Part shown: piece after piece, positions 1-40,200 of the stretch
Layout: each line of letters begins with the position of its first letter
Numbering within the stretch: the first letter of the stretch is position 1
Source: a virus
Length of the DNA stretch: 40,200 nucleotides
IMG/VR virus record: IMGVR_UViG_3300025655_000093
Span: 1 to 40,200 of that record
Strand: one strand, 5' to 3'
Notes under the pieces: model-generated
The model's database searches: none
Told to the model about the DNA's origin: nothing
Seen by the model: only the letters and a program-made list of their open reading frames with translations
Position numbers and translations under genes: made by a program

Positions 1-153
1 ATGAACGGTACCATCAGGTCGTGGATCCACTATCTCCAACTTCGCTGTGAACCAGGAACCCAATTCGAGCACAGACAAATTGCAGACAGAATCAAAACAA
101 TCTTCTGCAAAGAATTCTCCATCATCGGAGAAGCAGCCTTTGCAGAAGACTGA
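1..153 (+). CDS. thyX: FAD-dependent thymidylate synthase ThyX, C-terminal end (partial)
   Basis: Frame 1 is open from the first base of the window to a TGA at 151-153, giving 50 residues of a gene that begins outside. The residues NGTIRSWIHYLQLR, then a GTQ-EHR-IA-IK-IF pattern, match the end of flavin-dependent thymidylate synthases, where the (S)x(R)SxxHxLxLR helix and the following Gln/Glu-rich helix help build the dUMP/FAD site. The enzyme would methylate dUMP to dTMP with methylene-tetrahydrofolate and FAD, fitting a phage that also carries a dCMP deaminase (10381) to make dUMP. The ATG at position 1 is internal, not the start. The identification rests on the last 50 residues only. Confidence 0.8.
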   Translation: MNGTIRSWIHYLQLRCEPGTQFEHRQIADRIKTIFCKEFSIIGEAAFAED

Positions 154-172
154 AGAGTTAGACAAGTGGCGA

Positions 173-289
173 TCAGAAGGTCGCGGCGCTTTGTTTTTTT
201 AGTTCCGTGACGGCATGCTTGGACTCCACATCCTTGCGTGCCAGCTTTTTCTTTTGGTTAACCAGGTAGACGATCAGTGCTTTGTTCAT
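173..289 (-). CDS. small basic protein, 38 aa
   Basis: A 38-codon reading frame on the minus strand begins with ATG (287-289), which overlaps the stop codon of the upstream DUF4278-like gene in an ATGA arrangement, so translation is probably coupled. The product starts MNKALIVYLVNQKKKLARKD and is Lys/Arg-rich, with a short hydrophobic N-terminus. I do not recognise a family. The close coupling and the absence of any competing gene support it as real. It converges on the end of thyX, 19 bp away. Confidence 0.5.
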   Translation of the reverse strand: MNKALIVYLVNQKKKLARKDVESKHAVTELKKQSAATF

Positions 290-438
290 TTGATTTGTCC
301 TCCAGTGACGTAAGGAAAGTAGCAGATGTTACGGTACTTCAGGCAGAGCCAGGGACGGTGGGCTAAGTTCCACCAGGCTTGGTCCTTCTTGGCTTGGTCT
401 TCTTGGTTGTACTTGCAACCGCGATACGTTAACGTCAT
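286..438 (-). CDS. DUF4278-like protein, copy 1
   Basis: Taking the internal ATG at 436-438 gives a 50-residue protein starting MTLTYRGCKYNQ, with a WWNLAHRP core and a second YR-Y element near the end. The LTYRGxxY signature is that of the cyanobacterial DUF4278 family, function unknown. A GTG at 522 would add 28 residues unlike the family, so I prefer the ATG. The encoded protein is a clear paralogue of the gene at 2462-2614: both are 50 aa and share LTYRG, WWNLAHRP and TGG. It is followed by a translationally coupled 38-aa gene. The family is seen mainly in cyanobacteria and their phages, which supports the host assignment. Confidence 0.65.
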   Translation of the reverse strand: MTLTYRGCKYNQEDQAKKDQAWWNLAHRPWLCLKYRNICYFPYVTGGQIK

Positions 439-532
439 GGCTTTGGTATCTATTGATACGGAAAGTATATGACAGTTGATGTATATGATGTCGTTCACTG
501 AGTAACACAATGGCAAACTCACTTAGCCATTA

Positions 533-581
533 CCACTAATCACTCATGACACAACAACATCCCATCACCCCACCGCCAGAG
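533..581 (+). repeat. direct repeat A of duplicated leader and gene start
   Basis: The sequence from CCACTAATCAC through the start codon and first 14 or so codons of the gene at 546 recurs almost unchanged at 1120-1168, upstream of and into the gene at 1133. Only a few bases differ. The conserved part includes the short leader, so any promoter or translation signal there was duplicated with the gene. Confidence 0.8.
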
Positions 582-950
582 CTGGTTGAGCAATGGCGAA
601 AGGAGCCAGGTTTTTCTGCGCTATCACCGTGTGAGATGGTGACCCTCACTAATACCAAGCTACAGGACATTGCCACCCACGCCGCCCAATGGGGTGCAGA
701 CCGCCAACTTGAGGCAGACGCGGAGTGGTTAGACCAAAATTCCTTGGATGCGTCACATTTGACAATCACTCCGACAGGTAAGGGTTTGGTAGAAGCAATG
801 CGCCCCAAGCCGCCAACCTTGAAGGAGCAGGCGCTTGATCTTCTGGATAAAGCAGAGGATCCATCTTGGGATATCAATGATTTTTCTATTGTCCGCCGCG
901 CCCTTGAACAACTTCCCGACAGCATTGTCGTATTTCCTTCTCACTGTTAA
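546..950 (+). CDS. cyanophage accessory protein with PKPP-LKEQAL repeat module, copy 1
   Basis: A 134-aa protein beginning MTQQHPITPPPELVEQW and carrying a C-terminal block RPKPPTLKEQALDLLDKA followed by DPSWDINDFSIVRRALEQL. Both blocks recur in the gene at 1133, so the two are duplicates with different middles (here AAQWGADRQLEADAEWL). Similar proteins occur in cyanophages and picocyanobacteria; no function is known to me. The tail after RRALEQL (PDSIVVFPSHC) differs from copy 2, which stops two residues later and runs into another gene, so recombination or a frameshift may have altered this end. It contains predicted amphipathic helices and no membrane segment. Function unknown. Confidence 0.75.
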   Translation: MTQQHPITPPPELVEQWRKEPGFSALSPCEMVTLTNTKLQDIATHAAQWGADRQLEADAEWLDQNSLDASHLTITPTGKGLVEAMRPKPPTLKEQALDLLDKAEDPSWDINDFSIVRRALEQLPDSIVVFPSHC

Positions 951-961
951 AAGCATTAAAA

Positions 962-987
962 AGCGGCAGGATGCAACTCCCGCCGCT
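962..987 (+). terminator. possible hairpin terminator after copy 1 gene
   Basis: AGCGGC at 962-967 pairs with GCCGCT at 982-987, with GG/CC pairing also possible inside the stem. It lies 12 bp after the stop of the 546 gene. There is no U-run after it, so it may be only a weak terminator or a processing hairpin. Two more 6-bp hairpins (ACTGGA/TCCAGT and CAGGTA/TACCTG) follow in the 180-bp gap before the next gene. Stems of this length are not rare by chance. Confidence 0.3.
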
Positions 988-1072
988 CTTGCAACTGGAT
1001 CTCACTCCAGTCGCTTTGCTGCTTTCTGGTCAGCCCAAGCACTGTAGCACATGGCAGGTATTGGCATGTATT

Positions 1073-1102
1073 ACCTGGAAACAGGAATCAGCTAATACTT
1101 GC
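1073..1102 (+). promoter_or_regulatory. possible promoter with TAATACTTGC box upstream of 1133
   Basis: The box TAATACTTGC at 1093-1102 occurs again at 16738-16747, each time a short way upstream of a plus-strand gene start (30 and 29 bp). TAATAC resembles a -10 box; a TTACCT stands 16 bp before it here and a TTGGCT 16 bp before it in the other copy. Two copies of a 10-mer are suggestive only. Confidence 0.3.
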
Positions 1103-1119
1103 CCGTTTACGAACAGCTT

Positions 1120-1168
1120 CCACTAATCACCCATGACACAACAACATCCCATCACCCCATCGCCGGAG
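1120..1168 (+). repeat. direct repeat B of duplicated leader and gene start
   Basis: Second copy of the block described at 533-581. A further shared block covers the C-terminal coding parts of the two genes (about 806-912 and 1333-1440), including the identical run GGATCCATCTTGGGATAT. Together these show a tandem gene duplication followed by divergence of the central segment. Confidence 0.8.
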
Positions 1169-1450
1169 ATGATCCAGAGGTGGTCAGAACAGTTTGAAGC
1201 AGGGAGATCACTCTATGCAATGTTTGAAGATATTTACAGAGCAGGAGCAGACGCTGAGCTGGAGGCGTGCTGTAAATGGCTCCCTAAACTGCCTCCGTGG
1301 AGCGGAGACGATCTACGGCGTCATCGCCGCCCGAAGCCGCCAAGCTTGAAAGAGCAGGCGCTGGCACTGCTTGACAAAGCTGCGGATCCATCTTGGGATA
1401 TTAATGATTTCACTATTGTCCGCCGCGCACTGGAGCAGCTCGATGACTGA
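1133..1450 (+). CDS. cyanophage accessory protein with PKPP-LKEQAL repeat module, copy 2
   Basis: A 105-aa paralogue of the gene at 546. It starts MTQQHPITPSPEMIQRW, has a different middle ending in a RRHRRPKPPSLKEQALALL block, and finishes RRALEQLDD. The middle carries a YRAGADAELEACCKWL stretch seen, with changes, in copy 1. It stops with TGA at 1448-1450 inside an ATGACTGA octamer that also holds the start codon of the next gene, so it leads a three-gene overlapping run (1133, 1443, 1618). Function unknown. Confidence 0.8.
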   Translation: MTQQHPITPSPEMIQRWSEQFEAGRSLYAMFEDIYRAGADAELEACCKWLPKLPPWSGDDLRRHRRPKPPSLKEQALALLDKAADPSWDINDFTIVRRALEQLDD

Positions 1451-1625
1451 CTACAAGTTTGTGCCACTAGACACGCTGGAGAATCGTCTTGGCGATGCAC
1501 TTGGCCTGGCTATCGCCATAATCCGCAAGCCCGAAGCCATCGACAACAAAACCATGGCTCAGATTGAAGGACCGTTCAAGGAATGGTGCGACGGTCTTGT
1601 TGATGGAGGACTGCTCAATGACTGA
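1443..1625 (+). CDS. small acidic protein, 60 aa
   Basis: The frame starts at ATG 1443 within the ATGACTGA overlap with the preceding gene and ends with TGA at 1623-1625 inside an identical ATGACTGA overlap with the next gene. The product begins MTDYKFVPLDTLENRLGDAL and is mainly helical and acidic, with no membrane segment. An earlier alternative start would lie deep within the 1133 gene and is not needed. No family recognised. The matching overlaps on both sides argue for translational coupling. Confidence 0.65.
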   Translation: MTDYKFVPLDTLENRLGDALGLAIAIIRKPEAIDNKTMAQIEGPFKEWCDGLVDGGLLND

Positions 1626-1845
1626 ACTTTCACCCGCTGCACAAGCAGTCCTAAATGCCGCCTATCGGCGCATGGACGAAAATCCGCACAAAGAAGTCGA
1701 AGCAACGCTCGCCGCTGCCCTGCGAGCCGCTGCAGATCAGGTGGTTCCAGCGCCACGTCTTCCGTATGACTCTTGCTGTGATGTAAACGCATCAGCAATA
1801 CGCGCCGAACTTATGGCCATTGCTATCGAGCTTGAAGCCCAGTAG
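1618..1845 (+). CDS. alanine-rich cyanophage protein, 75 aa
   Basis: ATG 1618 opens a 75-residue protein starting MTELSPAAQAVLNAAYRRMD, with an ALRAAADQVVP stretch and a C-terminal IRAELMAIAIELEAQ helix. Proteins with this SPAAQAVL...AALRAAADQVVP...ELxAIAxELE pattern are common in cyanobacteria and their phages but have no assigned role that I know of. It is the last gene of the overlapping run and is followed at once by a good hairpin (1865-1886). Function unknown. Confidence 0.75.
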   Translation: MTELSPAAQAVLNAAYRRMDENPHKEVEATLAAALRAAADQVVPAPRLPYDSCCDVNASAIRAELMAIAIELEAQ

Positions 1846-1864
1846 TCACCTTCACTAAAAGCTA

Positions 1865-1890
1865 AGCCGTGTGTGGAACCACGGCTCTTT
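1865..1890 (+). terminator. intrinsic-type terminator after the 1133-1845 run
   Basis: AGCCGTG (1865-1871) pairs perfectly with CACGGCT (1880-1886), an 8-nt loop separates them, and CTTTGCTTT follows. It lies 20 bp beyond the stop of the 1618 gene. The interrupted T-run makes it a moderate terminator. Confidence 0.55.
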
Positions 1891-1992
1891 GCTTTCCAAC
1901 TTAGGCCAAGCTTCACGAGGCAAGGCCCTGACCGATGTTGGTTACGGGTAACACCCCATGAATAGATCATAGGAATCAACACTGTAACATTC

Positions 1993-2289
1993 ATGAAAGG
2001 ATTTGTCGCCAGCAAACTTCCAACTCGTTCTGCTTCTTACTGGGTTGCTTGCTATAGCCAGGATAATGAAGATGAACCTATTGCTGTGTATAAAAAAGTC
2101 CTAACCTTAAAGGTTGGACAAGATAAAGACAAATTAATTCTTCGGTATTGCCGTGAACTAATGCAGATCAATCAAACCATCTGGGAGATCTTGGTTCACC
2201 AAGGAACTTCTGAAATCCCTGAGCACGGTGATCAGATCACACTTCGCATGAGCCGTGAGAAATTTCAGGGATCGACAACCGTGGTTTAA
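1993..2289 (+). CDS. hypothetical protein, 98 aa
   Basis: A 98-aa protein beginning MKGFVASKLPTRSASYWVAC. The mix of beta-type and charged segments suggests a small soluble protein; no motif is recognisable. There is no convincing Shine-Dalgarno sequence before the ATG, and a 147-bp gap containing a terminator hairpin lies upstream, so it probably has its own promoter. Its 3' end contains the -35/-10 pair of the candidate RNA promoter at 2272-2300. Confidence 0.6.
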   Translation: MKGFVASKLPTRSASYWVACYSQDNEDEPIAVYKKVLTLKVGQDKDKLILRYCRELMQINQTIWEILVHQGTSEIPEHGDQITLRMSREKFQGSTTVV

Positions 2290-2300
2290 TACTTTATAAT
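2272..2300 (+). promoter_or_regulatory. strong sigma70-like promoter
   Basis: TCGACA (2272-2277) stands 17 bp before a perfect TATAAT (2295-2300). It lies at the very end of the 1993 gene and points into a region with no plus-strand reading frame, so its likely product is a non-coding transcript starting near 2307. Confidence 0.55.
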
Positions 2301-2306
2301 TTCTTT

Positions 2307-2445
2307 GGTTCTGCAGACCACCAGTGGCCACTGGTCCGTCACCTTTCAGGGGGTGACTCCTCGATATCACAGAGTGGAAGCTGTGATGTCAACGATGAAG
2401 CAACGAGAGGAATGGGGGCCGACCCCTGTTTAAACCCCGTGATTC
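2307..2445 (+). ncRNA. candidate structured non-coding RNA
   Basis: The 172-bp gap between convergent genes (2289 and 2462) has a strong promoter at its left edge and a chain of hairpins: ACCAGT/ACTGGT within a perfect 16-bp palindrome (2320-2335), GTCACC/GGTGAC, ATCACAG/CTGTGAT (2366-2372 with 2381-2387), GGGG/CCCC, and CCCG/CGGG near 2440. A longer-range CAGGGG(G)T/ACCCCTG pairing (2347-2354 with 2422-2428) could close a multibranch fold and would compete with GTCACC/GGTGAC. No small gene explains the sequence. Individual 6-bp stems are expected by chance; the promoter plus the series is the argument. Confidence 0.35.
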
Positions 2446-2461
2446 GGGATCCTCTCTAGCT

Positions 2462-2614
2462 TCATAGTAAGCCGCCAGTCTGAATCGGACGGTACTTCTG
2501 TCCGCGATAACGTAACCAAAGACCCGGCCGGTGAGCTAGGTTCCACCAGTTCCTGTTTGATAAAGCTTCTTGTTCCTTCAGATAAGGAACACCTCGATAA
2601 GTTAATTGAGTCAT
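2462..2614 (-). CDS. DUF4278-like protein, copy 2
   Basis: A 50-aa protein on the minus strand starting MTQLTYRGVPYLKEQEA, with WWNLAHRPGLWLRYRGQKYR and ending TGGLL. It has both LTYRGxxY and LRYRGxxY elements typical of the cyanobacterial DUF4278 family. It is the paralogue of the 286-438 gene, with identical length and matching blocks. The start ATG (2612-2614) follows a 230-bp gap holding a palindrome and a pseudoknot-like element, so it may be controlled from there. Function of the family is unknown. Confidence 0.7.
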   Translation of the reverse strand: MTQLTYRGVPYLKEQEALSNRNWWNLAHRPGLWLRYRGQKYRPIQTGGLL

Positions 2615-2674
2615 GGCACCAGCCACATACTCTTAACTATAGGAATTTGTATTAATTACTACAGTTTATACTGC

Positions 2675-2687
2675 AACACTAAGTGTT
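2675..2687. promoter_or_regulatory. operator-like palindrome
   Basis: AACACT-A-AGTGTT is a perfect 13-bp inverted repeat in an AT-rich stretch between the minus gene ending its leader at 2614 and the plus gene at 2845. A TATACT (-10-like) lies just upstream. The position between divergent genes suits a repressor site. Confidence 0.35.
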
Positions 2688-2704
2688 AATTATTTGTTAA
2701 GAAT

Positions 2705-2778
2705 GGGGTGCAGCCGCACCAACGGGGCACGGCTGTTCAGTTTCCAGCAGAAGGAAACCATAAAAACTTCTGCTCCCC
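2705..2778 (+). ncRNA. candidate H-type pseudoknot / cis-regulatory RNA
   Basis: On the plus strand GTTTC (2740-2744) pairs with GAAAC (2754-2758), and the enclosed AGCAGAAG (2746-2753) pairs perfectly over 8 bp with CTTCTGCT (2767-2774). The connecting loop CATAAAAA is A-rich. This is the order of an H-type pseudoknot. GGGG (2705-2708) can close the whole with CCCC (2775-2778), and a GGTGC/GCACC hairpin or the alternative CAGCCG/CGGCTG stem precedes it. It sits 67 bp before the gene at 2845 and could be a leader riboregulator; it matches no riboswitch class I recognise. Confidence 0.4.
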
Positions 2779-2844
2779 AGGCCTGACATGGTTCTTCTTC
2801 GGCCCACTGATATAATAAGACATAGTGCTTTACATTCTCAACCC

Positions 2845-3075
2845 ATGCCTGTATTATGCAAACCTAAGATCATAGGAACAGTCTCTTGTGATTCCGGTTC
2901 AATCGCTGTTGTTGATCCAACTTATCTCCAGGCATCAGAAGAAAATTCTGTTGAGCTTCCTCAGTGGAATCTGTTTACTTCTTTTGATACTGAAAGTGGC
3001 GATGGAGAATTTGTTGTCTACTCTCAACGTGATGGCTGTGGTCGGCTACGTCGTATCATCATCGAACTTGAATGA
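2845..3075 (+). CDS. DUF4241-like small protein, 76 aa
   Basis: Starting at ATG 2845 the protein begins MPVLCKPKIIGTVSCDSGSI, has an AVVDPTYL segment and a GDGEFVVYSQRDGCG segment before an IIIELE end. The DSGxhxhhDPxYL ... GDGxFxVY pattern resembles small phage and bacterial proteins of the DUF4241 type, of unknown function. Upstream in-frame starts would only add a non-conserved leader. It follows the candidate pseudoknot by 67 bp and overlaps the next gene by an ATGA. It leads a three-gene overlapping run (2845, 3072, 3221). Confidence 0.6.
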   Translation: MPVLCKPKIIGTVSCDSGSIAVVDPTYLQASEENSVELPQWNLFTSFDTESGDGEFVVYSQRDGCGRLRRIIIELE

Positions 3076-3224
3076 TTTCTTCTATCGTCTTCTTGATTTG
3101 GGTACTCATCAATATCATCTTTCTATTTAATTTCAATTTACCAGTTGGTTACTTGGTCATCGTTAACCTATCATTTATTATTGCTAGCCTCCTCACTGAC
3201 ACCGAAACTCAAGACCGCATATGA
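3072..3224 (+). CDS. small membrane protein, 50 aa
   Basis: ATG 3072 overlaps the stop of the 2845 gene (ATGA) and the TGA at 3222-3224 overlaps the start of the 3221 gene. The product, beginning MISSIVFLIWVLINIIFLFN, is almost wholly hydrophobic with two probable membrane spans (about residues 3-20 and 25-42) and a short polar tail DTETQDRI. It would insert in the host membrane. A role in superinfection exclusion or lysis control is possible, but nothing in the sequence decides it. Confidence 0.65.
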   Translation: MISSIVFLIWVLINIIFLFNFNLPVGYLVIVNLSFIIASLLTDTETQDRI

Positions 3225-3499
3225 ACAAACTACTTGATCCACGCAAAGAACCAAACATCTGGCTTGCTGCCATGTTTGATCATCTTCTCCATGTGGGTGA
3301 TCAAGATTCTCTAGAGTCGCTGCGGTCCGGTTACTACCAACTCTGTAATGTTATCGAGCCTGGTCTCATTGATTCTTTGTTTCAGTCTTGGATTGAAGCA
3401 TATCTTCAAGGACTCCAGGATACGGATGGAACAGAAACGATTGAAAATACTGCTCGCTCACCAAGGGAGCTAGCGGATCTTCCGGAACCACTGGAATAA
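3221..3499 (+). CDS. hypothetical protein, 92 aa
   Basis: A 92-residue acidic protein starting MNKLLDPRKEPNIWLAAMFD, predicted helical, with an extended polar C-terminus rich in Thr, Glu and Pro. Its ATG overlaps the stop of the small membrane protein gene. Its last 134 bp overlap, in antiparallel orientation, the 3' end of the minus-strand gene 3366-3953. No family recognised. Confidence 0.6.
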   Translation: MNKLLDPRKEPNIWLAAMFDHLLHVGDQDSLESLRSGYYQLCNVIEPGLIDSLFQSWIEAYLQGLQDTDGTETIENTARSPRELADLPEPLE

Positions 3500-3953
3500 T
3501 TTTCCCCATCTTATAAAGTGGATCGCCTGCATAAGGCGGGCGATGCCACCAAAATATTTTGTTAAAGCAATCAGCTTCCCAGTCAGGATGTCGTGGTAGC
3601 CATCTTAGAAAAGCTCTAAACTGGGTATGCCGTCTTGCTGAAGTGGAATCTATATAGACTGCATCGCCAGGTTCTAATTGCCAACGCATCCGCAGCACAC
3701 AATCAAAGCCACGGATAATTGGTATTACCCCTGATTTACCAGTGATCTGTGTGTGTAGCAATCTGCTACGTTGATTTTTTTTCTTTTGATACCAATCATT
3801 TAGTTGACGTTTTGATTTGCTGACAGCAAAACCAAACTTCCACACCCAATGATTAGGCTCATACTCATATAAAGGAGTCAGAAAGACTTTACAATACTGA
3901 TCGTTGACTTTGAAAGTAGTAGTGCTACGCTTTCGACAGACTCTGTAGGTCAT
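3366..3953 (-). CDS. conserved hypothetical protein, 195 aa
   Basis: A 195-aa basic protein starting MTYRVCRKRSTTTFKVNDQY, with a KWKFGFAVSKSKRQLNDWYQ-like block, then a RMRWQLEPGD segment and a WHRPPYAGDP segment. The regular alternation of Lys/Arg and aromatic residues suggests a nucleic-acid-binding or repair-type fold, but I recognise no catalytic motif. Its start lies only 3 bp from that of the divergent gene at 3957, so at least one promoter must sit inside coding sequence. Its 3' end overlaps the plus-strand gene 3221-3499 by 134 bp. Confidence 0.65.
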   Translation of the reverse strand: MTYRVCRKRSTTTFKVNDQYCKVFLTPLYEYEPNHWVWKFGFAVSKSKRQLNDWYQKKKNQRSRLLHTQITGKSGVIPIIRGFDCVLRMRWQLEPGDAVYIDSTSARRHTQFRAFLRWLPRHPDWEADCFNKIFWWHRPPYAGDPLYKMGKIIPVVPEDPLAPLVSEQYFQSFLFHPYPGVLEDMLQSKTETKNQ

Positions 3954-3956
3954 TGT

Positions 3957-4238
3957 GTGAACGATCTAATTATTACAATACAACAGGATCGAGAGCTTTG
4001 GGAGATTGTTGAAAAGCTCAAGAATCCTGATGAAGATCTAGAAGATTTCTTGCTCAGCTTAGCGCATATGCTATCCATTGAGTTCCAAGAACTTCATAAG
4101 ACTGATCTCTCCGATAAGCTTGCTTCTCTCTTTGGCGGTCTTCCTAACAGGGCACTGATCATGGCTCCCATGCTTCTTCACATTGCACTTGATATCTTCT
4201 TGATGCGTGCAATTCCTCAAGATGGAATGGAGGAGTGA
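3957..4238 (+). CDS. hypothetical protein, 93 aa
   Basis: A GTG start at 3957 opens a 93-aa, helix-rich protein beginning MNDLIITIQQDRELWEIVEK. The C-terminal third (ALIMAPMLLHIALDIFLM) is hydrophobic and may be a buried helix pair or one membrane span. It is divergent from 3366-3953 with 3 bp between starts. It ends one base before the next gene, which is preceded by a good GGAGGAG ribosome site inside this gene. Confidence 0.6.
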   Translation: MNDLIITIQQDRELWEIVEKLKNPDEDLEDFLLSLAHMLSIEFQELHKTDLSDKLASLFGGLPNRALIMAPMLLHIALDIFLMRAIPQDGMEE

Positions 4239-4239
4239 G

Positions 4240-4473
4240 ATGCAACGTGGTTATGTTCTCTGTGACAACACTCTATCTAAAGTGTTGTGCTTGACGCCAG
4301 GGAAGGACGGCGTGCTTCTCAATGAAGTGGATAGTACACAAGTTCTAAACAAAGCATTGTGCTTGGAAGACCTGACAGAAATAAAGAATGTCTTAAAGAG
4401 ATTGCAAGCAAATGATCTTGTCAATGATCTTGAGATTGTTAACGTAGCTAGGCTCTATAAAAAGTTCTTCTAA
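4240..4473 (+). CDS. hypothetical protein, 77 aa
   Basis: ATG 4240 has a GGAATGGAGGAG ribosome-binding sequence just upstream, which decides the start. The protein begins MQRGYVLCDNTLSKVLCLTP and ends with a basic YKKFF. It looks like a small soluble alpha/beta protein. No family recognised. It belongs to the plus-strand run that leads into endonuclease VII and DNA polymerase. Confidence 0.6.
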   Translation: MQRGYVLCDNTLSKVLCLTPGKDGVLLNEVDSTQVLNKALCLEDLTEIKNVLKRLQANDLVNDLEIVNVARLYKKFF

Positions 4474-4533
4474 GTCAGTCTTATTATGAGACTTATTCCA
4501 AATAGGCGCCAAAGGGATAAGGCCATTATAATT

Positions 4534-5007
4534 ATGGCCTACATTGCTAGTGTTCATTTGGAATCTAAGAAGTGCTCTTGCTGTCAAAAAGTTAAACCTG
4601 TTGATGAATTTTACAAGCGAGGTCGATGTCCAAGAGAGCGGCGGCAAAGATATCGTTCTCACTGCAAAGAGTGTTGTTCAATCAAGGCAGCTGTTCGTTG
4701 GGAGACAGATGAAAAGTTTAAACAGCGAGGTAAAGATCACACTTACAGATACAGTTTAAAGAAAAACTACGGTGTAACTGAAGTTGACTATTTAGAAATA
4801 CTTGCAGAACAAAATGGAGTTTGTAAAATATGTCAACAAAATAGTCATCTAAAATCTGGAAGACTGGCTTTAGATCACTGTCATAAAACAGGCAAAGTCA
4901 GGGGACTGTTATGTACACGCTGTAACTCGGGTATTGGAATGTTTAATGATGATATAGAAAAGATCAAAAAAGCTATTAAATATCTGGAGGAAAATATCAA
5001 TGATTGA
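4534..5007 (+). CDS. recombination endonuclease VII-like nuclease
   Basis: The protein has an N-terminal zinc-ribbon-like part (KCSCCQKVKPVDEFYKRGR, then a HCKECC pair), and a C-terminal endonuclease VII domain: YGVTEVDYLEILAEQNGVC, a CKICQ pair, LDHCHKTGKVRGLLC and CTRCNSGIGMFNDD. The DHCHKTGKVRGLLC segment is the HNH-fold catalytic loop and the CxxC pairs bind structural zinc. T4 endonuclease VII resolves branched DNA during packaging; small relatives may be junction resolvases or homing nucleases. I prefer the ATG at 4534 (157 aa); the ATG at 4486 would add 16 residues. It overlaps the DNA polymerase start by 8 bp. Confidence 0.8.
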   Translation: MAYIASVHLESKKCSCCQKVKPVDEFYKRGRCPRERRQRYRSHCKECCSIKAAVRWETDEKFKQRGKDHTYRYSLKKNYGVTEVDYLEILAEQNGVCKICQQNSHLKSGRLALDHCHKTGKVRGLLCTRCNSGIGMFNDDIEKIKKAIKYLEENIND

Positions 5008-6850
5008 GTTAGTTGTAGATATTGAGACAAATGGTTTGCTTCCTGTTTTAGATACAATACATTGTCTTGTTATGAAAGATGTAAATAAGGAAAAGATATT
5101 TAGTTGTGCAGATCAACCTGACTACATGCCTATAGAAAGAGGATTGGAATTACTTTCAAACGCAGATAAAGTTATTTTCCATAACGGTTTAAAGTTTGAT
5201 ATCCCTGTTATCAAAAAGATATATCCTCGCTTTGAATTAAAAAAGAATGTAAAGTATTTTGATACGCTTATTACCAGTCGATTATTCTGGCCTGAGCTAG
5301 AGCCTGTTGATGCGGCGAAGTTCTCTCATATTGATCGTAAATATTTTGGTCGTCACTCTCTTGCTGCATGGGGTGAACGACTGGGAGTATCTAAGATCAA
5401 ATTTAAAGAGGAAGCTAAGAAAGAAGATGAAGAAATAAAAGATGTGTGGGCACAGTGGAGTGAAACAATGCAGAAATATTGTGAAGGTGACGTAGAAGTT
5501 TCGACTAGACTATATGAATACATGTCCTCTCAAAATGCTGACCCTCGTTCAATAGAACTTGAACATGAATTTGCTCTGGTCATGGCAAAGCAAGAGGCGT
5601 TTGGCTTTCCCTTCAATGAAAAGGCAGCCTTTGCCCTGGTCAACACGCTCAAAGCTCGACGCTCTGAGCTTGAAGATCAACTCCAGGAAACCTTCCCGCC
5701 TATTGCGGAAGAACGCTGGTCGGAAAAGACTGGCAAACAACTTAAAACAAAGGTTACTGTTTTCAACCCTGCTTCCAGACAGCAAACAGCTCAGCGACTT
5801 CAAGAAAAATATCCTGAGATTACATTTGACTCCACGGAAAAGGGATCTCCTAAAGTGGATGATGATGTTCTTGAGGCGCTTGGTCAGAAATATCCAGAAG
5901 CTAATCTCTTAGCTGAGTATCAACTACTTAACAAACGGTTAGGTCAGATAGCAGAAGGAAAAGAGGCGTGGTTAAAGCACTGTCAAATTTACAAAGATGG
6001 AAAGATCCATGGTGAAGTTGTTACTAACGCCTGCATTAGTGGACGTTGCAGCCACAAGCGTCCCAACATGGCCCAAGTCCCCAGTGTTGGTCACGCTTTT
6101 GGAGCTGAGTGCCGTGCTCTTTTCCATGCTCCTGATGGTTGGTCTCTGGTTGGTGCTGATGCTTCTGGACTCGAACTCAGGGCGCTAGGCGCTTGGCTTG
6201 CTTACTTTGATGACGGTGAGTACGCCAGCCTGGTCAGCAAAGAAGGTTTTGATATCCACACATACAATGCCAAGCTCTTTGGGATCTACGATGGTGTGGG
6301 TGAGATCAGCAAAGCAACCCGTGATCTTTCGAAGCGGCTTATTTATTGCATTTTATATGGCGGCGGTGCAAAAAAAACGGGATCAATTATTGCGCCAGAT
6401 GGCAGCGAAGATTCCCAATACAAGCAGGGTAAGAAAACTATTGATACGTTCTATAGCAATCTACCTGCTATCAAGAAGCTTAAAGATCTCATCGAAGAAC
6501 GCATTACGCAACGCGGTTATCTTACTGGTATTGATGGCAGACGGTTACAGATTCGCTCTAAACATTCAGCCCTCAACCAACTTCTCCAATCCACGGGCGC
6601 CATCGCGGTAAAGAAAGCAACAACAATTCTTTATGATGATCTAACTAATGAAGGATTAGTGTGGGGAGAAGATTTTGGTTTTGTTGCGCATATTCATGAC
6701 GAGGTACAAGCACTGGTTAAACCTCAGCATGTTGATCTTTATACCAGGCTTGCTATTGATTCTTTCCGTAAATCAGGTGAGTACTTCCAATTGAAATGTC
6801 CGCTTACTGGTGAGGCCAGGGTAGGTAAAAACTGGATGGAAACTCACTGA
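5000..6850 (+). CDS. family A DNA polymerase with 3'-5' exonuclease
   Basis: A 616-aa replicative polymerase of the phage T7 type. The N-terminal proofreading domain shows Exo I (VVDIETNGL, D7/E9), Exo II (HNGLKFD, D67) and Exo III (YCEGD, Y160/D164). The polymerase half shows motif A (VGADASGLELR, D387), motif B/O-helix with R441, K445 and Y453, and motif C (HDE, 566-568). There is no 5' nuclease domain. The residue equivalent to E. coli Phe762 is Tyr449, as in T7. The gene overlaps endonuclease VII by 8 bp and ends exactly where the converging metallopeptidase gene ends. It copies the phage genome with the primase-helicase at 18900. Confidence 0.95.
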   Translation: MIELVVDIETNGLLPVLDTIHCLVMKDVNKEKIFSCADQPDYMPIERGLELLSNADKVIFHNGLKFDIPVIKKIYPRFELKKNVKYFDTLITSRLFWPELEPVDAAKFSHIDRKYFGRHSLAAWGERLGVSKIKFKEEAKKEDEEIKDVWAQWSETMQKYCEGDVEVSTRLYEYMSSQNADPRSIELEHEFALVMAKQEAFGFPFNEKAAFALVNTLKARRSELEDQLQETFPPIAEERWSEKTGKQLKTKVTVFNPASRQQTAQRLQEKYPEITFDSTEKGSPKVDDDVLEALGQKYPEANLLAEYQLLNKRLGQIAEGKEAWLKHCQIYKDGKIHGEVVTNACISGRCSHKRPNMAQVPSVGHAFGAECRALFHAPDGWSLVGADASGLELRALGAWLAYFDDGEYASLVSKEGFDIHTYNAKLFGIYDGVGEISKATRDLSKRLIYCILYGGGAKKTGSIIAPDGSEDSQYKQGKKTIDTFYSNLPAIKKLKDLIEERITQRGYLTGIDGRRLQIRSKHSALNQLLQSTGAIAVKKATTILYDDLTNEGLVWGEDFGFVAHIHDEVQALVKPQHVDLYTRLAIDSFRKSGEYFQLKCPLTGEARVGKNWMETH

Positions 6851-7993
6851 TTATTTAAACTCAACTTGAAAAGGACCGCCATATCCTGTTCCTTTCAAAC
6901 GATGTTTAGATTCATCGTATCCATATTGACGTAAGCTTTGTTCTAATCCGCTGTAGTCACTTCCTCTCAAACGATCTACAACAGGATCAATCACATAATC
7001 TGTAACAACATCTGCAAGTTTTTCTGCGCCACGGCTAGCTAATTCTCCAACAACTCCTTCTGCAAATCCTTGAGCAGCAGGAGGAGCTACATAAGTTCCA
7101 AGTGCAGCACCAAGTAAACGACGCCCTTTAGGTAATCCAAATTCACTAGCCATTCTTAAAGCATTGCGACTTGCTAATGCTTCTTCTGCAATTGTATGTC
7201 TTGGTCCAGGAGCAGTTACATTTCCTAAGAGTCCTTCAAGTCCTGCTTGCCACAAACTTCTATTCTCATCTTGTGAACCTCTACCTGCACTCAAACCTCC
7301 AATGGTTCCAGGTTGAATAACTTGTTTTCCGTAATACCAGTTACGTTTACTTTGAGCAAGGCTCGGATCAGCAAAGTTAAGGGCATGTCCAAACTCATGT
7401 AAAGCAACTGGTGCTGAATATCTAGCATAGTTTTTTAGTTGTGGTTTTTCATCCATTAATTTATTAAAGCGTTCATCTAATTCTGGTTTACTGCCCCAAG
7501 GTAAGCTTTGAAGATCTTGCATAATAGGCGATATTTTTTCATCGAATTTTCCAAGATCTTGCATATATTTTGCACGGGCTTCGTCAGATAAAACTCCTTG
7601 AACATTGACACGATTCTCATTATTCCAAAAAGCATCAGGGTGATCTATAAAGCCAGTAAAGCTTACTGGTGTTCTTAGTTTTGGATTAAGAAACTCTTGT
7701 ACTTTTTCAATGGTTGATAGAGGAATCTGTGTTGCAGGATTTGTTTTTAGTTTATTGACTACTCTGTTTGCTGCTCCACCTGCTTGGTTAAGTAGAGAAG
7801 AAGCTGCATTAACTCCAGTAAATTCTCTTACAAAATTTTGAACTTGCTCTGCTTTCCTAGGATTTCTAGATACACCAACATAAGGACTGTCTGCTCCACC
7901 CGGTAACAACCCTCCAGCCAAGTTTTTATCTACGGCTCCATATACTCTGTTAACTGCTTCAAAGCCGCCACTCAACCAATTAGGAAAAGGCAT
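6851..7993 (-). CDS. virion-associated zinc metallopeptidase candidate
   Basis: A 380-aa protein with a VALHEFGHALNF segment, the HExxH zinc-binding and catalytic motif (H199, E200, H203). About 65 residues later a TIAEEALASRNAL helix offers Glu270/Glu271 as third ligand, the arrangement of gluzincin-type peptidases. The ends are Gly/Pro/Ala-rich and low in structure, as in internal virion proteins. It lies in a minus-strand island with other structural-looking genes, so I infer a protease packaged in the particle that digests host surface protein or matures the virion. The start ATG follows 29 bp after the small basic gene. Zinc-site assignment is firm; the role is inferred. Confidence 0.6.
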   Translation of the reverse strand: MPFPNWLSGGFEAVNRVYGAVDKNLAGGLLPGGADSPYVGVSRNPRKAEQVQNFVREFTGVNAASSLLNQAGGAANRVVNKLKTNPATQIPLSTIEKVQEFLNPKLRTPVSFTGFIDHPDAFWNNENRVNVQGVLSDEARAKYMQDLGKFDEKISPIMQDLQSLPWGSKPELDERFNKLMDEKPQLKNYARYSAPVALHEFGHALNFADPSLAQSKRNWYYGKQVIQPGTIGGLSAGRGSQDENRSLWQAGLEGLLGNVTAPGPRHTIAEEALASRNALRMASEFGLPKGRRLLGAALGTYVAPPAAQGFAEGVVGELASRGAEKLADVVTDYVIDPVVDRLRGSDYSGLEQSLRQYGYDESKHRLKGTGYGGPFQVEFK

Positions 7994-8022
7994 TGGATCT
8001 TTTAATCTGTTTTAATTTTAAG

Positions 8023-8133
8023 TTACTTTTTCTTCCCACCATTCTTGGCTTTACGGGCGTTAGCATTACCGCTGTTCTGCTTAGCATTTTGCTTAGCGGT
8101 AGCAGCGGATTTTTTATTTTTTGGTTTAGACAT
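8023..8133 (-). CDS. small highly basic protein, 36 aa
   Basis: A 36-codon gene whose ATG overlaps the TAA of the upstream gene (TAATG). The product, starting MSKPKNKKSAATAKQNAKQN, contains only Lys/Arg, Ala, Asn, Gln, Ser and Gly apart from one Pro, and ends GGKKK. It resembles a histone-H1-like tail or a DNA-compaction peptide and has no hydrophobic core. I infer DNA or RNA binding, perhaps as a packaged peptide. Confidence 0.6.
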   Translation of the reverse strand: MSKPKNKKSAATAKQNAKQNSGNANARKAKNGGKKK

Positions 8134-8471
8134 TAGCGGGCAGAATAGCTAAGGGTAATAACAGCATCTGTTCCACCACTTTCAGATAAGAAGTTACCGC
8201 GAATAAACTTCATCGGGCACCCGGTAATGTTATAAACGTAGGTTCCATTAGCAGTAATTGTATTTGAAATCAATGCGCCATAGTTGGTGCCATCGATGCT
8301 TCCATCCAATCGCACAACTACATTCGTGTTGATATTGGTAACTTTTACTACAAGTGCGTAGTCACTGGTAGAGAAGTAATTATTTTCATATACCGCAACA
8401 GCTGTTGTCGTACCAGGAGCAGTCAGCTCACCGGCATTAAAGAATAACGTATCCTGAAAGTAAGTGACCAC
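8133..8471 (-). CDS. small beta-rich virion protein candidate
   Basis: A 112-aa, beta-strand-rich protein starting with GTG (VVTYFQDTLFFNAGELTAPG), with alternating hydrophobic and Asn/Thr residues (ALVVKVTNINTNVVVRLDGS) and SIDGTNYG. Proteins of this shape are common as head-decoration or tail components in cyanophages. A purine-rich ribosome site within the 51-bp repeated cassette lies upstream. It is coupled by TAATG to the basic 36-aa gene. Assignment as structural is an inference from composition and location. Confidence 0.55.
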   Translation of the reverse strand: MVTYFQDTLFFNAGELTAPGTTTAVAVYENNYFSTSDYALVVKVTNINTNVVVRLDGSIDGTNYGALISNTITANGTYVYNITGCPMKFIRGNFLSESGGTDAVITLSYSAR

Positions 8472-8481
8472 AGCTTAAACT

Positions 8482-8532
8482 TTTCTTCTCTTGCTATTCT
8501 ACAAAACCTAAGTACACTAGCTACGAATTCCA
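8482..8532 (-). promoter_or_regulatory. 51-bp repeated promoter/RBS cassette, copy 1
   Basis: This 51-bp sequence is identical to 10150-10200. Read on the minus strand each copy ends in an AAGAGAAGAAA purine tract placed close to a GTG start codon (8471 and 10137), and contains TAGAAT preceded by an unusual CTTAGGTTTTG. Exact repetition in front of two neighbouring minus-strand genes, while the genes themselves are unrelated, suggests a late promoter plus leader that is copied as a unit. Confidence 0.6.
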
Positions 8533-8571
8533 TATAACAATTACGGTCTTGTTTTATAACAGTTACAGCAT

Positions 8572-10137
8572 TTAACGATTGAAGAAGAAAAGAGGACTGC
8601 GCTGAAGCTGGCCAAAGAAGGATTGTAACGCATCTCCTGCTTTACGTGTTCGGTTCTTCCAAGCACCTGCAGCCTGCGATAGGGCAGCCTGTGTCTGAGT
8701 CACAATATTACCTTCGCCAGCTACGGAACCACGGGGTACGATAATCGGTTTTCCATTTTTATAGGCAATCCCAGTATTCGTGTACCGACCTTCCGGAGTC
8801 ATTACTGTATTGCTACGAGTGTCTACAAATTCACCTCTAGGACCAATCCGTTCGATTGCTGCAGTCGGTGCACCACCTAAGCTCTCAGAGCTGATGGGAT
8901 CGCTAAGAGCAGTAACAACTGCTTCCTTAGGAGAAGCACCGAGCCCGTAATTTATAGCTGCATCGAGTAAAAGTGCTTTTGTCGCGGGTTTAACAGAAGC
9001 TCTAACTGTAGTAGGTAACTGCTGAACCGCACGGACAGGTGCACCAAGAGAACCCCTGCCTTGTAAGGCAGTCCTTCCAATTAAATAATTCCGTGTTCCG
9101 ACTGCTTTCTGTAGCGGTGTGAAATCAGGAGCTGGTTTAGTGCCTAGGGCACTTGGCTTTGAGGGGTCGAGAGCGTTAAATTCTGTATAAGGTTGAATAG
9201 GCAGGAGCCTTTCATTGCCTCGGGTAAACATTTGAACATTACCTGAACTGCTACCGTACGGACCACGGACAGAAACCTCAGTCATGGGACCGGCAAAACC
9301 AGCTCTCTCGTAAAGATTTGCACGCCAGTCGGGATCACCTCCAGGACGCACATTCTGGTAGTTTTCAGTTACCGGTGTCAATTGCGAAACAGAACCAAAA
9401 GGACGTTCCGCTTGCATTATCTGATTTTTAAAAGTATCAAGTGTTTCCTGTTTTAAGTTCTTCGGCAATTCGAACCCACGCGACTCCCAATATTTTGGGG
9501 TTGCCATTGCACCGCCCGGCCTGGTCACGGCGGAAGACCTTGATCTAAGTCTTTCAATCTCTTCTTGCTGGCTACTTCTTAAGGGACCCGACTCTGCCAA
9601 AGGTCTACCTTCATCCTCTGCTAAAAAAGCAGCACGCTGATTTTGATAATTTCGTGGATCAGACTCTATTTCTGCTATATCTCGGGCATTAACATCAGCT
9701 ACGTTTGGAGCGGTCTCAAATCCGTAGTCAATCGTATTACCAACAGGGACACGAAAATCCTTTAAGAATCGTTGTGCCGCGCTAGTCGGAGTGCCTCCTC
9801 CAGGGAATGGGAGAGTTTCAAACTTCATTTGCCAAGGATTTTTTGTCCTTGGATCGCGTGCACTTTCAATATCAACAATTACATCTTTGCCTCCAGAAAG
9901 GCCCATTAAGCTATCTGACTGTTCTACTTCCCTCTTAATCTTAGGCCGCTCTCCGGGTAGCTTATAAGCTTCAAACGTCTCATTGACTATGGTATTAGGG
10001 TCGATGCCTTTGCGCCCAATGATGTTACCTTCTCCATAAAAGTCCAGAATTTCCTGGTCTGTGATATTGGAGCGGAGGTAATTCGTCATAAAGTTGTCAA
10101 CTTTTTGACGAAATCCTGCGCGTGTTTCAGGAGCCAC
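8572..10137 (-). CDS. large internal virion protein candidate, 521 aa
   Basis: A 521-aa protein starting with GTG (VAPETRAGFRQKVDNFMTNY). It is rich in Gly, Pro, Gln and Arg, with long low-order regions, a short Ala/Leu-rich helical stretch (ALLLDAAINYGLGASPKEAV) and a C-terminal AALSQAAGAWKNRTRKAGD helix. No enzyme motif is visible. The composition and position beside the metallopeptidase, which has a similar composition, suggest an ejection or inner-capsid protein. It is preceded by the 51-bp cassette and divergent from the deaminase run. Function is inferred only. Confidence 0.55.
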   Translation of the reverse strand: MAPETRAGFRQKVDNFMTNYLRSNITDQEILDFYGEGNIIGRKGIDPNTIVNETFEAYKLPGERPKIKREVEQSDSLMGLSGGKDVIVDIESARDPRTKNPWQMKFETLPFPGGGTPTSAAQRFLKDFRVPVGNTIDYGFETAPNVADVNARDIAEIESDPRNYQNQRAAFLAEDEGRPLAESGPLRSSQQEEIERLRSRSSAVTRPGGAMATPKYWESRGFELPKNLKQETLDTFKNQIMQAERPFGSVSQLTPVTENYQNVRPGGDPDWRANLYERAGFAGPMTEVSVRGPYGSSSGNVQMFTRGNERLLPIQPYTEFNALDPSKPSALGTKPAPDFTPLQKAVGTRNYLIGRTALQGRGSLGAPVRAVQQLPTTVRASVKPATKALLLDAAINYGLGASPKEAVVTALSDPISSESLGGAPTAAIERIGPRGEFVDTRSNTVMTPEGRYTNTGIAYKNGKPIIVPRGSVAGEGNIVTQTQAALSQAAGAWKNRTRKAGDALQSFFGQLQRSPLFFFNR

Positions 10138-10149
10138 TAATTTTAACAG

Positions 10150-10200
10150 TTTCTTCTCTTGCTATTCTACAAAACCTAAGTACACTAGCTACGAATTCCA
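10150..10200 (-). promoter_or_regulatory. 51-bp repeated promoter/RBS cassette, copy 2
   Basis: Second, identical copy of the block at 8482-8532. It fills the gap between the divergent genes 10137 (minus) and 10208 (plus), with the AAGAGAAGAAA end facing the minus-strand GTG start. Because the copy at 8482 serves only a minus-strand gene, the minus orientation is the likely one. Confidence 0.6.
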
Positions 10201-10207
10201 CTGACCA

Positions 10208-10381
10208 ATGGAACCCCAGCGCATCCGCGACATCAAAGCCTCCCTCAATGACATGTCGATGGAGGAACTTCAGGACATGAGTGATGATCTCAGTGCTCTC
10301 ATTTCAGTCTTAATTACGCGCCAGGTGGCAGTTGAAGACACCATCCTGGATCGCTTAGAGTCGGCCTTTACAAAAAGCTGA
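10208..10381 (+). CDS. small helical protein, 57 aa
   Basis: ATG 10208 opens a 57-aa acidic, helical protein (MEPQRIRDIKASLNDMSMEE...) that ends with TGA overlapping the deaminase ATG (ATGA). It is likely a two-helix or coiled-coil protein. It begins 8 bp after the repeated cassette and leads the three-gene plus-strand run with deaminase and SSB. No family recognised. Confidence 0.65.
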   Translation: MEPQRIRDIKASLNDMSMEELQDMSDDLSALISVLITRQVAVEDTILDRLESAFTKS

Positions 10382-10845
10382 TGGACCTTACAGAATATAG
10401 GTGGCACCAGCGGTTTATGCGTCTGGCTAAAGAGGTTGCTACTTGGAGTAAGGATCCAAGTACAAAAGTTGGTTGTGTATTAGTAAGAGAAAAGAAAGTA
10501 TTAAGTACTGGATATAATGGCTTCCCTAAAAATATTAGTGATGATCTCAATCGTTTAATTGATCGAGAACAAAAGTATGAAATCACAGTTCATGCTGAAG
10601 TCAACGCAGTTACATCTGCTGCCCTTCATGGTGTCAGTACTGAAGGATCTATTGCTTATGTCACTTTCAATCCATGCAGTCGCTGTGCTGCTGTACTTAT
10701 TAATGCTGGCGTTACATCCGTCTTTAGTGATGGAGGAGCACCTATTCCCAAGCGTTGGTTAGAAAACTTTATACTTGCCAGCAAATTGTTTGCAGAAGCT
10801 GGCGTAGACTACCAAACCATTGACCCTCAATCTGAGATTCCCTGA
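10381..10845 (+). CDS. dCMP deaminase
   Basis: A 154-aa zinc-dependent deoxycytidylate deaminase. The catalytic HAE (H71, E73) and the PCSRC zinc ligands (C99, C102) are present, with STKVGCVLV and GYNGFP segments typical of the family. It converts dCMP to dUMP, the substrate for the ThyX whose end is at 1-153, so the phage controls its own dTTP supply. Length is close to the T4 and cyanophage enzymes. It overlaps the small gene upstream and the SSB gene downstream by the bases of ATGA or TGATG, so the three are probably co-translated. Confidence 0.92.
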   Translation: MDLTEYRWHQRFMRLAKEVATWSKDPSTKVGCVLVREKKVLSTGYNGFPKNISDDLNRLIDREQKYEITVHAEVNAVTSAALHGVSTEGSIAYVTFNPCSRCAAVLINAGVTSVFSDGGAPIPKRWLENFILASKLFAEAGVDYQTIDPQSEIP

Positions 10846-11600
10846 TGAACACCCTGCTTGCCACAGCTTCTTATGTCGGAGAAAAGTTCTTTGACAACGG
10901 CCTTAGGTTCATGCAGTTCACTATCCCTAAAGTTGGTAACTCTGGTGCACCTGCTCCTTTGTATGTAGTTCCTAACAAAGCAGCCGGTGAAACATTTGAT
11001 GCTTTCCAACCCGGTGCAAACCTTCTGTTAGGTGGTCGGTTGTACCCCAGCCGCAAAGACTACAAGATGTATTTAGTTCCTAATCAGATCCTTCAAGTTG
11101 CTCCTGCTGGTCTCCTTGTTAATCAGGTCAACCTTGCTGGTGGTGTTGGTTTTATTCCTGAGCAAAATAAAGAAGATCTGTTTACTTTCTCGTTGATGTG
11201 TTCGGCGCCAGCGCAGCAGATCCTTGGCCACACCTGGGATGACAGCCTGTCATTCCGTATGGAAGCCTGGGGTGACGATGCGCGGCGGATGCTCAACAGT
11301 CTTCACGTTGGTCGCCAGGTTGCTGTGACGGGTGCTCTTCGTTATAACACTTGGACTACACAAGATGGTCAGCAGCGTGGCATCTACCAAGTGCGTGTGA
11401 AGTCTGGTACTTATGCTTTCTTTGGAAAGAATAAAAAGAAAGAGGAACAGAATGAAATGAAAGCCATCAATACAGGTAATAGGTTTGAGAGCCCTGCTGG
11501 TGTCGTTGCTGAGCCGTATCAGTCGGCTGTGCAGCTCCCTCCTCTCCAGCAGGATGACCTTGCCCCTGCCACCCCTAACTCGGATGGAGTTCCTTTTTGA
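10845..11600 (+). CDS. ssb: single-stranded DNA-binding protein, two OB folds
   Basis: A 251-aa protein with two OB-like beta-barrel regions (about residues 1-105 and 110-195: GANLLLGGRLYPSRKDYKMY and VGRQVAVTGALRYNTWTTQD). A linker rich in Pro, Gln and Asn follows, ending SDGVPF. The acidic/aromatic tip is the classic SSB C-terminal tail that recruits replication and repair partners. Bacterial SSBs have one OB fold, so a tandem form would act with fewer subunits. The position next to deaminase and upstream of the DUF5895-like gene supports a replication role. Confidence 0.75.
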   Translation: MNTLLATASYVGEKFFDNGLRFMQFTIPKVGNSGAPAPLYVVPNKAAGETFDAFQPGANLLLGGRLYPSRKDYKMYLVPNQILQVAPAGLLVNQVNLAGGVGFIPEQNKEDLFTFSLMCSAPAQQILGHTWDDSLSFRMEAWGDDARRMLNSLHVGRQVAVTGALRYNTWTTQDGQQRGIYQVRVKSGTYAFFGKNKKKEEQNEMKAINTGNRFESPAGVVAEPYQSAVQLPPLQQDDLAPATPNSDGVPF

Positions 11601-11781
11601 TCAGATTTTCTAATCTGTAATAACTTAGCCGCCCTTGAAATTTCGACTACTGTTCAGGGGGTGGACATCAGGGTGAGGTGACTCCGGCTTCATCCCTTTC
11701 ATCTCCAGGTCAGTGCCAGCACGCCAACTGCTGTACAGGTGCAACTCCTGTTCTGGAGACCGTTCCAACTGCTTTAACGTA
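11601..11781 (+). other. 181-bp leader with hairpins
   Basis: Between SSB and the gene at 11782 lies a non-coding stretch with a CAGATT/AATCTG hairpin right after the SSB stop, CCCTTGAA pairing with TTCAGGGG, and a possible three-way junction closed by CTCCAG (11704-11709) and CTGGAG holding CAGT/ACTG and ACAGG/CCTGT hairpins. The first hairpin may be a weak terminator. The remainder could be a 5' leader regulating the next gene. Stems are short, so chance folding is not excluded. Confidence 0.3.
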
Positions 11782-12708
11782 ATGTCTGTCTTGAATCGGT
11801 ACTTGAATGCTGAAAAGTATCAAGGAGAAATGCGCGATCTGGTTAATGCCCAGATCCTTAATGACAAAACTCAGTGTGGTCTTTTCCTTAAAGATACTGC
11901 ACTTGCTCGTATCGGCTGGACTGGATCTGCTGATCAGTTTCCTAAAGCTGAAGAGTACACCCATACTTATAACAATGGGGACAAAAATGAAGGCATCTTT
12001 TTTAAGACGCCTCGCATGGTAGTTCTCCATTGTGGCTTCCGTAAAGATACAACCTTCATCGAAAACTCTGATAAGGGTGGTATCGACGGTTTGTACCCCA
12101 GGGATTCATTCCTTTATGACGACTGGGAAGCAGCAAACCCTGGGAAGCCTAGCCCTTACAAACGTCGCCGCCTTGTCCTCATGTTCCTCGTGGATGAAAA
12201 TGGTGTGGCTGTGCACAAGAAACCGTTGATCCTTTCGATCCACGGTGGTGCATCCAATCTGTTCTGTGATGCGTATGCAACATTCATTGAACAGTTGGAA
12301 GCAGCTTTTGCTGATCGCATGGGTTTGAAGTCTGCTGCTGGCTTTGACCCCAAGCAAAGTGCTGCTGCAATCTTTACTCCGACCTTTGGTTCTCAGCTCT
12401 ATGGTGGGGACAAAGCAAAGAGCTGGATTGCATACCCTGAAAAATGGGTTACTCCTACTGCTGAAACAGTAGAGAAGTTCTTCCCTAAGTCGGAAGAAGA
12501 CATTGATTTTATTGAAACCGTATGGGAGACCTGTCCTCCTGAGGTTTATGCAGCGAGCTTCTTCAAGCAGTGCGAGAAGGAGATTGACTATCACGCTATC
12601 AAACCTGGTCTTGACTTTACTCTCCCTCCGATGGAATCAGCTGGTTCCAGCACTCGTGTACTGACAGGTGCACGTGATCCTGAAACCGGAGAGATCAGTC
12701 TCGACTGA
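11782..12708 (+). CDS. DUF5895-like protein
   Basis: Starting at ATG 11782, a 308-aa protein beginning MSVLNRYLNAEKYQGEMRDL. Landmarks are a GWTGSADQFPKAEEY region, RMVVLHCGFRK, a RRLVLMFLVDENGVAVHKKP strand pair, and LSIHGGASNLF. This resembles DUF5895, a domain found largely in cyanobacteria and cyanophages with no established function. Its place between SSB and the terminator, in a replication context, hints at DNA metabolism. It ends at a strong bidirectional-type terminator. Family match by eye only. Confidence 0.6.
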   Translation: MSVLNRYLNAEKYQGEMRDLVNAQILNDKTQCGLFLKDTALARIGWTGSADQFPKAEEYTHTYNNGDKNEGIFFKTPRMVVLHCGFRKDTTFIENSDKGGIDGLYPRDSFLYDDWEAANPGKPSPYKRRRLVLMFLVDENGVAVHKKPLILSIHGGASNLFCDAYATFIEQLEAAFADRMGLKSAAGFDPKQSAAAIFTPTFGSQLYGGDKAKSWIAYPEKWVTPTAETVEKFFPKSEEDIDFIETVWETCPPEVYAASFFKQCEKEIDYHAIKPGLDFTLPPMESAGSSTRVLTGARDPETGEISLD

Positions 12709-12727
12709 TTAATAGAAGATAAGATTG

Positions 12728-12752
12728 GCCGGGTTAACTACCCGGCTTTTTT
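12728..12752 (+). terminator. strong intrinsic terminator
   Basis: GCCGGGT (12728-12734) pairs with ACCCGGC (12740-12746), the loop is 5 nt, and six T follow. It closes the SSB/DUF5895 region on the plus strand and separates it from the converging gene that stops at 12751. Confidence 0.9.
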
Positions 12753-12996
12753 ATTCTTCGTAGTAAGTCTTGATTACATCAGCCTCCAGGTTGGAGAGCC
12801 TTGCGATCAAACTTCTGATAATTGCTTGGCGATGTACAGCTAACTGAAGAAGTTTTATAGCACCTGCTCTCAGTGCATCTGGATCAGTTGCTGCTTCTAA
12901 TTCCTTTGTGATCTTTGCTAAAAGAAACTCATCCTCAAGAGAAAGACTAAAATCATCTGGAGTGAATTTGTATTCAATTAGCTCAAAGCCAGACAT
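12751..12996 (-). CDS. small two-helix protein, weakly NblA-like
   Basis: An 81-aa protein with an N-terminal MSGFELIEYKFTPDDFSLSL segment, LEDEF, and two long helices ending HRQAIIRSLIARLSN. Similar short proteins recur in picocyanobacteria and cyanophages. The L-x-L-E-x-E-F opening followed by two helices is the same layout as NblA, the phycobilisome-degradation adaptor, but the second-helix sequence does not match well. It is the only minus-strand gene between two plus-strand runs, with a divergent promoter region at 13045-13092. Function unknown; NblA relation is a weak hypothesis. Confidence 0.6.
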   Translation of the reverse strand: MSGFELIEYKFTPDDFSLSLEDEFLLAKITKELEAATDPDALRAGAIKLLQLAVHRQAIIRSLIARLSNLEADVIKTYYEE

Positions 12997-13044
12997 TACT
13001 TCATGGCGATAATGTTCAGTCTAAACATTAAACATTTAACGTCA

Positions 13045-13092
13045 AGTAACCATTGTTACTGTGCTTGACACCACAGGCTAAGAACGTAGACT
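13045..13092 (+). promoter_or_regulatory. promoter with adjacent palindromic operator
   Basis: A perfect TTGACA (13065-13070) is 16 bp before TAGACT (13087-13092), pointing at the small gene at 13121. Directly upstream is the inverted repeat AGTAAC-CATT-GTTACT (13045-13060), placed between this promoter and the divergent gene 12751-12996. This is a likely early promoter with a regulator site. Confidence 0.6.
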
Positions 13093-13120
13093 GGCACTGG
13101 CTTCTCAGCTCTCAGCTACA

Positions 13121-13258
13121 ATGGCAAAGAAATCGTTAAGCGGAAACACTCACAAAGAATCAGTCCCCAAGCGCACCTCCATTGGTCACGGACGCCGTAA
13201 GCGCGGATCGTTTGCTGCTCATGGAGAAAAAAAATATAGGGGACAAGGAAAAGGATGA
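13121..13258 (+). CDS. small basic cyanophage protein, 45 aa
   Basis: A 45-aa Lys/Arg-rich protein starting MAKKSLSGNTHKESVPKRTS, then IGHGRRKRGSF and ending KYRGQGKG. The N-terminal VPKRTSIG and C-terminal YRGQGK elements are typical of a small basic protein family seen in marine and freshwater cyanophages, function unknown. It is the first gene after the TTGACA promoter and so is probably expressed early. Composition suggests nucleic-acid binding. Confidence 0.7.
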   Translation: MAKKSLSGNTHKESVPKRTSIGHGRRKRGSFAAHGEKKYRGQGKG

Positions 13259-13314
13259 TCTCTCGACCTGGAGGATGTCGTTAAAAGCCTCACTGCACAC
13301 ACCAACCGACCGTA

Positions 13315-14181
13315 ATGAACGTAACTGAATCCCAGCTTTCTGAAGCTCAACGCTTGATCTATGGGCGTCGTCGCATCATTGATGCCCTCTATCAAGAAGA
13401 TCCTGATCGTTACAAAGTTCTGCAGGCTACAGATATTCAATCCATTTCTCTTCAGGAAGATCTGGTTTGTTTGGAGTTAGCGGATACCCAACTCTATATA
13501 GAGAGGGCAAAAATTCTCAAAAATTTTTGGGAGCATCGAACTCGCACTCCTTCCTATTTTGATTACAAGGTCTGGAGCCAAGCACTAGCTTCTCGCCCTT
13601 GGCAAGGTACACCGATTGCTGCTTTGGATTACGGTCCATCGCCAGTGACTGATGCCCTCCAGCCGCTGCTGGGTAGGGCTCCGCGCATTCAAACCGATAA
13701 GGACGGTGTGCAGAAGCTCTACTTTGTTATGGAGAAAGATGAGATGTGCAGCTGTGAATCATGGAACCAGATGCATGTTCATCGTCAAGAACTTTCAGAT
13801 GAATTCTCTACTTATACAGATATAAAATTTAAGCCGCTGTGTAAGCACTTGCAATGGTGCTCTGCTAATATGCTGCTCCATACGTTACGTTTTGAGGCCA
13901 GACAAGATGAGAAGGAATACAACCCGCGTATTTGTGTTTATTATTTTGATCACCGTCGTGGCTTGCTACTTTATCGCGTAACTTATGACGGTGTAAAAAC
14001 AGGTGGTCAATGGTTTCCTGTTGCTGGTTGGAAAGAAAAAGCTATCTATGACAACAATCACATGCCAACTGGTGCATGTTGGCAAATGTTTACTGATGCA
14101 CTGACACAGGATCCTCCTTTTAAATTGTCTCCTTATTCGCAAAGTCTTGGTCTTGTTATGAATTCAACACGCGCCCGCTAG
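13315..14181 (+). CDS. SWIM-type zinc-finger protein
   Basis: A 288-aa protein whose middle holds CSC (C145, C147) followed about 30 residues later by CKH (C176, H178). The CxCxnCxH arrangement is that of SWIM zinc fingers, which bind DNA or protein and occur in SNF2 ATPases, MuDR transposases and recombination mediators. No ATPase or nuclease motif is visible here. The C-terminal part ([20 protein letters not shown]) is beta-rich. It begins the long plus-strand run leading to RecB-like nuclease and primase-helicase, so a role in recombination or replication is plausible. Confidence 0.55.
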
Positions 14182-14216
14182 TTTATCTTTCATTTAGAAC
14201 ACATTGCACATTAACC

Positions 14217-14813
14217 ATGGCTGACAAACTTTCCCTCATTCAAATTGCTGAATCCATCCAACACATTGGATTCCTTAAGGATCTTCCTGATATTCCAGAA
14301 GATGAAAGGGCTCAACTGGAGCAGCATCTCCATGACTTAGCTTCTCGCCAGGAGTCTAAGTTTGATGCGATCATTGGCATGATCAAGAAGTGTGATGCTT
14401 ACATTGAAGCACTTCAAGATGAGATGCAGGAAATTAAGGATAACCTTGATGCCTGGAAGAAGAACAGGGAAAAGATGGTATCAATCATTAAGTTTGCTTA
14501 TCAGCAGGATCTGATTGATAACAAACCTACGGGTACTAAGTACCAGGCAACTATTCGTAAAACCAAGCCACGTCTCATTGACAACTTTGATCACTGGGAA
14601 GAGGAAGACCGTACTGAGTTCGGTCTCCGTAAAACCACAACAGTAACTAGGATCAAAGACAACACAGTTTTAGAGGTCAAGCAAGAGGATCTACCAGATA
14701 AAGATCGGGTGCGTGAAGCGCTTGCTACCGATGACGGTTCAGCTCCAGCATCTGCTCAGTTGGTGCCTGGATTCTCCTTTGTTTATGAGCGTCGTAAAAG
14801 GTTGAGTACCTGA
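14217..14813 (+). CDS. Gp157-like coiled-coil protein
   Basis: A 198-aa protein with a long coiled-coil (about residues 28-95, including [20 protein letters not shown]) followed by a beta segment ([20 protein letters not shown]) and a [11 protein letters not shown] end. This order matches the siphovirus Gp157 family, where a coiled-coil precedes an R-K-(N/P)-P-like strand. Gp157 proteins are found next to recombination and SSB genes; their activity is unclear. The start ATG at 14217 follows a 35-bp gap from the SWIM protein. Confidence 0.65.
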
Positions 14814-14828
14814 TAAACTAAATGAGTT

Positions 14829-14908
14829 CCCCCTCTCTTTTCGATGGGGCTCACGGTTCAGGAGGCGTCCGATAACGTCTCCCCGTTTTCCTTACGCCAG
14901 TGAACCGT
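14829..14908 (+). promoter_or_regulatory. leader structure overlapping a start codon
   Basis: ACGGTTCA (14853-14860) pairs over 8 bp with TGAACCGT (14901-14908), which includes part of the GTG start codon (14900-14902) of the next gene. Nested inside, GGAGGCGT (14861-14868) pairs with ACGTCTCC (14875-14882) around a 6-nt loop, and CCCC/GGGG forms a hairpin just before. The nested 8-bp stems are unlikely by chance and the position would limit ribosome access. No Shine-Dalgarno sequence precedes the GTG. Confidence 0.45.
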
Positions 14909-15070
14909 CGTCAGCTCTGGCATCTCTGGGCAAAAGCACTCGGAGAAAAAACAGGACGCACCACATCAGAAGCAGATCGGGTTGCTCTTATCCGATCTAT
15001 CATCTTCCTTAGTTACTTCTTAACCAACTGTTTTATTGTGGCTGGTGTTATTCGCCACTGGAACAATTGA
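14900..15070 (+). CDS. conserved small membrane protein, 56 aa
   Basis: GTG 14900 opens a 56-aa protein: VNRRQLWHLWAKALGEKTGR, a short polar segment, then a hydrophobic span (about residues 34-48, IIFLSYFLTNCFIVAGVI) and RHWNN at the end. The LWAKALGEK start and GVIRHWN end recur in small proteins of many cyanophages, so the family is real although uncharacterised. It is predicted to be a single-pass inner-membrane protein. The start codon is partly inside the leader stem described at 14829-14908. Confidence 0.75.
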   Translation: MNRRQLWHLWAKALGEKTGRTTSEADRVALIRSIIFLSYFLTNCFIVAGVIRHWNN

Positions 15071-15159
15071 GTCTTGTTTGAGACTTAACACTTTCTCCCT
15101 ACCATCCCTAGGCTCCAGGCAAAAGGTCTGCTAATCTTGGTGCGGCCTCCTGCACCCCT

Positions 15160-15483
15160 ATGCCTGAGTTCTACTACAGCGACTACGACAATTATTTCGA
15201 TCTCTTTATTAAGCACTCTGAAAAGATTGCTAAGATGATGTCTCAGTTGAATTATCAAATTACTGAGCTTGGCATGTCTCCAATGCCAAGTCAAGATTTG
15301 CTTCGTATTACTATTGATCTTCTTTATTATGTTGACCAAACATATAAAAAAGAAAACAAGATCTCCGATAAGTACGACGTTCTAGATTTCCCGACCTCTG
15401 ATGAATTGCTTAATTCAATGCGATCTCTCCTCAAAGAAGAACTTGATCGGTACTTGGGATCTAGCGATGCAACCAACCAATGA
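15160..15483 (+). CDS. hypothetical helical protein, 107 aa
   Basis: A 107-aa protein starting MPEFYYSDYDNYFDLFIKHS, helical throughout, acidic and free of membrane segments. It overlaps the next gene by 17 bp. An 89-bp gap precedes it, with no clear ribosome site before the ATG. No family recognised. Confidence 0.6.
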   Translation: MPEFYYSDYDNYFDLFIKHSEKIAKMMSQLNYQITELGMSPMPSQDLLRITIDLLYYVDQTYKKENKISDKYDVLDFPTSDELLNSMRSLLKEELDRYLGSSDATNQ

Positions 15484-15703
15484 AACCGCTCAGTCCTGGA
15501 TCTGTGATGTTGATGAGGAAGGTGTTCTTACCTTCCCCGATGAACTCTGGGATCTCATGGGATGGAAAGAGGGTGACACTGTGGAGTTTGTTGACCAGGA
15601 AGATGGATCTTTTCTTCTCCAAAAGGTAGAAAATCCTGACAACCCTGCTTACACTGGAGTAGTTGAAAAAGCTACTCTTGAAACCAGTGATCAAGCTCCT
15701 TAA
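15467..15703 (+). CDS. AbrB/SpoVT-like DNA-binding protein
   Basis: ATG 15467 gives a 78-aa protein with a swapped-hairpin pattern: WICDVDEEGVLTFPDELWDL, MGWKEGDTVEF, then EDGSFLLQKV. The G-x-(L/I)-T-(F/L)-P-x-E-L-x-x-x-x-G-(W)-x-x-G-D core is that of AbrB/MazE/SpoVT regulators, which dimerise to bind DNA. Related cyanophage proteins may act as transcription regulators or as MazE-type antitoxins. No toxin gene lies beside it. It overlaps the genes on both sides by 17 bp. Confidence 0.65.
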   Translation: MQPTNETAQSWICDVDEEGVLTFPDELWDLMGWKEGDTVEFVDQEDGSFLLQKVENPDNPAYTGVVEKATLETSDQAP

Positions 15704-15872
15704 AGATAAATTAATCCGTAGGTTGAATGTACATCTGGTGTCTCGTTATGAGACGCCAGAAGTATCAACAGATTGGATTAATGGTTATCAACAAGCTATC
15801 AATGATTCTGAAAAGTTTCTTGATCAGCTTGAGATCTATGAACCCTACACTGAATGCGACTCTCAGAACTGA
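15687..15872 (+). CDS. hypothetical protein, 61 aa
   Basis: I place the start at GTG 15687, giving MIKLLKDKLIRRLNVHLVSR and a C-terminal WINGYQQAINDSEKFLDQLE helix. A TTG at 15663 is an alternative that would deepen the overlap with the AbrB-like gene. It overlaps the next gene by 19 bp. Helical and charged; no family recognised. Confidence 0.5.
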   Translation: MIKLLKDKLIRRLNVHLVSRYETPEVSTDWINGYQQAINDSEKFLDQLEIYEPYTECDSQN

Positions 15873-16267
15873 TCAACAAACTGCAGCGTTTTCATGATCT
15901 GTATCCACAGATTGATCCCCAGGTGACATTAACTGAAGTAGCTTATTGTAGCTATGATAAAAACAAAAAAGAACCTGAGTTTTTCTGTCGTACCGTTGAT
16001 AAGATTGGTTGTTTTGAATTGAAGACATTTTTGCATATTCCTTCAGAACAACTCTTCTCAGAACGCGGTCCCTATCTAAACATCTTCTATGAGGGGGATG
16101 TCATTGATAAGCCAGAAGATTACTGGAAAAACAATTACTTTGCTCAACATGCAAACAAACAAACTCGGTCAACTAATTCAAGCAGCTGCTCAGCACCAGA
16201 CGCAGGAACTCCAATGGATCAGCAACCTTTATCAGAAGAGGTTGAAGACTCTTATGGAAACAAATGA
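15854..16267 (+). CDS. hypothetical protein, 137 aa
   Basis: ATG 15854 opens a 137-aa protein: an N-terminal MRLSELINKLQRFHDLYPQI helix, a beta-rich middle, and a low-complexity Ser/Thr/Pro tail (about residues 99-137). The opening resembles small phage proteins that start with LxxLIxxLxxxxxxYP and sense or modify small ligands, but no active site is visible. The tail overlaps another reading frame (16149), which may explain its odd composition. Confidence 0.55.
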   Translation: MRLSELINKLQRFHDLYPQIDPQVTLTEVAYCSYDKNKKEPEFFCRTVDKIGCFELKTFLHIPSEQLFSERGPYLNIFYEGDVIDKPEDYWKNNYFAQHANKQTRSTNSSSCSAPDAGTPMDQQPLSEEVEDSYGNK

Positions 16268-16322
16268 GAAATATAATGAATGGAAGAACCTTAATTCCAA
16301 TGAAAACGCACAAACCACTTGA
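16149..16322 (+). CDS. small helical protein overlapping neighbours, 57 aa
   Basis: From ATG 16149 the frame encodes MQTNKLGQLIQAAAQHQTQE and a following Trp/Tyr-containing helix, 57 aa in all. It overlaps the end of the 15854 gene by 119 bp in another frame, and the start of the zinc protein gene. The amphipathic helical character looks protein-like, but long overlaps like this can be spurious. Confidence 0.4.
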   Translation: MQTNKLGQLIQAAAQHQTQELQWISNLYQKRLKTLMETNEKYNEWKNLNSNENAQTT

Positions 16323-16527
16323 CCTCCAGCAACCTGACTGGGTGTGTCGTGATTGTGGTGGACAGTGGGGACTGTGGTGGGACGGTGGTAACTACTCCGG
16401 CCCACCTCATCACTGTGCTACTTACCATAACGGATACTGCGGTGTCTGCGGTAAGAAGACCGGTGTAACAGAGGCTCGTGATTATGGTGGTTTAAAAGAA
16501 GGTTGGCATAAACCTTTGGTAAACTAA
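16300..16527 (+). CDS. small zinc-ribbon protein
   Basis: Starting at ATG 16300 the 75-aa protein shows a CRDC pair near residue 18, a HHC segment in the middle, and a CGVCGK pair followed by VTEARDYGG. Such CxxC...CxxC proteins with a VTExRDYG end are common in cyanophages and other phages; one or two zinc ions would be bound. Function is unknown; nucleic-acid or protein binding is likely. ATG codons at 16264 and 16276 are alternative starts. Confidence 0.7.
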   Translation: MKTHKPLDLQQPDWVCRDCGGQWGLWWDGGNYSGPPHHCATYHNGYCGVCGKKTGVTEARDYGGLKEGWHKPLVN

Positions 16528-16546
16528 AAGAAATACTTCGTTATTC

Positions 16547-16723
16547 ATGGAAGATCGTACTGAAGATCGCAAGGTTGACCGCGATACCGTTGAGCGCACC
16601 AAAGGTAAGCTCATGCAAAAAGCTGCTGAAAAGCGTAGTGAGAAAGAATCTGGTGGTAACAGTGGCGTAGAAACTGCTCGCCGTCGTTATGAAGAAAATC
16701 GTCGTCTCCAGGGTGTTGGCTGA
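16547..16723 (+). CDS. highly charged small protein, 58 aa
   Basis: A 58-aa protein starting MEDRTEDRKVDRDTVERTKG, with nearly half of the residues Arg, Lys, Glu or Asp and no hydrophobic core; it ends YEENRRLQGVG. It is probably disordered or a single helix that folds on a partner. The frame is clean and fills the gap between 16527 and 16777. No family recognised. Confidence 0.6.
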   Translation: MEDRTEDRKVDRDTVERTKGKLMQKAAEKRSEKESGGNSGVETARRRYEENRRLQGVG

Positions 16724-16737
16724 CGTTGCAAGTTAGT

Positions 16738-16747
16738 TAATACTTGC
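16738..16747 (+). promoter_or_regulatory. possible promoter box TAATACTTGC, second copy
   Basis: Same 10-mer as at 1093-1102, here 29 bp before the ATG at 16777. A TTGGCT stands 16 bp upstream. See the entry at 1073 for the comparison. Confidence 0.3.
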
Positions 16748-16776
16748 TAGTTTGGTGCTGTCGGCTTCTCTTTTAT

Positions 16777-17016
16777 ATGGCCCGCAGCACTAAACAAATT
16801 CGTTTTAAAGGTAAACCCTCCGAAATCCTGGAACCAATTGAGTTCGAGGGTTACACCATCAAGTCCCTTCGCCATGGGGTGACGGGACATGTTCTTTATT
16901 GCGCTCCTAGTGAGGAGTATGAATGGGAAGGCTGTTGGGGTATGGACCTTGAAACAGCTAAAAAGAATGTGCTGAAATTTAAAGAAGCACAGCAGTTACA
17001 ATCGAGTCAGACTTGA
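16777..17016 (+). CDS. hypothetical protein, 79 aa
   Basis: ATG 16777 begins MARSTKQIRFKGKPSEILEP, followed by a YTIKSLRHGVTGHVLYCAPS strand region and a basic helical end. An upstream alternative start would add a hydrophobic, Cys-rich leader unlike the rest, so I reject it. It looks like a small beta/alpha protein. No family recognised. Confidence 0.6.
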   Translation: MARSTKQIRFKGKPSEILEPIEFEGYTIKSLRHGVTGHVLYCAPSEEYEWEGCWGMDLETAKKNVLKFKEAQQLQSSQT

Positions 17017-17023
17017 ATTAAGC

Positions 17024-17284
17024 ATGGGACCGGCAAAGAATGACTTGATGGATGATCTTGCAATCTCCATCTATGAATACTTACACCAGGAGGCAACTGC
17101 CTTTCATGGTTCTTTGCTGGTCCTTATGCCAATCACTAAGATTGCAAAACAATTTGAACGCAACCACCGCACTATTACACGCCGCTTAACTGCTCTTAAA
17201 CATGAAGGGTTGATTCAACCTATCATCAAAAAAGATTACGTTACTCTGTATAGTGTAGCTAGCTTGGAGGATTCTGATGAGTGA
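17024..17284 (+). CDS. winged helix-turn-helix protein
   Basis: An 86-aa protein with the segment PITKIAKQFERNHRTITRRL followed by TALKHEGLIQ and a beta wing (DYVTLYSV). This is the helix-turn-helix plus wing of MarR/replication-initiator type regulators: a recognition helix (HRTITRRLTAL) and a G-hinge before the wing. It probably binds phage or host DNA. The ATG at 17048 is an alternative start. It overlaps the next gene by 8 bp. Confidence 0.65.
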   Translation: MGPAKNDLMDDLAISIYEYLHQEATAFHGSLLVLMPITKIAKQFERNHRTITRRLTALKHEGLIQPIIKKDYVTLYSVASLEDSDE

Positions 17285-17570
17285 ACGAGAACAAAACCCC
17301 GTTGCTGATCTCACGTTCCTTCTGGGCAGCTTCACTGATAACGGACGCTCGCTAAGGTCTTTTGTGAACCATCCCCAGGAATTAGCCATTACCATCTTGG
17401 TTTCTGGCCTGCTGGCTAACTCCAGGTGGGCTATGGATCCTGAAGACGCTATTAAAACTGCTTTTGTTATTCACGAAAAGATACAGAAAGAGGTCCAAAA
17501 CTACCAATCTCTGAAGTTCGTGAATAATGTGGAGGGGTGCTTCCGCCGTCCTGAACTCACAGAAGAATGA
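17277..17570 (+). CDS. hypothetical protein, 97 aa
   Basis: ATG 17277 overlaps the preceding stop by 8 bp. The protein starts MSEREQNPVADLTFLLGSFT and has a central Leu/Ala helix (ELAITILVSGLLANSRW). Helical, soluble, no recognised family. It overlaps the next gene by 4 bp (ATGA), so the three genes from 17024 to 17809 are probably co-translated. Confidence 0.6.
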   Translation: MSEREQNPVADLTFLLGSFTDNGRSLRSFVNHPQELAITILVSGLLANSRWAMDPEDAIKTAFVIHEKIQKEVQNYQSLKFVNNVEGCFRRPELTEE

Positions 17571-17809
17571 AACTTCCTTTCTACTTCGATGTTGACATCG
17601 AGTGGGGTCATGTCAGGGTTGGTCCCATGATTCTCACTTGGTTTAATTCAGACACCAGTTGGGACTCCTGGGGCAGCGTTGATATCCTTTGGAATTTTAA
17701 CTATTCCTTCCTTTTTGCTTTCCACGAATTTGTCCACCGTCCTTTCATTAAGGTCAGGAAGCTAGATCCTGAAATTTCAACAGCTTTGAGGGGGTCTAAA
17801 GAGCTGTAA
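17567..17809 (+). CDS. aromatic-rich hypothetical protein, 80 aa
   Basis: An 80-aa protein starting MKLPFYFDVDIEWGHVRVGP, very rich in Trp, Phe and Asp, predicted all-beta in its first half, with a basic C-terminus. It overlaps the preceding gene by an ATGA. No family recognised. Confidence 0.55.
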   Translation: MKLPFYFDVDIEWGHVRVGPMILTWFNSDTSWDSWGSVDILWNFNYSFLFAFHEFVHRPFIKVRKLDPEISTALRGSKEL

Positions 17810-17862
17810 CTCCTTGCAACTACAGGAATTCCTGCTACATTGCGTGGACTTGGGTTCCCTGG

Positions 17863-18780
17863 ATGCCTGCTGTTCTGGATGAAATTGCTGCAGACGTTAG
17901 CTTCATAGAGGAACTAGAGCGCAAGATTTATACGCCGTACTCTAAAACTGCATCGTATGAGCAGTTTTTGGATTACCGGTCCGAAGGAGATACTCGCTTA
18001 ACCGTTAACGGAAGCCGCCATTACAAGACTCCGTATGGTGCTCTACCGTCAGTTACTACCATCCTGTCAGCTACAGGTGGTAATAAAGCTGCATTAGAAC
18101 GCTGGGCTAAGAAAAATCCTGGTGGTCGAGAAGCTGCTGCCGCCAGGGGAACCAAGGTTCACTCCCTGATGGAGGAGTATCTGCTTGGGATCAATAAGAA
18201 TCCACAGATTGATGACCCTGAGATTGCTGAGTTTTGGTCTGGACTGCCAGAAAATTTAGACAAACTTGGTCGTGTTATCTGGGCGGAGTCACCTGTGGGT
18301 GACGCGTATCCTTGGACAAAGGGAGGAGACGGTGTTAGCAGAGTATGGCATCCTGGAGTCCATGAAACTGAGACATGGGGATTTGCAGGGGCTCCAGATA
18401 TTGTTGCAGAATATAAAGGCAAGGTTGTTCTTGGTGACCTCAAAACTAGTAATGGTCCCTACTATGGTAAGTGGCCTGGTCCAGATTGTCCAAAAAACGA
18501 GTACGGAATGAGGCGTGCTGGTTTTATGAAATATCAGAAATGTTTAATGCAATTAGGTGCTTATGCTATGGCATTAGAGCACACTGTTGGCATTATTCCA
18601 GAGATTCTTATGATTTTTGTAGCTACTAGGGAACGTTCTCAAGTGTTTGCTGTTCAGGGTGGCACCATCGAGAAGTACAAGAACAAGTGGTTAGATGCTG
18701 TAAACAAGTATTATTCTGAGATTCTTCCGGCTCTTGCTGAGACTGAAATTGATATGGAAGTAGTCAACGGCGACACTTGA
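17863..18780 (+). CDS. RecB/Cas4-like PD-(D/E)xK exonuclease
   Basis: A 305-aa nuclease. It has the LPSVTTIL segment and an ARGTKVHSLMEEYLLG helix (the GxxxHxxxE-like region that binds metal), then PDIVAEYKGKVVLGDLKTS with D179, D192 and K194 as catalytic core, and a QLGAYAMALE motif that follows in RecB-family nucleases. It would process DNA ends for recombination or degrade host DNA, working with the SSB and primase-helicase. Its length fits phage-encoded Cas4/RecB-like exonucleases. There is no CRISPR array or other Cas protein nearby. Confidence 0.85.
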   Translation: MPAVLDEIAADVSFIEELERKIYTPYSKTASYEQFLDYRSEGDTRLTVNGSRHYKTPYGALPSVTTILSATGGNKAALERWAKKNPGGREAAAARGTKVHSLMEEYLLGINKNPQIDDPEIAEFWSGLPENLDKLGRVIWAESPVGDAYPWTKGGDGVSRVWHPGVHETETWGFAGAPDIVAEYKGKVVLGDLKTSNGPYYGKWPGPDCPKNEYGMRRAGFMKYQKCLMQLGAYAMALEHTVGIIPEILMIFVATRERSQVFAVQGGTIEKYKNKWLDAVNKYYSEILPALAETEIDMEVVNGDT

Positions 18781-18899
18781 AGTACAGGTTTCTGCCCCGT
18801 ACATTAGAGGTACGAAGAAAAACGGTTGATCCTACACCAGCGTTGAAAACGCTTGCTACGTTGGCTCTGCCGTCTCCCTCTGACCTGCCATAACCTCCT
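18781..18899 (+). other. 119-bp leader of the primase gene
   Basis: No reading frame is supported in this gap. It contains a hairpin AGCGTT-GAA-AACGCT near 18840 and three GTAC tetramers near its start, and there is no Shine-Dalgarno sequence before the GTG start at 18900. It may be a 5' leader, but nothing more specific can be read. Confidence 0.3.
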
Positions 18900-21536
18900 G
18901 TGACGACTGCAACGCCTGAGCCCAAACCTCCTCATAAGCACCTTGCTCCAGGGCAGATCAACCTTGATCTCATCCCTGTTGATTTCCCCCTAACTCCCCT
19001 GCAAGGTAAGAAAGCTTATCTTCCTGGCTGGACTCAGGATCCCAAGACAGTCAATGAAATCCGTAAAGAAATTGAAGAAGGTCGCGCTACAGGTGTTGGT
19101 CTCCTTTGCGGTCAGTGCAGTAACGATCTTGCTCTAATCTTTGTTGATATTGATGGGGAAGAAGCTATCCCCGTCATTGAAGAGCTGGGTGGTGGTCCCC
19201 TCGAAGAGATTTTCCCGCCAACACTGACGATCACCAGTGGTAAACCTGGGAAGCTACGGATGCTTTTTCAGGTGCCGCCGCATCGTGTGCAGCAGTTGCC
19301 GGATAAAGCAACACTTAAGATCGGTAAGGCGCCATGGGAAATCCTATGGAGGTCCCGTCAAGGTGCATTGATGGGTGCACACCCCGATACAGAAGGGTAT
19401 CGCACTCTTCCGCACGGTGGATTTGAATATGCCAAGCGGCTTCCTGAGATGCCTGAGTGGCTCTATGAAGCTATCGCACGGGCATACCCTAGCAGCCGTT
19501 ATAAGAAACCAATCTCACCTGTTGGTGCTGTTATTACACAGAACATCACCATTAATTATGACAACGATAGCAAATTCTTCCTTGAAAGTATCATTGAAGA
19601 AGCACTTGACTATCTACAATACCTCAGTGTTGAACGCGCTGATGATTATGAGGAGTGGCTTGCTGTTGGCATGTCACTCCACCAGATTGATGACAGCCTG
19701 CTAGAAGCTTGGATTGAGTGGTCCTCTCAATCTGAGCACTTTGAAGATGGTGCTTGTGAGCAAAAGTGGAGCACCTTTGAACGGCTTCCAGGTGGTCCAA
19801 ACCCTGATGGCGCCAGAGGTCTCAAGACGCTTCGAGCTAAGGCCAAGGAGGATGGCTTCATTGATATGGGCGGTTTTACTGTGCCCAACATTGAAACTAT
19901 CAACAAGAAACTAGGTGATGCAGAAGCTGGTGACTTCCCAGCATTTATCTTTGATGGGCTCTTTGGTGAACTAGAAGATGAAGAAGACGGTGAACAGGAG
20001 TATCCTGAGGATCTGCAAGCCATCCTTGATGATGTTCGTGGTGGCTCCAGGAATCGGCGTTCTGTAAAGAAAGATAAAGGCAGCGAAAAGAAAGGAGCAC
20101 GCAATCCTCCTGCTTCTGTACTGGCTGCTGACCTCCGTGATCACCCAGAAGCTTGCCTTTCAATCTGGCGGTATAACCCAACTTCTGATAGCTTCTTAAG
20201 ATATAACAAAAATACAGGTGTCTGGAGCAAAGAGGATTACCCCAAGGAGTTTTGGCACACTGTTCAGTCCATTCTTGAAAGCACCAATCTCCCTGGTGGG
20301 CATAGTACTCATCTTATTTCTGATGTCGTTACCCTTCTTCAGTACCACCTCACTGAGGTTCGATGGGATCAAAACTCCGAGAATCTTGCGTTCCGTAACG
20401 GTGTCTACAACCTCTACACGGGTGACTTTGTAGAACACTCCCCTGAAAACTACATTACCTGGGGACTTGATATTGATTACGCGCCAGAGGTTGATCCTGG
20501 TCCGATTACTGAGTGGCTTTATCGCACTCAATATGGTGATGAAGCCAGGGTTAATGTGCTGCGGGCATGGTTGCGTGCTTGTTTAGTTGGCCGGGGTAAT
20601 GAAATCCAGCGGTTCCTTGAGGTGATTGGTCCCGGTGGTCGTGGTAAATCTACCTTTGCTAACCTCTGCTGTGCCATGGTCGGTCATGGGAACTTTGCTA
20701 GCACTAACCTCAACCAGCTGGAGCAAAGCCGCTTTGAGTTGGCATCCATCAAAGGAAAACGTCTGACGCTGATCAATGATTCTGAACGGTATGGTGGTTC
20801 TGCTCAAAACTTCAAGGCGCTAACAGGTGGTGACTCCGTTCGCTATGAAGAGAAGCTCAAGCCCATTGGTGAACCGTTTGTGTACACCGGTATGGTCATG
20901 GTGGTTGCTAACGAACCAATTCAGACCACAGATAACACCAGTGGTTTGAGCCGTCGCCGACTCACTATTGAGTTCAACCGTCCTCTTTACGATAAAAATA
21001 GTGAAGCTAAGGACATGATCAAGATTGAAAATGGTTATATCAGCGGCTTATGGAAAGATTATTTACCCGGCTTAGTGAACTGGGTTCTTGCTATGGATGA
21101 ACAGTCCATGCGCCAGTACCTGCTGGATACAGCTGAGATGGTACCTGCACTACGCCGCGTTCGTAATAATATCCTCCTCAACAGTAACAACCTCATTGAG
21201 TGGCTAAACTCTGAGATTGTGGTTGCTGATGTAGTGACTGCAGTGGGTAAGAAGATTCCCAATGGCGATAAGGAGCGTAACGAACGTTACTTCAATAGCC
21301 GCTATCATCTCTATCCCAGCTACTGTGAGTACTGTGAATCTACGGGTTCTAAAGCAGTTGGTCAGAAACGATTTATTAACTTGCTACTTGACTGCTGTAA
21401 AAACCAGCTGGGATTAGATGATGTTCGTACCTTCTCTAAAGCAGGTAAGAATTTTATTAAAGGTCTTGCAATCCGCGTATCTGATTCCAAATACGAGAAC
21501 TACAAGACCATCCTTCCTGAAGGTAAAGATGAATAA
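18900..21536 (+). CDS. PrimPol/D5-type primase-helicase
   Basis: An 878-aa fusion. Residues about 15-200 form an archaeo-eukaryotic PrimPol domain with the catalytic FVDID (D83, D85) and a GALMGAHPDTEGYR segment. Residues about 240-330 match a PriCT-2 linker domain (DDYEEWLAVGMSLHQIDDSL). After an acidic spacer come the D5_N region and a superfamily 3 helicase: Walker A GPGGRGKST (577-585), a LINDSE Walker B-like segment, and an arginine-finger SRRRL. It lays primers and unwinds the fork for the DNA polymerase at 5000. Start is GTG; the product ends at a strong hairpin before converging tail genes. Confidence 0.9.
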   Translation: MTTATPEPKPPHKHLAPGQINLDLIPVDFPLTPLQGKKAYLPGWTQDPKTVNEIRKEIEEGRATGVGLLCGQCSNDLALIFVDIDGEEAIPVIEELGGGPLEEIFPPTLTITSGKPGKLRMLFQVPPHRVQQLPDKATLKIGKAPWEILWRSRQGALMGAHPDTEGYRTLPHGGFEYAKRLPEMPEWLYEAIARAYPSSRYKKPISPVGAVITQNITINYDNDSKFFLESIIEEALDYLQYLSVERADDYEEWLAVGMSLHQIDDSLLEAWIEWSSQSEHFEDGACEQKWSTFERLPGGPNPDGARGLKTLRAKAKEDGFIDMGGFTVPNIETINKKLGDAEAGDFPAFIFDGLFGELEDEEDGEQEYPEDLQAILDDVRGGSRNRRSVKKDKGSEKKGARNPPASVLAADLRDHPEACLSIWRYNPTSDSFLRYNKNTGVWSKEDYPKEFWHTVQSILESTNLPGGHSTHLISDVVTLLQYHLTEVRWDQNSENLAFRNGVYNLYTGDFVEHSPENYITWGLDIDYAPEVDPGPITEWLYRTQYGDEARVNVLRAWLRACLVGRGNEIQRFLEVIGPGGRGKSTFANLCCAMVGHGNFASTNLNQLEQSRFELASIKGKRLTLINDSERYGGSAQNFKALTGGDSVRYEEKLKPIGEPFVYTGMVMVVANEPIQTTDNTSGLSRRRLTIEFNRPLYDKNSEAKDMIKIENGYISGLWKDYLPGLVNWVLAMDEQSMRQYLLDTAEMVPALRRVRNNILLNSNNLIEWLNSEIVVADVVTAVGKKIPNGDKERNERYFNSRYHLYPSYCEYCESTGSKAVGQKRFINLLLDCCKNQLGLDDVRTFSKAGKNFIKGLAIRVSDSKYENYKTILPEGKDE

Positions 21537-21550
21537 TGTTCCCGTTTGAG

Positions 21551-21579
21551 GGGATAATCGGATATTTTCCGATTATCCC
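21551..21579. terminator. 12-bp hairpin between converging transcripts
   Basis: GGGATAATCGGA (21551-21562) pairs perfectly with TCCGATTATCCC (21568-21579) around a 5-nt loop. It lies between the primase-helicase stop (21536) and the end of the converging fibre gene (21622). Each flank lacks a long U-run, but a 12-bp perfect stem between facing genes is best read as a bidirectional transcription barrier. Confidence 0.75.
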
Positions 21580-21621
21580 TTAAAAAATCAACGCTAGGGA
21601 AGATCAGTACTGAAGGGGACT

Positions 21622-22383
21622 TCAAGCCTTGAGAGCTGCTATCTCAGCTTCCAAAGTTTCGACCTTGCTGATTAGCTTTTGGATTGCGCCGTACATGGCA
21701 GCGTAGAGTTGATCACTATTCAGGTCTCGGCAGTCTTCGATGACCTCCTCGCTGATTAGCTCACCCTTTTCAATCCGCTCTGGCTGCTCTTCGATGATGA
21801 CGTTGCCGTTTTCGTCCAATTCTGCCGGAACAGCGGGAACGATGACTTCCTCGAAGATTTGGTTGTATTTGAACTTATGTTGGCGAACCGCCTTGGGAAA
21901 TACAGCTTCAACGTCTTGCGCGATCCATCCAAGCTTGCGGCGATCATATGCTTGATCTTCTGTGTAAACCTCATCTTTCCACTTAAACCGTTTCAGTGGA
22001 ATGTTCTTGACGGCTTCGTAGCAAAGATCAAGATCGGCAAGCTCGATCTCCTCTTTGATGCGCTCGTCGGAAACAATCGTCCAGGTATTTGTGGAAGGTT
22101 TACCGGCAGAGTCCGTAGACAGTTCAAGTTGATAACTGGGACTCGTAGTGCCGACCCCTACACGTCCTGAGGAGTTAATCGTAATCCGCTCGGTGCCACC
22201 TGTCGATACGGCTACAGTATCAGCAGCAGGGAATAGTAAGCCGGTGTTACTATCACCTGTAGCTTGTAAAGCTGGTGCTGCAGCAGTACCTGCTTGAAGT
22301 GCAATATTACCTGATGTATCTAATTCAATATTATTGCTAATGCTACTTGCATTCTTGAGATAAGTCGAGCTTAACGTACTCAT
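21622..22383 (-). CDS. tail-fibre protein with S74 self-cleaving chaperone
   Basis: A 253-aa protein. The N-terminal half is fibre-like with an ATGDSNTGLLF motif and Gly/Ser/Thr-rich beta repeats. From residue 103 comes an intramolecular chaperone of peptidase family S74: VSDERIK (S105, D106, K110), RFKWKD, then KLGWIAQDVEAVFP. In this family the Ser-Lys dyad cleaves the chaperone off after the fibre trimerises. A coiled-coil (VETLEAEIAALKA) ends the protein. The first part is short, so it may be an accessory fibre. Its start overlaps the stop of the small Cys-rich gene. Confidence 0.85.
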   Translation of the reverse strand: MSTLSSTYLKNASSISNNIELDTSGNIALQAGTAAAPALQATGDSNTGLLFPAADTVAVSTGGTERITINSSGRVGVGTTSPSYQLELSTDSAGKPSTNTWTIVSDERIKEEIELADLDLCYEAVKNIPLKRFKWKDEVYTEDQAYDRRKLGWIAQDVEAVFPKAVRQHKFKYNQIFEEVIVPAVPAELDENGNVIIEEQPERIEKGELISEEVIEDCRDLNSDQLYAAMYGAIQKLISKVETLEAEIAALKA

Positions 22384-22556
22384 TCTGGTTCCTTGTTCTT
22401 ATCCTTCATTTTACAGGAGCAAGATTCACATTTCTTGCACCACGTTTTGTCGCCAGGAATTACTTCGGTACCGTATTCAAAGTCATCGTAATCTTGTTGA
22501 TTACGCAACCACTTAGCAAACTCTTCGATGTACTTCTTGATAAGTTGTGTTGGCAC
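22380..22556 (-). CDS. small cysteine-rich protein, 58 aa
   Basis: A GTG start at 22556 gives 58 residues: VPTQLIKKYIEEFAKWLRNQ, then an acidic middle, and WCKKCESCSC followed by a Lys-rich end. The CxxCxxCxC cluster could bind zinc or another metal. It fits exactly between two genes: it begins 3 bp past the stop of 22559-22858 and its TGA overlaps the ATG of the S74 fibre. It may be a helper of fibre assembly. No family recognised. Confidence 0.55.
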   Translation of the reverse strand: MPTQLIKKYIEEFAKWLRNQQDYDDFEYGTEVIPGDKTWCKKCESCSCKMKDKNKEPE

Positions 22557-22558
22557 GA

Positions 22559-22858
22559 CTAGACACCAAATGTAGTACCTTTGTAGCGCACATTAGCAGG
22601 GCGTCCAGCTCCAGGGTTGGGTACAAAGCCACCCATGGATTCATCGTATTTTACTGGTGTGCTTGGTCCTTGATTTGCAGCTTGAAGAGGGGAGCCAGAG
22701 ATCATAGTTTCTTGTACCAGTGGGCCACCAAACTCCTGAGCATACTGAGTTTCTAATTCCACATCAGGTATGTCACCTTGTTGCTTGTACTTACCTTCAC
22801 CTTGAAGATAAGATTGTAAGAATCCTAATGCTTTGGGGGAATCGTTATCCATCATCAT
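22559..22858 (-). CDS. small virion-like protein with N-terminal FLxxYL motif
   Basis: A 99-aa protein starting MMMDNDSPKALGFLQSYLQG. After this helix it is Gln, Gly and Pro-rich without clear structure. The F13-L14-x-x-Y17-L18 element recurs near the N-terminus of three other small minus-strand proteins (29681, 31780, 32756). It lies in a tail-fibre island. I infer a minor structural or scaffold-associated protein. Confidence 0.55.
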   Translation of the reverse strand: MMMDNDSPKALGFLQSYLQGEGKYKQQGDIPDVELETQYAQEFGGPLVQETMISGSPLQAANQGPSTPVKYDESMGGFVPNPGAGRPANVRYKGTTFGV

Positions 22859-22866
22859 AGTTTTAC

Positions 22867-23607
22867 TTAAGGATTCTCTAGTGCAGTTACACGTGCTTCT
22901 AATAATGTTAACCTATCTGTAGGTTCCCAGCGATTAGCTGTTGCATTCCAATTCAAGATATCAAGATCTGATTTGGTGCCATTGGCTTCCACATCATGTA
23001 GATCCTGTAGACGATCACCAGTAGACCAACGAACAAACAGTGTTCCGTTATTTTTACTGTTAATAGCAGCAGCAACAGCTAACTTTAGGTTAGGTGCCTG
23101 AGGTTCTGTTGCTGTAAAACCTCCTGGTACAGCAGGGTCGCACCACAGAATTGCTCCTTCACTAAAACCACTGGTATTAAATCCTCTGACTTCACCAAAT
23201 ACTGCAACTAATCCGTCACTGGCCCCTTCAATCTGTTCAGCAGTTACACCAAAAAAGACGTAGCCAGGATAAGTCCCATTGGCTACCATAGGAGCTACCT
23301 TGAGGCGGCCACTAGCACCTAAGGTGCCAGCAAACATTACGGCAGTTCCAAGAGGAATGGGAACTGTGTTGCTTGCATTACGACATTCAACGTAGTTATT
23401 ACCTCCAGCAATTAGTTCTCCTTTGTCTTCACTGTTCTTCACATAATGAACAGATCCATCAGTATCACAGCGTAACCCGCTATCAAAAGAGTTAGTGAAG
23501 GACAAGCTAGGCTCTGTTGCAGTACCTGCTGGTACTTCAACAAAAGCCTGGCTAACTAAATGTCCCGTCTTTCGATTGAGATTTAAAGGAAAGGAGTCAA
23601 GTCCCAT
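22867..23607 (-). CDS. tail-fibre or receptor-binding protein, 246 aa
   Basis: A 246-aa beta-rich protein starting MGLDSFPLNLNRKTGHLVSQ. Its central part (VPIPLGTAVMFAGTLGASGR) and the segment ILWCDPAVPGGFTAT followed by APNLKLAVAAAI are typical of cyanophage and T4-like tail fibres that build beta-sandwich tip domains. A helical coiled-coil (RLTLLEARVTALENP) ends it, likely for trimerisation. It sits between a 99-aa and a 264-aa gene in the same island. Exact role in the fibre is not resolved. Confidence 0.7.
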   Translation of the reverse strand: MGLDSFPLNLNRKTGHLVSQAFVEVPAGTATEPSLSFTNSFDSGLRCDTDGSVHYVKNSEDKGELIAGGNNYVECRNASNTVPIPLGTAVMFAGTLGASGRLKVAPMVANGTYPGYVFFGVTAEQIEGASDGLVAVFGEVRGFNTSGFSEGAILWCDPAVPGGFTATEPQAPNLKLAVAAAINSKNNGTLFVRWSTGDRLQDLHDVEANGTKSDLDILNWNATANRWEPTDRLTLLEARVTALENP

Positions 23608-23630
23608 TACATTCCGCCTTGCAGGAAAGC

Positions 23631-24425
23631 TTAAACTCGATTACGAACAGGAAGCTTCACAGTAGTTGCCATGTCAGCTTGATCTGCTGTTGCTTGCTGT
23701 TGTGCTTCTTGTTTATTGAGTAGGCCCAGGCTTTCCATGGTGGGACCAAACTCACCTTGGGCACGCGTTCCCAGGTCGCCCATCTGAACTTCTTCAGTAG
23801 GTTCAAAGGTACCTGCAAACCCCTTGGTTTCAGGGAACATCTTAGCAAGTAAAGGATTGTAAGCACCAACTGCGCCACCAGGTTGCCCCATTGCAGTCTT
23901 CCCGTACTTCTCCATCCAGATCTTCATACCCAGATCTTCCGCTTCCTGAGTTTTCTTTTGAGAAATCAGGTTGCGATATTGCGCCATCTGAGATTTGTAC
24001 TCATCACTTTGAGAACGGTCTACTTCTCCAGCAGGTGTTAAACCGCTAACAATAGCTGCTGGTTGGACAGTGCCTGCTGGGATAACTGCTGAAGGTTGTG
24101 CTGGCGGAGGAAGTTGAGGTGCTGCAGGAGGCTTACCCATTCCTTTGGGAACAAATACGCGTCCCATCTCATCCATATAGCCACCTAAACGATAGGCATC
24201 TTCAGAAGTCATCCCACCAACGCGGCCTGCTTCATTCATAAATGCGCCAGGGGGCAGCTGATCGCTACTGATAGACGTGTAAGGGGAGGCTTGAGGAGCA
24301 GCTTTAGCTCCACGTCCAGCAAAAAAGGATCCAGGACCAAATAAGAACTGAGCACCTGGAAATGTAGGTGTCCAGTTAGGTGCTGCTGCTTTTTTACCGC
24401 TACGTTGACCGCCTTGGTATGGCAT
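23631..24425 (-). CDS. disordered virion protein candidate, 264 aa
   Basis: A 264-aa protein starting MPYQGGQRSGKKAAAPNWTP, rich in Gly, Pro, Gln and Ala, with short helices (DEYKSQMAQYRNLISQKKTQ) and a KFGG-like GMKIWMEKYG segment. There is no enzyme motif. AAAGGA before ATG 24425 is a good ribosome site. The composition matches internal or tail-associated proteins of cyanophages. Assignment as structural is inferred. Confidence 0.55.
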   Translation of the reverse strand: MPYQGGQRSGKKAAAPNWTPTFPGAQFLFGPGSFFAGRGAKAAPQASPYTSISSDQLPPGAFMNEAGRVGGMTSEDAYRLGGYMDEMGRVFVPKGMGKPPAAPQLPPPAQPSAVIPAGTVQPAAIVSGLTPAGEVDRSQSDEYKSQMAQYRNLISQKKTQEAEDLGMKIWMEKYGKTAMGQPGGAVGAYNPLLAKMFPETKGFAGTFEPTEEVQMGDLGTRAQGEFGPTMESLGLLNKQEAQQQATADQADMATTVKLPVRNRV

Positions 24426-24478
24426 TGTTTATAAGAATCCTTTCTTACAATAGTAACACTGGGCAATAGAAATTCCTC

Positions 24479-24664
24479 ATGCAAGTTATTCAAACCTTCC
24501 CTCACGGAACCACCATTGAATTTGGTGAGGATAAGCACAACAACCAGGTACACAGAGTTTGTACTCCAGGGGGATCCATGTGTCGGTATGTTGAGCCTTA
24601 CCATTGTGCGCTTTGTTATGCACAACAGTATGAGGAGTTCTATGCAATCAAGCCTGAGGGTTAG
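24479..24664 (+). CDS. small Cys-containing protein, 61 aa
   Basis: ATG 24479 opens a 61-aa protein starting MQVIQTFPHGTTIEFGEDKH, with a CRYVEPYHCALCYAQQY segment that has the look of a zinc-binding knuckle. It is divergent from the minus gene at 24425 with 53 bp between starts. No family recognised. A long non-coding region follows. Confidence 0.55.
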   Translation: MQVIQTFPHGTTIEFGEDKHNNQVHRVCTPGGSMCRYVEPYHCALCYAQQYEEFYAIKPEG

Positions 24665-24729
24665 TGATACCTCTGTTGAGGCATACAGATGTACTGCTGA
24701 GTAGTAGCTGAGATGCGTTGTGCTGCAAG

Positions 24730-24909
24730 GGTTTTCGGCAATTCAAAAAGAACTGACGAAAACCTCCATTTAGTACCGGTATTTCACTTAGGACGTAAGA
24801 AGTAGGGGTAAGTGTCCGTCCGTTCGATGTATTGGGATGAACAGTTGTGAGGTGTTAACGGGTGGCAAACGGAGCTAAGCCTTACCCTACTTCTCTTTCC
24901 TAAAGAGAA
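24730..24909 (+). ncRNA. candidate structured RNA upstream of HNH genes
   Basis: Three stems stand out. GGTTTTCG (24730-24737) pairs with CGAAAACC (24757-24764). AGAAGTAGGGGTAAG (24798-24812) pairs with CTTACCCTACTTCT (24881-24894), 14 bp with one bulged G, enclosing a 68-nt region with smaller TCCGT/ACGGA and GTTC/GAAC helices. TTCTCTTT (24891-24898) pairs with AAAGAGAA (24902-24909). The second and third share TTCT, so they could be alternative states. Stems this long are not expected by chance in 355 bp. The element precedes two HNH genes. It does not match a riboswitch or tRNA that I recognise, nor a group I intron core. Confidence 0.45.
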
Positions 24910-24964
24910 ATAAGGGGGTAAAACCGAGCTTCACGTTCGTTCGTTTTCTAATCCTGGAAATCCC

Positions 24965-24992
24965 TTGACAGGACAGAGAATTCCTGGCTAAC
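24965..24992 (+). promoter_or_regulatory. possible promoter for the HNH genes
   Basis: TTGACA at 24965-24970 is a perfect -35. The best -10 (GCTAAC, 16 bp downstream) is poor. It lies about 50 bp before the ATG at 25020. Confidence 0.3.
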
Positions 24993-25019
24993 CTCTGAAC
25001 ACACCTAGCACCTCCCCTA

Positions 25020-25538
25020 ATGGACTACAAGCAGTTTTTTGCTGATCTATATTTTACTGATGAAGATCTTGCTAACTTTGCGGCCTTAGTTGCTTTCTTA
25101 AATGCAGAACTAGGTATGGGAAAGTGCTGGTGCGTAAAACGTTACAACAAGGCACTCTTCAATCAATTTCGAGTTACGCACAAGTACCGCCCCCTATACA
25201 AAAACAAAGATCCCCGCCTCATGACTCTTGCCTTGGCCAACAGGTTTGCCCCAGTGGAGGAGGGTCGCTACATCATGCTGGTGCGTAGACACACCTGTAC
25301 CTCTCAGTACTGCATCAACCCGGACCACTACTACTTCGGTACAGCTAAGGACGTGAAGCTGGAGCAAGCCAAGCGCAAAGGTCAAAACATCAGCCCGGAA
25401 GTCCTGGCAGAAATCCGGAGTCGTCGTGAGTCCAATAAGACTAAGTGGACCTACGAAAAGCTGGGCAAATTCTTCAAGCTCCCCTACCATGTCATCAGAA
25501 GAATCTGCCTAGAAGGCGCTTACACCAATGGCGACTGA
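25020..25538 (+). CDS. HNH-type endonuclease, 172 aa
   Basis: A 172-aa basic protein with CTSQYCINPDHYYFGTAKDV, the C-x4-CxNPxH core of an HNH homing-type nuclease, after a RYIMLVRRHTC segment. The C-terminal part (SPEVLAEIRSRRESNKTKWT then LGKFFKLPYHVIRRI) resembles the helix-turn-helix-like DNA-binding tail of phage homing nucleases. It would nick or cut DNA at a chosen site. The next gene overlaps by 11 bp and also encodes an HNH protein. A structured non-coding stretch lies directly upstream, as in some mobile introns. Confidence 0.65.
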   Translation: MDYKQFFADLYFTDEDLANFAALVAFLNAELGMGKCWCVKRYNKALFNQFRVTHKYRPLYKNKDPRLMTLALANRFAPVEEGRYIMLVRRHTCTSQYCINPDHYYFGTAKDVKLEQAKRKGQNISPEVLAEIRSRRESNKTKWTYEKLGKFFKLPYHVIRRICLEGAYTNGD

Positions 25539-26142
25539 CTCCAGCTCACCACTCTCAGACAACCTGGAGTCAATCCTGAAGCCATCAGGGAACTACATGG
25601 ACCGCATCCTGAAGGTCTATGAGGAGACCAGGGGTAAGTACTGCCTATGGCATCGGCGGAGCAGCGAGGGGCACTTCGAGAACTTCGGCATCGACTACGA
25701 ATGCAAGGACTGCATGGAAGCCATTAAAAAGGGGCGCTGCACCATCGATGTCACCAACTTTGATCTTGATGTCTACTGGAATGTCAGGAACTTCTGGTTA
25801 AAGGTCGATATCAAAGGACCAGATGAGTGTTGGCGTTGGTTGGGTGCAACCCGTAGAAATGAAAAAGAAACTGTTGCTTATATGCCAAGCCCTTTCCACT
25901 CAGCTAAAACACAGTCAGCACACCGGGTTGCCTTCTGGTTAAGTCGTGGGTACACAGGTAAGTACAAGGTCAGCCATAAAGAGGGTTGCAGTATTTTGTG
26001 TTGTAACCCACTCCACTTAACAATAAAGGAGTTAGGATCAGAAGCTCAGCCCACAGAGATCGAAACGATCAACCTGAACTATGGCAACATCTTCGCCCGT
26101 GCAAAAACCGATCTACAAACGGAGTCAAGTTCTCCCGAGTAA
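25528..26142 (+). CDS. second HNH-type endonuclease, 204 aa
   Basis: A 204-aa protein with two parts. The first (about residues 35-70) carries CLWHRR...CKDCMEAIKKGRC, a zinc-knuckle-like cluster. The second is an HNH domain of the HNH_3 type: DECWRWLGATRRNEKE, AHRVAFWLSRG, then a SHKEGCSILCCNPLHL segment that gives His, Cys and NPxHL residues. It follows the 25020 gene with an 11-bp overlap and has the same general biochemistry, so the pair may act together or be successive insertions. The next gene starts 62 bp before its end in another frame. Confidence 0.65.
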   Translation: MATDSSSPLSDNLESILKPSGNYMDRILKVYEETRGKYCLWHRRSSEGHFENFGIDYECKDCMEAIKKGRCTIDVTNFDLDVYWNVRNFWLKVDIKGPDECWRWLGATRRNEKETVAYMPSPFHSAKTQSAHRVAFWLSRGYTGKYKVSHKEGCSILCCNPLHLTIKELGSEAQPTEIETINLNYGNIFARAKTDLQTESSSPE

Positions 26143-26398
26143 CTATCATCTTCCCGAAAAACAATATGCAGCTTTTGTTTCTATTGGTTCTGAATACCAC
26201 GTTAGTGAGTGGTTTGAATCCAAGGAAGAAGCAGAGCTAGAGCGTCGTTGTATTGAGAAACAACTTAGTTATGAGTTAATTGAAACTGTAGAAGGAGAGG
26301 GTTTCTATCCAGAACGCGCTAGAATTATCGAAGAAAAGTATCAAGCTAGTGGCCGTACCAACGGGTTATACACTGGCCTAAACAGTTTAGATGTCTAG
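26081..26398 (+). CDS. hypothetical protein, 105 aa
   Basis: The only good start is ATG 26081, overlapping the HNH gene by 62 bp. The protein begins MATSSPVQKPIYKRSQVLPS, then YAAFVSIGSEYHVSEWFESK, followed by a charged helix with an EELERRCIE-like run. The N-terminal 25 residues lie in the overlap and may not be conserved. No family recognised. Confidence 0.5.
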   Translation: MATSSPVQKPIYKRSQVLPSNYHLPEKQYAAFVSIGSEYHVSEWFESKEEAELERRCIEKQLSYELIETVEGEGFYPERARIIEEKYQASGRTNGLYTGLNSLDV

Positions 26399-27068
26399 GT
26401 TCTTAGCAACACTTCCAGTTAATACCGGTTTCGTTAACTTAGGATCAGTTGAAAACTATCCAACTGGCGGAACCGGTCCTACTTCATACGGGCCTACAAG
26501 CTACTTTGGCAGTGATCCTCTGCCACAACGGTTAGGGGATTCAATTAATAACCCCGTTAGTTTAGGTAACTTAACGCCGGTATATAAGTCTATAACCATC
26601 TCTAATAGTCATGGTGGTCTCAGTAGACAACAGACTTCTTTCTATTCTTTTAAGCTACTGGCACCACGTTCAATTAAAATAACTCAAAACTTTAGCCAGC
26701 TTTCTACAACTTCTAATACAAACAAAAATACTCTGGTATCTTTTTATAAGTTAGAGAACGGGACGCATCGTAGAGAGCTTCCTATTAATGACGTTGGTTA
26801 CGTCGTTGAAGAAGCTTCTATTGAAAATGGCGACCTTGACAACCCTATATATTCAACAGATTACCCGTCATTACAACTGTCTCCAGGGGATTACATCTTC
26901 TTAATTACAAACGATATTCGTTACTTAGAGACAACTTATTCAATTACTTTAGAGAGCTTTCTCAATGACTGGCGCTTTGTAAATGAATCAGTTGAAGAAG
27001 CACTAAACTTTGGCTTAGTGACTGAGGGTATTGATTCTGCTATTGATTTTGGTTTTCTAGAAAGTTGA
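26391..27068 (+). CDS. beta-sandwich protein, PPC-like, 225 aa
   Basis: A 225-aa protein starting MSRFLATLPVNTGFVNLGSV. The centre has the strand pattern of bacterial pre-peptidase C-terminal (PPC) domains: YSFKLLAPRSIKITQNFSQL and LQLSPGDYIFLITNDIRY. Cyanobacterial surface proteins often carry such domains. No signal peptide is seen. A beta-rich, adhesin-like protein on the otherwise non-structural strand is unusual. It overlaps the previous gene by 8 bp, and its stop overlaps the -35 of the promoter for the antitoxin gene. Confidence 0.5.
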   Translation: MSRFLATLPVNTGFVNLGSVENYPTGGTGPTSYGPTSYFGSDPLPQRLGDSINNPVSLGNLTPVYKSITISNSHGGLSRQQTSFYSFKLLAPRSIKITQNFSQLSTTSNTNKNTLVSFYKLENGTHRRELPINDVGYVVEEASIENGDLDNPIYSTDYPSLQLSPGDYIFLITNDIRYLETTYSITLESFLNDWRFVNESVEEALNFGLVTEGIDSAIDFGFLES

Positions 27069-27092
27069 CCTTTCAAAAAGATTTGCTATTGT
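27065..27092 (+). promoter_or_regulatory. promoter of the orphan antitoxin gene
   Basis: TTGACC (27065-27070) is 16 bp before TATTGT (27087-27092), giving a sigma70-like promoter 24 bp before the ATG at 27116. It overlaps the stop codon of the preceding gene. Confidence 0.45.
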
Positions 27093-27115
27093 AAAATCAT
27101 GCGTTCAGCTCTGCC

Positions 27116-27301
27116 ATGAAAACTATTTCATTCAAAGACTTTGAGCAGCACTTTGATGACTTCCTTGATGATGTCATCGAGAACGGTCGTCACTATAGGA
27201 TTGAACTTGATGACGGCAGAGCTGTTGTTCTTATTCCTTTTAAGGACTATGAGTTTTTATCTAGCACCTATGAAGAATGGTTAGAACAATCTAACCACTA
27301 A
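27116..27301 (+). CDS. orphan Phd/YefM-type antitoxin
   Basis: A 61-aa protein starting MKTISFKDFEQHFDDFLDDV, then a beta strand ELDDGRAVVLIPFKDYEFL and a short helical tail. This is the Phd/YefM fold: the MKTIS-opening strand, an F-x-x-x-L-x-x-V helix, a GRAVVLIP strand and a YE-L segment, followed by the region that would bind a Doc- or YoeB-type toxin. No toxin gene lies next to it; the downstream gene is on the other strand. An antitoxin without a toxin could neutralise a host toxin-antitoxin or abortive-infection system, or act only as a repressor. It has its own promoter. Confidence 0.75.
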   Translation: MKTISFKDFEQHFDDFLDDVIENGRHYRIELDDGRAVVLIPFKDYEFLSSTYEEWLEQSNH

Positions 27302-27318
27302 GAGCTAATAGTAAAATC

Positions 27319-27756
27319 TCAAATATTCCAATTCTTAGAGCTCTTAACTTCAAACGGTCTTATACCTCTAGCGTAAGGGTTCCCAATATTAGCTTTTTCT
27401 AAGTTAGCTACCTGTTTTTCTAAATCACTAATCCTATCAGCTGTTTTAATTTCTTTTTGTGCTATGCCATATCCTTTCTCTAAAAATTCCTTAGAAGGAA
27501 GATAGGCTTTAGCATCAAAGAACTCACGCTCTTTAAATTTAGGATCAATTTGTGGTAGGCCTGCGCCAGGAAGAATGCTTGCTTTTGCTACAGCATCAGC
27601 ATATGCTTCCCGTGCTTTTACAAGATTGATCCCGCTAACGTTAGCTTGCTCAGCACGTGCTTCTTGAATATAAAGCGGCTCATAGCTTTGCGTAATCGTT
27701 TTTTTACCCGGATTGTATATTGTTTCGCTCTTGCTACCGCCGCCGCCGCTGCCCAT
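27319..27756 (-). CDS. virion-like protein with coiled coil, 145 aa
   Basis: A 145-aa protein starting MGSGGGGSKSETIYNPGKKT and containing a C-terminal coiled-coil (RISDLEKQVANLEKANIG). Gly-rich starts and coiled coils are common in cyanophage neck and internal proteins. It is preceded by a small membrane protein gene, 5 bp upstream, in the same minus-strand island. No recognised family. Confidence 0.55.
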   Translation of the reverse strand: MGSGGGGSKSETIYNPGKKTITQSYEPLYIQEARAEQANVSGINLVKAREAYADAVAKASILPGAGLPQIDPKFKEREFFDAKAYLPSKEFLEKGYGIAQKEIKTADRISDLEKQVANLEKANIGNPYARGIRPFEVKSSKNWNI

Positions 27757-27761
27757 TTGTC

Positions 27762-27890
27762 TTACTTTAGCTTGAACTCTATACTTACTCTATCTGTAAT
27801 AAACCTATAGGCATGGGGGATCAGCTGGAATCCAGCGGTCAGCAGGACGACAATCAGGATCAACTCAGCATAAGTAATCGGTCGTTTCAT
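27762..27890 (-). CDS. small membrane protein, 42 aa
   Basis: ATG 27888-27890 with AAAGGA nine bases upstream starts a 42-aa protein, MKRPITYAELILIVVLLTAG, then polar FQLIPHAYRF. One membrane span (about residues 8-24) with a basic N-terminus is clear. It ends 5 bp before the 145-aa gene at 27756. It is probably a late membrane protein, perhaps involved in lysis or assembly; no further evidence. Confidence 0.6.
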   Translation of the reverse strand: MKRPITYAELILIVVLLTAGFQLIPHAYRFITDRVSIEFKLK

Positions 27891-27962
27891 AGTAAGAGTC
27901 CTTTCGTTGAGGATTTTAAAGATCTCCTCAAATTGATGTCCACTAAGACCATGCTATCATTG

Positions 27963-28151
27963 ATGTCAACCCAGCAGAAGAATTTGGCTAGAGCTTTGTG
28001 GGAAGCCGAAAACTTTGGAGGGAAGCCCCTGCCTGGTCAGCTTAGTCAGGTCTATCCGATTCGTGAATACTACGAATGGGTTCTTCTTATGGAGCATCAG
28101 CGCCAGTGGGAGACCAGGCAGTATTATTGCCAACATGCAAAAAATTGTTAG
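27963..28151 (+). CDS. hypothetical protein, 62 aa
   Basis: The frame is open from well upstream, but its first part overlaps the minus-strand membrane protein gene (27762-27890), so the real start is probably ATG 27963 or 27936. From 27963 the protein begins MSTQQKNLARALWEAENFGG, then a PGQLSQVYPIREYYEWVLLM region. Helical, slightly basic. No family recognised. Confidence 0.5.
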   Translation: MSTQQKNLARALWEAENFGGKPLPGQLSQVYPIREYYEWVLLMEHQRQWETRQYYCQHAKNC

Positions 28152-28177
28152 GCTGTCTACAAAGTAAACAGCCATGA

Positions 28178-28735
28178 ATGAGCTACCGCTTTGTTGATCT
28201 TGATATTAATCAGGTCACTGTAGAAAACTACCAGCAAATTCTTAAACCCTCTCTAGCTCAACAGGTTAATCCCTTTGTACCACCTGAAGGCAGCTTTGAA
28301 ACGCCAGATCTAAAACGATACCTGGAGTTAGTAAAAAGTTACGAAGTCAGCACAACAGACCTTGTGCACGGTCTTTCGTTGGCTGATCAGATCCGTATCA
28401 CATTCAGTGATATGAAGGCTGCCACAATCTGTGAGAAGTTCCCCGACATTGACTTAGGAACAAAACGACGGTATCGTTGTGTAGCTGAATATTTGATTCG
28501 CCAGGGTGAGCTAGCTAAACTCAAAGATGAGAATGGTAAGCTCATTAAAAAGCTAGGCAACATGGGGAAGATGGTCGTCATCTACGAACCGTTGCCTAAG
28601 ATTTGTAAAACCTTACAACAAACAGGTCTCGGACAGTTTATTAGAGATGAGCAACAGGCGGCAAAAGTTAGTCAACGGTCTTCTTTCTACGGCAAAGACT
28701 GGTGGGGAGAGGAAGATGGCACAGTTAGTGATTGA
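28178..28735 (+). CDS. hypothetical protein, 185 aa
   Basis: A 185-aa protein starting MSYRFVDLDINQVTVENYQQ. Its middle (ICEKFPDIDLGTKRRYRCVA, AEYLIRQGEL) is a mixed helical region, and a Gly/Lys-rich helical stretch ends with a GKDWWGEEDG tail. No catalytic motif is evident. It overlaps the next gene by 20 bp and the two are likely co-translated. Confidence 0.6.
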   Translation: MSYRFVDLDINQVTVENYQQILKPSLAQQVNPFVPPEGSFETPDLKRYLELVKSYEVSTTDLVHGLSLADQIRITFSDMKAATICEKFPDIDLGTKRRYRCVAEYLIRQGELAKLKDENGKLIKKLGNMGKMVVIYEPLPKICKTLQQTGLGQFIRDEQQAAKVSQRSSFYGKDWWGEEDGTVSD

Positions 28736-29063
28736 ACGTATCTGTGCTGATATGTGCGATTTCTTCGAGAAGTTCTACCATAACGAGGGGCCTGGTGCCA
28801 TTGTCTATGTACCTGGCGCAGAAGATCCTGAGAACAGCATGTTTTATCTTCCGGTTTCTGCTTTGATTCAAGCGCAATCAGATTTTAACTCCAGGGAGAT
28901 GGAAGGTCCTGCAGAGATTATGCAGAAAGCTATTGCTAGGGCAGAATCAATCGACCCGCAGAAACAAGGACTGTTCATCATCCAAGATGAAAAGCAAATG
29001 TCTCTGATCTGCTACGAACGTGATCAACCGTTACCATTTGCTGACGTAGATACTGATGCGTAA
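28716..29063 (+). CDS. hypothetical protein, 115 aa
   Basis: ATG 28716 is preceded by GGGGAGAGGAAG, a strong ribosome site, which decides this start over an upstream one. The product begins MAQLVIERICADMCDFFEKF and has a beta-rich core (GAIVYVPGAEDPENSMFYLP) and a helical end. Soluble, acidic. It overlaps the methylase start by 8 bp. No family recognised. Confidence 0.6.
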   Translation: MAQLVIERICADMCDFFEKFYHNEGPGAIVYVPGAEDPENSMFYLPVSALIQAQSDFNSREMEGPAEIMQKAIARAESIDPQKQGLFIIQDEKQMSLICYERDQPLPFADVDTDA

Positions 29064-29679
29064 AATCAGTGCAAAAAGGTATTATGACCAAGCTGCACGC
29101 ATCTATCGCCTGGAAGATGACTGGTGTACACCGCCTGTTTATCTTCCTCACATTTATCATGTACTCGGTCATATTGATCTTGACCCTGGCAGTACAGAGC
29201 ACGCCAATCAAGAATTTATCCAGGCAGATAAAATCTTTACAAAAGAAGATGATGCTTTAAATCAACAGGACCCCTGGAAGGGAAACGTTTATTGTTTCCC
29301 TCCTACCTATGGTCGCTGTTCTTTTAGTAAGGTAAGGCAGACCTGGAGATGGTCTCTGAGCGGTGGTGGTCCCGGTGCCTGCAGTCCTGCACGCGCGTGG
29401 TTTGACAGGCTAGAGAAAGATTGGAAACTAGGTTTTGTAAATTCTGCTTTGTTTTACACAACAACAGTAGAAATCATGAGGACAATTCCATCACTGTGGA
29501 GTTATCCTGTTTGCATTCCTAAGAATCGCCCCAGCTTAGTGCACGGTAAAAAGTTTTATCTTTACGAGAACTTTCCCAAGTGGGGCTTCTTTGTTTTTCT
29601 GCCGCCACGAGAGCTTGGTTTTAATCACCTTGATAAATTCCGTGAAGCATTTTCACCGCTTGGAAACTTGGTGATGTGA
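29056..29679 (+). CDS. Dam-like DNA N6-adenine methyltransferase, variant
   Basis: A 207-aa protein of the phage Dam-like type: a DDWCTPPVYLPHIY opening, HIDLDPGSTEHANQ (SAM-binding acidic strand), FTKEDDALNQQDPWKGNVYC, then the catalytic loop. The usual NPPY motif is replaced by FPPTYG, so the amide that contacts the flipped adenine is missing. Cyanophages are known to carry this family, but activity here is uncertain; it may use another geometry or be a degenerate paralogue. It would protect phage DNA from restriction or regulate packaging. It ends 1 bp from the converging gene 29681-29977. Confidence 0.7.
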   Translation: MRKISAKRYYDQAARIYRLEDDWCTPPVYLPHIYHVLGHIDLDPGSTEHANQEFIQADKIFTKEDDALNQQDPWKGNVYCFPPTYGRCSFSKVRQTWRWSLSGGGPGACSPARAWFDRLEKDWKLGFVNSALFYTTTVEIMRTIPSLWSYPVCIPKNRPSLVHGKKFYLYENFPKWGFFVFLPPRELGFNHLDKFREAFSPLGNLVM

Positions 29680-29680
29680 A

Positions 29681-29977
29681 CTAAGACGGTGTAGCCCTAA
29701 AGGAATTACGGAAACCAACACGCCCATCAGTATTGCTGATAGCGGCAGAACCGCGTGGTTCATAAGGGAGCGCACCCACAGGATAGGTTCCACCTTGGCC
29801 AGCAAAGATAAAGCGATCATCACCACGACGTTCTTGAGTTACTGGGAATCTACCAGCACTACGACGTGCTTGCATATAGTTACGAAGGAACCCCAGTCCT
29901 TCTGTATTATCTGAGACTTCTTTAGCCTGCTGATAGCGATTATCAACAGTGTAGGATTGACTCTTAGGTACTGTCAT
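29681..29977 (-). CDS. small virion-like protein with FLxxYM motif
   Basis: A 98-aa protein starting MTVPKSQSYTVDNRYQQAKE. Near residue 30 is GLGFLRNYMQARRSA, matching the F-L-x-x-(Y/F)-hydrophobic motif of three other minus-strand proteins. The rest is Arg/Gly-rich and low in structure, with RFIFAGQGGTYPVG. It is a single minus-strand gene between plus-strand genes. I infer a minor structural protein. Confidence 0.5.
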   Translation of the reverse strand: MTVPKSQSYTVDNRYQQAKEVSDNTEGLGFLRNYMQARRSAGRFPVTQERRGDDRFIFAGQGGTYPVGALPYEPRGSAAISNTDGRVGFRNSFRATPS

Positions 29978-30009
29978 CTTAGTATTCTGACAGCACTTAA
30001 TGTTTTACC

Positions 30010-30240
30010 TTGAGCGACCAGGTTAACCACCCAGATCATTATACAAAAGGAGGAATTGAATGTATCCAAGCCATGGAAGCAGCGATGTCTCCAGAGGCTT
30101 TTCGGGGTTACTGTAAAGGAAATGTGCTCAAGTATCTGTGGCGGTACGAATCGAAAGGTAGTACCGTTCAAGATTTATTAAAAGCTCAGTGGTATTTAGA
30201 ACGTCTAATCAGAATAGAAACAGATAAAGTTGACTCATAA
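30010..30240 (+). CDS. DUF3310 protein
   Basis: A TTG start at 30010 gives MSDQVNHPDHYTKGGIECIQ, the hallmark opening of DUF3310 (VNHPxHYxxGGIExI), followed by a FRGYCKGNVLKYLWRYESKG helix and a C-terminal helix. The family occurs widely in phages and resembles MazG-like or nucleotide-kinase-associated proteins; its activity is uncertain. Length 76 aa is normal. It lies just upstream of the converging lysozyme-like gene (6-bp overlap). Confidence 0.85.
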   Translation: MSDQVNHPDHYTKGGIECIQAMEAAMSPEAFRGYCKGNVLKYLWRYESKGSTVQDLLKAQWYLERLIRIETDKVDS

Positions 30241-31089
30241 AAGTTCTCTTTGATTCTTATACTGCTCTTCAAATTTCTGAATACATGCAGCCTCTTCCTG
30301 AGCACGAAGCCACTCAGCCTCCTGGAGTTCCAACTCTTTCTCCAGAGGAATTTGACTGCTTACGAATCTTAGAGTTTCTAGATCTTTTAGATCAGCTTCA
30401 AGGAAAGCAGACCGCGATCCCATACAAGTCGGACGCTCCGTCCACAAAGTAAAAAATTTATCAACAACTTTACCTGATGGGTCGTATTTAAGTAGTTCTT
30501 TCTCCAGGTATTCAATAGCTTTCACCTGCTGAGGTGAGCCATTAAATGTCGTAGCAATATTAAGAAGGCAGCGATCTAACTTACATTTATGCTCAACTAA
30601 AAGAGAAACTTCTTTATCAACATCAAGAAAGACATCAAGTTCTGCTCTTCTCCTGGCGACTAATCCTGGATTACTAAGGTAATTCTTCCTAAGAAAAGGC
30701 GACCATTCTCGTATAATTTCAGAACGCCTGGCGCCAGTATTAATTAATTCAAGTAGTTTGCATACTTTGAATTGAACAAAGCCAATGCTATGTGCATAAC
30801 TAAGAACAGCAGCTTTCTTCTTTTCATTTAATGGTATGTAAACTACATCGTCTACATACTGTGCAAACAATTCTAGATCTTCTCTTAACTGTTGATCAAC
30901 AACTTCTCTACTTACTCTTAAGTTTGCAAGAATCCCTTTTCCTTTTAAGCGGATGCTTCCATAACCAATGGCATATAATCCGTCTCTCTCATTTACTTTA
31001 TAAGATGCGTATTCTTCAAAACCAGTATGAATCCTGCACGGTGTGTAGCGCCGTACCAATTCATATCCCAGCTCAGTAAAAAATGACAA
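30235..31089 (-). CDS. lysozyme-fold protein with a degenerate active site
   Basis: A 284-aa protein with a GH24-like core: GFEEYASY, YAIGYGSIRLKGKG, DLELFAQYVDDVVYIPLNEK, AVLSYAHSIG, then a NPGLVARRRAELDVF end. The first Glu (in FEE) aligns with the catalytic Glu of the endolysin at 33947, but the Asp/Cys position is Glu and the Thr before IGYG is Ala. A helical C-terminus (about residues 170-284) follows. So it is a partly preserved lysozyme, perhaps a virion-associated muralytic or a structural relative. The start is TTG, preceded by a GGGGC/GCCCC hairpin. Confidence 0.6.
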   Translation of the reverse strand: MSFFTELGYELVRRYTPCRIHTGFEEYASYKVNERDGLYAIGYGSIRLKGKGILANLRVSREVVDQQLREDLELFAQYVDDVVYIPLNEKKKAAVLSYAHSIGFVQFKVCKLLELINTGARRSEIIREWSPFLRKNYLSNPGLVARRRAELDVFLDVDKEVSLLVEHKCKLDRCLLNIATTFNGSPQQVKAIEYLEKELLKYDPSGKVVDKFFTLWTERPTCMGSRSAFLEADLKDLETLRFVSSQIPLEKELELQEAEWLRAQEEAACIQKFEEQYKNQRELL

Positions 31090-31114
31090 GGGGCAGAGAG
31101 CCCCATATCAGGAC

Positions 31115-31501
31115 TCAGGGAACAACCACTGATCCGTTATAACTGATTTCACTGTAAGCGTCATCAGTGGTTAACAGAACCAGATAGTTCTTACTAGCGT
31201 TTGTAACGGTCACAGCAACAGCGCCTTTCCCGCGACCTGCTTTGGCAATATCAAAGAACTTTTGATAGCCAGTAGGAGCAGAACCTGCAGTATAGTCGTC
31301 GTCTTGGAAAATCTCAACAGTGTTGATACCATTGCTACGATCAAACGTAACAATTAAATTACCAGTAGAAGAAGGGTTTACAAGAAACGCACGCTGACTG
31401 AGATCGCCTGTAGAACCAGGCAGTGCATCACCTTGATAGGTAATCTCAGCACCACTGGCAGTGAAAGTATCTTGGGTTCCTTGGAAAGTGCGGGTAGCCA
31501 T
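31115..31501 (-). CDS. beta-rich virion protein candidate, 128 aa
   Basis: A 128-aa protein starting MATRTFQGTQDTFTASGAEI, dominated by beta strands, with FDRSNGINTVEIFQDDDYTA and AVAVTVTNASKNYLVLL. It has the composition of a head-decoration or tail protein. Start is ATG at the end of the 31504 gene region, 2 bp downstream of its stop. Assignment is by composition and neighbours. Confidence 0.55.
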   Translation of the reverse strand: MATRTFQGTQDTFTASGAEITYQGDALPGSTGDLSQRAFLVNPSSTGNLIVTFDRSNGINTVEIFQDDDYTAGSAPTGYQKFFDIAKAGRGKGAVAVTVTNASKNYLVLLTTDDAYSEISYNGSVVVP

Positions 31502-31503
31502 TA

Positions 31504-31725
31504 TCAGCTAATTTGGTTTTGAGTTTGAAACTGGAATGAGATGTCGGCATCAATACCGTGTTCCTTGAGAATGCTTAAGAACATTTGTCGATCCATCATT
31601 TTCATGTGGAGCATATCAACAAAAGCTTCTTCTAGCTCATCACGGTCAAGGTCTTTGATTGCCAGAGCTGCTGCATGGATAGCAAATTCACTGTCCATGG
31701 GCAGATCCAAGGCATTGGCATCCAT
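31504..31725 (-). CDS. nblA: NblA-like phycobilisome degradation protein candidate
   Basis: Starting at ATG 31725, a 73-aa protein: LPMDSEFAIHAAALAIKDLD, then RDELEEAFVDMLHMKMMDRQ and FLSILKEHGID. NblA proteins have the same order: L-x-(L)-E/D-x-E-F, a first helix, a (S/D)RE-x-x-x-E turn, a V(E/D)(L/M) second helix with M and R/Q residues, and LK near the end. In NblA the C-terminal Leu and Lys bind phycobiliproteins for proteolysis by Clp. Cyanophages such as Ma-LMM01 encode NblA to dismantle the host antenna. The match is by eye. The gene lies among virion and host-manipulation genes on the minus strand. A TTG at 31740 is an alternative start. Confidence 0.6.
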   Translation of the reverse strand: MDANALDLPMDSEFAIHAAALAIKDLDRDELEEAFVDMLHMKMMDRQMFLSILKEHGIDADISFQFQTQNQIS

Positions 31726-31779
31726 TGAAAAACTTACCAATCCGTGTCTACATCCTAACAGCTCTGCAATTTTTGGCTA

Positions 31780-31935
31780 CTAGGCCATTGCAGTTTGGAT
31801 GCCAGGTGGGATGTATCGCTGATCAACAGCGAAATGAGGCTTATCTTCAGCGCCTTCAAAAATACCGGGAGCGACTTGAGGTAAGCGTGCGCTCACGTAC
31901 TGATTTAAAAAGGAGTTCGTGTCTGGCGTTTCCAT
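31780..31935 (-). CDS. small protein with FLxxYV motif, 51 aa
   Basis: ATG 31935 begins METPDTNSFLNQYVSARLPQ, then a GIFEGAEDKPHF segment, a total of 51 aa. Its N-terminal FLNQYV matches the shared motif of other minus-strand small proteins. It overlaps a membrane-protein frame (31856-32005) by 80 bp. An upstream TTG start is possible but would create a hydrophobic leader that belongs to the other frame. Probably a minor structural protein. Confidence 0.5.
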   Translation of the reverse strand: METPDTNSFLNQYVSARLPQVAPGIFEGAEDKPHFAVDQRYIPPGIQTAMA

Positions 31936-32005
31936 GGAGAATAGTGTTGCTAAGAGTAGTAATACCGAAATAGACGCTAACAAAAACCAAGATAAGCGTT
32001 AACAT
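31856..32005 (-). CDS. small membrane protein, 49 aa
   Basis: ATG 32003-32005, two bases after the stop of the Dps-like gene, opens MLTLILVFVSVYFGITTLSN and ends with a basic RSRYF. One membrane span (about residues 2-18) and a positive C-terminus are visible. The last 80 bp overlap the frame of the 51-aa protein at 31780. Close spacing to the upstream gene suggests coupled translation. Confidence 0.5.
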   Translation of the reverse strand: MLTLILVFVSVYFGITTLSNTILHGNARHELLFKSVRERTLTSSRSRYF

Positions 32006-32007
32006 AA

Positions 32008-32466
32008 CTAGCCCAGATTAGATTTGAGCAGCCACTGAAACTTTTTGTGCGCCCGCCCACGTTCTATAGCTAAGTCTAAAGTCAACTGATCTTTCATGGC
32101 TTCTGCTTCTTCTGCCAGAAGGTTAAAAGATTCTGCAAGTGTATTATTGTTTACCGCCAGGGTACGAATCATCCCGTCTTGATCAAAGCAGTTTGTTGGA
32201 ACTTCTTCAATCATGGAGTGGTTTAGATCTTCAACGCTTAGTGGAGTACTAATATCAAGAGAGCGGATGTGTTCTGCAATAACATCCAAACCATCCTGTA
32301 GTTCCTCATAGATCTCTTGAGTAAGCTTATGGATAGAATAAAACTTGCTGCCCATCAGATTCCAATGAACAATATAAGTTTGATTCAGCAGATAAGAAGT
32401 ATCACGCAGCAGCTGCACCAGATGGCAGTAACAAGCTGACTTGGGATCCATTTTTACTTTAGCCAT
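32008..32466 (-). CDS. Dps-like mini-ferritin
   Basis: A 152-aa helical protein. The Dps signature is plain: QTYIVHWNLMGSKFYSIHKL followed by TQEIYEELQDGLDVIAEHIR. Numbered from ATG 32466, H34, H46, D61 and E65 align with the ferroxidase-centre residues H51, H63, D78 and E82 of E. coli Dps; the position of D67 is Gln50, with Glu51 beside it. Dps dodecamers oxidise and store iron and shield DNA from peroxide. A phage copy could protect DNA in infected cells or be packed in the particle. GTG 32475 is an earlier possible start. Confidence 0.75.
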   Translation of the reverse strand: MAKVKMDPKSACYCHLVQLLRDTSYLLNQTYIVHWNLMGSKFYSIHKLTQEIYEELQDGLDVIAEHIRSLDISTPLSVEDLNHSMIEEVPTNCFDQDGMIRTLAVNNNTLAESFNLLAEEAEAMKDQLTLDLAIERGRAHKKFQWLLKSNLG

Positions 32467-32468
32467 TT

Positions 32469-32756
32469 TTACCACTTAACTTTGTGACTCCAGTAGCGAG
32501 CTGACATCTTATCCGGATTAGGATCTTGGGCGTTATGTCTAGCATAGTATGACTTTTTACGCGCTTTATCTTTCTCTGTTGTTGGATTCTTTCCAGCTCC
32601 TTTAACTCCTTGTTGACCGAAACGTACAATCTTTTCTTTACCTCCTTCACAAGCTTTGACTACATGTGACTTGGTGGGGTGCCCTGGAGTGCGCTGCGGT
32701 TTATTGCACTTCATGTGCTCTTTAGCTAACCGCTTAGCCTTCGCGTGATCTGCCAT
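32469..32756 (-). CDS. basic phage protein of the DUF6321 type
   Basis: A 95-aa very basic protein: MADHAKAKRLAKEHMKCNKP, then PQRTPGHPTKSHVVKACEGG, KEKIVRFGQQGVKGAGKNP, and KSYYARHNAQDPNPDKMSAR followed by YWSHKVKW. The order RTPGHPTKSHVVK - RFGxQGxxGA - ARHxAxDP - ARYWSxKxKW is found in many phages (DUF6321), function unknown. It may be a virion-associated DNA-binding protein. It is coupled by TAATG to the gene upstream and ends 2 bp before the Dps-like start. Confidence 0.75.
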   Translation of the reverse strand: MADHAKAKRLAKEHMKCNKPQRTPGHPTKSHVVKACEGGKEKIVRFGQQGVKGAGKNPTTEKDKARKKSYYARHNAQDPNPDKMSARYWSHKVKW

Positions 32757-32932
32757 TACATGTAACCCAGCTTCTCAGGAGAAACGGTTTGATCGACCTG
32801 GCCTAAAACTGTTTTAGGAAAAGGATACGGCCAGCGCTCATCACGCGCTTCGCGCGTGACTTCATCTGGCTGAAGACGCTTCCGCTCAATAAAATCATCT
32901 AAGAATTCTTTATTAGGATTCTCATCCATCAT
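32756..32932 (-). CDS. small protein with FLxxFI motif, 58 aa
   Basis: ATG 32932 overlaps the stop of the HNH gene (ATGA), and the stop TAA overlaps the start of the DUF6321-like gene (TAATG). The protein starts MMDENPNKEFLDDFIERKRL, contains RWPYPFPKTVLGQ and ends KLGYM. The N-terminal F10-L11-x-x-F14-I15 matches the motif of three other minus-strand proteins. The tight fit between genes supports it. Likely a small structural protein. Confidence 0.55.
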   Translation of the reverse strand: MMDENPNKEFLDDFIERKRLQPDEVTREARDERWPYPFPKTVLGQVDQTVSPEKLGYM

Positions 32933-33306
32933 GCTGTAATAGCCGATTCAAGAGCGGTAGAAAGATAGATTGTTTGTGGCTTCTGTTCTAACCACTGCTT
33001 AATTCTACTAACCCTTTCCTCTGAGTACAAGGGGTGTCCTTCTTTTAACCAATCAAAAGGTAAAGTACTGGACTTAGATTTATTGCAAGAGTTACAGCAA
33101 CATGCCAAATTATTTCTTGTATTGTGTCCACCTTTATGCTTAGGAACAATGTGATCTATGGTTGCAGTGCGATCACAAAGCTGTTTTTCACAGTAAGCAC
33201 ACTTCCATTCCCAAGCTTCAAAGATTGATTCCCGAAACTTCTTCCTTGCTGATTTAGGACTTAAAACAATGAGGTTCGCCAGGAGATCGTTCTCACTGTG
33301 AAACAT
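32929..33306 (-). CDS. HNH endonuclease, 125 aa
   Basis: A 125-aa HNH nuclease with CAYCEKQL, a ATIDHIVPKHKGGHN core, and NLACCCNSCNKSKSS. The catalytic His (DHI), central Asn (N-N-L) and the two CxxC zinc pairs are all present. Such free HNH proteins act as homing nucleases or assist phage DNA packaging. The ATG is at 33304-33306; the next gene's ATG overlaps its stop. It lies close to the tRNA and the lysis genes. Confidence 0.85.
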   Translation of the reverse strand: MFHSENDLLANLIVLSPKSARKKFRESIFEAWEWKCAYCEKQLCDRTATIDHIVPKHKGGHNTRNNLACCCNSCNKSKSSTLPFDWLKEGHPLYSEERVSRIKQWLEQKPQTIYLSTALESAITA

Positions 33307-33377
33307 GTTTTATTTACAATTCCTAACATCAGCGTAGGGTGCACACACCTGTACTTCCTGTTAAGCTGTGCTTGCGC

Positions 33378-33460
33378 GGGAGCGTGGCGGAATTGGTATG
33401 CGCTGCGGACTTAAAATCCGCTGGTCCTTGACCTTGTGGGTTCGAGTCCCACCGCTCCTA
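33378..33460 (+). tRNA. tRNA-Leu (anticodon TAA)
   Basis: All arms fold: acceptor GGGAGCG/CGCTCCT with one G-U pair at the end, D-stem GCG/CGC, anticodon stem GCGGA/TCCGC with loop CTTAAAA (anticodon TAA), a long class II variable arm (TGGTCCTTGACCTTG), T-stem GTGGG/CCCAC with loop TTCGAGT. The discriminator is A; CCA is not encoded. The long variable arm and the A73 fit leucine. It reads UUA codons. It is on the plus strand inside a minus-strand block and has no intron, unlike the tRNA-Leu(UAA) of many cyanobacteria. Confidence 0.95.
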
Positions 33461-33700
33461 TTAATCAGTTAAACCAATCTCTTCTAGAAAAAAGTCTGTT
33501 TCCAGGTCAGCTGGATCGTAGTTGGCATCTTCCAGCAGTTTCAAAAGGAAGTAATGCACCCTTTCCTGTACCCACTTGAGGTCATCGTCTGATACATCAC
33601 AGACAATGGCATCAAGACGGAGTTCACGAGATGGCTCACGGATGTGGTCTGCAAGCAGCTCCAATGCCCGATAACGTCCTTTCGTGAACTCCCCAAGCAT
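33461..33700 (-). CDS. hypothetical protein, 79 aa
   Basis: A 79-aa acidic helical protein starting MLGEFTKGRYRALELLADHI, with DIVCDVSDDDLKW-like turns and a KLLEDANYDPADLETDFFLE end. The stop codon abuts the end of the tRNA. It overlaps the start region of the next upstream gene by 1 bp. No family recognised. Confidence 0.6.
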   Translation of the reverse strand: MLGEFTKGRYRALELLADHIREPSRELRLDAIVCDVSDDDLKWVQERVHYFLLKLLEDANYDPADLETDFFLEEIGLTD

Positions 33701-33918
33701 CAGTCCACTCCAGCGGTACTGAGAGCGTCTTTAAGGCTCTTATCTTCTAGTTCAACCTGGCGTTGCTTAATTACAGCAAGGATCTCAAGAGCACCTTGAA
33801 CTTTCAAGAAGCCTTCTTTATTACGTATGAGCTGTTCTTCTCCTTTACGGATGCTATCGGTAAGGGAGGAGAGTTGAGAACTTAGTCCTTTTTCAAGATC
33901 AGTGAGGATGTCTTCCAT
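33700..33918 (-). CDS. coiled-coil protein, 72 aa
   Basis: A 72-aa acidic coiled-coil protein starting MEDILTDLEKGLSSQLSSLT, ending SLKDALSTAGVD. Heptad-like Leu/Ile spacing is evident through the middle. It lies 28 bp downstream of the endolysin gene stop on the same strand, so it may belong to the lysis module. No family recognised. Confidence 0.6.
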   Translation of the reverse strand: MEDILTDLEKGLSSQLSSLTDSIRKGEEQLIRNKEGFLKVQGALEILAVIKQRQVELEDKSLKDALSTAGVD

Positions 33919-33946
33919 AACAAGGGGGTATTTACGGACACTATAC

Positions 33947-35185
33947 CTACTGCAAATCTAACCACCAGCCACTGCCAGAGCCTTCAACGGTCCAGCGTTT
34001 TTCCATAAAATATTCGGTGTAGACAACTGCATTACCGTTCGTACTTTCGTAGGTGCCGGTGTAGTTATCCAGTTTGCCCCAGGGATCGTGAACTGTGTAT
34101 TTAGCTGGGTCAGTGTGATAGCCGATAGCGCAGATCCAATGCCCAAAACCACTGGGATTACCACCTGGTCCCTTATGGAGGATACCAATTGGAACAGGAA
34201 TGTTGGCATCAAGCCTCTTCTTAAGAAAAAGAAGTGTTCCATCCTGCCTAAATTTAGCTTTAATACCCAGGCTATTCAAGACCTTAACATGTACGTTGGG
34301 GTTAGTGGTATCTCCAATAGCAAAGACTTTTTGGATGTATTCATTGTCATTTTTAATGCACCCTGGCCTCATGTACATTGCAGCCATCGCACAGCTGGAG
34401 GAGAAGCAGGTGCGGCTTGCGTCTCGATAGTTATCCCGTTGCGACTGGTACGGAACATCTAGCATAACACCATCGTAAAAGACTGCTGGAGTCTTTACGG
34501 GTTGAGGATGTGGACCACCAAGACCAGACCAATGCTGATCAAAGACCCACCAAACACCTGCACCCCAGGGGAGGTTAATCTGCGTGTGACCATTTTTCTT
34601 TTGTAGAACTTCAACATCACGATAGGTTCGGTTGCCTTTAATGATTACTTTTTGATCACGCTCTAGTTTTGTACTGTCAACCGGTTCTTTCTTTAGGGCG
34701 GTTGAACGACTTGAGGTAATAGTAATCTTTTGCTTGGGTTTAATTTCTTTACCAGAGATAAACAATTCGACTTCTTTCTTACGACGTGCAACTAAACCAG
34801 GTAGTGTTTTATCACCGGCCTTAACCCACTTAGGTAACTCTTCTTGAGCCACTTTATTAGGATCTTCTCCTTTATTAAGACGCTTCCTTAAGGTCGATTC
34901 TTTAAGTGCACCTATCCCACAGTTATGAGTAAAGGATACAAGAGCATCAAACTGAGGTTGATTTAGAGGAACAGTGATATGAATGTTGACTGCATCTTCA
35001 AATCTTTTCAAATCACCAAGAAGTAGCTGCTCTGCTTTCTCTTCAGTGATGGTTTTATCTGGCGTCACATCATCACCAGTATGTCCCCAGCCAATGGTCC
35101 AGACTCCTGCAGGACACTTATAGGCAGTGAGTTCTAACCCTTCAAAGGTTTTAATGAGATCTAAACCAGCTTTAGAAATTTTCAC
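33947..35185 (-). CDS. bifunctional endolysin: GH24 lysozyme plus C39-type peptidase
   Basis: A 412-aa endolysin. Residues 1-145 are a GH24 lysozyme: E15, C24 and T30 form the E-8x-(D/C)-5x-T catalytic pattern (IGWGH follows), and a LVARRKKEVELF end closes the domain. An SH3-like linker (about 165-220) follows. Residues about 240-400 form a C39_2 peptidase with C260, H349 (GHW) and D367 (VHDPWG) as candidate triad. Together they would cut glycan chains and peptide cross-links of the cell wall. The start is ATG; the holin-like gene lies upstream on the same strand. There is no signal peptide, so the holin must release it. Confidence 0.9.
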   Translation of the reverse strand: MKISKAGLDLIKTFEGLELTAYKCPAGVWTIGWGHTGDDVTPDKTITEEKAEQLLLGDLKRFEDAVNIHITVPLNQPQFDALVSFTHNCGIGALKESTLRKRLNKGEDPNKVAQEELPKWVKAGDKTLPGLVARRKKEVELFISGKEIKPKQKITITSSRSTALKKEPVDSTKLERDQKVIIKGNRTYRDVEVLQKKNGHTQINLPWGAGVWWVFDQHWSGLGGPHPQPVKTPAVFYDGVMLDVPYQSQRDNYRDASRTCFSSSCAMAAMYMRPGCIKNDNEYIQKVFAIGDTTNPNVHVKVLNSLGIKAKFRQDGTLLFLKKRLDANIPVPIGILHKGPGGNPSGFGHWICAIGYHTDPAKYTVHDPWGKLDNYTGTYESTNGNAVVYTEYFMEKRWTVEGSGSGWWLDLQ

Positions 35186-35221
35186 AGCAGTGCTACTACT
35201 GCTTCTAGTTTACCTTCTTCT

Positions 35222-35476
35222 CTATTCAGCGTTACGAGATAAACTAATCAGTGTTGTCAATACTCCCATCATTACCGTAATAGTTCGGGTATCTACATCA
35301 GTACAGCCCATAGGAGCTGGGTCGATTTTTTCACTCTCTGGGGTGCCAACGTATTTTGCATACCAAGGCCATACCGCAGGGAGCACATAAAACCTACAAG
35401 CTCCCCACTGAATGACAGAAACTAAAACAATAGCTGAAGCGCAACCAACAATTGATCGCCAAAGCCAGTTAGTCAC
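35222..35476 (-). CDS. holin-like protein, two membrane spans
   Basis: An 84-aa protein starting with GTG (VTNWLWRSIVGCASAIVLVS). A first membrane span covers about residues 5-23 and a second about 66-80 (TITVMMGVLTTLISL), with a polar loop containing DPAPMGCTDVDT between. Two spans and close placement upstream of the endolysin gene suit a class II holin. Similar proteins occur in other cyanophages. It would form the membrane lesion that lets the endolysin reach the wall. The GTG overlaps the stop of the upstream gene by one base. Confidence 0.75.
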   Translation of the reverse strand: MTNWLWRSIVGCASAIVLVSVIQWGACRFYVLPAVWPWYAKYVGTPESEKIDPAPMGCTDVDTRTITVMMGVLTTLISLSRNAE

Positions 35477-35859
35477 TACACATTACATGTATCACATTCG
35501 TCTACTCTAATCCACGAAACCGTGTCCTCATCCCATGCGTACTCATGCCCATCTTGAGGATAAGAAATAGGTGAATTCCAAGTCAATGTAACTGGATCAA
35601 GAATCCAGCTACTGAAATAATTTGGAGGAATGAAAGCATCTCTGGCGAGATCATAAGTAAATCCAACACCAGCAAAATGTTTTCGGAAATTGTTGTTATA
35701 ACTTGTTTGTTTCCAATTAGTTTCAACACCAAACAAGCTTTTGAGATATTGAATTCCTTTATCTTCTCGCTCTACTCCATCCTGGAGCAAGATCTCATTG
35801 GCAACTACAAGAACACGTTGAACAACGTTATTCTCATCTAGCTCTGCAAAGTGTGCCAT
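35476..35859 (-). CDS. conserved cyanophage/pelagiphage structural protein
   Basis: ATG 35859 begins MAHFAELDENNVVQRVLVVA, then WKQTSYNNNFRKHFAGVGFT and a YDLARDAFIPPNYFSSWILD segment. Proteins with an HFAxLDxxNxVxxVxVV opening and NxRKxxAGxGxxYDxxRDAFIPP core are frequent next to tail fibres in marine and freshwater phages; they are taken to be structural, role unknown. The ATG overlaps the stop of the Gly-rich gene (TGATG). An upstream start in the same frame would add a leader inside the Gly-rich gene. Confidence 0.75.
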   Translation of the reverse strand: MAHFAELDENNVVQRVLVVANEILLQDGVEREDKGIQYLKSLFGVETNWKQTSYNNNFRKHFAGVGFTYDLARDAFIPPNYFSSWILDPVTLTWNSPISYPQDGHEYAWDEDTVSWIRVDECDTCNV

Positions 35860-36719
35860 CAGCTTACAACAAATGTTGAAGTCGAAGTAAAAGTATGGAC
35901 CCAATAATCCACACCCCCAACAGTATAAACAGTTTTAGTGCCACCACTTGCAACTAATCCTGATGCAACGCGATACCTAATAAACACCTGTCCACCTGAA
36001 CCATCGCCGCCATTTAGCGTTGATGTGGAGCCACCGCTAAGCCTATAGGCACCGCCGCCGCCGCCTGAACCACGATTAACAGAGCCATCTTGTGCAGTAG
36101 TAGGAGGCAATCCTAGAGCACCGTTTCCGCCTACACCTGATCCGCCTGGTGCACTAAAACTGTCACATCCACCAGCGCCACCACCACCTGCAACAAAGTA
36201 CGTACCGCCTAAACCAAATGTGCTATTGAGATCTAATCCTGAACCACCAGTACTAGTTGTACCAACAGATCCTTTACCACCGCCACTACCAGCAAAACAA
36301 CCTGAAGTCGGGCCGCTACCGTCATTACCTTGTCCTGGTGTACCGCTACCACCTGGAAGGTTTACAGGGGGGTTACGCGCACCGCCACCACCTGAACCTC
36401 CACTGCCGCCTTCACCTAGGGAAATACGGCTTCCTCCGCCGCCACCTCCAATTGCAGTTGTACCAAATACGCTTGAATTAGCTCCAGCAGTGCCACGTAT
36501 TGAACTATTAGTCGAACCTGCGCCGCCAGCACCAATGGTTACGGTGTAGGAAGTACCTGCGGTAACGGTATAAGAAGCTAAGTCAGTACAGCCACCAGCA
36601 CCGCCACCACCAGCGCCGTGGTCACCAATATCTGCACAGCCACCACCGCCACCACCGGCAAGGACAACAAATTCAACGTCGTAGCTGCGGCCACCAAACG
36701 TTAATTGTTGGATTGTCAT
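35859..36719 (-). CDS. glycine-rich tail adhesin candidate
   Basis: A 286-aa protein with about 37% Gly. The start, MTIQQLTFGGRSYDVEFVVL, is followed by many GGGG-G runs and a C-terminal beta segment (KTVYTVGGVDYWVHTFTSTS). T-even gp38-type adhesins and cyanophage fibre tips use such Gly-rich loops to bind receptors, so I infer a receptor-binding role. The plus strand of this stretch also reads as a long Pro-rich frame, an artefact of the GGN codons. The ATG overlaps the stop of the next upstream gene by one base. Confidence 0.7.
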   Translation of the reverse strand: MTIQQLTFGGRSYDVEFVVLAGGGGGGCADIGDHGAGGGGAGGCTDLASYTVTAGTSYTVTIGAGGAGSTNSSIRGTAGANSSVFGTTAIGGGGGGSRISLGEGGSGGSGGGGARNPPVNLPGGSGTPGQGNDGSGPTSGCFAGSGGGKGSVGTTSTGGSGLDLNSTFGLGGTYFVAGGGGAGGCDSFSAPGGSGVGGNGALGLPPTTAQDGSVNRGSGGGGGAYRLSGGSTSTLNGGDGSGGQVFIRYRVASGLVASGGTKTVYTVGGVDYWVHTFTSTSTFVVS

Positions 36720-37684
36720 CAGGTTAAACCGCTACCAGATACAACAAAAACATTACTGGCTACGCACAATACTGTACATAAACCATACTGAAGAAGGGTG
36801 CGATTTCCTGTTGTAGCAGTACCACTCAGTCGCAACGTTGTACCACTACCTTGGGTGATTGTCTGGCTGGAGCCTGAATTATTATAAATGCTGATTGCAT
36901 CACCAGCGGAAAAAATACCTGAAGGAACAGTAATACCGCCTGTTGTAATGCTGATGTGCTTGCCAGAATCAGCTGCAACCAGAATATAAGAACTTGTTTT
37001 GGCGTTCTGAGGGATTGTACGAACTTCTCCTTTACTGTCGGTAACACTACCGCCAACATTTACGTTTCCTGTAACTGTTAAGTTGCCTGTAGTACGTGAG
37101 AAAGTAAAACGTGTTGTGGTGCCATCACGGAAAATTAAATCACCAGAGCTGAGATCAATGTAGTTAGTGCCACCAGTCCGCCATAACTTGTACTCAGAAC
37201 TAGCGCCAATACCAATGGTGCTATGGATGCGCAGGCCACTGGTCGTAATGGCTCCCACAGCAGCACCAGCACTTGCTAAACCGATTTCATTGGTAGCGTT
37301 ACGGTAAAATCCAGTATCAGTGTCGTTAATGAACGTGATACTAGGGGCCGCAGCAGTATTGTCAGGGTAAAGGCTGCCTGCTGTTACGTAATCAGCACCA
37401 GCAAGAATAACGCCAAAGAAACTCCAACCTCCGGTGGGAGGAGAAGCAAAAACAATGTCAGTTCCACTTAAAAGAAATCCGTTTGTACCGCTTGGATCTG
37501 GTTCCTGTACAACACCGTTAACTGAGATTAAACACTGTTGCGCATTAACCGGAAACGGTACTGGAGCTGAACCCAATACAGTAAGCGCAAAGGTATCTTG
37601 AACACCATCAAAGCTACCGCTGATATCATCAATCAGCGTATAGCTTGGAAAAGCAACCTGAAGATCGTTACCAATATAAGGCAC
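36719..37684 (-). CDS. tail-fibre protein, 321 aa
   Basis: A 321-aa beta-rich protein starting MPYIGNDLQVAFPSYTLIDD, with a NGVVQEP-type turn, then SITFINDTDTGFYRNATNEI and a long repeat-like stalk (LTVTGNVNVGGSVTD). The segment with D-T-D-TG corresponds to the GDxNTG motif of the S74 fibre and the Mtd_N-type protein. These motifs are widespread in cyanophage fibres. It probably forms a trimeric shaft. It is followed on the same strand by the Gly-rich gene and preceded by a chaperone-like gene. Confidence 0.75.
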   Translation of the reverse strand: MPYIGNDLQVAFPSYTLIDDISGSFDGVQDTFALTVLGSAPVPFPVNAQQCLISVNGVVQEPDPSGTNGFLLSGTDIVFASPPTGGWSFFGVILAGADYVTAGSLYPDNTAAAPSITFINDTDTGFYRNATNEIGLASAGAAVGAITTSGLRIHSTIGIGASSEYKLWRTGGTNYIDLSSGDLIFRDGTTTRFTFSRTTGNLTVTGNVNVGGSVTDSKGEVRTIPQNAKTSSYILVAADSGKHISITTGGITVPSGIFSAGDAISIYNNSGSSQTITQGSGTTLRLSGTATTGNRTLLQYGLCTVLCVASNVFVVSGSGLT

Positions 37685-37689
37685 TGTCT

Positions 37690-38016
37690 TTACCTCTTAG
37701 CTAATTTAGATGGTTGCTGGGGCCAAACAACTTGGTTTGGTTCTACATTAGCAAAAGTTTGCGGTAAATCCCGTAGAATTTGACGGTACTTAGTCCACTC
37801 CAAGGTGTCTACGGTACAGCCATTAACAGCTGTCCAATCAGTAGACATCAACAAGAAGTCACGTTTTTTGCGTACTACATCCCAGCTATCGTCGGGTAGT
37901 TCAAGAATTAAATCTGATTGAGAAGCAAGTAGTTCTTCAAAGTGAGAAACACGCCTCTTTAATTCTGCGATCTCAGCACGCAGCTCAACAATATCTAAAT
38001 TCTGTGTAAGTCCCAT
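37690..38016 (-). CDS. tail-fibre assembly chaperone candidate
   Basis: A 108-aa protein starting MGLTQNLDIVELRAEIAELK with a coiled-coil, then a KRDFLLMSTDWTAVNG segment and EWTKYRQILRDLPQTF. The R-x-x-LL-x-x-(S/T)DW ... (E)W-x-x-YR-x-x-LR-x-(L)P pattern is that of the phage tail assembly chaperone family (PF16778 type). It would help fold or attach the neighbouring fibre and may not remain in the virion. Confidence 0.75.
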   Translation of the reverse strand: MGLTQNLDIVELRAEIAELKRRVSHFEELLASQSDLILELPDDSWDVVRKKRDFLLMSTDWTAVNGCTVDTLEWTKYRQILRDLPQTFANVEPNQVVWPQQPSKLAKR

Positions 38017-38018
38017 CT

Positions 38019-38360
38019 TTACGTTTGCTCAAGATAGCTTACACAAAGATCAACTGCTGTAGCAGTATTGCAGCGTGCCCTTAAAATATCAAATGCTTCA
38101 ATGATAATTTTTGTTCCACCTGTCAACTCTAAAGAGGAGCCAGCAGGCACTGGTGCATTACGGAGAAGATAAACATCATCTCCTGTTGTCGTTACTAAAT
38201 AGAGATCAACAGTAACGCTAGAAGCTGTTTTGTTGGCAGCATAAACACTTAATACAATGTTTGTGCTGCCGCCAGCTGCCGTAAAGATATTAGTCGTAGC
38301 GTTACTAACAGCATCCGTAACAACATCTGATTTGGTGGCGTGCTTGAAAGTGTTTGCCAT
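38019..38360 (-). CDS. small beta-sandwich virion protein, 113 aa
   Basis: A 113-aa protein starting MANTFKHATKSDVVTDAVSN, with an LSVYAANKTASSVTVDLYLV strand pair and VPAGSSLELTGGTKIIIEAF. Cyanophage virion proteins with this VPAGSSLEL...K-hhhh-F-D-h pattern are common near tail genes. It has no enzyme motif. It lies 1 bp from the Mtd_N-type fibre gene on the same strand. Confidence 0.65.
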   Translation of the reverse strand: MANTFKHATKSDVVTDAVSNATTNIFTAAGGSTNIVLSVYAANKTASSVTVDLYLVTTTGDDVYLLRNAPVPAGSSLELTGGTKIIIEAFDILRARCNTATAVDLCVSYLEQT

Positions 38361-38361
38361 A

Positions 38362-38766
38362 TCAACTTAAAGCCAGAATCAGAGGAATTACGTCGCCTTG
38401 AATGAGACCGCTTTGAGCAGTAATACTGCCGGTCACAATAAGGTTACCAGTAACAGTTGATGTACCCGATGAATCTATTGTAACTCGCGCAACCCCACCA
38501 GTTACAAGGGACATGGTATCTGGACCTGTCCGGATGATACCTGTATTGGCATCACTGGCAAAGCGGAGAGCACAACTGCTGAGGCTACCTGGTGATAACT
38601 CAAGGTTGGTGCCGTCATTACGAGCTAAGGAGAAGCCACCTGCTGTAGATCCGTCGTGAACGACAACGGTATTAATATCAGTATCAACAGTAACTTCACC
38701 AACTGCACCAATAAATACAGCAGTTTCTCCTGTTGTACCGCGCCTAAATTGTACTTGGGTTGCCAC
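38362..38766 (-). CDS. tail protein with Mtd N-terminal-like domain
   Basis: A 134-aa protein starting with GTG (VATQVQFRRGTTGETAVFIG), then VGEVTVDTDINTVVVHDGST. This opening matches the N-terminal domain of the Bordetella phage Mtd protein, a short beta-prism module used in many tail fibres. Next is ASDANTGIIRTGPDTMSLVT, the D-x-NTG motif shared with the fibres at 21622 and 36719. The protein is short, so it is a fibre fragment or connector. No reverse transcriptase or template repeat is visible here, so a diversity-generating system is not indicated. Confidence 0.7.
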   Translation of the reverse strand: MATQVQFRRGTTGETAVFIGAVGEVTVDTDINTVVVHDGSTAGGFSLARNDGTNLELSPGSLSSCALRFASDANTGIIRTGPDTMSLVTGGVARVTIDSSGTSTVTGNLIVTGSITAQSGLIQGDVIPLILALS

Positions 38767-38986
38767 TAAAAGTCCACATCTATTTTTATTTTAACGCGTC
38801 TCCGGCGTAGTGTGTTTTTATGCTTGATTTGTCAACTTACTGAAGAGGGTTGTGGAGGCCACTAGACATTCCAGGGGGAACCAGGTTGTTCTGAGACCAT
38901 ACGAAGGTTTTCCCGGTAGAAAGCCCAATATGACTTCGATCATGGCAGCAATGGCTACGGGTACAGCTTAGCGCCCGTTACTTGAT
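38767..38986 (-). other. 220-bp gap between tail genes
   Basis: No intact gene is supported. Near the left end, on the minus strand, AAAATAAAAATAG may be a late promoter for the 38766 gene. One minus-strand frame ends TFVWSQNNLVPPGMSSGLHN followed by PLQ and a stop, which looks protein-like but has no start. Another frame (ATG near 38940) would give a 41-aa peptide without a ribosome site. This may be the remnant of a shortened fibre gene. Confidence 0.35.
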
Positions 38987-40200
38987 CTACTGCGTCACGC
39001 CGTTGAGGACGATGATCCAGCCGCGAGACTTGAGAGTGCTTACTGCTGAGCTGATGCTTGGCGTGCCGCTACTGGCGTTGTAGTCGATGGTAATCTCTTT
39101 GTTGCCGCTGCTGGGCGCAGATCTGCCGGATGTGGCGATGCTGTTGAGGATATTCTCTACGCTCGTAGCAGACAGCGAAGTACAGCCAGACCAAGCAAAA
39201 TAAAAACAGCTAGCACCCGGTGTTGCGGTCCAGTTATCAAAGAAACTAGCAGGGAAGCTCACTAGGCTTGTACAGCCATACCAAGCAAAAGAAAAGGTAG
39301 TAGCGCTGTTTGCCCCCAAAAGTGGAAAGCTTGTTAGTCCTGTACAGCTAAACCAAGCTGCGTTTACGGCAGTTGCGCTTGACATATTAAGCGCGGGAAA
39401 GCTCGTAAGCCCTGAGCAGCCTTGCCAAGTACCAGCAAAACTGGTTCCGCTAGATACATCAAGCAACGGGAAACTGGTAAGACCTGAGCAGTCGCGCCAA
39501 GCGCTTGCAAAGGTGGTTCCACTGGATGTATCAAGCAACGGGAAACCGGTGAGACTTGTGCAGTTGCGCCAGGTAGTAGTAAAATTCGTGCCACTAGATA
39601 CATCAATCAAGGGAAAGCTGGTAAGCCCTGTGCAATTTTGCCAAGCGCCCGTAAAATCAGTTCCACTAGACGTAGTAATCAGCGGAAAACTGGTAAGACT
39701 TGTGCAATTTTGCCAAGTGCCAATAAATGAAGTGCCTCCAGATGTATCTAGCAAAGGAAAGCTGGCAAGGTTTGTGCAATAAAGCCAAGTACTAAAATAA
39801 TTCGTAACTGCTGAGGTATCCATGTTCGCCGACACCGAAGACAGCGAAAATAAAGCATAAAATGCCTGGCTAAGGTTTGTACCAAAGGACCACCCCGGCG
39901 GCGTGGCGCCAAGAGATACGACTTCTGCGTTTGAACTGCCTGTCCCGTAATCAAAGCGCGGCCTGAAAACACCGCTGTTTAGCTTGACTTTAACCGTGTA
40001 GCTTCCGCTTGATGCGTAGGTGTGTGATTTCACAAATGTGCCTGTTGCTGAGACGTTTGTATCCGTCTGGCCGTCGCCCCAGTCCACGTCGTAATTACAG
40101 GTGGATTCTGTCCTAAGTGACCAGTTACCATCAGTCGTTGTGATCCCAATGTCCCACGTTGTCAGTGCGGGGGCAGCGGCGGAGAACTGATAGCTATTGA
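38987..40200 (-). CDS. tail-tip protein with PKD-like and BspA-type repeats (partial)
   Basis: The frame is open through the right window edge and its start lies outside; at least 403 residues are present. The N-terminal visible part has YDVDWGDGQTDTNVS ... HTYASSGSYTVKVKLNSG, a PKD-like fold with the WGDG and HxYxxxGxYxV motifs. Then come eight 24-aa repeats of the type SFPLLDTSSGTxFxxTWxxC followed by TGLT, which are BspA/DUF285-like leucine-rich repeats. A KEITIDYNASSGTPSI end closes it. Such repeats bind host surface molecules, so a receptor-binding tail tip is inferred. Confidence 0.8.
   Translation of the reverse strand, partial: NSYQFSAAAPALTTWDIGITTTDGNWSLRTESTCNYDVDWGDGQTDTNVSATGTFVKSHTYASSGSYTVKVKLNSGVFRPRFDYGTGSSNAEVVSLGATPPGWSFGTNLSQAFYALFSLSSVSANMDTSAVTNYFSTWLYCTNLASFPLLDTSGGTSFIGTWQNCTSLTSFPLITTSSGTDFTGAWQNCTGLTSFPLIDVSSGTNFTTTWRNCTSLTGFPLLDTSSGTTFASAWRDCSGLTSFPLLDVSSGTSFAGTWQGCSGLTSFPALNMSSATAVNAAWFSCTGLTSFPLLGANSATTFSFAWYGCTSLVSFPASFFDNWTATPGASCFYFAWSGCTSLSATSVENILNSIATSGRSAPSSGNKEITIDYNASSGTPSISSAVSTLKSRGWIIVLNGVTQ
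39200..39820 (-). repeat. tandem 72-bp coding repeats
   Basis: Eight imperfect units of 72 bp (24 codons) encode the (T/S)(G/S)LTSFPLLDxSSGT motif of the tail-tip protein. Units in the middle (about 39300-39720) are most alike and share nearly identical segments encoding SFPLLDxSSGT. Tandem identity allows gain or loss of units by slippage or recombination. Confidence 0.75.

Follow-up and report, generated by a model that had tools for sequence, protein, structure and literature searches.

The window analysed here is the whole 40,200-base stretch of the virus record IMGVR_UViG_3300025655_000093 (GC 45%), which encodes a family-A DNA polymerase, a primase, endolysins and tail fibres. Among named phages, those of Roseobacter had the nearest polymerase (45%), Synechococcus phage S-EIV1 reached 43%, and the protein encoded at 3366-3953 on the minus strand matched seven records, all from Synechococcus phages, cyanophages or uncultured sources. 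The matches of these two proteins suggest that the lineage is cyanophage-like. A tRNA-Leu (TAA) gene is located at 33378-33460 on the plus strand.

The element under study is intergenic except for the first bases of an ORF starting at 2788, and relatives match that gene from 2845 onward. A sequence-only reading of the interval 2705-2778 had described a plus-strand H-type pseudoknot in front of the gene at 2845, in which a stem GTTTC/GAAAC (S1) crosses an 8-bp helix (S2) and GGGG/CCCC closes the fold. All letters named in that reading were located in the window at the places given for them:

2705-2708, plus-strand letters: GGGG, strand of helix P1
2740-2744, plus strand: GTTTC, 5' strand of S1, not conserved as a helix
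2746-2753, plus-strand letters: AGCAGAAG, one side of the 8-bp match
2754-2758, plus-strand letters: GAAAC, 3' strand of S1
2759-2766, plus-strand letters: CATAAAAA, the proposed crossing loop
2767-2774, plus-strand letters: CTTCTGCT, other side of the 8-bp match
2775-2778, plus-strand letters: CCCC, strand of helix P1

On the minus strand the following features were assigned:

~2703-2806, minus: the RNA, ~105 nt (covariance model R1, 103.1 bits; 45-row alignment A3; minus-strand minimum-energy fold)
2779-2805, minus: P4 hairpin, the first helix, 2801-2805 with 2779-2783; its loop carries one kissing strand (fold and covariation)
2788-2793, minus: kissing strand 1, AACCAU, partner 2756-2761 (covariation)
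2775-2778, minus: P1 5' strand GGGG, partner 2705-2708 (covariation)
2746-2774, minus: P3 hairpin, 8-bp stem 2767-2774/2746-2753 (the match noted earlier), loop UUUUUAUGGUUUC (covariation)
2756-2761, minus: kissing strand 2, AUGGUU, in the P3 loop (covariation)
2711-2735, minus: P2 hairpin, third arm of the junction (covariation and fold)
2705-2708, minus: P1 3' strand CCCC (covariation)
2812-2817, minus: -10-like box TATTAT, overlapping TATAAT at 2811-2816 on the plus strand; direction ambiguous
2836-2841, minus: -35-like TTGAGA, 18 nt from the -10-like box (sequence only, window alone)

Two further features lie nearby. At ~2305-2460 on the plus strand we noted a second conserved structured RNA block with a TATAAT just upstream (eight related copies, 40 pairs), for which no Rfam match was obtained at gathering score. 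Its plus reading contains 16 G.U against 2 A.C and its minus reading 7 against 7, which suggests that this block is on the plus strand, convergent with the kissing-loop RNA. Between the two RNAs, at ~2465-2626 on the minus strand, a script identified a 54-aa ORF; some relatives are without it or have inserted genes. The ORF resembles cyanobacterial DUF4278 proteins.

Copies, strand and fold of the RNA

The gene at 2845 and the polymerase led to relatives in which the block ~2705-2805 was kept while the flanking insertions varied. Copies were collected by a pattern on the invariant loop (29 IMG/VR stretches) and then by a looser pattern (63 IMG/VR stretches). In 62 of these 63, two or all three of the variable kissing pairs are formed; the remaining stretch, L109, forms a single one and was dropped. 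The element thus occurs in 62 IMG/VR contigs besides the window. The looser pattern also gave 20 matches in genome_contigs, of which 19 were parsed (all but L064) and one, L071, is a copy. All three free kissing pairs were present in 44 of 51 distinct viral cores, two pairs in six and one pair in L109, as compared to 0 of the 18 other parsed bacterial-genome matches. These 18 and L109 were left out of alignment A1, which comprises 51 distinct copies, namely 50 viral ones including the window and L071. Removal of six near-duplicates (L014, L048, L053, L098, L110 and L116) resulted in 45 rows, both for the minus-strand alignment A2 and for the trimmed version A3. That the loop letters UUUUU, GUUUCC and AGNAGAAC do not vary is partly a product of the search patterns.

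The covariance model R1, built from the phage copies including that of the window, scored the element in the window at 103.1 bits and the next best site at 10 bits. R1 yielded no convincing copy in seven phage records, comprising the isolates S-EIV1, S-SBP1, S-RIP2, S-SSM4, S-PM2 and Aphanizomenon phage CL131 as well as one fosmid phage. The three matches that it gave there, at 10.5-13.7 bits, were taken as chance, none having the U5 run or GUUUCC. Two of the three, in S-SBP1 and the fosmid phage, are similar to each other. With stricter filters, at which weak matches are lost, R1 gave one match in 386 Cyanobacteriota genomes, of 27 bits and at a CyVA-1 locus (see below), and in 59 genomes of one order only the Acidimicrobiales MAG with which the L071 contig is binned, the other 58 being matchless. 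The L071 contig is possibly a misbinned virus contig. An exact 29-nt pattern had 0 matches in viral_contigs. By blastn, the window region gave one 27-nt match in phages; L102 gave ten short matches in phages at E 4 and none in a second search; and the L104 region gave 559 records, of which the 8 listed match at thymidylate synthase genes.

In RNA of the plus strand, wobble pairs are expected to appear as G.T. The plus orientation contained 59 A.C mismatch cells but only 14 G.T cells, eight of them at one position, whereas the minus orientation (alignment A2, 45 rows) contained 56 G.U and 16 A.C. By this asymmetry the minus strand is probably the RNA strand, and a plus-strand RNA was rejected on the excess of A.C over G.T, the minus reading being G.U-rich. 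The Atu_At1 and CyVA-1 matches in the window are both on the minus strand. Mildly opposing the minus-strand reading, the plus-strand stretch folds with a z of -2.84. An RNA of the minus strand would not be the leader of the plus-strand gene at 2845, as had been proposed.

The RNA probably starts near 2805, and its order is P4 followed by a three-way junction of P1, P3 and P2, with P4 and P1-P3 directly adjacent in the window. Across the 28 pairs in six helices of alignment A1, 92.7% of the cells were paired and double changes occurred in 23 of 28 pairs, counts that overstate independence since the rows are mutually related. The covariation score was 0.607 as compared to 0.175 for shuffled and at most 0.135 for slid alignments; in A3 the corresponding values were 94.4% paired and 0.661 against 0.195 and at most 0.154. 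Among the individual helices, the P3 stem was 92.9% paired with 7 of 8 pairs double-changed in some copy (A1, 51 copies) and 96.4% paired in A3. P4 has five pairs in the fold, and the four inner ones that were counted were 95.6% (A1) and 97.2% (A3) paired, all four being double-changed. For P1, with three pairs counted, the values were 89.5% with double changes in two of three (A1) and 96.3% (A3). The two helices of P2 were 85.4% and 93.1% paired (A1). P4, P1, P3 and P2 all appear when the minus strand is folded to minimum energy; the energy reached is unexceptional (z -1.57), being equalled or bettered by 19 of 200 shuffles.

The 6-bp kissing helix between the P3 and P4 loops was 98.0% paired in 51 rows, with 78 double-change cells against 28.5 in shuffles, all of which are carried by three free pairs, the AAC/GUU half being set by the search pattern. 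Taken alone, the three free pairs were not above shuffles in two of five measures (3 pairs against 2.6; 7 further types against 8.0). The supported pseudoknot pairs 2756-2761 with 2788-2793, partly beyond the interval described earlier. The GTTTC/GAAAC stem, in contrast, was paired in 63.5% of cells, which is the shuffled level, had 0 double changes, and formed all five pairs in one of 51 rows, the window itself. Therefore the S1-S2-S1-S2 order on the plus strand is peculiar to the window sequence.

What had been read from the letters is accordingly retained in part. The closing helix GGGG/CCCC (P1) and the 8-bp helix S2 both have compensatory changes across the 51 distinct copies, and S1 has none. 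The locus does hold a conserved structured RNA with a pseudoknot; its H-type topology, for which S1 would be the partner stem, was not borne out. The 8-bp match had also been credited with a low chance probability. Alone it is only mildly unusual, as at least one such inverted repeat occurred in 97 of 3000 dinucleotide shuffles of a 150-nt segment, and it gains its significance through conservation. The whole window contained 21 8-bp inverted repeats, as compared to 6-20 in 10 shuffles.

Relation to CyVA-1, Atu_At1 and other known RNAs

Neither the window's copy of the element nor the copies in 16 other loci had an Rfam match at gathering score. Below it, two bacterial sRNAs were found. CyVA-1 (RF02965), a cyanobacterial sRNA, matched the window over P4 at 17.5 bits (gathering 41.4), with model positions 41-65 only. 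In five other loci it aligned over its full model length in two, also below gathering (L102, 27.3 bits; L085, 21.1 bits), and three were matchless. Atu_At1 (RF02496) matched 2711-2809 at 18.3 bits (gathering 60). In the reverse direction, R1 detected 10 of 26 CyVA-1 loci (the set without L131 and L133) at E <= 0.001, with a best score of 30.1 bits, the rest being weaker or limited to P3, with none in L153; of nine Atu_At1 loci it recovered eight at E < 1, including six with E below 0.01.

CyVA-1 was above its cutoff in 27 of 386 Cyanobacteriota genomes, some with several copies, and no CyVA-1 locus was found in plasmids. Two pairs of matches, L127/L154 and L129/L155, lie ~726 and 240 bases apart, in one genome each. 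Like the phage RNA, CyVA-1 has a 5' hairpin, with loop GAAGGAGARCNNN. The hairpin with the CyVA-1 loop GAAGGAGAaCGACGUCA has its counterpart in the window, where the loop GAAGAAGAACCAUGUCA aligns to model positions 41-65 and differs by four letters, one substituting A for G within the purine run and three in or beside the kissing triplet. The Rfam model is 77 nt long and its printed structure is without kissing pairs. Downstream of the model's end in the cyanobacterial loci, a U5-loop hairpin (A2) complements the first GAAGGAG loop (B1) in a covarying manner, as in the phage RNA, and is followed by an arm (B2) that complements the loop of hairpin A1. Compared with the phage RNA, CyVA-1 seems to have an extra 5' half, made up of an outer helix and hairpin A1, and a second kissing helix, A1/B2. 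This 5' half is outside the match in the window (model positions 41-65), and 33 of 45 copies have a -10-like box no more than 22 nt upstream of P4, but in L102 and L085 the model aligns weakly over its full length, the 5' half included.

Among 24 distinct loop sets (the second L141 match was dropped and L153 yields nothing), B1/A2 formed 139 of 144 pairs, against a mean of 122.1 in shuffles, none of 5000 reaching the observed count. A1/B2 formed 125 of 144 (shuffled mean 114.1; 0 of 5000 as high), a count lowered by A1 loops that, by reading, are misframed in L128, L134, L145 and L150 and were kept in. As within-half controls, B1/A1 gave 105 against 105.5 and B2/A2 120 against 116.3, the latter with 81 of 5000 as high and therefore not clean. 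By cmscan, the CyVA-1 model aligned again to the second half of L135 at 30.0 bits. Full-length CyVA-1 thus appears to consist of two homologous halves with two reciprocal kissing helices, as would result from an internal duplication, and the Rfam model apparently represents no more than the first half of a ~200-nt RNA (L126-L152; length by eye). Around the 15 of 28 CyVA-1 loci parsed (L128, L130, L131, L137, L143, L144, L146-L149 and L151-L153 being unparsed), the commonest neighbour was one ~230-aa family, in five of 15, which by eye is membrane-protein-like. The cyanobacterial loop letters AAGGAG brought up Shine-Dalgarno mimicry and CsrA-type GGA binding; both were rejected because the phage loop, GAAGAAG, is by eye without the motif.

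Atu_At1, an sRNA of Rhizobiales, resembles the phage RNA in its weak collinear match on the same strand and in having a hairpin and a U5-loop hairpin, likewise ordered and with loops that complement each other. Its kissing strands were read by script as AACCGG/CCGGUU in seven loops of nine loci, all 6/6 paired, and by eye as AGCGGA/UCCGCU (L171) and AACGGA/UCCGUU (L172), which are compensated changes. Here, too, the structure printed in Rfam is without the kissing helix. Unlike in the phage RNA, the purine-rich GAAGNAG stretch is absent by eye. The Atu_At1 consensus, searched in the plasmid collection only, matched 226 plasmid records by blastn; for 89 the match extends across 80% or more of the query, and the weakest listed look like chance. 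Neighbours vary among the CyVA-1 and Atu_At1 loci read. By score, the phage RNA is a member of neither family; weak scores and shared architecture support, but do not prove, that it is related to both.

Other RNAs were compared as well. H-type pseudoknot riboswitches (preQ1, SAM-II) and frameshift elements pair a loop with a distal strand. In the element, by contrast, two hairpin loops kiss beside a three-way junction, and it has no Rfam match and no constant gene in cis. The phi29 pRNA is a structured RNA with loop-loop contacts. Such contacts are shared with the element by this RNA and by GOLLD, ROOL and OLE, without a match at Rfam gathering score. Homo-oligomers are reported for GOLLD, ROOL and OLE (PMC12286853). 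The wcaG, manA, PhotoRC-II and glutamine riboswitch RNAs are, like the element, structured RNAs of cyanophages and are described as cis-regulatory (PMC2864571, PMC9964418); none matches the element in the window or the 16 other loci. Two element-carrying phage contigs contain a Glutamine-II riboswitch match above gathering (L104:5736-5788 and L115:4228-4279, minus), and a third has three successive group-I-intron-like matches (L092:8822-10088; 47.3, 41.7 and 35.7 bits; gathering 50). In the literature covered on CyVA-1, Atu_At1 and phage structured RNAs (including the accessible parts of PMC7002113, PMC2864571 and PMC9964418, with few subscription journals and no bioRxiv), we found neither a description of the element nor a function of CyVA-1 or Atu_At1.

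Putative transcription unit, neighbours and likely role

Of 45 loci, 33 have a TATAAT-like hexamer (at least 5/6) in the 22 nt immediately 5' of the RNA; the corresponding counts are 10 for the sequence further upstream and 13 for that downstream. The hexamer is almost a palindrome, with an antisense match too in 31 of 45 loci, and thus it does not settle the direction and may serve a divergent gene. In six loci, the upstream stretch matches ATAAATA at 6/7 or better, which we take to resemble the late promoter of T4-like phages. By eye, no 3' terminator was seen in the window. A DNA-polymerase cluster surrounds the RNA in 29 of 45 loci and different gene sets do so in the others, with no single gene family always adjoining it. 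By eye, LAGLIDADG-like genes adjoin the RNA in L042 and L092.

We consider it most likely, with a probability of roughly 0.74, that ~2703-2806 is a minus-strand small noncoding RNA gene common to many phages, with a kissing-loop fold, its own transcription, action in trans on a host partner, and CyVA-1 and Atu_At1 as kin. The 5' hairpin P4, the three-way junction and the 6-bp kiss between the P4 and P3 loops are shown by covariation. The upstream box and the independence of neighbouring genes suggest that the RNA would be transcribed as its own unit.

A variant compatible with this reading, which we regard as somewhat unlikely, is that the kissing helix is intermolecular and produces dimers or rings. 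Full-length CyVA-1, with its two halves and reciprocal kissing helices, resembles a fused dimer, and GOLLD, ROOL and OLE are reported to form homo-oligomers (PMC12286853). However, P4 adjoins P1-P3 in the window, so an intramolecular contact is possible as well, and covariation is blind to the difference.

A cis-acting leader or riboswitch for a minus-strand gene on the 3' side, in the window the 54-aa DUF4278-like ORF, is unlikely. In 22 of 45 loci, among them L045 with a DUF4278-like ORF, the RNA shares its strand with the first ORF on its 3' side, and L052 has psbA further on (names by eye). An opposite-strand ORF, however, comes first in another 22 (one locus has none), close relatives have exchanged or lost the 3' neighbour and retained the RNA, no gene family is constantly next to it, and the element in the window is without an Rfam riboswitch match. 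The even split of the 3' ORFs argues for a probably trans-acting RNA rather than a riboswitch or a frameshift site, both of which the sequence-only reading had brought into consideration. A frameshift element is also improbable as the element is intergenic except for the unconserved start of the ORF at 2788.

Still less probable is a divergent-promoter region whose fold acts as DNA or plus-strand RNA on the gene at 2845. The perfect TATAAT at 2811-2816 on the plus strand lies upstream of that gene, and the plus-strand fold has the z of -2.84 given above, but the wobble asymmetry favours a minus-strand RNA and 19 of the 44 loci that could be scored have their closest 5' ORF on the same strand as the RNA, so that a divergent gene is not general. 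The plus-strand H-type pseudoknot with GTTTC/GAAAC crossing AGCAGAAG/CTTCTGCT is hardly credible, for its complementarity is perfect in the window but complete in one of 51 copies, does not covary and runs contrary to the strand evidence.

The preferred reading is therefore that of a probably free-standing small RNA with no fixed cis partner. It may act in trans, and its kissed fold would leave purine-rich and U-rich stretches unpaired and open to a partner, which would be host-encoded, since no partner gene travels with the RNA. Ancestry is probably shared with the bacterial sRNAs CyVA-1 and Atu_At1, which is supported, not proven, and given this probable kinship the most likely role would be the use of a host-type RNA by the phage during infection. 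More tentatively, one superfamily of kissing-loop RNAs may extend across phages, rhizobial plasmids and some cyanobacterial chromosomes and target a host component that is widely conserved; phages might then carry a streamlined half of the two-half bacterial RNA, mimicking the host RNA or serving as its decoy and possibly assembling by loop-loop contacts.

An RNA family supported by covariation would thus unite two Rfam sRNAs in one architecture with a tertiary contact that is missing from both printed structures, and the Rfam models of CyVA-1 and Atu_At1 may need revision. During infection, the phage RNA should meet the same partner as the bacterial RNA has in a cyanobacterium or a rhizobium.
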